Source: Actinomucor elegans (lineage: Eukaryota; Mucoromycota; Mucoromycetes; Mucorales; Mucoraceae). Taken from it: DNA of 64,000 nucleotides. This document shows, piece by piece, positions 1-64,000 of this stretch (its first letter is position 1; each line of letters begins with the position of its first letter). The notes under the pieces are model-generated. The model made no database searches. It saw nothing but the letters and a program-made list of their open reading frames with translations, and had not been told where the DNA came from. Position numbers and translations under genes: made by a program. The stretch lies in assembly GCA_026027325.1 (NCBI GenBank), contig JAMSLZ010000008.1:1426001-1490000 (forward strand), in the 5' to 3' direction.

Positions 1-2312
1 CCAACCTGAGGCAATAGTAGTTGTAGAAGCAGCAGACTTCTCACCCCAACCAGAGCTTTCATTTCTAGTATCGGTTACAGTAGAAATGTTATTCTGTTCT
101 GCATTCTGAGGAGTTGTTTGTTGGCTCCAATCTTGAGTAAGCTGTTTAGCTGTTACAGCAGGACTTGAAGGCTTGCTTGATTTCCAATGACTGGTACTAT
201 CGTTGTGATTATTACTGCTCTTAGTATAAGTGCCTCTACCTACAAATATTATAAAACAGTGAGTATTTCAAATTGCACTTGCGTTTCGTAAGATGCGTTT
301 GCATTACCTGAATGCCTATCATTGTTATTGTAGTTTCTTCTTGTCCAGCTTGAAGGCGTAGTGGACACTTTGACATCAGGTGTTATATTAGCCCATAAAG
401 AAGAGGCCTTTTCTTCGATTGGGATTTCTTCACTACTGGTCTTGATATCATCCTTCTTCAAAGGAGATCGGCCCCATCCACCCTTCCTAGTATCTTTTTG
501 ATTAGAACTAGTGGCATTCCAATGAGAGCTGGTAGTCTGCGAGGTAGTAGTAGTAGTGGTATTCCAATTAATGCTGGCAGTCGTGGTAGTATTCCAACCA
601 TTATCCGCTGCTGCAGTGGAGGTGCTCTGGTCAGTCTTTGCAGAAGTAGTGACAGTATTATCATCATTACTGGGAACAGTGATAGTAGTAGCGACGGCAT
701 TGTCCTGATTCTTACTGAATTCCTCAGACACATCAGTAGTAGACTTATCCCAGCCATTACTGTTGGAAGCTTTAGATGCTTCTGCCACATCGGTGGGTGG
801 TTTGCCCCAGCCGTTATTATCCCAGCTATTATCATTGGAAGTTTTAGTGCTATTATGTTCCACCCAACCGCCATTAACATTTGAGCTGCTTGACCAGTCA
901 TTTTCAACTATTTGAGGTGTAGTTGTTATTGCAGTGGGTACTGACCATCCATTATCAACTGTGCCAATAGTAGAAGCATTAGTCCCACCATTCGTAGTTG
1001 CTGTTTTGGCTAGCTTTTCATTATCGACAATAGGCTGAATTTCTTGGGCACGGTCCACTGACCCCCAAGCGTTTACCACGCTACTGTCCTCGACTCTTGA
1101 CGGTGGAGGTGGTAGTGGAGCTGGTGTTTCAACGCTAGTATTCCAATCATTGGTCGTATTGGTTACATTTTTCCAAGAAGCTGAAGCATCATGGTTATTA
1201 GTTGCCTTTTCTGCTTGATTTAATTCTGGCCATTCTTCTCTAGGTACACTCTCGCGTCGATTGTTGGCTTTAGGGTATCTTTGATCATGGTGATGATGGC
1301 CACCACGTCCTCCTCTGCCTCTTGAAGGATATTTTTGTCTATTATGATGATGATGATGATTTGATTTATATTCAGTATTAGAATCCAGTTGACCCGATTC
1401 AATTAGTTCTCGTTTTCGTCGTTCATCCTCTTCCTCTAATCGTAATAGTTCTTCCCAACCACTATGATCCCATTTTTTGTGCATTAAAGGATCTAATTGA
1501 CGTTGATATTCTGTAGCACGATTACTGTTACTACCACTTGTACTGCTAAATCGAGGTTCTGTTTGCGTTGAAGGGGGACGTGTCTCAGTGAGAGTGTCTT
1601 CTCGATAGCGATCATCGTGGCCCCAAAATAAGCCTACATAAGGTACAAAGCTGGGATCTTGTTCTAGTTTTCGACGGTATTCTCGATGTTCTTGGATTCG
1701 TTTTTGAGTCGCGCCTTCAGCAGATGATGGTACAGTTTCTGTGTAGGTGAATTCTTCAATAGCAATAAGTTGTGATGGTTTAGCCGCGGCATCTTCGACT
1801 ACTGGTTGATTATCAACTACTTGGGTATGATTGCTCTCGTGTTGACTTTTGAATTCTTGATTATGGTTGAGTTCTTCTTTGTTATCGATCTCACGCTTAT
1901 TGTCGCGTTTGTGTTTATTATTGATTCCTTGTTGTTCGACTTTGACTTCGCGTTTCACTTTATGTTCCAATATTTGTGTATGATCAAGTTCGAGCTTATT
2001 CTCGGGTATTACTTGTTTAGTATCGACTACTACTGATTTATTCTTAACTGTTTTGTTAGTATTGCCCATTTGGTTTCTTCCAGAGCTAGATCTCAACGGC
2101 TGTTCGTTGTCAGACGCGTCTTCTGAGTTGTATTCTTCTTCAGAGCTTGTTTTTTCGTCTTCTGTTGCACTTTCTTCATCAGTTATTTCACCTGCGAACG
2201 AATCCTCATCGGTATAGTCTTCTTCACCAGAAGTAACAAGAGAATTGTCATCGTCAAAACACTCTTCTTCAGATTCGTCGTGTCCTCTTTTTAACTTTAA
2301 CAGGTGCGACAT
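1..2312 (-). CDS. Barentsz/CASC3 (MLN51)-like exon junction complex protein with WG-rich tail, partial
   Basis: The gene reads leftward off the window edge, so its C-terminus is missing. Exon 1 is 308-2312. A 68-nt GT-AG intron spans 240-307, and exon 2 continues in frame from 239 to position 1. Residues 1-75 are very acidic. Around residues 200-310 is the eIF4AIII-binding Btz (SELOR) signature in two halves, DPSFVPYVGLFWGHDD and HKKWDHSGWEELLR, which in CASC3/Barentsz clamps eIF4AIII in the exon junction complex. An RGRGGRGG/His-rich stretch follows near residue 335. From about residue 370 onward the chain is low complexity with many Trp flanked by G, N, S, T or D (NGWGKP, NGWDKS, GGWGRS, SGWGEK). 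The assignment rests on the Btz motif; the function (mRNA localisation or surveillance) is inferred from the family. A non-EJC protein with a Btz-like segment is the alternative. Confidence 0.8.
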
Positions 2313-3607
2313 ATTGTAAATAGAGAGGTGCCTATTGTTTGAGGTCCTGCAGTTATAGAGTAGAATCAGGGAGAAAGAAAAAACAACTGCTGGTAATCAA
2401 TCGTTAGGAAGGTGACTGCGTCCCGAGATCAGTGTATTGTTTTGGTAGGTGTGGGAAACCGTCATGTTTGAGACAAGCCTAGCCATTAATCTGTGCAAGG
2501 CCTACATTTTTGGGCTTCTTTTCCATGACTCAAAAATAATTTATATAGTTCAAATGTATACACTTGTCTTTTTTTTTTTGTAATTTTTACATATCAAAAA
2601 TTCGACTTTTTAGCTCAATATCAAGGCATAAGAAATCGAATAAAAATCAAAAATAACTCTACATCTTAATAATATTTTTGTTTCATTCGATGCAAAGTTA
2701 TGTTCTATACAAATTCTATTAAACTATTCTGTATCAGTTTGTACTTTTTTACTATGCAAAAACCGCATTAAACTGTCAATTATGAAATTTTCGTAATTTG
2801 AACGAATCTCCGCAAAAAAACTAACTATTTAAATCACAGTTATCCAATACAAGACTCTAAAACAAAAATATTAAATAACAGACGTCCAATCAAATTCCCC
2901 TTTAAAAATCGAGTTTTCTCCTAAGACTCCTTTGCCCAATTTCATCTGCTTTAGAGGCATAATTTTTTGTATTATAGTGAACAGGAATGCGTATATATCC
3001 TTTTGTGGTATTTTGCTACTTTTGAAAAAGTCGAATTTTTTACAGAAAACAAAAATGGCCAAAAACCATACAAAACCTAAGCAAATTTACATTTTTTGGC
3101 AGTTATTGTTATATAATGATTATATTATTCGACGTGAAATTTCATCCTATACAAAGTTTGGTGAAGTATGTTCTTCGAATTAAAGGGTTTCCTATGAAAG
3201 TATTGCTTAGAGATAACTCGATGGGATACCCAGAGGGGTCATTTTCCTTATTCATTGAACTCCATAGACCAATAAAAATGGTTACAAATGAACCCCCGCT
3301 TATAATTGGACGATTGTTTAATAAGGGACATAAAAAAGCTAGTAATCACTAGGTTCACGGAACGATAATGACAATACACCGAGGTAATAAGGGAAGCACC
3401 AGCCGGAGAAACACTTACAACAATGACTCTACTCGGAAAACAGTATTCGTTGGTTTAATTATCTAGTACGTTTCATTGTATTTAGCTGGTAACAATGAAT
3501 CTCCAAAAACGTTACAATGCGCAACAGAGACTATTTTAATTAACAGTTTTCGTGATACCTGTAATTTCTTTCTTTCTTTCTTTCTTTCTTTGAACTCACT
3601 TAATGCA
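2313..3607. other. Intergenic region between two divergent genes
   Basis: The segment separates the divergent Btz-protein and TBC-protein genes and must hold both promoters. It is very AT-rich, and I see no credible gene in it; the short open frames lack family features. Positions 2560-3350 contain phrases such as AAAAATTCGACTTTTT that faintly resemble the dispersed repeat body found elsewhere in the window, but the match is too weak to call. The last 45 bases before the TBC start codon are pyrimidine-rich. Confidence 0.6.
3565..3591. repeat. (TTTC)n microsatellite in 5' leader
   Basis: About six tandem TTTC units lie about 17 bases upstream of the chosen start codon of the TBC-domain gene. 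Pyrimidine tracts of this kind are common in fungal promoters and leaders. The run is also read through by a longer open frame starting at 3476, which I consider untranslated leader. Confidence 0.8.
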
Positions 3608-6110
3608 ATGACTATGAAAGAAGATTCCATACAAGACAAAGAATTTGCAGACATTGACTTGGCTGCAGCTCTATCCTCAACACGCCTCTCTGATAAAAAG
3701 ACGGCAGATCTCGGCGCTGATAAATTACTAGATGAGCTATCTTTACCTCAACATGAACAATCACTCTATATGAATGAAACCAGTGCTTCGGCTAGCAGAA
3801 ACACCTATGACCAATTCTTTGAAGAAGTCTCTTTGGACTTGCCCAGAGACGATACCCACCACCATCACCACCAAATCAGTCGAAGTGAGAGTCAGTCCCC
3901 ATCTCGGTTAATCAAGTTTATGCCTCGACGAGGGAACTCGTTACCGGGATCTACTGTGAACCTAAACACTAATAATAAGAGTACGAACCAGAAAATGAAC
4001 GGGCATCATAATAAGCCCACTGACAGTAATATGACCATCACCACATCCGATATTTCAGGACCTTTTTACTCGATATCAGATGTATTGGATGATACAGCTT
4101 CACCAACTACTGCTGCTGCTGCTATGGCGGCCGCCCGAGGCAGTGGTGATTTTGAATCAGTAGACATGAATCCTAGAGCAGCACGACGTAATGTGAATGA
4201 AGCTGAAGTAATAGTTACTTCTGGCGGCACTTCGATCCAAGTGAAAAGAAGGACCTCGTAAAGTCAATTGAGCTCAAACTTATTTAAATCTATGCTGACT
4301 CTCTTTATCAATAGGCTCAATCCTTTTAAAAGAACCAAGTCTATTAGTCAAAAGCCTACACCTCTAGAAACTGTCATTTCAAAAACCCGACCAAGGTAAT
4401 TCAACACAATGTGGTTGCATAAACATTGTTTTAACATAATGGGATAGAATGCTTCCACCCAAAAACCCTCAGGAAGAAAAGAAACATTTACAAGAGTACG
4501 AAGCCATGATGAAAAAGCAAAGAAATTAGAAGCCAAAAAGCAGAAAGAAACAAGTCGCAAACGCGAGGAAAAGGACAAAAAGACCAGTCATGCCATTCAT
4601 GTTTGGGAAAATGATATCATTCCTCATTGGAAGTCGCGTGTTAAAGATAAACGTACGGTAATGCTTTGGAACCAAGGCGTGCCTCCAAGATGCCGAAAGA
4701 AAGTATGGGGCCTTTGTATCGGTAATCCTTTGAATATCACCAAAACTACTTTCACAGAATGTACAAGACGTGTGCCGCAAGGTTTGCGTGCTACTGTCAG
4801 TGAATCGCATGGCCCGCCTATGCCTATTGTATCGACATCAACTAATACAAAGGCTTATGATCCATATGTGCACCATGATCACCTAGTGCAGCAGCAGCAA
4901 CAAAAGCAGCATCAGGAAGCACCATTGTACACTATACGTCGACAGCGTAGAACTAGTAGTCTGGATGTATTAAGAGAACATAAAGAGGATCGATTGGGTG
5001 TTTCTACCGAGGAGGAGGAAACAGAAGATGACGATCGATACGTTAGCATGTCAGAACGACCTTCATCTAGCTATTCAATTTCAAGTTCCAGAAAAAGTGA
5101 TTCCGTAGGCGGAAGAAGTGCAATGGAACTGGAATCAAAACTGAGCCAAGAAGACGATGAAGATAGTATTGGGCTTGAAGATGATAATGAAGATGATGAA
5201 GATGATGATACAAGCAGCCAGGATGAAATAGGTGAAGTGGATGACGATAAAGTTCTCAAAGACCCTACAACAATCAACTTCTTGAACAAAGCTATTGATG
5301 AAGATATCCTACGTACCTTACCTAGCTTATGTGTGTTCCAGGTAGGTTCCTATGTATACAATTTGTTTTTGCTAAAACTAAGATTTTATATATAGCCTGA
5401 TGGTCCACTATTCATGTCTCTGAGAAAGGTGCTTCATGCCTATGTGGGCTATAGACCCAATTTAACTTATGTAAGTCATACTAGTATGTTGTTAGCGATA
5501 ATCTAACTCTATATAGTCCCGAGGAGCGTCATTTTTAGCTGGTGTCTTGCTATTAAACATGAACGCTCAAGATACATTCACCTCCTTGATCAATATGATC
5601 AGCGGTAGTCAAGTCTTGTCTGCGCTTTACAATGCTGATGAAAAGAAGATTCAAGGCTACTTCAAAGTTTTTAATGTCATCTTTGCCGAGAATCTGCCTA
5701 AACTTTACTTGCATTTCAAGAATCTCACTTTGACACCTGAGAATTATTTGCCTGACTGGTTCATGACGATATTTGCATCCATTATTCCACTAGAGCTATC
5801 GTCGCGTTTGTGGGATATATATCTGTTACATGGTGATATCATACTGTTCCGCACAGGTCTAGTCGTGCTTAAATACTTGGAGCCGCTGCTATGGGGTGGT
5901 GGATTTAGTGAGACAGTCAAGATATTGAATATGGGATTTGTAGGTGAACACCGTGGAGAGGAAGTCAAAGCAGCTTTGGCTGTTAGTGGGCATATAACAG
6001 AAGGTGATGAAGATCCATTTTTTGATGAAATTCTCGGCCGAAAAGGTGTGCATTTGGATGAAACTAGATTCAATGAACTACTGGGAGCTCACATGCCTCG
6101 ATCAGTTTAA
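3608..6110 (+). CDS. TBC-domain Rab GTPase-activating protein, TBC1D12/14-like
   Basis: Exons are 3608-4257, 4315-4395, 4477-5341, 5396-5470 and 5517-6110, giving 754 residues. The 4477 acceptor was chosen because the more obvious TAG acceptor at 4447 shifts the frame into a stop, so that junction is less certain. Residues 1-280 are disordered, Ser/Asn/His-rich. A TBC domain starts near residue 285 (WKSRVKDKR, GVPPRCRKKVWGL). It is interrupted by about 170 acidic/Ser residues and resumes at INFLNKAIDEDILRTLPSL, which keeps the IxxDxxRTxP arginine-finger motif. It ends with ENLPKLYLHF, RLWDIYLLHG and LFRTGLVVLK. The order and wording match TBC1D12/14 relatives, GAPs for Rab GTPases in membrane traffic. 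The usual YxQG glutamine-finger motif reads Y-SRG, so GAP activity may be weak. The gene is convergent with the next one, 92 nt apart. Confidence 0.85.
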
Positions 6111-6202
6111 ATAATCTACTTTATTTCAAATATAAAAAAAAGGGTGTCTATACTACAATGAATATCATTAATGTTATTAAAATGGACTAGATCATAAACG
6201 TT

Positions 6203-9200
6203 CTAATCTCCTCGTAATCCCTTTCTGACTGGAAGTACAGAGTCCTATTCAAGGATGTTAATTTGAAATATATGCGTCTATACTTTTCAAACTTACTACA
6301 ATGACTGCATCTACACCATAATATTTTTGAGCAATCGCGTTTTCTACCTCATTATTGAGAATACCATACGTAAACAACAATAAACCCATTTCCTTAATCA
6401 CCTGCACCATACGAGGTGCTTCTAAAATGGGCTCACTAGCAGCTACAATACCAAGCAGATCAGCCTGTTTGGCAAAGCGTACTGCTTCTTGCAGCGAGTT
6501 ACAACGGATATCAGCCATGGGTAAAGTACCTGCATCTGTCAAGAAAAACACAGGATAGTTAGGTTGTTTCAAGTTCAAAGCCAAGCAAATTTCAGGATGG
6601 AATGATGAAAAGATGATATGACGGTCTTCTTCTACGTTATCATACACGCATTCGAGAATAGTGTCCACGTAGATATTGAGTTCTTGGAATTGTGTGAGTT
6701 CATCTTGTTCTGCTTCATCAATCATGGGGTATTTGACTTCGATATTGAAACCTGCTGACTTGGGTACACTCTTGAGTGTTTCGGCTAAGGTAGTAAAGGG
6801 GCCTTGGATGGTTTCGGGTCCGTTGCCTTTCATCTTGCCGGTTTTCGATGTACGGGTCTGTTCAAAGGGATCGCTGAGATCGAGACGGTTGGGACTGCTA
6901 GCGCTGAAAGAATGAGAGCGATTGGTGCGCATACCGTTAGGAGTATGTGAACCACTGCCATTCTTACTGTGCTGATGAAAGGCACTGTTGGCTCCCATAG
7001 AAGAAAGCGGACGAGGTGGTGGTGATAACGATGATGTAATAGTTTTTGCAGCAATGGTATCTGAACTACTAGGGACCAAAATACCATGTGCACCTTCACT
7101 AACACCAGTATGATACTCTTTGATTTGACCTGATCGTCGCAAGTTAAGGAATTGTTCAGAGGTAATAGCGTTCAATGGGATATCATAACCTGTTTCTGTT
7201 ACAGTCCAATCATGATAAATAACAGGAACTAGATCTTTGGTCAATTGAACATCTAAGAAGGAAAAAAGGAGGGTTAGCAATGTAAATAGCTTTTCGATAC
7301 GACATACCAAATTCTACATATTCTGCACCAAGAGAAGCAGCAGTAACAAAAGACAAGACAGTATTTTCACCTACTTGAAGTTTGGATCCCTTTCTGTTCA
7401 TACCTGATCCACGATGGCCAATAACTTGAGTGTCAACTGACTTGTAGTAGGTATAGCGATCACCAATGCGCATCTTTTCATGCGTAAAAGGTGTGATGAC
7501 AAAATACTCAAAGCCCAGGTTACCAACGCAGTCCAAATCCTTAGCTTGTACTAATGGCACTGTCTGTTGGCCACGAAGAGAAGCCTTTTCTGTAGGACCC
7601 TTGAAGCCTTTTGATTTTGTAAAAATAAAATCACCCGCCAACAAAGAAGTACCTCTAGCCAAGACATTACTGTTACGAGAAGAACCGAATGTTTCGATCA
7701 AATCAAATCGCAAGGTCACTTCCTCTGGTTTGGGTGTGAATAGTACGATAGGTTCAGGGTAAAAGGCTTGTGTGAATTCAGAAGGCAAATCAATGATAGG
7801 GAATTCGCCAGATGCATTTGTAGCAGATACAGAAAGAGACAATCGACGGTTCTGATCTTCGCCTTGAAATTTTTCAGTCAATTCAATAAACTTGTGACAA
7901 AGTGGATTGCGTACATCGTTGGATCCTAAGGTGATGATGATCATGGAAAGATCGGTCAAGTACTTGTGACCGTACAATCGACTTGCCTTTGAAACATACT
8001 TGGAAGCCTTGGTTTTAGTAGGAGAAGTGGTAACTTCATCGTCAGATGATGAAAGTTTAGCGCGTACGGCTGGGTCCAGGTGCAACTTGGGATCTTTAGG
8101 TACTGTCAAGCGACCGATATCAAGATAGCCACGGAAGACAGCATGTTCAGATGCAGACCAGCCATTGTGATCCACGATGTCTTTATTGGCGTTTGCCTCC
8201 AATAACGCTTCAACAATGGTTTTGAATCCTTCCATACAAGCGATCATTAAAGGTGTCCATCCATTGATTTTTTCCGCCAAATTGATATCAACATGGCCTT
8301 GATCAATCAATACTTTAACGCCCTCCAAGAAATGGCTACGAATAGCAAACAATAAAGGTGTCTCACCATCTTCATCAGCCAAATCCACAGAAGCGCCTTT
8401 GCTAATCAATAGTTTCAACAGTTCCAAATGTCCCAATTTACAAGCTAATGCAACTGAGGATGGATGATGGAAAGAACGAGCAAAATCAGGCAAGAACTCA
8501 GTACCACCAGACAATAAGTCTTCTGAAGAAAGCACAGATCCATCTGATGCAGTAGGTGACTTTTGTCCAGACGCAAACAGTTCATCAATATCACGTACTT
8601 CACCCACTTCGATCAGCTCTTTGACAGCCACTGTGCTACCATGGATAATACCAAAGAATAAGGGTGTAAATCCTTCGCGATCCTGCCATTCTTGATCCGC
8701 GAATCCTTCGTGCATGGAGTAATAGCGATGCTCGATAGCGTACTGCAGTAGTAACTTGACAAGATCAGCATTGTTACTTTCAGCAGCGTAATGCAGGGGT
8801 CGACGGCCAGCAAAGTCCTTTTGAATGGATAGCTTGGGCTCTAAATCCAATAGGGTCTTGGCAGTGATAATAGAAAATGGTGAGCGAATACAGACGCGAT
8901 GTAGCAGGTTACGCTCATTGATATCTCGATTGTTAAATAAGGATAAACCAAGTGTTGAAACAAGGTACTCCAAACACTTGACTGATTCATGTTCGACAGC
9001 AAGCTCTAAAATAGTATCATTGGTCTAAGGTCATTCACGTCAGTCCAGTGATCGGAGATAAGATATGTCAACGTACTCTTGTACCCTCTTTTAACAATGT
9101 TTCCAGTTCTTGCTTGTTATCCTGTTGGATTGCCTTTGAAATATCTTCATTCTTGGATGTATAACGCGCCAGTTTCAAGGTGGAGTTGTTATTACTGTTG

Positions 9201-9885
9201 CTTATTATTGTTTGCTCTTCTTTTCCAGATGAAGTGAGAGACAGAATACATTCCGTTACTCGATCCAACTCTTTACGTAACTGAGACGGGGTTGCAAAGG
9301 GAAGAACAGCAACCTAAAATAGTACAGTTTAGTCTGACTGGAGCATCATCATCCTCTTTGTACAAACTAACCTTTGTTTCCCAATAGACAGTTTGAGTGT
9401 CTAGTTCCAACTTTTTGTCTAATCTGTACACAAATAAATACACCAGTAATATTTGTTGTTGACCACTTACTTTTTAAGAATTTTACGAAAGCCCTTCGAG
9501 TTGAGTTCAGCAAACCACATCAGCTTATTCATTTGATTTCTAGTTTCCTTCAAAGCCAAAGCAAGTTCATCTGTTTCCTCATCATTCATTTCAAGTTTCT
9601 CTTGTAAAATCCACAAGCGACGATTGATAAGCGCCTGTTTATAGACAAAGAACGTATTGATCTTTTCCAGTTCTCTATCCAATTGGAAAAAGATGGCTTT
9701 TTTTTTCTTATTGTTAATACAATAAGCTTACTTGCATTGTTAAACAATTTACCTGTTATCTCTTCTTCGGGTGGAGGTAAGTGGGCTGTTGCCGCCTTAA
9801 TTGCCACTTTAAGTGCTTTATAAGAAATATAGTTTCTGGACCATTCTGGTATTTGATTTGCTAATAGAGTTTTTCCAAACTTCAT
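6203..9885 (-). CDS. GDE1: SPX-ankyrin-GDPD glycerophosphocholine phosphodiesterase (GDE1/PHO81 family)
   Basis: There are seven exons on the minus strand: 9732-9885, 9471-9672, 9372-9423, 9077-9313, 7308-9024, 6297-7252 and 6203-6244, giving 1119 residues. The N-terminus MKFGKTLLANQIPEWS begins an SPX domain (to about residue 140), an inositol-pyrophosphate sensor of phosphate status. Ankyrin repeats fill roughly residues 215-510 (GRRPLHYAAESNNADLVKLL, DGETPLLFAIRSHF, GWTPLMIACMEGF). The glycerophosphodiester phosphodiesterase domain starts near residue 750 with IGHRGSG, then EYVEFDVQLTKD and VIYHDW, then NIEVKYP; these supply the catalytic His pair and the Glu/Asp metal ligands. A Ser-rich insert of about 100 residues splits this domain. 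Yeast Gde1, of the same architecture and similar length, hydrolyses glycerophosphocholine to choline and glycerol-3-phosphate. Retained catalytic residues favour a GDE1-type enzyme over a purely regulatory Pho81. Confidence 0.92.
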
Positions 9886-9930
9886 TTTTTAAGTGAAATA
9901 AAGAAGAAGAAAAAGAACAAGAAAGGCCCT

Positions 9931-9936
9931 TTTATA
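9931..9936 (-). promoter_or_regulatory. TATA box of the GDE1-like gene
   Basis: TATAAA on the minus strand lies about 46 bases upstream of the start codon at 9885, in the context TTATATAAAAGG. The spacing is short but plausible for a fungal core promoter. Confidence 0.5.
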
Positions 9937-9983
9937 TAACGCTCGGAAGTTCAAATCCTAAATGTGATTTTCGTTGACTGGCT

Positions 9984-9989
9984 CACGTG
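9984..9989. promoter_or_regulatory. CACGTG E-box, proximal
   Basis: A palindromic CACGTG lies about 99 bases upstream of the GDE1-like start codon. In yeast, the bHLH factor Pho4 binds CACGTG in phosphate-starvation promoters. Cbf1/USF-type factors also bind it, so the assignment is inferential. Confidence 0.5.
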
Positions 9990-10072
9990 TCTGTCTTATT
10001 GGTTTAGCCTTTTGTCATATATGCATTGTATTCTCCAAGCCCGCTCTACTGTATTTGTTAGGGCACGTGGGT

Positions 10073-10081
10073 CCTTCTATA
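10073..10081. promoter_or_regulatory. GCACGTGGG box, Pho4-type, distal
   Basis: A CACGTG core with flanks giving GCACGTGGG lies about 190 bases upstream of the GDE1-like gene. This is the form preferred by yeast Pho4 in strong phosphate-regulated promoters. Together with the proximal CACGTG it suggests phosphate-responsive control of an SPX-GDPD gene. Confidence 0.5.
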
Positions 10082-10939
10082 GAGCAGATCAGTTTGAATA
10101 ATAACTAGTTCTCTCAGAAACGGTATAACACGTCATTTTATTAGCCTTTACTGGATCATGCGGATATCTATGAATATGGTACCCTTACTTAATCATCATC
10201 ATATATATGACTGAGTTCAACGAGTTCGTGGCACTGCATTCATTCTCTTGATTATTACTAAATATACTTGTTATTACTAGCTTTATGCTACCTTGATTGT
10301 AATGCCGAATGAAAATCCTATGCGGGAACAACAGGGACAAAACGACAAGGGGCTCTTGAGATGTGTGGGCATCATTCCACCTGCTTTATAATTGAAATAG
10401 CACCTTTTGAGCAAAGTATGCTTTCTTGAAACCTGAACGTAAAGTAAGAATTTGTATGATGGTTTAGAGTTTTCATTTAAAAGATACACCAAGTGACACC
10501 CTTGATACACAAACAAAAAAGCTAATTTCATCTAAGAAGAGCACGTCCTTTGCATGAGGTTTTTCCACTAAAGGTTCTCTTTGGATATCAGTCTCCATTT
10601 CGCTATATACAGGCCTACTGCAAGCAATGACCAATCGTGTCAAGGGTTTACTATTTGTGTTCAGGACTGTCTCACATTCAAGTACAGTTCCCGCCCTTGT
10701 TTGATTGAGTACTACTATTAATCAGAATTTCCGAAGTGTTACATAATGGATCTACAGTGACATTTCTATCATGTTTTTTATCAAGAAAGCAATCATACTA
10801 CATCTCCAGGTTAAGAACTATGCTAACTGATGGATTAAGAGAACTTGAATAAGAAATGAGACTTGGAATCCTCTTTACTAAAAATATATAGCAAAAATAA
10901 GTGACTTTATATGTCCAATAGTCTGAATTGAGGCTTATC

Positions 10940-11090
10940 AACGTACATTCAATCCACACCATTAAGAATACGTCCTGTGTTTTGATGGTACCTTTTATAA
11001 TGGCATAGCACCATACCACCGATTCCCGTTAGGGAATGATTGGCCTAAAACTTTTATATAAGCAACCATTGGTCATGTATCAAGGATACT
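10940..11090. repeat. Diverged repeat, partner at 31340-31475
   Basis: The ordered blocks TTGATGGTA-CTTTTA, CGATTCCCG-TA, TGATTGGC-TAA and ATTGG-CAT-TAT recur in the same order and spacing at 31340-31475, on the same strand. Identity looks roughly 60 percent by eye. The family is unidentified, and both copies lie outside genes. Confidence 0.55.
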
Positions 11091-11339
11091 GGTAAATAAT
11101 TAATGATATATGAATTATATAATAGATCAATACTGGATATTTACTAAGGATGCTAAAAGATATATGAGCTATAATATGTACCATAGTATAGATCAGCAAT
11201 CAAAAAGTATAATTTAGAGAAAAATATAAAAAAAAAAACTATTTATCAGATAAAAGCATAAATGCGATTAGAGCAGCTATTGTAGAGAGACCAAATTAAA
11301 GTGTCGCCTAAATACAGCAGCTCTTTACAAATATGTACT

Positions 11340-11960
11340 ACTAATCAGAGGGTATATTGGATTGAGATCTTCCAAGTGATCTAGAGATTTGTATGTATTC
11401 TAAAATACACATCATTTACAATTGACCACTAAAAATATAACACTACTTTCGGTTATGAAAAAGAATCCTAACAGATTCAACAACATCTTTTGAACATGTT
11501 ACTATTGAGATGTGACAGTTGATCAAGATTGATCAAGTGATCCATAAATCGTTATGGCAAATTCACTCGGAAAATATTAAGTTTATGGCCCTTGATTAAT
11601 GAATAGTATACTCGCCATATTCAAATTAAATAATTATTATGATGAGTTTAGTGATTCATTCAGAACATATAGTTGCCATTAATGCGACATTAAATAGCAA
11701 TTAATTGAAACAATTAGGGATGTTAAAAAATGAGCCAAAGTGGTCAAATTTCAGAGGGATTCCATTAAGCTGAAATTTTTTATGAACAATTTGTTTTGTT
11801 AAGTAAAAAGACGGCATTCTATAAGTATTAGAAAACATGTAATAATGTGTTTATACATATTATTACTTCTAAAATATTCAAATTATAAATGCATTTTGAA
11901 GGATTCACAAGCCATCCCTTTTTCACAATAGCTCAACAAATGTAATGAAATACCAAACAC
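11340..11960 (+). repeat. Dispersed repeat copy A (left-arm orientation)
   Basis: Two GATC-rich motif copies (about 11345-11390 and 11505-11560, the second reading GAGATGTGACAGTTGATCAAG) are followed by a body at 11700-11960. The body aligns in order with the arm of the fold-back element at 43618-44335: GATGTT, then TTAAGCTGAAATTTT, then CATAAGTATTA-like and ATGCATTT blocks. It is heavily diverged and noncoding. Confidence 0.6.
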
Positions 11961-12417
11961 TTTTTAAGTTATTTGATATGCTATCCTACTCTCTACAAAC
12001 TATATTAAAGCACTTTTTACGCATCGATCATCTTCTGAAGGCTAATATAATTCCATATATTTTTATATCTTGTTAAATATATAAATGCCATTCTAAAGGC
12101 GTGATCTTTCATCATTATTTTTCTGACATTAGTTCAAATGACGATCGAAAAAATTAAGTCATATAGCAATGCCTTACCTAGTTGTAGTCACCCCATGCTA
12201 TGGAAAGAGAGTGGCCTAAACTTTAAATCGTATTTATAAAGGTACTAAACAATTAGCGAACGATGCTAATATATAATGTTTTCAAGACAATCAACAAATG
12301 AATTTCAATTGTTCAATACTGTGGTTTGTAGTTGGCTCACTCCTACTTTCAAATATTATCATAAAGTAACAAATAGTTCATCAATACTTTCGTTTCACAT
12401 TCTTCTGAAGAGCGGAA

Positions 12418-13735
12418 TTAGATGAATAGAAGACTGAACGCGTGGCTAGAGCAAGAATCCCATATAATTATGAAGAGTAAATGATTTGTTGTGCCCTCCA
12501 AACTTTTGGGAGTCTCAACAAATTGAACAGGAATACCATCAAGTTCAATGAAACTATGTTCAAAAGGGATAGCGAAGGCCTGAAAAAGCACAAAAAACTT
12601 TCTAGTGAAAACAGCAGCCCCCTTAGGGTCATGAGTCAATGTATTCATCAAGTTAATACTTGCAACAATCGATAGAATAACTGGATACTGCTGCTATGTT
12701 TAGGAGCGACAAAAAGTTCCTTAGCCTGCTCTTTCAAGAATTATCGAGATTCCAACTTGTTCATTGGAACAAGAAGCTTTTTCTTAATATGGAAACATCT
12801 GACACTTTTAAGTGGTAATCTTCATCATCCAGGATATAAGCAAAGTTCTTTCAAAAGTATACGCTAAAATCAGGAAAAAATATTGAAAAGTTCAATAAAC
12901 TCATCGCTTCATTCCGCAAGCAGTTATATTCAAATGCTAGATTATGTTCTAACTTGATTTTTTCATTTTAGCCAATTCAATATCTAGATTTATCCAGTGC
13001 AACTTTCATTTCTTGCTTGAGCAAAGATAATAAGGTGATAATGAGACTGTGAAACTGCATCTTGATATTTCCCATAAAATCCTTGTTTGGCACAACGACA
13101 AAAGAAGAGATAACGATTACCTAATTAAGTTTGACTGTGTATGTAGAAGAACGAATGGATAACACTTTTGTGACATACAGAGAATCGTATGCTTTCGTGC
13201 AGCTAAAAAAAAAAATTTAAGGCTCTGTTTTAACAAGAGATTGTGACAAAAATGAAGTACTGCCTGTTGCATAAAGCTTTTTGAAACGCTTGTAGTATTA
13301 TAGCAAGTACGACGAGCTTCATGAGTGAAAATTTTCACCAACTGATCACTGAATGCATATTTCAGTTCGTTGAGAAATGCAAGCAATATATTATGGAACT
13401 GAAAAATGTCTTTGAGGGGCTCGCTGCTGCTTCATTAACTGACGGAGTAAACATTTCTCGTGCCAATATCTATAGCGTGATAAACGCTTCCAATATTGCT
13501 CGAAATTTGCTTGATAAATAATGTCCGTAATTACTATCACATGTATTCTGATGAACGTGAAGCTATTCCTCTTTCTGGTTTTATCGATGGCGGTCCATCG
13601 TGCAATAATTCTAAGATTCACAACATTAATTTTGTATCTGAGCCTTGTTATCGCTATCAAATAAACCATATGAAAAAGGATGCCAATGTTCTAAATACTA
13701 TTGGTCTGATTCGTACAAGGAATCAGTAGGAAGAC
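12418..13735. pseudogene. Possible decayed coding relic, family unknown
   Basis: Several adjacent open stretches with protein-like composition lie close together but are broken by stops and frame changes. They are a minus-strand 77-codon frame at 12418-12651, a plus-strand frame at 13321-13521 and an overlapping plus frame at 13496-13729 (contains HMYSDEREAIPLSGFIDGG). I do not recognise the family. Chance open frames in AT-rich DNA usually lack such mixed composition, so an old mobile-element gene is a reasonable guess only. Confidence 0.3.
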
Positions 13736-14089
13736 ATTAAGTGATACGAATTGATGCAGTAGATTATTATGAGCGTGTACTTATTATTAAATACGACATA
13801 AACCTTGAATCGATCAAAGAATATAGAAATGTTAAAACTACTCAAATTTTCATTTTTTTTTTTTTTATTTTTTAAAGTACGCAAACAACATCTTTCAGGC
13901 ATTGTTTAGGAATATCGAGGAGTTGAATATTTTATTATTCATTTTGGAGATGGGGTTGGTTTCATTGAACCACTAGTAGTATATGTAGTAGAAAATTACT
14001 AAATTAACGTCATTCAATGAGAAAGGAATAATGAGCATTGGAATGCGTCGAACTACCGAATTTCGAAGCCCAGCTTTTTTCGATGTCCA

Positions 14090-14760
14090 TTAAACTCACT
14101 TTGAATAACATAAATATTCAGATACACAAAAATTCATTATCAAAGTTAATAAGCAATTAAATAGCGCATTGAATGATACAAAGAGTATTATGTTTTCTAT
14201 TATTTGATGAAAAGTAGGTTTTTCTTCCATTTTTAAATGCATCTATAACACATGTATGTTTTAAAGTACATCTAGACACCCTCTTTCTATACTATCTACC
14301 TTATACATAAAATAGGCCTCTAAATGCTTTCTTTAAGATTCGCAAAAGGAAATTTAAGTTTAAGGGTATATTCTTGGGATTTTTTCTAATGTTTCATCTG
14401 ACGACTAATACTTGTTTAGAATGAATTATTGCATCTACTAGACTATTATTTGGTAAAATTCAATAGGCATGTTACATTTTAGGGATTGACTGTAAACTTC
14501 ATGCATTCTAAGTAAACTTGAGATGATGATCTATAGATCTTCCTACTGATATCAATCAAATGTCGCACCTGATTGGTATTCCATGTTGATACTGAACTGA
14601 TGCATCTACTAAAAATTTTCACTCTACCAATTACAATGAACTAATTACTATATTCTTACAGGTTATTGTTAATTATATCTATTTCATATCACAGTATGTA
14701 TAGATCTAGAGATCTTTTCGGCTAAACTCGGTCAAATGTAGCATCTGATTATTAGTTGAT
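14090..14760 (-). repeat. Dispersed repeat copy B (right-arm orientation)
   Basis: The body at 14090-14400 (blocks ATTCAGATACACA, TTTTTAAATGCAT, TTTAAGGGTATATTCTTG) aligns in order with the right arm of the fold-back element at 44650-44970. It is followed by two GATC-rich motifs (14530-14600 and 14700-14760, the second reading CTCGGTCAAATGTAGCATCTG). Strongly diverged and noncoding. Confidence 0.6.
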
Positions 14761-15081
14761 ACTTGGAATAAATTACTGTATCTAATAAAATTTCAATCTA
14801 ACGCCAATACCTTTTGTTTAATCAATGTTTCTGCGCATATTATTAACTAGTAGATATCATTGTTCCCAGCTAAATGTATCAGTAGTAGACCAAATCTTAG
14901 ATAGAACAAAAGAACTAAGGATTATCATAGAAAGAAAGAGCATATTTATTATTCGTTTATACATAGATGAATAGATAGAGAAAAAAAAAGATGGGCATAA
15001 TATGGGGGTGGGGATGATATTTTATAAACTTATTTGTACATTAGAAAAAGAAAGACAGCATAAAAACAATGATCTGAAAGT

Positions 15082-18000
15082 CTATTCCAAAACCAGGTCT
15101 GCTACAACACCAACGACTTTAGGAGGAAAGTCACGCTTCACCATTTTATCCAGAATAGCTTTGGCTTTGTCAACTTTGTTATTTTCCAGATAAGCACGAA
15201 TCATAGCCTCAAAGGTGCTTGGTTCACGAATAACACATATATGATGTTGCTTTTTATCATCCGACATAGCAGCAAAGATTTCTTCTGCCTTATCCAATCG
15301 TCCCTTCTCACCGTAGCCTCGGATAAACAGATTTTCAATATATGGAGATCCGCTCTTTTGTAACTGTGTGTCCTTTTGCATCTCTTCATAGTAAATCACT
15401 TCAGCTTTTTCCAGTGCATCGTTGCTGATTAAAGTATCAATCATGGCTTGATAGACCGCTTCATCCGGATGGATCTTGGAGCGTTTCATTTCGATGAAGA
15501 CACGCTCTGCACTTTGAACATCTCGCTGAAGAATACCATAGGAGTAGATGAGAGTAGCATAATGCGTGGCTTGAGGACGAAGACGATCACAACGTGTCAT
15601 ATCACTGAGCAGTTTGTGAGCCATAGGCATATCATAAGGAGCAATGTGGGTATAGGCTTCCATCAGGAGTTTATAGCTATGAGGCGAAGGCTTGATATGA
15701 CGGCGACGTAATTCGGAAAAGTATTCAAGCACTCGCTCACGATTGGGATGCTGGCGTACGTAGAACTGCATCATGTTATTGAAAGGCCCTACGCGAGGCT
15801 GATAAGAAGGCGAGGATAGCATTTCTCCAAACAAGCGACGTGATTGACTTTCAGAACCTGAACGCACACTAGCAGAGATAATAGCACCGTAAGTGATTGA
15901 GTTGGCAGGAACCTTAAAAAGGCGCATTTCTTCAAATAAACAGAGTGCCGAATCCAGCTTGCGTGCTTTAGCTAACTTTGAAATAATTACATTGTAAAAA
16001 AAGGTAGTAGGCTTGACATTGTGACGTTTTGCTTCATCGTATATCACAAGAGCATCGGTTGCTTCATCAGTAGCACATTTGGCGCTGCCTAGTAAAAGGC
16101 TGGCATAGCCGTTGCTATCAGGATAATGACCCATGGCTTTTATACGGTCGTAATAGACCTTGGCCTTGTCCATATCACCTTTTTGAGCATAACCAATCAA
16201 GAGACTATTAGTTGCCATATAAATAGCTTCGTCTTTGGCTTGAATATCAGGAATATCTTTGAAAGCATAGATGGAATTATTGTACATAGTAAGAGCAGTT
16301 TGAATATCACCTTGCTTGCCTGCCAGTGCAATTACATCGCGCATCACCTCAGGCGTTGGAATCAAGCCACGACAAATGATACGATCTTCAAAGATGCGGA
16401 TGGCTTCACGACAGTTGCCATTAACGACCGCCTTCAATACCTCATTAGAGATGACCTCAGATCTGGAAAGAGTAGGAGCAGTATTGGCTGTACTAGCAGA
16501 AGCAGATGCGCGAACTAGAGCTTGCTCTTGTTCTGCAGCATCTTCTTCAGCGACTTCAATAATGATATCGTCATCTTCATCATCCTTGATTGAACTTGTT
16601 GTTGTGATAACGCTTGGTGTGTTGGAGGTTGATGAAGAGAGTTGGCGTTCAAATGCGGTCTTCCAACGAGATTCAGTCTCCAAGTCTCCGCGACGTTGTA
16701 GTTGGGTAAGTATATTAGTATAAAGACCAGGAGGAGCAGTAATATTTGAAGCACGCATGTCTTGAAGGATTTGCATTATGATATCACCAAGAGTTGCAGA
16801 TAAAGCAGAAGGTTCTTCATAATTATAAACAATAAAGGCAGCATCAAACATGAGCTGGAAATCAGCAGTAGTGAGCAGGTACTGTTGATTCTTGGGCTGA
16901 TCAAAGTAAGAATCAATAAGTATCTTTGACATGGTTTCAAGAGGGATAGGAACAGCATTGTTATTGATATTGACCAAGGGCATGATGGTATGCATGGCCT
17001 GTAAGACTTGACCCACAGACTCACAATGAAGGACAGTTTCGAGGGCTCCGTTCATCAAATTGCTAAAACCTTTGGTTAAGGAACGAGGTGACATAGCTTT
17101 TTGAAGCGTATGAAGAGCGCCAATGGCTTGAGCTACTTCCTTAGCTTGAGCAAAGCTAATAATGATGCGTTCAGAAAGTACTGGGTCTGGTTCAAGATTG
17201 GCTTTTTTCATGTCCTCAATAACAGACAAAGCCTTATTGCGATCTTGATGAGTAAGACAAAGCAAAGCATAATTAGCTAGATTACCGTAAGCTTTGGTTA
17301 TATCGGTCTTTCTAAGCGCGTCATAGATACGAGTAGCGTCTTCCCATTTATCAATCTGGCAATAGGCTGAAAGAATCGGACCATAACTGCTTGCATCAGG
17401 TTGGGGATATTTAGTACCATCTTGATCGTGACCTTGAATCAATCGATCAATTAAAGCCTCTGCTTCCGACATCTGATCATGTGTGCAGTAATGGCGAATG
17501 ATGGAGTTGTACGGAATACAAGTTAATTTGATACCATTCTCAACCATCTCATGTTCTACTACGTGGAGAGCGCCTTCCAAAAGACCGCACTTGAGATGAC
17601 AATCGACCAAAGCATTAAAGATATAAGAGGTATCATGGGGACCTAGACTCTCTTTAACCTGAGTGTAGACACCGTAATAATAAAGGGCCATGTTAATGTC
17701 ACCTGCGCGACCAAACAGGTTTATCAAGGCGGCGTATGTAGCAGAGTTTGGTTTGGCCTGCACAGCAGATTGTTCCAACTGACTATAGACAAAATTGGCA
17801 TCAGAAGTATCGCCATAATGAGATAAGACACGAAGCAATTGATTAAAGATTTCCACTTCAAAAGTATTTACAGAGACACCATCAGAGACGGCGTAATGAA
17901 AAATGGCAAGAGCTTTATCCAAGTTTCCTTCAGATTCCAATAGTCCAACATCTTCATTTTCATGGCCAATACGAGCAGACTGGCGTTTGAGCATAGCTAC

Positions 18001-18596
18001 AGTCTTTTGTACTTCAACGTCTCGTTTACAAAGAGTACGAATCATGAGTACATAGGTGTAAGTATTGGGTTGAATTTGATTCTGAATCATTTCATTGTAA
18101 ACTATAACAAATTAGTATATGAAGTACAATGGTAATACATAGTATAATTACTTTTGAGCATAGTTGTTAATGGAGTTCCTTCTCTACGCAAGATAGCGTG
18201 AGACTCAAGTACTAGATTATAGGTGTGATGAGTCATTTGAACTGAGTTCTTCTTCATAGACATGAATTCATTCATAACAACGCGAATATTTCCATTTCTC
18301 TTTGCAGCCAAGATACGGTTATTGTATTCATAAGTGCTACTGGTCTTTTTTTTGTGAGGTTGATTATGTCCAGGGACACGAGGAATTGCTTCAGGTGAGC
18401 TGGGAGGTGTGAGCAAAGGCCTATCGTCTGCCATATTGTTGAATTGCTTATTGTGGTGAGGGCTCGTAGGCGATGAAGGTAGCTTTCCATGGACTCTTGC
18501 TACGAGTGGATGAGACTTTTTGTATTTGGGTTTCATAGGAGCATATTTAGTATTGATGACAAGATTCTTATCTGATGTTACTTGATTATTAATCAT
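15082..18596 (-). CDS. Pentatricopeptide repeat (PPR) protein
   Basis: There are two exons, 18152-18596 and 15082-18101, separated by a 50-nt intron, giving 1154 residues. After a basic, low-complexity N-terminus (residues 1-90) the protein is built almost wholly of about 35-residue helical pairs of PPR type, for example TYTYVLMIRTLCK, TTFFYNVIISKLAKARKLDSA, NSITYGAIISASVRSG and DEAVYQAMIDTLISNDALEKA. PPR proteins bind single-stranded RNA, usually in mitochondria, for processing, stability or translation of organelle transcripts. I see no clear mitochondrial presequence in the predicted first exon. Ser/acidic residues around 520-550 divide the array in two. Length and layout resemble fungal mitochondrial RNA-maturation PPRs, but no specific orthologue can be named. 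Confidence 0.88.
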
Positions 18597-21235
18597 TTGA
18601 AAGAAGGGAAAGATGATGACGCTAGTAACGAGAGAAAGAGGAAAAGAGAAAAGGAATACAAGTTACCCCAAATCAATTCTTTTTATACCTTTTCGGATAA
18701 TCGAGGAAAAAGTTTTTTGTTCCATCTTATCAGATTGATTTCTCCGCTCATAACATTAGGCCGCCTCTCGAAAGAATAGATCTTTTAGATCAGATAACTA
18801 ATAGGATCAATCGTTGGATTACCTCCCCCCATGTTCCATGATTTCTATGGTGATACACATTTTTTATAAAGCCTAAGACTTTGTCATTATCAGATCTTTT
18901 TTTTACCCTTACTAGACATGATTGTCAACAATAAGTACAATTCATCTTGATAAATGGATAAGTAAATCATGCAATGATCTGATAAAAAGGTGTTCGAGCC
19001 AGCTATATAAACTCAACTTCAAGGCCAATATATCGTCATGCTTCTCCTTTGATAGTCCAATATACAGTTGCATAGAATTTAATTAAATCTATTTTACCAA
19101 CTATCATACTTTTACGCTTCAAGTATACTTCTTTTGAGAAAACCCACTGGATAAAGACGTATATCAATCATTGATATTGAAACAACTGATAGAGTAACCT
19201 GCAGGGGGTCTATATACCAAATAAAGTCGTTACCATGTGAGGGTCATTTTTATACAATTCAATTTACCTTTTTCTGCCCCAGTTCCTCAAAAAGTCGCAC
19301 CAAGTTTTAGACCAGGGGACAAAGCATTTAAGAAATGAAAGAAATGTGTATAAGAAACAATTAGATTTAATCTGGCGGTTTACGTAATGAAGTAAACTAT
19401 AAGTAAATTACTAACGAAATATAGAGTATATCGAATGATGCTACTTGAAGATGCGTATATCTAATTGATAATATTTTTTTTTAGTTCCTTGGCCAATGTA
19501 ACCATTATATTCTAAAATCTGAGGCTTTACTCTGGATAGCCAATGAAACCAATACGTTTTATCAGATCCTTCTATTGATTTTTTGATCTAAAACAAAAAA
19601 ACGACAAATCTGATAAAAATAAACGTCCGGGTTCTAGTTCCTTCCCGACCCCCACCTTGTTATAATGAATAACCTCGCTCTTGCAACAGGACTCAAGAAA
19701 AAAAACATACAGCCCAGAATAATAACATTATAACTCAACTTCTTTATATTTGAATCAATAGGTCCTGTTAATTCCAACAGCAAAACTAATTTATATTAAG
19801 AGTAGCACTGTTTTATAGATAAACATAATGTCTAACCTAACAAACTGAGCCAATACAAATAACGTGGCTTTAGACAGAAACGCATGGGATGTTGCCGTTG
19901 TACATTGTCTGCGTTTAAAAAACGATATCATATCCGTAGAATGTATTTTAGCTCATAAAAACTTGCTCTTGCCATGTTGTTTTTTTCTAAATATACTATT
20001 TTTAATCGATTTGATTCTGATTCGGTATCTAGGTCCTTGAAAACACCTATGTACTTGCCATAGACAATTTATAAACAATGGCAATTAAAAGGCAATGCAT
20101 CTAGTATTCTTAGTGAGCGTTCTACGTTAACACCTAATATTTAGATAATTTTATTCATTAGATGGCTGTAATTAAGTATGTTGTCTACAACAAGCAACAA
20201 TGGTATACTTTTAACAAAAATGTTCAATTTAGGTAGCCTCTTCATTTCTCTGCTTTCCTTTATCCATATTTATTTTTCGCTGCCTTATAGATTTTACTAT
20301 TAATATAATTTGCGATCGTCTCTTGGCTCCTCTCTCAAATGCCTACACGAAGCAAGAAATAAAAAAATCTTAAAAAATGCTGAAAGCATTATTATATTTA
20401 AGTTGACAATAGTCCAAAATATACGTTTTAATCCTCAATAGATGTATAGAATAATTTTTTTTCAGTACAATAATTATAAAATGATAAAATTATTATTAAA
20501 AAGAGTTAGAACGGATCATGTATTGAGTGATTTCACTCTTTGGAACTTAACTTCACTATATACTTCTTTATGAAACTTGTACCATTCAAATTATCATTCA
20601 ATACTTAAAAAAAATATGATACAGTAGTTCAAGTCCACATTCATCAGTTTTTAAATCCTAGGTGACGCTATTTAATCACAAACTCCAATTCAGTAATCTA
20701 CAAATTAATTTCAGCGAGTCAATTACATTAGTTAGTGAAGATCCAATATAACCGCCTTGATAGCACCTATAGATAAAATTGATGAAATCAAATAGATCAA
20801 GTTTAATCAATAATAAGCAATAATGAAGCTCGAAACATAAGATATAAATAGTAGAATACATATTTTATCTTTTTTTTTTTGTAAGAATATTTTTATTGCC
20901 TTAGTAATATCTACATGTATTGTGAATGGTGTGATATGAAATAAGTGAATTTAGATATATGTGTTAGGAATTAAAAATTAGCATATAGTCCAAGAGCAAT
21001 AGTTGCAAAAAAAAAACAATAGCAGACAGAATAAGACTGAAGTATTAAAGCCAAGATTCATAGGATGATTAGAGAATAGAAGGGCTTATAGTAAAGTTTT
21101 CCGTATAGTTTTGAAGGAAACTAATAGCTGACCTACAGCTAAGTAAGAATCAAAAAATACATCATGGATAGTAAACTGCCAATGGTACCTCCAAACACTC
21201 TTTATAGCAGAAGTAAACAGATATTTAAATACAGG

Positions 21236-21780
21236 TTAGTTTAAAATATGAAAAGGAAGACGTAATGAATAAAGGTTTATCAGAACATGTTTAGGGCTAA
21301 GATGAGAGAAACTGTCTAGAGAAAAGGTACGCTGAAGAGAATATTTCCAAATCTGCCACATCCATTGACAAGTAACACACATACGATTTGTATTATGAAT
21401 TGGTTGGCTTAAATAGATTTGACAGAAGAAGTATTCGATCTTGTCTAACGAAACGGTGCATCCTCGAGTTGGTGTTGATCTTGTCTTGTACAATAATATG
21501 CCAGCCATTCTTGGCTTCAAAATCGAGCTTTGTTTCCCATAATAGGCTTCAAGAGCCTGCTGTATCCTAGAAATAGTAAATTATGTGGTAGACATTGCCG
21601 AGAGTATTGCTTTTATATGCTCTTGGCTGACAATATCATGTATTTTCAAGGTATACTTGCAGGTTGAGCTGGGTGGGGAGGATGTGATCTTTCCTAAAGG
21701 TCGAGGGTGTGCTCTGTCGGTGAGAACACATAATTTCGAGTTGAACAGGAACATTTGGGCATTTTCTCATCCTTAATTAG
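21236..21780 (-). pseudogene. Degenerate LINE-type retrotransposon 3' fragment
   Basis: Minus-strand frames interrupted by stops carry features of the C-terminal end of non-LTR retrotransposon polyproteins: a GWHIIVQDKINTNSRMHRF segment, then CVTCQWMWQIWKYSLQ, then VLINLYSLRLPFHIL. The usual order in intact LINEs is a W-x-x-hydrophobic block, a Cys-rich knuckle and a Trp-rich segment. Reading needs at least two frame changes, so this is a dead fragment. The assignment is by resemblance only. Confidence 0.45.
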
Positions 21781-22264
21781 CATTTAAATGCTTCGCAAGC
21801 GTTGATAACTTTCTTTATGCGTTTTCATCATAGGTGTACATATCCTTGATTAGGGTATGATTGTAGTAGACATTTGGTTTGATTGGGCATGGATCCAATA
21901 TAGGGAACCAAATGTCATGTATCAGTAGTTCCAGCACTATAGCAGGTAACATGTTTAATGGAGTAGCATATATTGTGTCGTACAAGTAACTCACTGTCTT
22001 GATGAAAAGAATTTTTAACAGAAATTATCAAAAAAAAAGGACGATACAACTCCAGCAAAACATTGTTTTATCTTTTTAGAGCAAGTGCTTTTTATTGACT
22101 TCTTTACAAAATGCACAACGCCAGAAAGAAAAATTAACCTTCTGTAGTTTATATTAAACATGTATATTAAAAACAGACTGTAGTAATCATATATGCTTAT
22201 GATTTTAATTTTAATTTTGAGTGTAAATCTTCAAATTCCAATTTTTCAGAAAATTAACACTGCT

Positions 22265-22320
22265 CATTCAATTAGAGGTCTCTTAAGCGACCTCGATCTC
22301 ATATCGCATCTGACCAGTGA
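22265..22320 (-). repeat. Solo GATC-rich dispersed motif
   Basis: The block GACCTCGATCTCATATCGCA followed by TCTGACCAGTGA is, on the reverse strand, a copy of the dispersed motif (TCAGATGCGAYAT...GAGATCGAGG). No repeat body was recognised beside it. Confidence 0.5.
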
Positions 22321-22533
22321 CTCATGTTCAATGTAAACAGATAATCCTAGTGAAGTGTTGATTTAAATCCAACTACTTAGTTATATCGAGTGTTTTGCTT
22401 AGGTTGGTGAATTTATACCTTCTGCAACTAAATAATCAACTCTCTGCTCTAGACAAATACATACAAATTTATTATTATTATAGTATTGATATAAATATGT
22501 GAGTGTATATATGTTAGATTACGATTAGACAGT

Positions 22534-23409
22534 TTAAAGCAAATCCTTCTTCGAAGTAAGATATTGTTCTAGGGTTTCGGGCTCTCTTCCAAGAAGAATA
22601 GGCATACTTTGTGTCACAGCAGGCTCTTCGGGATCCATTGAAACCAAGCTATAGGCGAACTTGTGAGTAAAAAAGCCCAAACTCATCATGAAGTTGTATT
22701 TCTCGAGTGCGCTGATTCTGTGGTATGTAAATTCACGGCCAGTGATCTTGGAGATAATACGTGCTTGCTCGAATGGTGTAACTGCATCACCAAGAAGTTC
22801 ATATACACAATCGCCGTGTTTCTCGATATCTTCCGTCAAGATATTTGCAGCAATACTACCTACATCATTGGGGGAAACCCAGGCTTGAGGCTTGCTACCA
22901 TCAGCAATATCGATAATTTGACCTTCGGGTGTAGGACGGAAGTAGGTAACAATATTGGACATGTATCTTCCAGGGCGGAGCACAACGAAAGCACCGCGAT
23001 TGGGGATATTGAGAATAGCTTCTTCAGCTTCAGCATGAAGAGTACCGTCATAGTTGGATCTCCAACGAGCGCCAGCAAGAAGAGTAGAAATACTAACAAT
23101 TTGTTTGACGCCTGCTTCATAAGCATAAGTGGCAATAGCTGTCTTGAACTCCTTAACCTTCTCCAATTCACCAACCAATAAGAACAGGCGAGTATGACCC
23201 TTGATACCTTCTTTCAAGTTAGTAAAGTCATTAAAATCACCTTCGACAACGTTCAAGTTCTCAGCATTAGGAAATAGTGTATTGACTTTGGTAGGATTAC
23301 GTGAATACAAAGTGATAGCTACGTTCTTGGCAAGAAGATCATTGACAACTTTAGTACCAACGTTACCAGTACCGCCAATAATGAAAATGCGTTCAGTAAT
23401 GACAGTCAT
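22534..23409 (-). CDS. NmrA-like/atypical SDR NAD(P)-binding oxidoreductase
   Basis: This is a single-exon gene of 291 residues. It begins with a Rossmann nucleotide-binding motif, IFIIGGTGNVGTKVV (GxxGxxG at residues 12-18), followed by a second strand ending in YSRNPTK, which supplies the basic residues expected for NADP(H). Further landmarks are VKQIVSIST, LRPGRYMSN and WVSPNDVGSIAANIL. This order fits the atypical short-chain dehydrogenases related to NmrA, quinone oxidoreductase 2 and triphenylmethane reductase. There is no YxxxK catalytic pair in the classical position, so it may be a reductase of this branch or a redox sensor like NmrA. Substrate unknown. A TATAAA on the minus strand lies about 55 bases upstream. 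Confidence 0.85.
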   Translation of the reverse strand: MTVITERIFIIGGTGNVGTKVVNDLLAKNVAITLYSRNPTKVNTLFPNAENLNVVEGDFNDFTNLKEGIKGHTRLFLLVGELEKVKEFKTAIATYAYEAGVKQIVSISTLLAGARWRSNYDGTLHAEAEEAILNIPNRGAFVVLRPGRYMSNIVTYFRPTPEGQIIDIADGSKPQAWVSPNDVGSIAANILTEDIEKHGDCVYELLGDAVTPFEQARIISKITGREFTYHRISALEKYNFMMSLGFFTHKFAYSLVSMDPEEPAVTQSMPILLGREPETLEQYLTSKKDLL

Positions 23410-25482
23410 TATATGGAAAAAGATGATAGAAAAAAGATGATAAAAAAGATGGACAGTGATGTTTTATATTCGTGTATTTATACAAATATACTGAACGCAA
23501 TCTAATGTTACAGCAAGAATATGGTTTACTCCGTCCAATCATCAGGTCATTATAATACATTTATTTGAAACTACGGCATCAAATCAATCAGAAACCTATT
23601 GCACATTGTGTTGCAAGGATTCAAAGCTTAAATATGAAAGCAGTAATTCTTAGCGTTCGTGTCACTTACATAAAATTACTGCGTTAGGGGTATTAATCAT
23701 CGAAGTATTATGTGTGAATGTCTTGTTTAAGCACTTAAAGTGTACTTCAGTAAAATGTGTTTTCCTATAATAGAACAAACGTAATGGCGCGTTATATATT
23801 ATTTTAACTGATGCTATTGTAGTACAATAAATGCACGCTACGCAGGTTCTCCATGCTTTGTATTGCATATACTTTCTTGTATTACTAATTACTGAACATT
23901 TCAGTTGATGAATATACTAGATCCTCGTGTTTAATGGTATGTAGCTTTTGTGGTACTTTTTTTTTCAATGATACTTGTACCCACGAAATCACTTTTATGA
24001 GTGAAGTTTCTTTTCGATTTAATGTAAGAAAACTTCTACAGCTTATCATAAATCAAGTTTATAAGTTAATGGACTGGAGTATAACCTTTCGAAAATAAAA
24101 ACATTAAATCAAATTGAAGATTTACTGGATTCTGTAATTTATTTTGAGCATGGACCATTGATCGGATGCGACATTTGACTATCAGTTACCTTTAGCGTCA
24201 ATTATTTATCCACCTTTTTTAAAAAAAAAATTGAAGCACAGAAACCTCTATGTTTATCTCAAGAATAGAAATCTTAAAGTACAATACTACAAATCGATAT
24301 TACACCTTTTTGAGTTTGATAAAAGTTATAGAACATGAAATCTACTTTTACCCAGTATACATTTTAAAAACTGATAAAAAAAAGTTTGCCCAGGATGAAG
24401 AAAATACTGTACTTTTAGAGCTACTTAGTGCCTTGTAAGCTGAACGTGATTTAGATAACATTTTATGATTTTGGGGACTTCCATTGAAAGTATCTAGGAA
24501 TTGATATAGCTAAGCTATGATAGCTAATGAAATTAATTTATATTTTTGTTTAGGGATTGCAAAAATCAATCATCCCTAGAAGGAAATCAGACGTACGTCT
24601 GCTAACCTTGTTGGTATCAATGGATTTACGGGTTTGACAATCAAAAGTATCTTTAAAAAGAAATGTTAAATTAAAATGGAATATATTTCACAACAAAAAA
24701 CCATTCAAAGATCTCGATATAATGATAGATCTTCTGATTGCTCCATGACATTCAGAATGAGCTTTTGGATTTATTGAAGTATACATTTATTTATTTGTAG
24801 GGGGGCGAGCTCGTTTTTTATTTAAGGTCCTTTAAACGTCCGGTGCGAAAGGAATAAAAGACTGGTATAATAAGATTAAATTAAGTTGACAAGTGAATTA
24901 ATGGGAAGAATTGGTGGTGAAGGGTACATGTGAAGATTTGATGTGAAGTAAGTTTGGAGAATAGTGGATGGGATGTTCGATGAACAGTCGGAAATGAAAG
25001 GTGTAATAATAGGTAAAACGAGGGTAGAGTGATCCTGTTGGGTGGTGAGGAGGGAAGAGAGTGCCGAATATAGGTGTAACAGATGGTTTGCCAGGCATGA
25101 AATTTGAGTGGGCATTCGAAGATAAAGTGATCTAGCGTTTCTCTAGTTGGAGTATGAAGTATCTATTTAAGTAAAGTACAACGTTCATTATCATCATTGA
25201 GAGTTATATGGAATATATAAGTTGATTTCTACTACAAAAGGGACTATAACAATTCGATCACGCTGAACGTGCGGTTTGTTTATTAATGTAAAAGAAAGAC
25301 CAAGATCTCTATATTGCACAGCTTGAGATCTATTAAATATTGTATTATTATTGAATGCCAGATTAGATGAGCTCAGATCTTAAATATGTGTAGTGCTTTG
25401 TATCTTAATACCGCATAGTATCATCCAGATACATGCTCATATTAAAGATTGTATGTTAATTACCTCCCAAAACCGTCAATCA
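23410..25482. other. Spacer with a solo repeat motif and a LINE 3' end
   Basis: The stretch to the transposon border contains the promoter of the NmrA-like gene, a solo dispersed motif at 24150-24190 (GATCGGATGCGACATTTGAC) and the LINE fragment at 24785-25155. The remaining DNA is AT-rich with no recognisable gene. Confidence 0.6.
24785..25155 (-). pseudogene. 5'-truncated LINE retrotransposon, 3' end
   Basis: On the minus strand one frame reads TPTRETLDHFIFECPLKFHAW and continues open to a TAA near 24887. This is the typical Cys-His knuckle and Trp end of a LINE ORF2 (E-H-F-hydrophobic-x-C-P pattern). A 3' UTR of about 100 bases follows and ends in an AAATAAATAAATG-like tail, as simple-repeat-tailed LINEs do. 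Upstream of about 25155 the frame is closed, so the copy is 5'-truncated or decayed. Confidence 0.6.
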
Positions 25483-25499
25483 TCACACTATGGGAAAAA
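25483..25499 (+). repeat. Left terminal inverted repeat of the CACTA-like element
   Basis: TCACACTATGGGAAAAA matches the reverse complement of the right end. The preceding TCA is the presumed target-site duplication. Confidence 0.85.
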
Positions 25500-25720
25500 A
25501 AAAGTGAAATAAAGTGAATTCATGGCAAAATCAAGTGAATTTCAAGTGAATTAGTGCTTTCACCTGAATTTAAAGTGAAATAAAGTGAATTTCATGGCAA
25601 CTTGGAAACCAGGTTAATGCACCTTAACTTTTATTTCCATTATTTTTCCATGAATTTCCATGTTTCCCAATTGGAGTGAATATGGAGCTAGTTCGAGTAA
25701 ATTGTATGTTAAACTAAACA
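25500..25720. repeat. Left subterminal repeats
   Basis: Short motifs of the form AAGTGAATT or AAGTGAAATAA occur about eight times, in mixed spacing, within 220 bases of the left end. The same core occurs at the right end. Clustered subterminal motifs are characteristic of CACTA elements. Confidence 0.65.
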
Positions 25721-25795
25721 GTGAAGCAGAGCTCTGGTTTCAACGAATATAAGACAGCATTGATAGTATAGAATAAATTTATATATGTACTTGGT

Positions 25796-28700
25796 TTAAT
25801 AAGGTCTCCAAGCAACATATGTTTTGTCTTTATTTAATAAAGAAGGTATAAGTATAGCATATCCTATTATGTCCTTGGCTTTGATTATTTTCCATAGGAG
25901 CCTTTCTTCATAGGGTTGCGTATAATAGCAGCATGTTTGACCATCAAACACTAAAGTCGTTTGATGTTGTAATAAGGCAAGTATTTGATCTTTCCATCTA
26001 ATAAACTGCTTTACTTGGCCTATATTATATTGTAAGGACATAGTATCATCTGATATGTATGCAACTATCTTTTGGTTTTGTTTTCTTGAAGAAATATCAA
26101 CGGTTTGGCCATTCCTCGTTTTACCGTAAGTATTAGAAGTAGAAACAGAGTACTCCTCTTCTGTTGAACTGGAACCATTATGATCGGCTAGATATTGCTG
26201 GATTAGATGCTTAATATCACACGTTGGAAATAATTGGTTGATTAAGTCAGCAGAAGAAGGTTTAAATACCATATCTTCATCAACACTATGGCTTTCAATT
26301 CCAATCTGCCAGTTTTTATACGCTTTTGTGTAGTGATCCATTAGAACAGTGACAGAGTTTTTTTGAGGATTTTGTTTAGACTTGATATGTCTTTTTACAT
26401 CTTGAATACTTCTTTCAAGAGTTCGGGCGCTTATCAATCTAAGTGGACCAAGCTGAAAAATAATATAGGACAAATGTTTTAGATAATGCTGGTTAATGGT
26501 AAATGTATCTTTTCCCATCTTCTGCAGTAAGAACGCATGCCATCTTTTTACTAATCTAGAATGAAAAGACGATATAAATTATCGAAAACTTAGCATAGCT
26601 GCACGTAGTAGTCTCTCAAAAAAAAAACTTACTCATCAATCCGTAACAGATCACTTGGATATATGTTGAATTTTTGGGTCAAAGTGCAGACCATGGATAT
26701 TGATTTCAAAGCATTGCACGCATCATCAACAGCTTCCAGTACAGGAGAAGCTACCTTTCTCTTCTTTTTTCTATTTCTTTCGGTTTGGTAAATATCAGCA
26801 TGTTGTTTTCGTAACGCCTCCACTACCAAAGTGGGTACTATGTACATTAAAAAATCAATCCAGTCAACGCTACGAGATTGGCCTGATTTGGAAGAAATAT
26901 CTAAGTGAAGAAAAAAGCAAGGATATTAATTCATTGGAATAATTAGCATTAAGTTTCTTGAGTTAATCTCTAATACCTATAAATTGACCATCAATGGCTC
27001 CATTTGGAAGCATTCGTTGTATTTGAACCATTGCTCTGCCAATTTCTTCTCTATAGGCGTTCCGAAGGAACAAAGGGTTATAGTATCCGAATCTCTGAGA
27101 GTCATCCTTCATCATGGACCATATGTGCTTGGCTATATTCATTCCCCATAAGTGCATCTCATCTAATCCAAAAAATGAACATCCATGAAAGCTTTTTAAT
27201 AATGCAAATGGCAATTTCCCTTTGAGTGAAGTAGCCTAGATAGTTAATCAAATCATACTGCATTAGACACTGATACAGTTACTATTGTTTAATTTATTAA
27301 GCTTCTTACCAAGTCACCGTTTTGATAATCCTCAGAAGTCCTTAATGGGTATTCAATGGGCTCTTGTGCTTCATTTGTTCCAGGAAAAACTATAGTCCTT
27401 TTTGATTTGGAATAAATGCCTTTGATCTTGCAAATGCGGCATCCATGGTAAGAATTATGGCCAGCATGTAAACATAGCTCTGATAGTCCAGGAATATCAC
27501 CAATTATGTTTAATAAGTGGGCCTTTATACGGATGGAAGAGGTTCCTGTTTCGACAATAATGCCTTCTGTTTCCAAAACGAGAAGCTCCTGGATGGTAGG
27601 ATAAAGGAAACTAAAGATATCATAGGGTTTTCTCGGACCAGGTATGACGGCAACGATCAGTCTGTTTTCTGGATCAAATCTATAATAGAGCATTTAATTT
27701 ATCCATTAAAGTTTCAGCGCCAAGTTATTTTGTTTTGTACCTTTGTTCTGGTGGTATATCATTAATAGTAAACATGATAATTGCCATACTATTATCACCT
27801 GTGTCAAAAGGATGGAATCCATCGTAATGGAACGAGAGCGAGAGGTTATAGTCTTCTTCGGCGTCACTATTTCTACTTTTAAAAGCGAATCCATCCAATA
27901 TATCTCTCTCGCAGCCATCAAGCTCATCGGTTGAACTATACACAGAGCTACGCGTAGCTTTATATTTCAACTTCTTCCTATTCTTTTCAGACAGCATAAA
28001 ATAGGCCAACTGCTTACTAAGTGATAGTTGGTAATGCTTGGCTTTAGCTTCCATGATAGTTGATGTGGACGATGTCTCTTCATAACGATGTCTCTTGCAA
28101 CTTAACCTAGGGCAAGCAGTTTGACTGTCACCAGGGTAATACATGTAGCACCCTTCAGGACACATGTCATATTTATCAGCTTGAAGTTGGATTATATGAT
28201 TATTATTAATGCTTTCGCATTTATACGGGCTGATGAATTTTAGATGTTCTATAAAAGAAAATAAGAATAGCAGTGAGCACACTGGTAGTAGTAAAGCAGC
28301 AAGATGGAAATAATAACTATACCACTATTCATCTCAATTAAGTACTCATTGAAGAAGTTGAATATTTTTTCGGTCGTACTTTTTGATACATTGTTTTCTT
28401 TTAAGAGATACTTCAGTTCTAGACTTTTCCTCTCTGGAGGACTTAAAATATCCATGTACTGTTTACCATCGTCCTTGATTTTAAGCTGAATAGGATGGGT
28501 AATAGTATCTTTGAATTTGCTTAATCTAGAGTATATTTCTTCCACTGTGGTTTTTTTTATTGCGTCTTCTTCTATAGCGCCAACTGTTCGCCAACCTTCT
28601 TGTATTACCTTAGTTTTTTCTGAATTTTCTTCTTCATTCGCTATAGAGTCGCATTCATCCAAGCTGTTCATATCTACAGAGTTACTGAAATCACAGTGGC

Positions 28701-28950
28701 TTGTTCGTAAAATATCAGCAGGATTGTTATTTACAATATCAGTGCTTGATTGATGTTGCGTTTCATGGTTTAAAAGATCATCTGATACATAAGGGTTACT
28801 GGCGAAATGACCTTGCTGAGATAGTGTAAGTTTCTGCTTTACTTGACTATATATATTGAAAGCACGTCGCATTCTGCAATTGATAATATGCCTTCTTATT
28901 TCTTTTTTAGTAAAGTACTGTTGACACACTGGGCAGTTTTCACCAGGCAT
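25796..28950 (-). CDS. Tnp2-like transposase of the CACTA-type element
   Basis: There are six exons on the minus strand: 28323-28950, 27741-28248, 27310-27679, 26977-27235, 26633-26900 and 25796-26555. All junctions are GT-AG and in frame, giving 930 residues. The start at 28950 was chosen because it begins with a zinc-finger-like NCPVCQQYFTKKEIRRHIINC; an upstream in-frame ATG at 29022 adds 24 residues. The central part has the Tnp2 landmarks: LSLSFHYDGFHPFDTG (probable catalytic Asp), NDIPPEQRFD, IPGPRKPYDIFSFLYPTIQEL, and the knuckle CLHAGHNSYHGCRICKIKG. The C-terminal part has LVKRWHAFL and LSYIIFQLGPLRLISARTLER. This order is that of fungal and plant CACTA transposases, which cut and paste the element. 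No frame breaks were found. Confidence 0.87.
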
Positions 28951-29563
28951 TATTCTTGTTGAAATAGGCGAAAGAGTAAAATAAAGGTAAAAGCGTTGGG
29001 ACTCTGCACGTATTATATGCACAGTTTTAGAGATGCGGTAAAAATTGAATAAAAAGCGAATAAATGAATTAAAACCGTTTTATGAGGTTTTATTGATCTA
29101 AAGTAAGTTTAGCTATCCTATCTAGCACGTATGTCTTGTATTTAGATTTCAAAGAAAATAGTCTCTTGGTAACAATCAAAGGTCTTTTTTAATATATGTT
29201 CACTCTGCATTAATTGTCCTTTCAGCGGTGATCCAAACTTCCCTCTTTAGATGGATGGTTAGATGAAACCCATTCCTTAATATATATATGCAGAGTGCCA
29301 TATGTGCGTTTCACCACAAGAGAGATATCAATATTCGAGCAAGGTTTGTTTATTACGCATAATTACGTTACATTAGCTCTAATAGGTTCTGATTTTTTGT
29401 ATATGATACCTAGCACTTCCTGGTAAGATTCTCCCGACACAGGCTATACCTATTAAGTTAAAGCCATTTTTAACTGCAGGGCTTATGATATAAAGATGGT
29501 TCCACTACATGCATTTCTTTTGCACTCATTTCTTTCCATAAATTTTATAAAATCATTAGAATC
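28951..29563. promoter_or_regulatory. Divergent intergenic region of the transposon
   Basis: About 610 bases separate the transposase gene (leftward) from the second gene (rightward), so this region must drive both. A TATAAA at 29489-29494 lies about 70 bases upstream of the second gene. No other feature was recognised. Confidence 0.5.
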
Positions 29564-30237
29564 ATGCCAGCTAACAGAAGACAAATTAGACAGACCAGCC
29601 AATCCAGTCAATCCAGCAGCAGAGAAAACGACAGAGATCTTAACAGTCAAATAAATCTACCTCCACCTTGGATGGAAGATTTTAAACAAGATCTCGTAAA
29701 CTATTTCGATGAAAAGCTTCAACCCTCTTTAAACATAGGAAGCTCAAAAACTATCCCAGTGCCAAAGAAGCAAAGGAGAGTAAATTCTAAAGTCTATATC
29801 CAATGCTTTTTAAAAGAACACCTAAAGGAGCCAGTGCCTAATGATGAAGATATCAGCAGCCTGATGGGAATACTTGATCAAGAAGCTTTCTCTTCAGTAC
29901 TAACTTTTGCGCAGCAGAACCCAGAAGCTGCATGTAAAAGCTGGAGGCTGCTTTCTTCTCTTAATAAGCTCTCCATGATACAGTCGGCACTACAACAGTC
30001 GATAGCATCAGATGAACGGCTTGCTATCATCAACAAGTGTGTAAGATTTTGGCCTTGCGAGTTTCTTGTGCAAGAAAAATGGACTAACAGAAGCAAATAT
30101 AACAGGAAGAAAGTGTAAGTGTACATTCTATAACTATTGCATATTGAATCAAAAGGAGAGAAAAATGAACACCCATTTGTAGGCTTCAAGCGGAAGGTGC
30201 GCAGTTAAGAAATGCAAGAAATCAAGGACTGCAGTAA
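29564..30237 (+). CDS. Second gene of the CACTA-like element, function unknown
   Basis: Exon 1 is 29564-30114. A 68-nt intron (30115-30182, GTAAGT...TTTGTAG) leads to exon 2 at 30183-30237, giving 201 residues. The N-terminus is Gln/Ser/Arg-rich (about residues 1-30). A segment PPPWMEDFKQDLVNYFDEKLQP and a basic KKQRRVNSK follow, then a mostly helical region to KWTNRSKYNRKK. I do not recognise a domain. CACTA elements of plants carry a second product (TnpA/TNP1) that binds the subterminal repeats and assists transposition. A similar role here is an inference from position, size, basic patches and the subterminal repeats alone. It could instead be a captured host gene fragment. Confidence 0.6.
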
Positions 30238-30396
30238 TATATCAGTAAATATAATTAGCTTAATATTATATACCCATTTTGTATCGTTTATCTTATTGAA
30301 TAAAGAGTCATCATTACACATATGTTGTTTCATTATCTATACATGGTTAATACATGCAAAAAAGGTTGAAATATAAGTGGTTGAAATCATAGGAAG

Positions 30397-30643
30397 GTTA
30401 ACATGCTTTTCGAGTGAATTGCAAGTGAATTGCAAGTTAACATGTTTTTCGAGTGAATTGCAAGTGAATTGCAAGTTAACATGTTTTTCGAGTGAATTGC
30501 AAGTGAATTGCAAGTTAACATGTTTTTCGAGTGAATTGCAAGTGAATTGCGAGTTAACATGTTTTTCGAGTTAATTTAAGGTGAATTTCGGGTTAACCTG
30601 ATTTTCAAGTGAATTGCAGGTGAATTGCAAGTTAACTTGAATT
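30397..30643 (+). repeat. 39-bp tandem array, right subterminal region
   Basis: Six consecutive 39-bp units start at 30397, 30436, 30475, 30514, 30553 and 30592. Each begins GTTAAC and contains two GTGAATT-type cores. Units 2-4 are identical or nearly so, and the outer ones diverge. Because 39 is a multiple of three, an open frame runs through the array; it is not a gene. Confidence 0.9.
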
Positions 30644-30710
30644 CACTCGAAACGGCAACGATTCTCCTGCAAACCGAGTTAACTTGAAATTCACTCGAAA
30701 TTCACTCGAA

Positions 30711-30727
30711 TTTTTCCCATAGTGTGA
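30711..30727 (-). repeat. Right terminal inverted repeat of the CACTA-like element
   Basis: TTTTTCCCATAGTGTGA, the exact reverse complement of the left end, followed by TCA. Confidence 0.85.
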
Positions 30728-31339
30728 TCATCTTATATTTTAATTTCAGCGACCAATTACATATAGCTTATCTAGTGTTGATCTGTGTAGATCTATAGAC
30801 CCTGGAACCGATCTCAGTTCAATGTCTTATCTTATGCGCGCTGCACACCAAAATGAATTGCCACATCTGTTAAATTCTTTGTTTAATTGAAGCACAATTA
30901 ATTTCATAGTTATTATGTGTGCTTCATATATATTAAATTTAGGAATGAAATTGAAGATGTCTATACAAGTCGTCTTCTTTCCCTCCAGAGCATAAAGCGT
31001 GGAAGTTCATGTCAGAACACGGAAGAGATGTCTATCCAAGAAGCTGTTGGAAAAGAATAGGTTTGTACATAGTCAATTGGTCATCTCCTACTCCTCAATG
31101 CTCTATAACTTCATTGAAAATTGACTTGTATCTACGTCAATATAGACACAGCAATTTATTATTACTATAAATATCTATGATGGATGGATGATTTATAAAA
31201 AGAAAAAGAAAAATAAAGAACATCAACTAAATTCTTTTATTAAGATAAGGAAATCTTCATGACAAAGAACTAGATGCCTTTTTATATCCATCAGTCTGTG
31301 TGTGGCTTATTATAAGTACTCTCAGCTTTCGCCATTAAT

Positions 31340-31475
31340 AGCGCTTCTTATGTCTTGATGGTATCTTTTAGTGTCAAAATAATATATATTATCGATTCCC
31401 GCTAAATAACTGATTGGCTTAAGAATGTTACATATGTAGTCATTGGCCATATATTAATTATAAAGACTTATGATC
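31340..31475. repeat. Diverged repeat, partner of 10940-11090
   Basis: It carries the ordered blocks TTGATGGTATCTTTTA, CGATTCCCGCTA, TGATTGGCTTAA and ATTGGCCATATAT, matching the copy near 11000. Noncoding, unidentified. Confidence 0.55.
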
Positions 31476-32734
31476 CCTAAATGTAGGTTAGGTAATAGAT
31501 AATCATCAGACGCGTATAGATTAAAAATTATATATGGTTCATATTATGTATTAAATTATGAAGCAATTGCCAAAACGCTATTATATTCGATATCATTGGA
31601 GGAAATACGATATGATCGATCAAATTGTTCAAAATACATAATAGATAGAAATATTCGACTGGTGCCATGATAAACTAGGTGGATGCAAAAGGCTGATAGA
31701 GTACGAAAAAAAAAGATATAAAACCACATAGAAGACATAAATTTGTTAGTTCCCTTTACACTTTTTTCCATTCATCAAACTTAGTCACTTTCGGGTCTGC
31801 TTTCCACTTCACCTCTATTGTTTCTACTACTCCCGTTCCATCCAAGGAATTGACTATAAACTCTTTTCTTCAGTATACATCCGTGTCACTTGTTTCTTTG
31901 GCATGGAATAGGCGAATGCCTGACGAGAAGGGTTTGCTAATAACTACGATAGGATCTTCTATATTACCGAGATTACTCGCGATCTCCAGATTGATGAGGA
32001 AATTTCTTTTTCATTAAGCCTGAGAGTTGTTTACCTTTATCTGCTAATAGGATTTTATAAGGCTTCTGATATTTTTTCATTTGTACTGCTTTACGTGTTA
32101 TCTTGCTTTAAGATGCTCGCAACTTAGCTACCTTGATCTATCTAAAAAATGATAATGGGTCGTTATTGATTCATGCACTTGCACTATATATAACCATTAT
32201 ATGATGTGACTCTATTTATCTACTTGCTAAATAAACGGACCCATCAACTTTCTCCAATCGCTGCTGTGCGATATCCATATTCATATATTACTGCCAACAT
32301 GCTATATAAACATTTGCAGGGTAGTAGACATCTTTTGCTAGTGGAGTGCAAAATGCTTTAAAGTTAAAAAAATCAGTACAGCACATAGTATATATCATAA
32401 AATCCTTAGTTATCGAAAGCATATCTGCGGATAGAAACATACTTGGCTGTAAATACTTACCAAGTTTGTCGGTCACACAAGTAGATACATCTGTTTTATC
32501 CGCAATTTGGGTATCTAATTCATTTCAAATACGATAATTCGCTTAGTACATCTAATGCAATATATAAATGCATTAATGTAAGCTGAATTAATATGTATGT
32601 GAAAGGCATATGCATTTACCTCGGATAGATGCCTACAGTGAAAGGGAAAATGTAACGATGGCAAGAGTAGTCCGTGTCACTCCAGGCTTTTGGTATTTTC
32701 CTCAAGGTTTGACACAATTGAGTACCTTTAAAGA

Positions 32735-32740
32735 TATAAA
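32735..32740 (+). promoter_or_regulatory. TATA box of the secreted lipase gene
   Basis: TATAAA in the context AAGATATAAAAGC lies 94 bases upstream of the lipase start codon. Confidence 0.5.
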
Positions 32741-32833
32741 AGCTCTGGGCATACTCCATCTACTTTCTATTTATCTTTACAACATACAGACATCCAATCC
32801 TTTCCTCATATTTTTTATAATTAGCTACTAAAA

Positions 32834-34371
32834 ATGGTTTCATTCACTTTAATCTCCCATGGCGTCAAGTTGGTTCTTGTCACTTCATGCTTGATGATGG
32901 GTTCATCCGAATCAGCCCCTGTTGCAGGCAACAAGACTGTAGCTAACTCTTCCAATGTTACTAGCGATTCTTTTGTTCTCCCTTCTATTATCGCTGAACG
33001 TGTTATAGCGCCCAAGGTACCCGTTGGAAACCATAACATGGAAAAAGATGCTATCACCAAAAATCTTAAATGGTACGAAGAGCATGTTGGTAAGGCAAAT
33101 ATCACTAAACGAGGTGGAGAAACTGTTGGCGGTATGACTATGGATCTACCAGCCAATGCACCACCTACTCCAGCAATAACTACATCAGACGCTATTTATG
33201 TTGCAAGTACTGCTCAAGTTACTGAATTCAAAAAATATGCTGGTATTGCTGCCACTGCTTATTGTCGCGATGTAGTACCCGGTACTAAATGGAACTGCGC
33301 TCAATGCCTGAAATATGCTCCTGATGGCAAGCTTATCAAAACCTTTACCTCTTTAATCTCTGATACTAATGGGTTTGTCATGAGAAGTGATTCGCAAAAA
33401 ACCATTTACCTAGTATTCCGCGGTACAAATTCTATTCGAAGCGCTATCACTGTAAGTAGCTAGATTCCGAAGTGATGTACTTATTTTATATATTTTTGTA
33501 CTAATACGTATGTATCATCATTATAAACATCGCTTAGGATATGGTTTTTGACTTGGCAGCCTATGGTCCAGTTTCTGGGGCTAAAGTCCATAGAGGTAAT
33601 GTTACTATAAGACTTCCAAGAGTTATTTAGCGATTGACACAGCTAGTGCTATTTCTATAGGCTTTCTGGCATCTTATCAACAAGTTGTAGGCTCGTATTT
33701 TCCAGTTGTTCAAAACCAGCTCACTTCCTATCCCACTTATAAAGTCATCGTTACCGGGTAAAGCAGCAGATATCCTTTAGCTTTATTAGGTATTAATAAT
33801 ATACTCCCAGTCATTCTTTAGGTGGTGCTCAAGCCCTTCTTGCTGCTTTGGATCTCTATCAACGTGATAAGAGATTTGGTCCTAACAATATGAGTATTTT
33901 CACTGTAGGATGTCCTCGTGTGGGTAATCCTACATTTGCTTATTACGTTGACTCCACTAATATTCCGTTCTCTCGTTCTGTGAACGACAGAGATAGTAAG
34001 TTTCAAAGATATACATTTGCTTTATGGTGAACTAGATCAATTACTCAAAACGAATCTGTAGTTGTTCCCCATTTGCCACCCCAAGCTTTTGGTTATCTTC
34101 ATCCTGGTGTAGAAGCATGGGCTAGAAGCTCTACAAACGTTCGTAAGTATCATTGCATCAGTGACCAACACTAATATACACAATGACTAATTGAAAATAT
34201 CGTACCTAGAAATCTGCAACTCTCAAATTGAAACAAGCTCGTGTTCCAATTCAATTGTGCCCTTTACTAGCATCGAAGATCATTTAACGTAAGCCCTACA
34301 CTGTGTTTTAAATTATTACTAAAAAATTCTATTGTAGCTACTATGGTATCAATGAAGGAAAGTGCCTTTAA
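32834..34371 (+). CDS. Secreted triacylglycerol lipase, Rhizopus type (class 3)
   Basis: There are seven exons: 32834-33451, 33538-33595, 33661-33757, 33811-33995, 34062-34142, 34210-34288 and 34338-34371, giving 383 residues, close to the roughly 390-residue Rhizopus preprolipase. The N-terminus has a hydrophobic signal peptide (about residues 1-27) and a propeptide containing ITKR, then a mature-like region with KYAGIAATAYC. The nucleophile elbow GHSLGG is formed exactly at the exon 3/4 junction, using the CCCAG acceptor at 33810. The catalytic Asp lies in NDRDIVPH and the His in EDHLTYY, completing the Ser-Asp-His triad. Cysteines match the disulfide-forming positions of the family, with an extra one in TVGCPRVGNP. 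The enzyme hydrolyses extracellular fats, with 1,3-selectivity in known relatives. No break was seen. Confidence 0.93.
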
Positions 34372-35159
34372 ATGGCTTCTCTGTATTAATCTAACAATAT
34401 TAAATATCCAAAGTGGTAATTACTAAGCATTAAAATATAAAATGTATACATCAATTCCAGCTATAATACAGTCCAGAGTTTTTTTTTTAAAAAAAATAAA
34501 GCACTTTTTAAGATTTGTCCTAGCTACGCAGTACATGATCTCTGTTTTATTACAATGCACTAACCAACAAAAGGCTTTCAGTGGTACATAACAGTAAAGC
34601 AAACTATTACTATGTCTTGCGTTCAAATTAGTAATTATGTGTAAACTTTCTATCATGCCAAATGAAACCGTGGATGAACCGTTTAATTTATAATTTATAC
34701 TAGTATACCATACAGTATTAAGTGCCAGAGTAAATAATTATCAATGTAACCGTTACACCACATGTATCCAAAAGAGAAATGGTACCTTTGGACCTGCATA
34801 TTTTAGATCAGCTGTGTTTGGGATCATTGCGCTTTACATTTAGCGCTCGGTTATCTTAAGCTTAGCATTAATTGGTAAAATATCTCTATCTCCAGACCGA
34901 AAACGGAACAGGCTTAATTAACCATATATATATATATATATCGAATGATTCTTGAACATGGTTAGCTTCCCAAAAACGATGTTTGACCCAGATTGGACGA
35001 GAGATCTAGAGCAAATATAATATTTTAATATGAAATATGTATAGTTTTACTGTTTAATTATTAACAAATGTAATATACACATTGTATTTAGTTGAATAAA
35101 GATTTTGGAAGATGAAACTATTCATTCATAGCATGTATTATTTGCCAGACGCAATAATG

Positions 35160-35700
35160 GATCGAAAACGGCTGAAAGATCTGTCAATCATTAGATCAAC
35201 ATTAAAATGTATGAAAACATACATATCAATGCTAAAATGTAATGTACTATAGTGAATAAGCGAATCAACAGCTTAAATAGGCTAATGTTTTATTTTGAAC
35301 ATGTTCTAGCGATCAGATGCAATTTTAAGCCAAAATCGGTCAAGGAATGTAGAGACGTTAAAACAGAAAAAAAAATCCCCACAAAGGTACAAACCTGTAT
35401 GCACGAGTTTTTGCTTTTTAATAGAACGCAAGGAAGATGTCTTAGAGACACAGTTTATATGCATTATAGGAAATATATATTTAAGCACTAAAATGTGTCT
35501 TTTCGATATCTTATGCAACATATGGAATACATGTGTATCTAAAAAAAAATAGGAAAAATCGACTTTATCAAAATAAATTTTATTGTTCGAAGGAAATGCA
35601 AAAATTTTCTTTAAACTATTTAATATGCAAATTAATTGCGCAAATATTTCTTCTAATACGCTTGTTGTATATCTGAATATTCTCATTATTCAAAAAATCG
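35160..35700 (+). repeat. Dispersed repeat copy C (left-arm orientation)
   Basis: The motif GAAAGATCTGTCAATCATTA at about 35178 is followed after about 300 bases by a body whose blocks TAGGAAAAATCGACTTTATC, AAATTTTCTTTAAA and AATTGCGCAAATA match, in order, the left arm at 44066-44150. Diverged, noncoding. Confidence 0.6.
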
Positions 35701-35930
35701 ATTTGGAAGGGCTTCAGGCTTAAAATTGCTATCTGGTTGTTAACAACCAATGAGAGAAGACTAGGTTGAGATATGAAGAGATACGATTGGTCGATAGTAA
35801 TGTAATGATTTTTGCTTCAGGTTATCTCCTTGACTTGAACAATGCAAATGCTCAGACACAAAATTTGTATCTACTTGTCATTCCTGCTAAACCAGTTATC
35901 AACCAAAAAACCTCGAAGCTTTGACGTTAT

Positions 35931-35943
35931 CCCCCCCCCCCCC
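35931..35943. repeat. Poly-C run of 13 bases
   Basis: A homopolymer of C stands out in AT-rich DNA. It could also be a site of assembly or sequencing error. Confidence 0.85.
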
Positions 35944-36289
35944 TTGGTTTCTTCGCTGCTACTCCATATGCATTAACCTCTATGAACTTGATCACCTTTT
36001 TCACATTGATCTTCCTCATTCTACCTCACCTTCTTTGAGTTCATGCCTCTTAAATTGGTTCCTCCAAAGTCCACACAGCTAAACTGCTAGTGCCTTGTTG
36101 ACTCTACTCCTTACTCCGCCTTTTTACCCTTGATTTCAAAAGGATGTTTAGACTCCGCTTTCTTTCTGATTTAGCCTTGGCGATATAGGTGTGCCTTATT
36201 AACACCATGCGCTCATCAAGGGTTCCTTATGATAAAACTCTTGTTATTCTAAAAAATTAATAGAATCAAATTGCACAGCAGATGATGTA

Positions 36290-36950
36290 AATGCTATCCT
36301 ATACTTTCTGCAAGGATGAAGTTTATTTTGATGAAAAAACCAATTTTTCTACTTTTTTCATGCGTCTAAAACTTGTACGTTTCTTAGGGTAAAAAATATA
36401 ACGTAATAAATGTGTGTTCTCAAATTTGTACTATATATTCTATGCAAAAATATGCATCGAAAATGCTGTCTTCATACTCCACAAAAAAAAAAGTAAATTT
36501 CGATAATTTGAGTTTACTGGTATACCTCTCTCGGGACTCTCCCCAAACTCTGTCATTTTTAATGTCCATACATTAAGTCAATCTCAATTAAATGATACGT
36601 ATATTTACTTGCACATGCTCCATGTGAATCACTGCATCCACTATAACCATTATGACTAAAATTCAATGATTGTACTATACTTTAGTAATGTGCAATAAAT
36701 TGCATATAATCAAATTATGATCGACTAATGATCTACAAGTCTCTCGCGGTCCAATACAACATCTGAAGAATGGCACAAGCTCAGATTAAACGGCTGCCTT
36801 TGTAAGAAAATTTATTTTAAATGAAATACGAGCAACACTTTCCATTTATCAATAATTAAAACAACGTACAGTCATATAGTTATCGACTAATGATCTATAA
36901 ATCTTTCGGTCCTTCTTGGTCAGATAACATCTTGAAAGAGCAGTCGTATG
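36290..36950 (-). repeat. Dispersed repeat copy D (right-arm orientation)
   Basis: The body at 36330-36480 (CTACTTTTTTCATGCGTCTA, then AACTTGTACGTTTCTTAGGG) matches the right arm near 44806. Two motif copies follow at 36720-36780 and 36885-36945, each reading TCGACTAATGATCTA then TCTCGCGGTCC or TCTTTCGGTCC. This is the same order as copy B. Confidence 0.6.
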
Positions 36951-37828
36951 GTCAAGTTAAGTCACTGAACCTGTTAAATCGTTCTACATAGTTGAATACG
37001 TTTATTACATTAACTGATTTAGACGATTTATGTTATTTTCTATCGGCGTTTCTTTTCACGACAAATGGTTGGGGATAGAAGAAGTGCTGCTTAATCGAGA
37101 ATGATCATGGAATCAAATATCACTAAATCGAGAGACAACTGAAACTAGAGAGTTTAGGTTTGTTCAGTGGCACCTATTCTAAGAACAGTACAAAGACAAG
37201 GACCCAACCCGGAATTAGAATGAAAAAAGGGTTGAGCTATTCGCCAACATACACTGATCAAAAGCCGTCTGAGATGAGAAAAAAAAAGTCATGTATTACC
37301 AACAAATAGACAGTCATGAGTTTTATCAAATAAAGGGGCAGAATATGCACATTACAGTAATCTAATATAAATACACATTAGAAATGTAGCATACTCAAGG
37401 AATATACTGTAGAAATAAGTAGTATATATACCAATAGCTATATAGTCTATATAATACACGTGTATACCAGACCTAAAAAGCTATTGCCCACTGGACCTTT
37501 TCATATGCAATATCAAAAAAATAACTGGGGAAATATGAAAATGCTTCCAGGTGTCAGGTACATGACCCAAAAACTGTATTTTATTATGTTTAAGCACTAG
37601 AATACACTACGATTACATACTCGCATAACATAAAATGACGAAAAAAAAAAGGTAGCGTAGTTCATGTGATACGCCAGAAATGTCACCTTTTTCCATATAT
37701 TTTGGGGTTAAATTGTAACTATTAACACTCAACAAAGGGCAGATCTGGTATAATAATTCTCCACTTGTATATAATAAGCCTATGCTTTTATTCTTATTCC
37801 TTACTTGTTATATCCTCTATTTTGAACA

Positions 37829-40444
37829 ATGGAAGGACATACAGCTACTTTTAATGATGGAACACTGCTACCAGAAAATGTAGCTAATATGGTGACAACA
37901 GTTTCTCTAGCGACTCGTATTTCACTACGATGTTCTTCTTTACTCTTTGATACAATGTTTGAAGCAGCAAAGTATGGCACTTCTCTTTCTTTGGGCATAT
38001 CCAGGAACGCAATATCTAATGTATTATCTACTGCAAAGAATCTACATACGCCTGCTCAACAGAAAATAACGCAATCTAGTTCTACCAAACAAGAGGAAAG
38101 GTAATATACAGCACATAGTATATCAGTTCTCTTGAATTAATCTTAATTATAGACTCTATGAAAATAATAGCTTGTTTCTAAAGGTGCTTGAAAAATATAC
38201 CAACATCGGCTTGTATATAGTCAGTCATACATTCTCTCTGGCTGAGCTCTTTGCCATGTCTGGTCTACAGTTCACATCAAGGACCATTCAGTCGAGTTTA
38301 AAGGTAAAGACACGAAAAAAAGCGAGTAAGGCTTATAAACTTAAATTCGTCTCTAGGCAGCCGAAGAATCAGTTCGAATAATCGATGGTATATTTGGTTC
38401 AAATGATACTTCTCGAGCCATTGCTTCAATTATAACGCTTGTTCATCGGGAACTTGTTCAAGATCCAGATTTTGGTTTAGCAAAAGCCGGTAAAATGGCG
38501 ATTTTGACTGGATTAACAAAAGCTTTAACGGCTTTTGCGGTACTACAGAACGTAACACACCAACGCATGATGAAACAAATCCCCATGACAGTTCTATGGG
38601 AAGGTCTGGTCACAGAAGATGATAGCCAAAAACACAATAGCCTTGTCCAATTTAAACAAAAAAAACCTCACAAGGAAATCCAAGATGATACTATCATCAA
38701 AGAGTTAACAGCGTTTGTGAACAAGAAAGATCAGCAAGAATCAACTTATAAGATTACTACAACTACAACGCGTTTAACGACCAAAACTACTACAATCACA
38801 CCAATTGATTCCACCTTCAATAAGCGTATTACAGTTAAAACCGATGAAGAAGAGACTGAATCGTATCTGGCCAATAAAAAGATATTAGACCCAACATTTA
38901 TATTGAAAAGTTTATCGGAAAAAAGACGTAGACGCAAGGTGGAAAGACAGGAGCAAGTAGATCAGCAACAACAGTCATCTCCAAAAAAAAGGGCCTCTTT
39001 TTCTTCTTTTTCCTCTGAATCCTATGCAATCACAACGACTGAAAACGAGCAAGGATATCACTGTCACCAACAAAAGAAGAGATCAAGCTCAATCTCAAGC
39101 TGTTCTGATCATAATGGCTCGATTCAAACAAGAACAGCAACTGCCACTTCCAGCTTATCTATGACTTCCAGTTCTTATAACAACAGTATACCCACATCAG
39201 CAGCTGAAATAGTAGCACCTGCTGATTACGAAGACTTTCCTCAATACCACATAGTCAATAATATTGCTCATTTCATGCGTTATGCTAGCGCAGCTTATGG
39301 CGAATCATTTATGCGTATTTTGGGCATTGGTGATATCCCTACTGTATTGCCCAACTCGCACCATCATCATCCAAATCATCATGCGTTTGCTCACCATACA
39401 GGCAACTCGGTCGAAGACATCTTGTTATCAAGCTATACAGACAGATCTCCTTTGCATCTACATAACCCGTCTATTCACGCTCTTGTGCATTACGTTACTG
39501 TGGATCATGCTGCAAAGGCTATTGTTTTAACTTGCCGTGGCACTTTGGGTCTAAGTGATATTCTGACTGATCTAAGTTTTGATTATACTGAATTTAATTT
39601 GCCGACTAACTCTCAAAAGGTATTCAAGGCACATAGTGGTATGCTGGATGCAGCCCAATTACTGGCAAAAGAAAAAGGAAAAGTTTACCAAAAAATACGT
39701 CAAGGGCTGGTCAGCTACCCTGATTATGGTCTCGTCATGTGCGGTCATTCATTAGGTGGCGGTGTCGCGAGTTTGCTTTGCGTATTATGGAGCGAACAAA
39801 CTCAATCCTTGATCAAAGCTTCCAGTATACAAGATACCAATATGCCCTTGTTTGTTACATCAAGTCAATCAGGCTTACCTGCTGGAAGACCGATTCATTG
39901 TTATGCCTACGGACCGCCTGGTGTCATGTCTTTGGAACTCAGTAGTTACTGTGCTGGTCTGGTTACAAGTGTCGTGCACGGTTATGATATTGTCAGCAGT
40001 TTAAGCTTAGGTTTACTAAAAGACTTCAAGAACGTCGCGACCAGCTTACATGCAGAAGGTGACGTAGCAGAGGAAATCATTTCTCGCGTTGTAGGCCGAC
40101 TTCAGCAAAAGAAAAAGAACAAGAATGATGAAGTGACCGAGGATGATCAATGGTTTTGGGCCATGATAAAGACGATGAGAGCAGATATGAAGGCCGAGAA
40201 GATGTATCCACCAAGTACAGTCTATTTAATTGAAACTATACCCCAAGTCAAACAACAGCACAAGGTGGTCTTATGTCGTTGTGAAAACGTAGAAGCTCGC
40301 TTTTCCGAGATAGTATTTACACGTACCATGTTTATGGACCATTCCCCTTTAATGTATGAAAGAGCTATTAGAAAGCTTTGTAGAGGATTTACAAACAGTT
40401 ACAATAATATTGACGATGAGCAAGATTCGTTCTATGTAGATTAA
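37829..40444 (+). CDS. Class 3 lipase, sn1-specific diacylglycerol lipase-like
   Basis: Exons are 37829-38100, 38153-38303 and 38357-40444, giving 836 residues. The N-terminal 240 residues are helical and resemble the conserved leader of fungal DAG-lipase relatives. A disordered, Thr/Ser/Lys-rich stretch of about 200 residues follows. The alpha/beta-hydrolase begins near residue 440 (FPQYHIVNNIAHFMRYASAAY). It has AIVLTCRGTLGLSDILTDLS, the nucleophile elbow CGHSLGGGVASLL, YGPPGVMS, and the Asp-containing VVHGYDIVSSLS. The His candidate is in FMDHSPLMYER. No signal peptide was seen, so it is probably intracellular or membrane-associated and acts on DAG or other acylglycerols. It differs clearly from the secreted lipase upstream. 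A His-rich loop (NSHHHHPNHHAFAHH) is inserted before the catalytic core. Confidence 0.85.
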
Positions 40445-40783
40445 GTATAATAAACCTGACCCTTCTCTTATAAAAAGATAACCAACCTCACCCCTCCACT
40501 TTTCCCTTGCTATTCTCGGTCCTCACTCAAGTTTTTTTTAATTGGACGTGGCAGAGCTAGTTTAAAATCCGACGCTGCTCGGGTATAAAAGAAACTGAAC
40601 GCTTACTTTCATTTTTGAACTGTTTTCTTTCCCGAATTATATAAAACAAAGATTGAGAGAGACGCGTTGATTGAGCGATCAATTTTTTTTGAATCAATTT
40701 CATCCAATTATATTCCACCATTCATTATTTCCCCGCCCGCCTATACACACCCCTATTTACACCCTACTAGTTAATTTCTCGAA
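40445..40783 (+). promoter_or_regulatory. Promoter region of the FCP1-like gene
   Basis: The 339-base spacer has a TATAAA at 40584-40589 (GGGTATAAAAGAAACTG), about 195 bases upstream of the start codon, and a C/T-rich leader near 40730-40765. The 3' end of the preceding gene has an AATAAA-like sequence at about 40450. Confidence 0.5.
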
Positions 40784-42787
40784 ATGGATTTATCCAGTAT
40801 GCTGAATGAATCAGTGCCGAAGAGTACTACAGTGAATAATACCGGCAATACATATCATCACCACAACAACAAAAACCACATGAGTAGAAACTATCCAATG
40901 GCGAATCATATCGCAAGCGCCCCGACTATAGCTACTACACCTCTTCCTACAAATAATCATACGTATCCTGCTAATGTCCTACCTTCCGCGAATCCTCAGT
41001 CAAAAGAGCGCACTGTAAAGTTTTTTTTTTAAGCATATATATTTGAGCAGTCACACTCACCCATTTTTTCTATAGGTGGCATATCAATTAAGCACGTCCT
41101 TGCAATACCTTGTAACCAAAGACTCCATCTTGAATCCTCATCCTACACCTACTCCACCGCCTTCCTTGCACGCACCCCATCAAAACTCTGCTACAAGCCT
41201 CTTATCTTCTCCTTTTAGACCCAGAACAGAGAATACGAACTCGCCTAGACTCAATGGTACGTATAGTAGATAATGTAAAAAAGGAAGTCCTGTACTAAGC
41301 TTACGTGTTATAGTTCCACAACCTTCAAGCGTTTCTGCTTCCCTCAGTGCTTCTTGTCTCCAGTTGGGTCATGCAGTCAGCAAAGATCCAACTGTCTGGA
41401 AACCCAAACTATCTCTCAAAATGATGATGAAGGAACAGCCTATGAATGTCAGACCTGTGAAACGCGCTCGACTAGATGATAATGCACAGGAGAGCACTGC
41501 AGAACAATGGACCATGGAAGTTCAGCTGAAAACAACTGAGATTAGTATTCGTGGTGATGAACCACCTGTATTATTAGAAGAAGTGTATGAAATCCAAGGT
41601 GCTTATCCTAGAGGCTTTTTTGTAATGATGGCTAAACGAAATGTACAGCATAACTTTGTATTTGAATATCCTTTACATCCATGGTTCGAAGATCTATACG
41701 GTTTAAGAAAGGTAAGTTGTTAAAAACAAGTTTTCCGATTAGTTATGTACTCATGATCATTTCTATATAAGAGTGCCTATGTTAGTATGCGTACAAACGA
41801 TGGTGAATTATATGAATTACACTTGAAGCCTTCTCGAGATAAACAGTAAGTTTTACATAGTAATGCAAAAAAAAAGTGAGTACTTACCATCATACAATAG
41901 ATACCTGTTTGGATATTTGATCAAACATGTAGACATGCTTCGTATTGTAAAGGAATCTTTAAATGAATTACTATTTCAACGAAAACTACCACTCGTACTT
42001 GATTTAGATGATACACTTGTTAGACTTGTCGGTGAAGGCAATGAAAGATATGTACCTGAAGCAGATATACCCAAATGTAGAGATCGCGTTGCTGTATTAA
42101 AAGATGGAAGAAGAGTAGTACTAACCGAAAGAGTACACGAATTTCTTGAATGGGCACAAAATTTATATGATATATCAGTCTGTTCATTAGGGTAAAGCCT
42201 TCCATTCTCCTAAATATCATTACATGTAGTCTAACCCTCCTTTTTATTACAGTGACCAAAACTATGTTGATAACGTAGTAAGTGTACTAGATCCTCAAAG
42301 AACTCGTATTCGTGGTATTTTATACTCTGCACGTACAGAATTTGAACATATCAAGAAATCACCTGATCCAGGAAGACCTCCCAAGGATCTGATGGCTCTC
42401 TACAGTTTCTGTGCTCTCAAGGACGGATCTATAGGGTCATCTTTTACCTTGCCTTTAATCCTTGATGATGAAACGCGTATGTGGCCCTTGGAGCAACATG
42501 ATAATATCATTGAAGTACTAGGACAAGTCAATACTCCTGTTTGGTCTGTGTCTCTCTTTCCTCATGTCAGAGATACACTACTACATGTACACAAAGAATT
42601 CTTTCGTCAATTTGATATTTGGTATGGTAGAATGCAAGAAGCTGAACAGAATGGCATGGTCTACAATCGTCTACCGCCAAGTGCTACTGGCATCTATAAG
42701 ATTTATCTTCGTCATATTTTACGGGATATGATCGCAAGAGGCCCTCCACCACCGCCACACTCTCTAGCCAATAGTAATCATCATTAA
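40784..42787 (+). CDS. FCP1-homology (NIF-type) DxDxT phosphatase, probable RNA polymerase II CTD phosphatase
   Basis: There are six exons: 40784-41014, 41076-41256, 41314-41711, 41772-41845, 41901-42191 and 42253-42787, giving 569 residues. The first 170 residues are Pro/Asn/Ser/His-rich and disordered. A middle region (EVQLKTTEISIRGDEPP through LHLKPSRDKQ) may be a beta-type substrate-binding domain that I do not recognise. The catalytic part has LPLVLDLDDTLVRLVG, with the DxDD(T) nucleophile, then TERVHEFLEWAQNLYDISVCS, LDPQRTRIRGILY and the second acidic pair ILDDETRMW followed by NIIEVLGQ. These are the FCPH/HAD motifs of FCP1 and SCP phosphatases, which remove phosphate from Ser residues of the Pol II CTD. 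No BRCT domain is present, so it is not a classical Fcp1 and resembles plant CPL-like forms. Confidence 0.85.
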
Positions 42788-43469
42788 AAAAAAGAAAAAA
42801 TACCGCTTCCCTCTTGCTTGTTTGTCTTCCTCGTAGTATATAACCTGTTGTAAATTATAAGCTTTTCGTGTGTATATCCTGCTACTAGTGCTTAAATAAT
42901 AAATTAAGCTTTCTTTGTATATGTAGAAGCTACTATTATGTTGTGTGACGCAACTAAAACGAAAGTTCTTGGACGTATAAAAGTTAGCCAAAACAAAAGA
43001 TTATAGCCCATGGATAATGAAAAGTAAAACATGCAGTCTTAGTATAACTTTTCAGACATTAAATCAAAGATGAAATAGGTTTCTACAATAAACTACATTG
43101 GAAACTATCTCATATCGAAGCAGGGTAATCCACCCCAATGAGTATGCACTGCTGTATATTTATTGTACAAGGTACTATTTAGTTTTTGATAATTCATGTA
43201 TATATGGAACAGTTTATTAATAACGAAACGCCTTTTCTCCTCAAAAACTAAAGAGAACAGTTGTCTTTATTACTTCTCCTATTAAACCGTCCCTATAGCC
43301 GAAAAAAAAAACTCAGCATAGATGGGGCTGGTAGGACAGATTTGGCTTTTCAATACATACCAAGCTCGAGGAATAAAGACCTGGATATTCATTATTCGGC
43401 CATTAGACAGCATTTCTGAAAAGATACAACAGTTTTTTTTTTCAACACATGCTATTTATGCTAATCCAA

Positions 43470-43520
43470 TGTGACATTAGACCGAGATTAGTCGAGGGAT
43501 TTATAGATGATTAAATAGCA
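43470..43520 (+). repeat. GATC-rich dispersed motif, outer copy
   Basis: CCAATGTGACATTAGACCGA followed by GATTAGTCGAGGGATTTATA gives the clearest version of the motif. It stands just outside the perfect left arm and has no mirror copy beyond the right arm. Confidence 0.6.
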
Positions 43521-43617
43521 TTGTTATATGAAAAGCGTATAATTTTCAAAACAACATACTTACCGTATCCAGTTAAACTAAAATTCAGTTAGATGAAAGT
43601 GTTCATTCCAAGCACGC

Positions 43618-45254
43618 ACCACTTAATAGACGTGATATCTATTAGATTGAGATCAACTGAGTGATTTATAGATCATTAGAACATGTCGACATGAAAAGCA
43701 TGTGCATGTATTTTATACTTGGTCATTAAAACGTAATATACTTAGGGTACATATATACTGAGTAAATAGTGGTTTTATTCAACTTAACTGTTCATTCTGA
43801 ATTTGTATTGTATAGACATCAAACGCGACATAAAATCAGCAGAATCGATTGAAGCATGTCGATGAGATGTTTGAAATGGTCCAATTTGAGAAAATCCTCT
43901 CTCAAGGATATACCCTTAGACTGAAATTTTCAAAATTTTCATTTCTTTTATAAAGTGCAAGGATGGTATTGTCAAGGCACACTTTATACGGAACATAAGT
44001 ATTATATTTGTTTGGTATTATTTATCTTGTAAAATATACGAGTTATGGACGCATTTAAAAAGTAGGAAAAGTCGGCTTTTATCAAAGCAAGCTCTGTAAA
44101 TTGAAGGAACCACAAGATTTTCTTTACATAATTTAGCGCAAAAAGTAAATCTAGCATACTACTTTGTTAACATGCTTGTTACTGTGTACCTGAACATTTT
44201 TGATGTTTGATGTACATGGTGTAACGGAGCTCGAAAGTCTAAGGAAGAAAAAAAACTGTATATCAATCTGTAAAAATGTCTATTTCGCTTAAATTCTTAC
44301 CCTTAATGTGCTGGTTGCAGTGTAGGGTAAACATCGGATAAGAATGCCTACTCTGTATGTGATAGTCGTATTGTTATTATATAGAAATTGGATTAAGGAC
44401 ATTAAATATTTTTATTTTGGCACCAAAATTCACAGTTGTTGAATTGTTTAGTACCAGCCATCCTCACTCAGGGCCAGCTTCTACTATGGCTCTTCTCATT
44501 GGCTATAAGTAACCAATCAACTTATCCAGTTGGGGTGATGTTTATCCTACGCTGCAACCAGCACATTAAGGGTAAGAATTTAAGCGAAATAGACATTTTT
44601 ACAGATTGATATACAGTTTTTTTTCTTCCTTAGACTTTCGAGCTCCGTTACACCATGTACATCAAACATCAAAAATGTTCAGGTACACAGTAACAAGCAT
44701 GTTAACAAAGTAGTATGCTAGATTTACTTTTTGCGCTAAATTATGTAAAGAAAATCTTGTGGTTCCTTCAATTTACAGAGCTTGCTTTGATAAAAGCCGA
44801 CTTTTCCTACTTTTTAAATGCGTCCATAACTCGTATATTTTACAAGATAAATAATACCAAACAAATATAATACTTATGTTCCGTATAAAGTGTGCCTTGA
44901 CAATACCATCCTTGCACTTTATAAAAGAAATGAAAATTTTGAAAATTTCAGTCTAAGGGTATATCCTTGAGAGAGGATTTTCTCAAATTGGACCATTTCA
45001 AACATCTCATCGACATGCTTCAATCGATTCTGCTGATTTTATGTCGCGTTTGATGTCTATACAATACAAATTCAGAATGAACAGTTAAGTTGAATAAAAC
45101 CACTATTTACTCAGTATATATGTACCCTAAGTATATTACGTTTTAATGACCAAGTATAAAATACATGCACATGCTTTTCATGTCGACATGTTCTAATGAT
45201 CTATAAATCACTCAGTTGATCTCAATCTAATAGATATCACGTCTATTAAGTGGT
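43618..45254. repeat. Long nearly perfect inverted repeat (fold-back), 718-bp arms
   Basis: The left arm 43618-44335 and right arm 44537-45254 are reverse complements, equal in length. The only differences I found are two transitions, both near the inner ends. The 201-base loop (44336-44536) begins GGATAAG and contains CTTATCC at 44521-44527, a further small inverted match. Beyond the outer ends weak complementarity continues for about 20 bases and then stops. Each arm is one copy of a repeat family seen elsewhere in diverged form. There is no open frame or coding homology. A transcript would form a hairpin stem of about 700 bp. Confidence 0.92.
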
Positions 45255-45478
45255 ACGCGCTCGGAATATACTGTTGGATCTTTAGATTTTGATACTTTTA
45301 GCATTTGCTAGTTTAACCAAACCACCATAATTCTCTTCAATCTAATTGAAAGACAAATGATTTCCATAATAACATACACATTCGAAAGCAATACTATGCG
45401 AAACATTTCTTCTAATATATATTTATTGATGTTGTTGTATATAATATTATGCGTGTGATAATATGAAAATAGTAATAT

Positions 45479-48384
45479 TTATGCAAAGGGGGCCTTGAGA
45501 GGATCAATGACTTTACCAAGTTTGGTAATAACTTTAGGCTTAGTCAATTTCAAGAAAGTTTGACGAGTGTTCCATTCACTACCCACAGGTGTACTAATAG
45601 ATCTTTCATATTGTTCCATTGTTTTGAAGGGGAATGGCACTGAAGTAACACGGTATTTTTCAGCCTACGTATGAAAACGGTTATTATCAATACATACAAA
45701 TGGTTTATCATTCATTCTTACCCTTTTGTTAGTTTTTTCATTAATAATGACATGAGACAACTTGGCATCCTTTCTTTGATCAGCAGCAATACCCTTTGTC
45801 ACCTTGATAATCTTCTTTTTCTTTTTATCTTTCTTTACACCGGCACCAGCCCATGATCCCCAGCCAGGTAAAGTCAAATCTTCAGTCTTGTCACCATCTT
45901 CTTCAATTTCAGCCATTTTTTCATTTTCAAACTCGGCAACGACATCGTCGTTGGCAAAAGCTCGAGCCACCAACTCTCTTTGACTAAACGTCACTTTATC
46001 CTTGTGAACCATTTGTCGTGTAGTAGCAGCTTCATCATTGTCGCTATTGTCGTCTTCTGATTCGGAGTCTGATTCTTCTCTGGCGCGTTTTGGCTTAGCA
46101 ACGGAATTGTTAGTGGTAGTTTTGATGGACATGATCTTTGTCAAGTCAAGTTCGACGTCTTCTGCAACATCTGTCGACAACTCCTTCTTTTTCTTGTTCA
46201 TCTTGGATATACTGTGTTCAGCACGAGTCTCTGTTTGACCAGAGATAGCCTTGTTACTCTTAGATGCTTTTTTGGCGAGGCGGGAAGTATCTGCTTGCAA
46301 CCAAGGATTGGATTCATTTTCCAAATCAGCCAAAGGACTATTATTCTTCAAGTTGACAGGTGCTGATGTACGTGTATTGTGTGCTGCTGAATGGGATACT
46401 TTCTTGATTTGTCCTGCTTCGTTGATAGTGACTGTGCCTCTCTCATCTTCATCTTCTTCATCATTCTCTACAGGCTTCTTGATTTGCTTGGCTTTGGCGC
46501 CAAATGCCATGCGACCAGGGTTATTTGCAACTACAGTAAAATGATCATCTTTCTTGTCTTTTTCGTCCTCATCACTATCAGCAGCAAGCCATTCTTTTTC
46601 AAAGGCTTCGGCGTCTTGCTTTGTGGCTTCTAATTGACGTTTAGCTGCATCTTGCATGAACTTCATGGAGAGTAAACCCTTGGTGGGCTGGGTATCATCA
46701 GCAAGTTCGTCCTTTAGCTTGCCCAATTGATTATTAACGTATTTCTCATCATCACTTTCTTGCTCATCACTATCCTCTTCTTCTTCAGACCCATCAATAC
46801 GACGACGAAGCTCTTCACCACGGCGCAATTGTTCCATGATAGCATCACGAGTACCCTCATCTTGTGTACCACGAGCCAAAGCACGCTTAGCCCACTTACT
46901 GGTATTCTTGTGCTTCAAAGACATACGTTCTTCAGCACGAGCCATGGCAGCATCCATCTTTTCATTGTCTTCCATTTCATGATCGAGTTCAGCCATCGTA
47001 TCTTTAATTTGCAACTGCAATTTCTCTTTCTCTTTACGTTGAAGCTTTCTATAGCTCTTAGACTTGATCTTCTTGAGACGCTTGTTCTTGATTTCGTGAC
47101 GAAACATCAATTCACGCATCATACGAAGCTCTTTACGCTTGGCTTCGACTTCTTCGACAGTTAATTTGTTCAACTTCAATGCTTCAAAGGCTTCCAATTC
47201 TTCATCCTTCATACCAGCTTGAGCAAGAGCTTGAGCGATTTGCTGCTCAAGAGGTGTTTCAGCTTTGAACTTATCGGCCATAGCAGCACTGGTACGTCCC
47301 CCCTTGGAGGATGCAGCTGTGTCTTGCATAGGAAAATACAAATGCTCGGCTTCACGATTCATCTTGATAGTAGGTTGCCATTTAGAAATTTCTTCTGTGG
47401 CGCTTACAAGTGCAGCTTGACGTTCCATACGGTCTTGCACACGCTTAGGCAAAGGCGCACTCAAAGCACGACGTGACAAGTTCTTGCCTTTACCAGCCAA
47501 AGTCTCCAAACCAGACTTTAATGAACCAAATGTAGCTTCATCTCCCACAGTGTCCATCAAATCAGCAAGACTAAGTTTCTTTGAGGCATCATCTTCATCA
47601 CGGGTGGATAAATTAAATTCGTTTTCTTGATAGGCTTCATTTCTTTCTTTCAATTGACGCTTTTTGTTTGTGGTAGCATCTTCATCGGCGCGTCTACGTT
47701 TTTTAGTATCGAGGCTATTGATTAAGTCAACGACTTTGTCATCATTATCATCATCATCATCATCGTCTGAGTCGGATGCATCGTCATCAAGAGCGTCAAA
47801 CGCACGCAATTCTTCGTCACTTTCCTCTTGATCTGCTGAGGGTTCCATATCGTTATCAGCATCAGTACTACCAAGCATTTGAGAAAGGTCTACAATATCT
47901 TCACCGTGATCGTTTTCAAAATCGCTAGCATCCTCATCAAAGTCATCCTCATCGTCTTCGGAATCCTCATTCAAATCAATCTCGCCGCTATTGACTTTCT
48001 TTTTCAGTTGCTTCTTTTGCGAAGGCTGTAGAACAAAGTTAGCAAAAGGAAGAAAGGTATGTAATAGTAGATCGCCAAATATACCTTGGTAGATCCAGAG
48101 AATTTATAACCTCCAAAACGCTCTTCGTCTGATTCGTCGAAAGCTTCATCGGAATCAATTTCTGAATCGTCTTCTTCAGCAATTTCACCAGCGTCATATT
48201 CTAAATTGTCTACCTCGTCGAGATCGTTGCCCTTACGACGGCCTGTTTCTTCCTCAGCTTCAAAAACGTCACGGGCTAGGGTTTTACTGATAGCATCATT
48301 TTGTGAATACTGTTGCTTCTTTCCTTTGCCTTTAGTGTTAAAGGGCTTTGCGTTTCCTTTCTTCTTTTGTTGTGGACGAGCCAT
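45479..48384 (-). CDS. UTP14: U3 snoRNP / SSU processome protein Utp14
   Basis: Exons are 48085-48384, 45722-48025 and 45479-45664 on the minus strand, giving 929 residues. The start at 48384 (MARPQQKKKGNAKPF) fits the basic Utp14 N-terminus; an upstream in-frame ATG at 48486 would add 34 residues and crowd the shared promoter. Long acidic stretches (residues about 55-190) are followed by the conserved core SAPLPKRVQDRMERQAA, ISKWQPTIKMNREAEHLYFP, KIKSKSYRKL, SLKHKNTSKWAKRAL, then LPGWGSWAGAG and the C-terminal VPFPFKTMEQYERSISTPVG and SEWNTRQTF. Utp14 joins the small-subunit processome in the nucleolus and activates the helicase Dhr1 during 18S rRNA maturation. Complete, with no anomalies. 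Confidence 0.95.
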
Positions 48385-48580
48385 ACTATTGTTAGTGACA
48401 AGAGAAGTAGTAGGATGTGATTTGCGAAAAAGCTTTCGAGAAAACATATTTGTGACCGCATTTTTAGAAAAAAGCAGTCCAAGCACCCTCTGTTGCAGTT
48501 AAAACCCAGAGTATTTCCAATTGGTTTCTCGAGCCAAGCTTTATATTTCTTTTCTTTCTGCTTGAATCTTTTAGAAAATC
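48385..48580. promoter_or_regulatory. Shared bidirectional promoter, UTP14 / SNU66
   Basis: Only 196 bases separate the two divergent start codons. A reversed CCAAT (ATTGG) is visible near 48519 and a TTATAT stretch near 48541. The arrangement suggests joint regulation of a ribosome-assembly and a splicing gene. Confidence 0.6.
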
Positions 48581-50758
48581 ATGGCAGAGTCAATTTCTAT
48601 TGAAGAAACAAAGTGAGTAAAATCCACTTACGCGATGTTCCTTTTTTTTTTTTTGGTTTTCTAACAGATTAATGTAGTGCTCTTCGTGAAAAGTTGGGCC
48701 TTCCACCTTTAGCCATTGAAGGTAGTGCTGACGATCTAGTCGATCCCGATAAAGATGCTTATGAAAATTTTCAAAGAATAAAACAAGAAAGAGAACGCGT
48801 AGCCAAAGAAGAAGAGATTCGAAAGAATATTGAAAAGTAAGACATATAGTATTACTTCTTGATGCAAAGTGTTCTAATTATTTATTTTTGTTTTTGTAGG
48901 TCCAAAAATCGCAAGCGCAACCTGGCCAAGCTTCAAGGCAAAGGTCTCGCTGAAGCCAGTGATGACGACGACGATAGTGCTTTAAATTGGATCAAAAAAA
49001 GTCGAAAGCGAGAACGCGACTTAGCAGCACGTCGAGCGCGCGAGTTGGAAGAAATGGACGATACCTATCAATCCTCTTATGATGCCAGTCAACTTGCCGG
49101 ACTCAAAGTCAGCCATGCTATCTCTGAATTCGACGAAGGTGGTGAAACCATCTTGACATTAAAAGATCGTAATATCCTGGGTGAAGCTGATGATGATGCT
49201 GACGAGCTCAGTAATGTAAATATTGAAGATCGCGAACGTTTAAAGAAAAACTTGGAGGCGAAGAAACAAAAACCCGGCTACAATCCCTATGACGATGATC
49301 AATTTAACGGCAAGAAACAAAGCATTTTACCTCAGTATGAGGATGAGGAAGAAGAAGGTGGTTTTGTCATTGGTAAAGCTGGAACTATCGACCGCGTTGC
49401 GGAAGCAGTGGATGAAAAGACTGTTTCGCAGAAATTGAAAGAACAGACTTTGTCCTATGAAAAGATGCAGGAAATCAAAGATTATTATACCCAAGAAGAA
49501 GCAGACGCTACGTTCAAAAAACCCAAGTCGAAAAAGAAGAAGAAGACGAGAAGAAAGGCCAAGGATGATGAAGATGTGAGCACTATGCAAGAAACCGCAG
49601 CACCCCAAGAAGAACTTCGACCTCGTACCTTAGATCCTGATGCCAACTTTGTAGATGATGATGACCTTCAAGAAGCCCTTGCTCGCGCTAGAAGAATAGC
49701 TAATAAACAGAAGAATAAGCTACTGAAGAAAATGACTCCCGAGGAGATTGCAAAACAGATTAAAGAAGAACAAGAGATTAAAATGGAAGAAGATGAAAAT
49801 GAAGGTGGTCTTGTGTTATCCGAAGCTACTGAGTTTGTCAATGCGTTAGGAAATACCATTCCTACCTTCACTGCGCCCAAGGTCCATGAAGTTCAAGTAA
49901 AGACAGAGCCTGAAGAACCTCATTTCGATGTACAAGAAGTCCATTCTGATACGGAAGCTGATGTTGCAATGGACGAACAAGAACCTGTGGCAGAGGAAGA
50001 TACTACAATGGAAGAAGTGAAGCAAGAAAAAATCAAGGAAGAGCCAAAGGAAGAAGTGATTGCTGAAGAACCTTTGGTTAGTCGTGGCCTTGCTGCCACT
50101 TTATCCCTATTAAATCAAAAAGGTAAACTTGTAAGCATTTCTGTAATACATAAACTAATTCTTTTTGATAATAGGTATCATCGCTAAACCAACAGAAGAA
50201 CAAATCAAACGTGACAAGATTGCAGCCGAACAAATCAGATGGCAAAACGAACAAAGAAAGAAAGAACGCCTTCGAGAACTGGAAGAAAAGAGAGAAAAAG
50301 AACGTCGTCGTGGTGCCAGAGGAAGAGAACAAAATGTTGATCGTTTAAGAGAAGCAGAACGTGAAAGAGAAAGAGAGAAGGAACGCGAAGATGCCCAAAG
50401 AATGCGTGAATTTGAACTGGCTATGCAAAACTACAAGCCTGAAGTGAACCTTGAATATACAGATGATAGTGGTCGCGTTTTAAAGACAGCAGAAGCCTTT
50501 AGATTCATGTCCCACAAGTTCCATGGTAAAACTTCAGGAAAGACCAAGACTGAAAAGAGAATGCAAAAGATTGAAGAAGAACGTAAATTAAATATGATGA
50601 GCAGCACGGATACACCACATAATTTGGCTGGCGCTTTATTAGAAAGACAGCAACGTACCGGCAATGCTCATGTAGTATTGAGTGTTGGTAAAAGAGGTGT
50701 TGTGCCTTCTTCTGCTTCCTTGGGTACTTCCTCTAGTTCAAAATCAAACAAAAAATAA
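48581..50758 (+). CDS. SNU66: U4/U6.U5 tri-snRNP protein Snu66 / SART1
   Basis: There are four exons: 48581-48612, 48678-48836, 48900-50122 and 50175-50758, giving 665 residues. The N-terminus reads SISIEETNALREKLGLPPL across the first splice junction, the diagnostic SART1 start. Further SART1 landmarks follow: ALNWIKKSRKRERDLAARRA, LAGLKVSHAISEF, GGETILTLKDRNIL, GYNPYDDDQF, GGLVLSEATEFVNAL, VSRGLAATLSLL and RFMSHKFHGKTSGKTKTEKR near the end. The protein is highly charged and mostly coiled. Snu66/SART1 bridges U5 and U4/U6 in the tri-snRNP and is needed for spliceosome activation. The second intron acceptor at 48677 was chosen because the earlier CAG leads into a stop. Confidence 0.95.
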
Positions 50759-51404
50759 TGATATCTTTTAGAAATTGCAAGATACATTTCTAATTAAAAA
50801 TTAAGCAGAAAAAAACAAGGCAAAAAACAAAACAAAATAAAGAGCTGTTGAACGATATTGTCTACTAGAGATTGCAAGGTACATTTGTGGTGTGGAGTGC
50901 AGTAAACTAAGAACATTCCTATGATATTATTTGTAATAAAGTCAAATAGAGATTTATTGTATAAGATTTGTATCTATAAACTTATCCAGAGCATTGTTTG
51001 CTAAACAGTTGAAAAATTTAACAATGATCTGTTGAAAGATCTACATATTGATCATTAGATCTAGTGTATTTAAGAATGAATGTAATTTACTACCAGAAAT
51101 CAATTTGTCGTATAATCATGGCACTTTAGTTAAAAAGTGGGTCCGCTATACCTAATATTTTATCCTAAATAAGTACTAACCATTTGATGTGACATTAAAC
51201 TTCAATTGATTGAGGCAATCTATAGATGATTAGATTTAGTTTGCTTGAAACTAGTCTGTCCTATGCTTTCTCCAAATTTTTGTTTGAATTCCCGCTTCGC
51301 TGCGGTAAACAAAAGCTTTCGCGAATTAATTCCAAATTTCAATATGTAGTGTATGAATCCTATGAGAGCATACTATAGACGTTTCCCTCCCTCTATTAGT
51401 TAAA

Positions 51405-51625
51405 TACTCATGTTTATACTATAGGTGTATTTTATACTTTTATTCTGAACTAAAGTGAATGCTTTTTCTATGGAATCCAATTACATGTTTATACTATAAG
51501 GTATATTACCTGTTTTTTCTTATGAGCCAAGGCATGTGCGTATACTATGCGGCACGCTACATGTTTTTCTGTGGATTAAGTAACATGCTTTTACTATGCG
51601 TAAGACATATGCTTCTACTATGAAG
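51405..51625 (+). repeat. Cluster of degenerate short repeats
   Basis: Variants of CATGTTTATACTATAGG recur at irregular spacing: near 51409, 51485, 51533, 51560, 51591 and 51608 (for example ACATGTTTATACTATAAGG, GCATGTGCGTATACTATGCGG split by drift, ACATGCTTTTACTATGCG). Function unknown. Confidence 0.6.
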
Positions 51626-52009
51626 CATGTTTAGTTCTGGTAATAAAACAAGGTCACTTTCCAATTTCTCGTGGTTTATCGATCACAATTAAACCCTTAT
51701 TTTAGTTTAAATTTTTGTAATGCATGTGATTTACTGCTGATTATTAGATGTGTTTGTATAGCATCCTTGTTATGTTCTAGCTAAGTAGTACATTTAGTAG
51801 ATATGACGCTCCATCCAAGAGTGTACGCCAGCAATTATATGTAGTAATAAACCAGGATCACCCATATCTATCTTGACCTAGTTAGAATAAACTGCATGTA
51901 ATATAATTCGAATTATGAAAGTATATTATATCCGTTATATTTCAATAAAGTACATGTTATGGCATTTGTGATAGTTTTGTTCTGAATATGTTTTAGTAAA
52001 TAGATGCAT

Positions 52010-52440
52010 TGTTAGCCTTGAATCAATCATGAGATCTATAAATTAGATCCTAATAACATGGAATCGCTATGGCTGACTGTGCATATACCTAAAACATAAT
52101 ATGTCCATAGACCACAGCTATTTGTTGGCTGTAACATATTCCGTGCTTCACTTTTAACATATAATAACAATCAGATGTGACATTGAACCCGAGTCAATCA
52201 AGAACAATAGAGATGTTCGAAATAGGATGATTTTTTAAGGAAGTATTACCTATAGCCAATTTTCCCACACTTTTTTTTTACGGAGCACAAAAAACGGCAT
52301 TTTTGAGACATGGCCTATAATTAATGCATATTCTGTATATTTAAAAGTAGGTGAGCGGACTTATTTGAGATTTTATTATGTGTTTAATATTTGAACTATA
52401 ATTTCAAAAAAAAAAGTTGCTTATTCAAGAATACATCTCT
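52010..52440 (+). repeat. Dispersed repeat copy E (left-arm orientation)
   Basis: Motifs at 52010-52055 and 52165-52205 (ATCAGATGTGACATTGAACC) are followed by a body at 52215-52440. Its blocks GAGATGTTCGAAAT, GCCAATTTT, AACGGCATTTTTGAG and TTTAAAAGTAGGTGAG follow the order of the fold-back arm. Diverged. Confidence 0.55.
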
Positions 52441-52950
52441 CAATGGAAGGACAGAGTAGACTATTTTTATCAACGATTGTTCCAGATAAAAATTTGGTTC
52501 ATTTTTTTTTGTGCGGCCTGAGCGCGTACCAAACTCCATGTCTTAAAGCGCCGAAACCAATGAAATCAAAGAAATCAAATAATGAAATATCTTTTTTTGT
52601 GTCGATTTCTGATGGCATAAGCTAACTTTATTCCTTACTTCCCAAAGTATATATTTGTTTATGTTAAAGTTTTGATTGATCATTGCAAAACTAAAGTGAG
52701 TATACATCAATAGATGGGCTCAAAGGAAATGAATATGTAGATTCTATTCAGAAGCTAAGAACTAGAGAGTGCATTATTTTTTTAATTATTATTAAATACA
52801 TAGGAACAGAGAGCGAAATAAAAAGAGCATTATTATAAATATAGTCTATACATAGTATGAGTGCTAAGGAAGGGGATGTGATTAGTGTGAGTATATCAAA
52901 ACGATAGGAATGGATTTATAAAGGATAGTGAAGGATAGGGATAAAACATT

Positions 52951-54708
52951 TTACAGGATAGGTTGAGCGTTTGCAATTGCAATTGCCTTTCTTATGGTTT
53001 CAAACCAAGTTTTTTGCTCATGTTTTGAGCTTGTTCTCATGATATGTCTTCTGCGAATGGGAGCACCTGCACCAGCCATAGCTGATTGATAGTTTTGATG
53101 CAATGGAGACATAGCGTTCAAGTTGATTTCTGAGGTTACTAATTCAAAACCAAATGCTTCCGTACCAGGCAACGAGTTTGCATCGGAAGCCTTCTTGCCA
53201 ATACGAAACAATGGCTTTTTCACTTCGCACATCTTAGCACAAAAAGAAGGAGCTAATTGGCGGATATCAGCGCCTCGTAAATTTAATGTACCCTTGTAGA
53301 CCAGTTTTTTCTCAGTATCCTTTTTGTTTTCCTTTTGTTTTTTACAGTAAATCAGTGAATCATTGTAGAGAAAGTACATGCGGATATCGGATGTAAGGGT
53401 GATATCATCCAGATCGACTTTGATGAGTTGTGCAAACAGTAATAACCGGCGCTGTGGAGTTACAAGGATAGGGCAAGCTTGAATGGAACGAGCCGCTTCG
53501 AGAACCATCAAGTGAGACTGGCAATCCTGTACTCTATTCAGTCTATTTAATAAGAGTTACACAGTAAATTAAATCCACTGACCTTTCTGACCATTCTGCC
53601 TCAAGGGTTCGAAACTTTTGGGATATGTGTAATAGATTTGCGTAATCAGGATGCGCAGGGTCGCTGTAGTGACTTAATTGCCGTAAAGCTTTACTATATA
53701 CAGATAATCGATGCAATGGCTCCTGAATATAATGAACAATATCGTTGATTCTCAAAGATGAGGGTCGATTCTTGTTTTCAGCCATGGTCGTCTTATATAA
53801 TTCAGAAGTTAGTTGATGCTCAGATGGCTCTCTAGAAGCACTTACTTCGAGTAACTTTACAAAGGAAGGAAATTGATGCAGAGTATCTATTACCATGACA
53901 AAATCGGCATGTCTGCTCAAAAAGGGTTCGTATACAGTAAGACTTGTAAGCTAAAAAGAAATAATCAATCAGATGAGTATTACAAATGTTATATAACAAC
54001 GTACAAGATGGCTGAACACATCAGATATCAATTGAGTTGGCCCCCATAAATGAACCCTAACCCAAGTAATTAGAAGACAAGAATATATATATATATATAT
54101 TTGTGCTCTAGAACGAACCTTTCTTTCAACTCTTTCAAGAAACTTGAATGAGCTCCAGCAATACCATGTAAATTTTCAAATAATGTATCCAAATTAGTCT
54201 TTGCAGGTGTCATTTTAAACTTTGCAACAATATCTTTGTCTGTTGCGGCAGATAACCAGGGCTGAAGTCGAAGAGCATATACTTCGTTAAACGTATTTAG
54301 ATTATTTACGTATTCAGTTTCTGATTGTAGCATCTCATCCAACACTTGTTGCTTTAAGACTACGTGACGCGCTACATCGAGTACTTGCTTATCTACCAAG
54401 GTGTTATTGATACAGTGTTATGTTTCATTTGTCTACTTACCATATAAGCTAGACTCGGACTCAAAGCCAAAAGTGTCATAGATATTATCAATGATTGATA
54501 AATCATCCATCAGTTGAGTGTAGTGCGTTTGATTATCAGTCAAGAAGCTCATGTTGTATGGATCAGAAGATGAATCAGAACTAATAGTTGAGCTGGCAAC
54601 ACTGGCATTGGATGAAGTATTGGTAATAGTCGAGCTATTAGTGACAGTCGACAATAAGCCCGGATTATAAAGGACGTTATGATTGCCTTTATTATTGAAA
54701 TCCATCAT
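52951..54708 (-). CDS. Rho guanine nucleotide exchange factor (DH-PH)
   Basis: There are five exons on the minus strand: 54441-54708, 54119-54392, 54005-54056, 53583-53950 and 52951-53542, giving 517 residues. Residues 1-85 are Ser/Thr/Asn-rich. The Dbl-homology domain spans roughly 95-310: VLDEMLQSETEYVNNLNTFNE (CR1), a central KFRTLEAEW, and INDIVHYIQEPLHRLSVYSKAL at the CR3 position, where the usual PxQR reads PLHR. A PH-type region follows (RRLLLFAQLIKVDLDDITL, IRMYFLYNDSLIYCKKQ, KGTLNLRGADI, ending KTWFETIRKAIAIA). DH-PH proteins load GTP onto Rho/Cdc42/Rac GTPases at membranes to direct polarity and wall growth. It is shorter than Rom1/2 or Cdc24 and lacks CNH or DEP domains, so the target GTPase is unknown. 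Confidence 0.87.
54081..54101. repeat. (AT)n microsatellite in an intron
   Basis: A run of about ten AT units lies inside the second intron of the Rho GEF gene. Confidence 0.8.
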
Positions 54709-55040
54709 TTTTTTAAAAAAAAGAATTAAAGGAAGGAAAGAAAAAAAAAGGTTAAATTACTATTCTGTTATATAATTTCATTATTTATTCTAAGCTTTGT
54801 CATACGATGGTGCAATACTGTACTGCTGAAAGAATTACCTTAACTAGTTTACTTGTAGATCGTCCAATCACTTTATACAAGCAGTAATAATACTACTTAT
54901 AAAGGCACTTTTTTTTTTGCTTTGAATTGTTTGTAATACAAGTTCAAGACCCTTTAATGAAGAGGCAAAATGTCCTTGATATTTCGGCATACAGTTTAAT
55001 ACTATTCAAATTATTGCGAGCACAACTGATCACAAATCTA

Positions 55041-55043
<3 letters not shown>

Positions 55044-55074
<31 letters not shown>
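55044..55074. repeat. Poly-A run of 31 bases
   Basis: The homopolymer follows a short non-repetitive stretch. It could be the tail of an inserted retrotranscript, but no flanking target duplication was recognised. Confidence 0.8.
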
Positions 55075-55077
<3 letters not shown>

Positions 55078-58000
55078 CTTTAATCAAAGATCTTTACATA
55101 ATACCTTTCTTTTCTCTATATTGCTTCAGCAGTGATACAAATCCAAATGCTTTTGAACAGATTTTCTAAGTTTAGCAGTAATACCCGCGTCTACGGTTTC
55201 ACGCAAATCTCTCCACGGAACGCATCGTATGACAACACAGTTCTATACTCCTTTCTGTGCAACGCGACAGGAAAAAAGTGGAGAAATATTTAACGTAATC
55301 CAAGAAATCAAAGCAATCATGATTGTCTCTGATAGTCGTTATACATTTATTCTTATCAAATGTTGAATAAAAAAAAGAGATGAACATAAACTGATTTAGA
55401 TCATATGCAGCCTATAAACATGTAGTACGATGAATAAGGCCCGGCAATAGATTTTGCATGCTCTCTAAAGAGGCACCATGATCTTTTGATGCAGGCCATT
55501 TAAAACTCATTCGTATATCGATAGCTGTTCGATAGCGTGGCTAGAACTTGTTTTTACATATTTATAGGCCCAAGGTAGTCAGTATAACACGCTATATCTA
55601 TCTTTGCGGAAGCTTACTCTGCAAGTATCATACTACCGGCTTTTTAATTTAGTCATCTTTTTATTTGCTAAACTAAATATACCAAATCAAGAATATCCGA
55701 GAATTTGACGAAAAAAAAAAGTGAAAGCAGCCATCTGGTTAATAAGAGCATAATGCATGAGCAATTTATATATAACATTTTACGCTGCCACATAAATCCC
55801 CAGTGATGCAGCAACTCATTCTAAGTATGGACTACTAATCTAATGCGACATTCGACCGAGATTCACCGAGATCGCTTGTTTTGATTAGTGTGACAGGCCA
55901 ATGTTCCATGTATCGGGTTTTAAAAAAGATTAAGGCTCAGGAATTAAAATATTGTACCAAAAGATACCAATTGTAACATGAAAGGCGACAGCTACGTGTT
56001 ACATACTTGAATGATTAACACAAGTTATAGAATATTGTTTTCTCTTTTATATGATATAATTTTTATACTAAAATAAAAAACGGATCTCGCTCCAAAGAGG
56101 AAAGAACATAGATGCATCGGAGTTTTTTTGCTTGCTTATCTTGACATATTACTTAGACAAAGCGTATATGTATATATATATAAAAGCATATTTTATCCTT
56201 TGAATGTTTCAAATTCTAGTTATTATCTTGGGTAAATCTAAAAAAAAAGCATATGATCAATTTTAAGAATTTTGCTGAGGGGGAACCAGAAACCATTTTA
56301 TTTATTCTCCGCAACTAACGAACCTGACGAGTTGTACTGGCAATTTTTGGCTTCAGCAATTCAAATTTTAAGCAAGCAAGGTTTAATATATCTTATGTAA
56401 CTTTCAACTTTGGAGTATTTGGTTTAATTCTCCAAAAATTCGAAAATTGTAAATATGTGTTTGTTGTATAAGTACCTCAAGTTTTAAAGTTTTAGCACTA
56501 TTAATTGTTATCGTTGAACTAGGATTGCCATGATAATTATATGTTTTTTGTGGAAAACAACAATGACATGGACACAAGAAACAATCGCTGCTACTCAATA
56601 AATAAGCATACTGATGCATCTTATATTATCTGCAGTACTACTGTGTGTACAGAGAATAACAATATCTTGTATTAAGCCACGTTTGCATGCAATATTAGGA
56701 AAGTCTGACTGGGAATTGGTGATTACTATGATAATTTCAGTAACTACTATGCTTTTTGAAAACCAACTCTTTCAAAAATATTTTTCAGTAGTAACAGGCT
56801 GATTACTTTACTAGTGCAACCTAGTAGACGGTTGTAAGGTGTAGAGCTTTCTACTATAGATATAAAACAACTTAGTTGGTGTTTGTGATTACTATTATAC
56901 GTTCGCGAATTATACATCAATTCTAGTTAAATACTTACAGATCCTCCAGTGAAACCCTTTTAATTTTTTTTTCTGAAATTACTTTTACATAGTTTTGTTC
57001 ATCAAGTATCAAATAAGTCTGTTTCGTTAACTCGATCATGTTTTCCATGAACTCATTTTGTTTTATTCATGGTTGATTACATATAGGAACACCTACGCTT
57101 GTGATATTCTCATATGAAAGACATTCTCCACCAATATTCCTTCTTTCAAACTATTATAAGGCTTAATCTACTGCAGAATACTCTTACAGCTTCATTACAG
57201 AATACTTTCGAATCAAATTCTACAACCACAGCTTCAAGGAACTAACTAATCTATTATTATTATAGGTGGATTTTTTTTTAAAAAAAAAGAAAAAGTGTTA
57301 TCTATTCCATTAATTCAATATCTAGAATAGTATATAGTTTTCTCTACATTTGAAAGATACAATAGATGTTCCCAAAACAGAAACTAGAAATCGACTTTTC
57401 GCCATATTGAACTCTATAAGTTTATAAAAATACTATATATTCTTGAAATCACTTGATGCGCAATATTATTTAGAATATTTTTTTTGTTATAACGCTTTTT
57501 GCATATAGTAATATATTTATTATACAAAAGTCGATTTAAAATGCATGGAGAAGTTTTAATTGGATTCAAAACTCTGTTCTGACAATAATCAATTACCAAT
57601 ATCCAATAAAACTATAAAGCATAACCTTATTAATCATACTGATATGGCCTTTGTACATTTCTTTTTTAAAGGCGTAATGTCAATTTAGAAGCAGTTAGCT
57701 GTTCAAATTTATAAAACATAACTTAACGGATGTAATTGTATATATTTGCTATTTTTCTCCTATCAATAACTTGAGGAATAATTACAAAATAAAGTATATA
57801 TATAGTCATAACCAGCTCATTTTTTGCTTTATCAAAAAACCAATTATATACATCGGTGCACGCAAACAATAATTATAGTAAAACATGCTTTAGTATGTCA
57901 TATACATCATGAGTAAAGTACAAAGAACGTTATATACACTATGATTATTGGTAAAATTCGGTTCGGTTCGATATGGAATATATGTACATGGGGTTAGAGG

Positions 58001-58853
58001 CAAACGAACACTTTTTCAGACCATGGAACCAGTATCTACAACGTTTACGCGGGAAATACAAACTAGATCATGACTCGAACTGTGCATATAAATAGGAGGC
58101 AGTTTACCTAATGAAAACAAACCAGTGCATATAAAAAAATAACAAATATTAGGAGAAATAATGATTCTTGAGGAAAGTTTTCGGTTCTTCAGCAATCTTT
58201 TGTATGTATCCTACCAAAAGAATCGCTCTAATAACATAACGCAAACGCAGCCAATGATTATCAGACAACCACCTACATCTCGCTTTGAAGCTATGATTAC
58301 TAGGAGGGCTTTGCCATCAGCACGCTTTTATACTTTTTTTTGTCACTTTCTGTTGCCTCCTAATTAGACTTCTTCTCGATACTGCTCACTCTCTAGTTAA
58401 AGATATACCATGATTTGATAGTTGAGATGATAATATCTATTTTAATGATGGAAAAGGACTCTTATATATGATTGTGTTGACCTCACTTGATATGATACTA
58501 CTCATATGCTTATTTTGCATTGGCTAGATCATTGAGAATACACATCTAAACAAAGATCTTTAACCTTACAGATTGACTTACATGTACAGTGCTTACGATT
58601 TATACAGTACCCTTGGATTAGGGGCTTTTCTATAGCAAGGCAGCAGAGAAGTCTTTGGTTTCTTACCAAAGGGGTGCGCTGTTAAAAGGAGGGGGATCAC
58701 AACAACAGAGTCCTAGTAGTCAAATCCGCTCTCTTTTTTTCTTTTTTTTTCTTTTCTTTGTTATTCCATATACCATCTCTTTAGTTCTTGGTACATTGAT
58801 ATTCGAAAGAATCAATAGGAGTCCCTCTTATAATCATAGCTTATAATTAACGC

Positions 58854-58859
58854 TATAAA
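58854..58859 (+). promoter_or_regulatory. TATA box of the chitin synthase gene
   Basis: TATAAA in the context ACGCTATAAAACAAG lies 69 bases upstream of the chosen start codon. Confidence 0.45.
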
Positions 58860-58922
58860 ACAAGAAGGTCCAAAATACAAAGTTATAGTCTGTCGATAAA
58901 ATCGAGAAACATTGATGAAAAC

Positions 58923-61900
58923 ATGACACATCAACAGCCACAACCAACGCTTATATCAGACTTGACTCAATTACCCCAAAATGTCTCCTCAGATGAACTT
59001 GCAGATATATTAAGGCAGAGATATTTGAACGATTTGATCTATACCAATGTAAACGCATCAATTCTAATTGCATTGAACCCATACAACAATCATGAACAGA
59101 ACAATACAAATACAGATTACATTGCAGAATATAAAGACACTGCGAGCGCTAAAGCGAATCAATGGAGAGAGCCTCACTTGTACCAACTCGTGAATCATGC
59201 ATACTTACATATGAGAAGAACCAGTATTAACCAGTCCATCTTATTTAGGTAATTGGTTACTTTGACCTGAACAAAAGACCCCTATTAACATCCCTTTTTT
59301 TTGCTTTCTATGTAGCGGTGAAAGTGGAAGCGGAAAGACCGAGCAGTACAAGCTAGCAATTAATCATTTGATTGCCTTGAGTACCCACAAGAAAACAGCA
59401 CGCACTCAAACTAACGTGCTACACGCTCAAACAATCATCCATGCTTTTAGTAATGCCAAAACAATACAGCACGATAACGCATCTAGAATTGCGCTTTTTG
59501 CTGAAATACACTTTTCAGAAAGAGGACGATTGGCAGGCGCCAGATTTCTCCCTTACGCTTTAGAGAAATCTCGCGTGACAGCTGCTGGACAAGATGAGCG
59601 CAATTTTCATGTGTTTTACAATCTACTGGCGGGCGTTTCGCAAGAAGAAAAAGTTCGGCTTGGTCTATCTGATTGGTCTGCTTTTCAATACCTTTCTAGG
59701 ACAAGTACTTCAAGGGCATCAACATTAGACGACTTAACTGCTGATAACGATTTGCGCACTGCTTTAAAGGCAATACTATATCAAAAACACAGAACAAGTC
59801 AAGTTTATCAGGTATTAGCAGCTATTCTCCATTTGGGTAATATACATTTCGTGGAAGATCCCAACAATGCACAAGACGCTGCTATTATCAGAAACATTGA
59901 TTCCCTTACAATGGCAGCAGACCTACTTGGCGTTGATCCAAATGCCTTGATGAGCTCCTTGACTTACAAGAGTAAGTTAATCAAGCGAGATATCACCACT
60001 TTGTTTTTGGATCCGGAACAAGCAAGTAAGCAAAGAGATGATCTTGCGCAGTCTTTATACTGCCTTTTGTTTACTTGGTTAGTGGAACAAATCAATGATC
60101 GTTTAATACCAAAAAGCGCCCATAGTTTCGTTGGCTTGCTTGACATACCCGGTTGGGTTTATTCAAAACCTTTGGACGGCGGTTTTGATCAATTATCATT
60201 TCATTTTGTTCAAGAAACACTCCACCAGTTTATGTACACCAATATACTTGAGCGCGATCGACAAGAATATGCAGAACAAGGTATAATTTCAATTCCTACC
60301 GAGGGCTGGCCAACAAGTTCGACAACCATGGATCTGTTTGTACACCCTTCCAGAGGCTTATGGTCCATCATGAACATGCAAGCGGCACGGCAGCAGCAGC
60401 ATCATCGCTATGATGACGATGAAACTTTAATGGATAATTATGCCAGTGCCAATAAGAGCGCTACAAATGAACAAACATTGAGCTTTAAGAAGAGTGACAC
60501 TGGATCAAAACTGTTTTCCATCCAGCATTTCTGGGGAACAATAACCTATAATCCACGTCAATTTACCGAGAGGAATCAAGATTATCTTTGCAATGATTTT
60601 ATTGCTTTGTTCTGCGGTAACGCCTATAATCCACCTACTAGTAATGGGCTTGTAGCCTGCTTGTTTGATGACAACATTCTAGGTTACGATGATGGCACAA
60701 GGAACCGCGTCTTTTCTCAGCACCAAGGCATTAAACCTTTACGATTACCTACTACTACGGTACCAGCGACAGAAGCAACGGTAACTGGTGCTGCAGAGTC
60801 GACAGTAATGGTTACTTCTTCCTCTGCTCTTGAACATAAATCAGCCGATGTCAAATCAACTATGTCTTCACCCTTGCAATCAGATGTACCTACCATATCT
60901 GACCTTCTCATTGCTGGCATGTCCGAATTAATTCACGCGCTTTCATCCACTTTGCCTTGGTCAGTGCTTTGTATTCGTCCTAACGATCTATCTCTTCCAA
61001 ACTCATGTGATGTAAAAAAGGTGTTAGCCCAGCAATCTCATTTCAAAATAATGGATATAGTAAAGCGAATGAAAGGAAACTATTATACTACTGCCTTTTC
61101 AATAGACGAGTTTTGGAGCCGATATCATGTTTCCATTCCTCTTACAGTCAACACAATGTTGGATACAAGTTTGCCACCAAGAGAAAAGGCCATATGGGTT
61201 GCTCAATCGCTGGGATGGAACGAAACTTGGATGGCAGTGGGCAAAACCAAGGTAAGCAAAACTGAGAAATACCATACGCAGCAAGTGTTAAAACTTTTTT
61301 CTCTCCAATGGCAATAGATATTTTTGTCCAATAGTGCATTCAGGATATTAGAAGATGATTTGAGAAGCTTGGAGAAGACGGAATCAAAAAGGTCAAAGAT
61401 ATCTTTAACCGGTGGGCAAAAGACCTTTGATCTCTATTCATTCAATGACGATATCATGTCCTCTGCAGTATCTGAAGATGACTATATAGAAGAATCTGGT
61501 TTAAACGATTATAATGGTTCTGAAGTGTTCTCTCAAGCTACACTAGAAAATAGGAAATCAACTACGCAGCTTATGTCTGGTCAAGGTCAGCTGGATTATA
61601 ACTCGACACTCAATGAAAAAGATCCAGATCATCACGGATCAAACTCAAAAAATGCTACTGAGGAAGAAAAGGAACCTGAGAGTAGTATTCGTCGAAAATG
61701 GGTGATGTTTGTCTGGTTTCTTACATGGTGGGTCCCTTCACCTGCCTTAAATCACTGTGGTGGAATGAAACGTCGCGATGTCCGCTTAGCTTGGAGAGAA
61801 AAGGTGGCTCTATGTATTCTCATTTTTTTGCTGTCAGCTGCTATGGTTGTGTTTATTGTCTTTTTCGGTCCATTGATCTGTCCTCATCAAGATGTATACT

Positions 61901-64000
61901 CACTATCAGAGCTTCAAGGCAAAACGGATAAAGAGAATGCCTATGTGGCTATTCGAGGTGAAGTGTTTGACTTGACCAAGTTTGCTCCTCACCATTGGGC
62001 TTCAGAAGTCATTCCTGACAGCGTTATATTTGATTACGCTGGTAAAGACGCAACTAACCTCTTTCCAGTGCAAGTCTCGGCACTTTGTGATGGTACAACA
62101 GGTCGAATCCCAGAAGAACTTGTGCTTGATTTCCAGGTGAATCTGACGGATCGAAATGCTGCCTATCATGACTTTCGATTTTTTACCAACGATTATCGTC
62201 CTGACTGGTACTTTGAACAGATGGTGTATATGCGTAAAAACTATCGCCTAGGCTTTATGGGATACGAGCCTTCAGATATACTAAGACAAGCAACCAATGT
62301 AGTAAATGTTGGTGAAATCAGTACTCATCGAAGCTGGGCTTCATTGCACGGCGATGTTTATGACTTGACATACTATTTAATGGGTGGCCGAGCTCCTAGG
62401 GCCCCTGAAGGCATGGTACCTCCTACTGATTTGGATTTAAATTTTATGGACAACAGTATTGTACAACTATTTCGTCAATTGGCCGGCACAGATATTTCCA
62501 AACATTTCGATGCCTTGCCTATATCTGAAGATTTGAAAATGAGACAATTAGTTTGCCTTCGAAACTTGTTCTTTGTTGGGAAGTTGGATACGAGAAGGTC
62601 TCTTCAATGCCAGTTCTCTGAGTACTTTTTGTTGATTGTTACAGGTATATATTATATATGTATATAGTCTGTCAAAATCTAACCATCATAATAGGTTTCT
62701 TGTGCGCTGTCATCTTGTTCAAGTTCCTGGCTGCTCTACAATTAGGCTCTTTCCGTGAACCTGAAGATTACGACAAGTTCATTGTTTGTCAAGTACCTTG
62801 TTACACTGAAAGCGAAGAGTCCCTTAAAAAAACCATTGATTCTATTGCTGTTCTACGCTACGATGATAAGCGCAAACTTTTATTCTTAGTTTGTGACGGT
62901 ATGATTATTGGTAGCGGCAATGATCGTCCAACGCCTCGTATTGTGCTAGACATTCTTGGTGTAGACAGCAATGTGGATCCTGAGCCGCTCTCCTTTTTGT
63001 CCTTGGGCGAAGGAATCAAGCAGCACAATACAGCCAAAATTTATTCTGGACTCTATGAATGCTGTGGCCACGTTGTGCCTTATGTCGTTGTGGTTAAAGT
63101 AGGGGCACCGAATGAACGTCAAAAACCTGGTAACCGAGGAAAACGTGATTCTCAGATGGTCTTGATGCGTTTCTTGAACAAAGTGCACTTTGAGGCACCC
63201 ATGACACCCATGGAACTGGAAGTCTATCATCAAATCAAGAATGTAATAGGCGTAAACCCAAGTTTTTATGAGTTTGTGCTCATGGTGGACGCTGATACGG
63301 AAGTATTGCCTGATTCTTTGAACCGCATGGTTTCTTGCTTTGTCCATGATTCTAAAGTGATAGGCCTCTGCGGTGAAACCAAACTGGCGAATGAAAAAGA
63401 CAGCTGGGTGACCATGATTCAAGTGTACGAATACTATATTTCTCATTTCTTATCCAAAGCGTTTGAATCTCTGTTTGGTTCAGTAACTTGTCTGCCTGGC
63501 TGTTTTTGTATGTATCGAATCCGCTCACCAGGTAAAAACCAACCACTTCTGGTCAGTAATCAAGTGATTTTCGATTATGCAGAGAATAGGGTCGATACCC
63601 TGCATCAAAAGAACTTGCTTCATTTAGGCGAAGATCGTTACCTGACTACGTTAATCTTGAAGCATTTCCCTACTTACAAGACCAAGTTTACCTCCGATGC
63701 AGGATGTCTGACCAATGCTCCTGATAGTTGGAGCGTGCTACTCTCTCAAAGGCGTCGTTGGATTAACTCGACAATTCATAACTTGGGTGAGTTGGTCTTT
63801 TTACCTCAACTCTGTGGCTTTTGCTGTTTTTCTATGCGATTTGTAGTGATTTTAGATTTGTTGAGTACACTGGTAATGCCTGCTGTTGTGTGCTATTTGG
63901 GTTTTCTTATCTATCGTTTAGCCACCAATGCTGGTCAAGTGCCCTTCATCTCTATTATTACATTATGCGGTGTCTATGGCTTACAAGCCATTATATTCAT
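58923..64000 (+). CDS. Chitin synthase with myosin-like motor domain (class V/VII type), 3' partial
   Basis: Exons are 58923-59248, 59328-61251, 61318-62644 and 62695 to beyond the window. Residues 1-790 form a divergent myosin motor: [11 protein letters not shown], the P-loop [11 protein letters not shown] (first Ser at the exon 1/2 junction), a switch-I-like [23 protein letters not shown] at switch II, and [12 protein letters not shown]. Two membrane segments follow near residues 880-940 ([34 protein letters not shown]), then a cytochrome-b5-like domain ([27 protein letters not shown]), and a third membrane segment across exon 3/4. The family-2 glycosyltransferase shows [49 protein letters not shown] and QRRRW, the chitin synthase catalytic motifs. 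Myosin-fused chitin synthases polymerise UDP-GlcNAc at hyphal tips. The remaining C-terminus (membrane segments, DEK domain) is beyond the edge. Confidence 0.95.

What the first reader, a model, noticed from the sequence alone, without database searches (positions are those of the whole stretch)
43618..45254. Near-perfect palindrome with 718-bp arms and a 201-bp loop
Equal-length arms differ at only two positions that I found, both transitions near the loop. Such a structure must be young or actively homogenised, because other copies of the same sequence in the window are heavily diverged. Transcribed from either side it would give a stem of about 700 bp, a strong Dicer substrate. Mucorales have working RNAi, so it could seed small RNAs against the dispersed repeat family.
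Basis: partly seen in the sequence, partly recalled or inferred. Interest (0 to 1): 0.8.

Follow-up and report, generated by a model that had tools for sequence, protein, structure and literature searches.

The report
Old repeat with one arm rewritten
A long palindrome in a Mucor-like fungus is one copy of an ancient, scattered inverted-repeat element whose two halves should have drifted apart like those of its sister copies, but one half appears to have been recently overwritten with a mirror copy of the other; there is no sign so far that it works as a small-RNA gene.

Summary
The palindrome is real: 718-bp arms (43618-44335 / 44537-45254), two transitions, 201-bp loop. Homology runs 13 bp further out with three more transitions. 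All five differences lie in the terminal 13 + 15 bp; the 703 bp between are identical.

It belongs to a high-copy family of foldback-like elements: long inverted arms built of ~170-bp tandem units plus an inner segment. A 20-base unit motif has 754 genomic matches, against 5 for its reversed control. Seven other inverted pairs aligned have arms 52.5-58.1% identical, like any two copies (median 52.5%); here 99.8% over 555 bp. Yet the arm itself is as decayed as other copies (68.0% to a leave-one-out consensus; range 58.2-72.4%), and no close copy was found elsewhere.

Best reading: an old element in which one arm was recently replaced by an inverted copy of the other, by fold-back template switching or gene conversion. 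A recent jump or assembly error fits less well. Dicer and RdRP domains are present, but silencing of the family in trans is doubtful: longest exact match in sampled copies 19 nt. No RNA data were available.

The parts
43605..44335 (+). left arm; 43618-44320 is identical to 44552-45254 of the right arm
44336..44536 (.). 201-bp loop; weakly collinear with the centre of one sister element (L019)
44537..45267 (-). right arm (inverted copy); likely the overwritten one
   Evidence: direction is inference
43459..43616 (+). outer ~170-bp unit X1 of the left arm, joined directly to X2 as in sister elements; dispersed relatives of 77-89% identity over about 45-92 bp at 5 other places
   Evidence: 82.4 bits; this unit was among those the model was built from
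43619..43808 (+). unit X2, outer part of the left arm
45064..45254 (-). unit X2 of the right arm; no X1 unit is recognisable outside it
45255..45281 (-). possible relic of the old right-hand X1 tail (18 of 27 matches to the left side)
   Evidence: length chosen afterwards
43941..44109 (+). inner segment of the arm shared with the family
44763..44931 (-). same inner segment, right arm
34966..36944. sister element E2: X1, X2 and inner segment in an inverted pair, arms 52.5% or 54.0% identical
11335..14756 (.). sister element E1: inverted pair with ~2.1-kb centre, arms 56% identical
51001..52468 (+). further family copy with several tandem X units; no partner arm found
41863..42787 (+). NIF-phosphatase-like gene (two open pieces) reading towards the palindrome
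   Evidence: first piece 21.3 bits, just under the 21.8 cut-off; second piece no match
45479..47974 (-). Utp14 gene reading towards the palindrome; joining of the last open piece (ending 45479) to it is inference

Best explanation
This is one old copy of an abundant foldback-like (long terminal inverted repeat) DNA element family. Shown: family membership, inverted-arm architecture, arm as decayed as sister copies, arms identical over 703 bp, all differences at the two ends. Inferred: after the element had decayed, one event of fold-back template switching (or break-induced copying or gene conversion) replaced one arm with an inverted copy of the other; the copy began and ended in short stretches of leftover arm homology (15 bp inside, 13-27 bp outside), which still carry the old differences. 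The left arm was probably the template, because its X1/X2 junction is intact while the right side loses the family beyond the tract. A function of the palindrome is not shown; the default is none.
For: Seven other inverted pairs aligned (E1, E2, L019, L020, L022, L058, L065) have arms 52.5-58.1% identical; 627 copy pairs (those seven included, E3's own pair left out) have median 52.5% and maximum 65.5%; E3 has 99.8% over 555 bp. The arm is 68.0% identical to a leave-one-out consensus, within the 58.2-72.4% range of 30 rows. No near copy found elsewhere and none of the loop. Five of five mismatches fall in 28 of 731 positions (about 8e-8 if uniform, interval chosen after seeing them). Anchored extension beyond the identical tract scores above all of 2000 random placements on each side. 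The loop aligns with the centre of L019 in the same orientation (58 against a maximum of 50 in 200 shuffles; z 5.5; z 4.8).
Against: No outgroup or second strain could be read, so the old right arm is inferred, not seen. In the leave-one-out profile test the arm ranks first of 29 (226.9 bits, next 220.9 and 213.9), which could mean slight youth, or bias, since the family was recruited from this arm. The loop matches only L019 clearly: E1, E2, L020, L022, L023, L029, L045 and L058, L065 gave no clear match; an earlier test of 28 inner regions gave z at most 4.0. The right flank holds no recognisable X1 unit (summed z -0.36). Three further inverted pairs seen (L023, L029, L045) have short partner arms and were not; a gap-lenient alignment gives L045 77.3% over 75 bp, BLAST gives L023 69.3% over 153 bp and L029 92% over 25 bp. 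The genome search warns that no match does not prove rarity. No evidence separates a single template switch from gene conversion.
Confidence: 0.67

Rival explanations
1. Repeated arm-to-arm gene conversion has kept the two arms alike ever since insertion, as in mammalian sex-chromosome palindromes and C. elegans inverted repeats.
For: Would also leave differences only at the arm ends. Precedent: long near-perfect inverted repeats kept over long times in nematodes (PMC1803023, abstract and passages).
Against: Sister elements of similar geometry (L019, loop about 212 bp; L065, about 273 bp) were not maintained; their arms are 55.2% and 56.4% identical.
Confidence: 0.17
2. A recent transposition of a long-TIR element whose arms have had no time to diverge.
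For: Arms identical; the family was clearly dispersed in the past; the arm scores highest in the leave-one-out profile test.
Against: No sibling copy found: best other match 80% over 91 bp. Arm as decayed as other copies by consensus identity. No target-site duplication seen. Left X1 is a diverged unit directly joined, the right side lacks it.
Confidence: 0.07
3. Assembly error: one arm placed twice.
For: Inverted repeats are hard to assemble; reads could not be checked.
Against: The loop has no other match in the genome, flanks run into separate genes on both sides, and the arm ends carry differences; an artefact would need two wrong joins at homologous places. 36.5 Mb in 27 contigs suggests long reads (inference).
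Confidence: 0.06
4. A hairpin-RNA locus kept by selection that feeds Dicer with about 700 bp of dsRNA.
For: Perfect stem; Dicer and RdRP domains present; a hairpin transgene silenced its target in 104 of 137 M. circinelloides transformants (PMC3720535, passages); two genes read towards it.
Against: No transcript data; an AATAAA lies 52 nt past the Utp14 stop and six AATAAA/ATTAAA hexamers lie between the left gene and the left arm, though such hexamers are common in AT-rich DNA; no sampled copy shares more than 19 nt exactly.
Confidence: 0.03

Closest known systems
Foldback / Galileo-type long-TIR DNA transposons (Drosophila)
   Same: Long, internally repetitive arms; copies reduced to two arms and a spacer; recombination and conversion of long TIRs proposed for Galileo (PMC3573991, start of abstract and passages).
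   Different: No transposase or target-site duplication was found here, and no sequence kinship was tested; superfamily unknown.
Inverted repeats homogenised between arms (C. elegans/briggsae/remanei; Y-chromosome palindromes)
   Same: Old inverted repeat, short spacer, arms above 99% identical (PMC1803023, abstract and passages; PMC3723533, start of abstract only).
   Different: Here the sequence is a decayed repeat element, not a gene pair, and the sister elements measured were not maintained.
Quasipalindrome correction by template switching (yeast, bacteria)
   Same: An imperfect inverted repeat becomes perfect by copying one arm (PMC8604942, passages).
   Different: The cases in the passages I saw have arms of 4-16 bp; here about 700 bp.
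MITEs
   Same: Non-coding, terminal inverted repeats, high copy number.
   Different: Larger (about 1.4-3.4 kb), with tandem-unit arms and no target-site duplication found.

Membership tests
Foldback/Galileo-type long-TIR element | Long terminal inverted repeats (hundreds of bp) | tested here: met
   E1, E2, E3, L019, L020, L022, L058, L065 each hold family arms in inverted orientation
Foldback/Galileo-type long-TIR element | Tandem subunits inside the arms | tested here: met
   ~170-bp X units tile head to tail at arm ends
Foldback/Galileo-type long-TIR element | Transposase in full-length relatives | tested here: inconclusive
   7 of the 26 open pieces listed around E1 were scanned: no Pfam family above its cut-off; one piece has no other match in the genome
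Foldback/Galileo-type long-TIR element | Target-site duplication | tested here: inconclusive
   none seen by eye at 5 elements; termini uncertain because units are tandem
MITE | Short length (a few hundred bp; definition recalled) | tested here: not met
   E1 3.4 kb, E2 2.0 kb, L019 1.4 kb
MITE | Target-site duplication | tested here: inconclusive
   none seen at 5 elements
Arm-homogenised inverted repeat | Arms far more alike than their age allows | tested here: met
   99.8% against 52.5-58.1% in 7 sister pairs; arm decay typical of the family
Arm-homogenised inverted repeat | Structure conserved in related species while sequence changes | not testable with these tools
   no DNA of related strains or species was available
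Endogenous hairpin-RNA locus | Transcript across both arms and Dicer-sized RNAs | not testable with these tools
   no RNA data
Endogenous hairpin-RNA locus | RNAi machinery present | tested here: met
   Dicer_dimer at 2 places, RdRP at 3 loci; domains only, activity not tested; Argonaute not searched

The most novel reading that the evidence does not exclude
One replication or repair event copied at least 703 bp of one arm onto its partner although the two had already diverged to roughly 55% identity, turning a dead quasi-palindrome into a perfect hairpin in a single step. Dispersed dead foldback elements would then be a standing reservoir from which new hairpin-RNA loci can appear suddenly in an RNAi-proficient fungus.
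Probability: 0.3. Interest if true: 0.6.

Novelty: new variant of a known kind. Interest (0 to 1): 0.42.

Why it matters
It separates the age of an element from the age of its symmetry: sister copies act as an internal clock showing that the arms should be unalike. If one step did this over 700 bp, it would extend the template-switch mechanism known from very short inverted repeats to a far larger scale and give a route by which a dead transposon becomes a hairpin-RNA source. The family itself is a useful annotation target in this genome.

Tried and rejected
Rejected: element boundaries equal to palindrome boundaries (left X1 lies outside). An X1 unit on the right flank (none). A transposase from the E1 centre (none found in the pieces tried). 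Rfam RNA (none) and a structured loop (z -0.25). The bacterial promoter/terminator scan is not informative for a fungus. Arm identities (64.5-77.3% for sister arms, and 67.6% over 102 bp for E3's two outer flanks) come from a gap-lenient aligner that inflates identity for AT-rich DNA; the multiple-alignment figures are used instead. Base rate of palindromes: a scan of the window and the loci held then (L001-L068; 284,499 bases, overlapping in part) found no other inverted repeat of 100 bp or more at 80% or more, too small a sample to call it unique in the genome. Dropped rows: L021 left out as a 99.3% duplicate of L019; one of E3's two identical arms left out; L023, L029, L045 pairs not (short partner arms). 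Searches searched papers for Mucor/Mucorales inverted-repeat families; the 20 and 15 papers listed (of 146 and 312) showed none on this family by title, which is no proof of absence.

Full report
WHAT IS THERE. The two arms 43618-44335 and 44537-45254 are 718 bp each, 201 bp apart, and differ at 44321 and 44327 only. Homology continues 13 bp outward with three transitions, so 731-bp arms with five transitions in all; the 703 bp from 43618 to 44320 are identical to the other side. The window is C26:1426001-1490000 of a 36.5-Mb, 27-contig genome. The neighbouring Utp14 protein is 72% identical to a Mucor circinelloides entry, 74% (81% covered) to Mucor lusitanicus, 70% to Parasitella, and 85% to an unnamed JGI entry, so this is a Mucor-like Mucorales fungus whose species I could not name. 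The palindrome lies between two genes that read towards it: a NIF-phosphatase-like gene on the left (just under the Pfam cut-off) and Utp14 on the right.

THE FAMILY. No near copy of the arm was found elsewhere in the genome: the best other matches are 80% over 91 bp and 77% over 94 bp (the tool warns that such a search does not prove rarity). The left outer flank unit has relatives of 77-89% over about 45-92 bp at five places. Iterated profile searches find diverged copies in the window at 11500-12007 (+), 14138-14582 (-), 35135-35644 (+), 36260-36772 (-), 52021-52469 (+) and partial ones. Four of these form inverted pairs, E1 (11335-14756) and E2 (34966-36944), the same layout as the palindrome (E3). 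At the arm ends sit ~170-bp units in head-to-tail tandem; E3 has two on the left (43459-43616, 43619-43808) and one on the right. A 20-base motif of the unit has 363 + 391 matches with up to three mismatches in the genome, against 5 + 0 for the reversed control; a 25-base motif has 82 + 84 against 0; a 26-base motif of the inner segment has only 6, two of them E3 itself, so the inner segment is less well kept. Fetched copies show more inverted pairs: L019 (with its 99.3% duplicate L021), L020, L022, L058, L065, and shorter ones L023, L029, L045. The family is thus a high-copy, long-inverted-repeat element of foldback type. No transposase or target-site duplication was found.

OLD ELEMENT, NEW SYMMETRY. 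In one alignment the partner arms of seven other elements (E1, E2, L019, L020, L022, L058, L065) are 52.5-58.1% identical, hardly more than any two copies (627 pairs, median 52.5%, maximum 65.5%), whereas E3's arms are 99.8% identical over the 555 bp aligned. The E3 arm does not look young: it is 68.0% identical to a consensus made without it, within 58.2-72.4% for the 30 rows. In a leave-one-out profile test it scored highest of 29, in line with the next (226.9 against 220.9 and 213.9 bits); since the family was gathered starting from this arm, some bias towards it is expected. The loop aligns in the same orientation with the centre of L019, not clearly with the nine other centres tried (E1, E2, L020, L022, L023, L029, L045; L058, L065). 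Just outside the identical tract the two sides still match: 13 of 15 inside, 10 of 13 (18 of 27) outside; the anchored extension scores above all of 2000 random placements on each side. So an old element carries two arms that ought to have drifted apart, and they have not.

HOW. The simplest account is that one arm was overwritten by an inverted copy of the other. The five differences sit only in the last 13 and 15 bp (about 8e-8 if spread evenly, with the interval chosen after seeing them), which is what a copy that starts and stops in leftover homology would leave. The left X1/X2 junction is like that of sister elements while the right side has no recognisable X1, so the left arm was probably the template. 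Template switching within inverted repeats is known to make imperfect ones perfect (PMC8604942, passages, arms of 4-16 bp in the cases seen), and long inverted repeats are kept alike in nematodes and on sex chromosomes (PMC1803023, abstract and passages; PMC3723533, start of abstract). Which of single template switch, break-repair copying or gene conversion acted here cannot be decided without an outgroup. With no difference in 703 bp, the rule-of-three upper bound on divergence since the event is about 0.4% (inference).

RNA INTERFERENCE. The genome has two Dicer-dimer domains and RdRP domains at three loci. In M. circinelloides a hairpin transgene silenced its target in 104 of 137 transformants (PMC3720535, passages). 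If transcribed, this stem should therefore be diced (inference). But nothing shows that it is transcribed; poly(A)-type hexamers lie before it, six on the left and one on the right (weak evidence); and RNAs from the arm would share at most 19 exact bases with the copies sampled. Silencing of the family in trans is unlikely; silencing of read-through transcripts of the two neighbours is possible and untested.

VERDICT. Ordinary in its parts, unusual in the length and lateness of the rewrite. On checking, the confidence in the best explanation was lowered from 0.68 to 0.67 and that of continual conversion raised from 0.16 to 0.17, because three short inverted pairs had been left out of the comparison.

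Noticed in passing
window 30358-30669: Tandem array with a 39-bp period, six 117-bp copies in register, 72-98% identical to the reference copy.
   Followed up: no
L069 (C20:3001-8400): On the 43.9-kb contig C20 one family-unit motif recurs every 5,030-5,034 bp (four listed hits), suggesting a tandem array of ~5-kb units; the 5.4 kb read holds weak pieces of this family and no Rfam match.
   Followed up: partly
L019 / L021: A stretch of about 3 kb (the whole of both loci) near the start of contig C9 is 99.3% identical to one on C12 in the opposite orientation: segmental duplication or redundant contig.
   Followed up: no
window 12008-14137: Centre of element E1 holds short broken frames; the 7 pieces scanned have no Pfam family above its cut-off, and the one piece tried has no other match in the genome.
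   Followed up: partly
window 25258-25463: A stretch 76.7% identical to L011:1002-1201, perhaps a second dispersed repeat.
   Followed up: no
window, whole: The 20-base unit motif occurs 6 times in this 64-kb window, about 4.5 times the genome average implied by 754 hits; partly because the motif was built largely from this window.
   Followed up: partly
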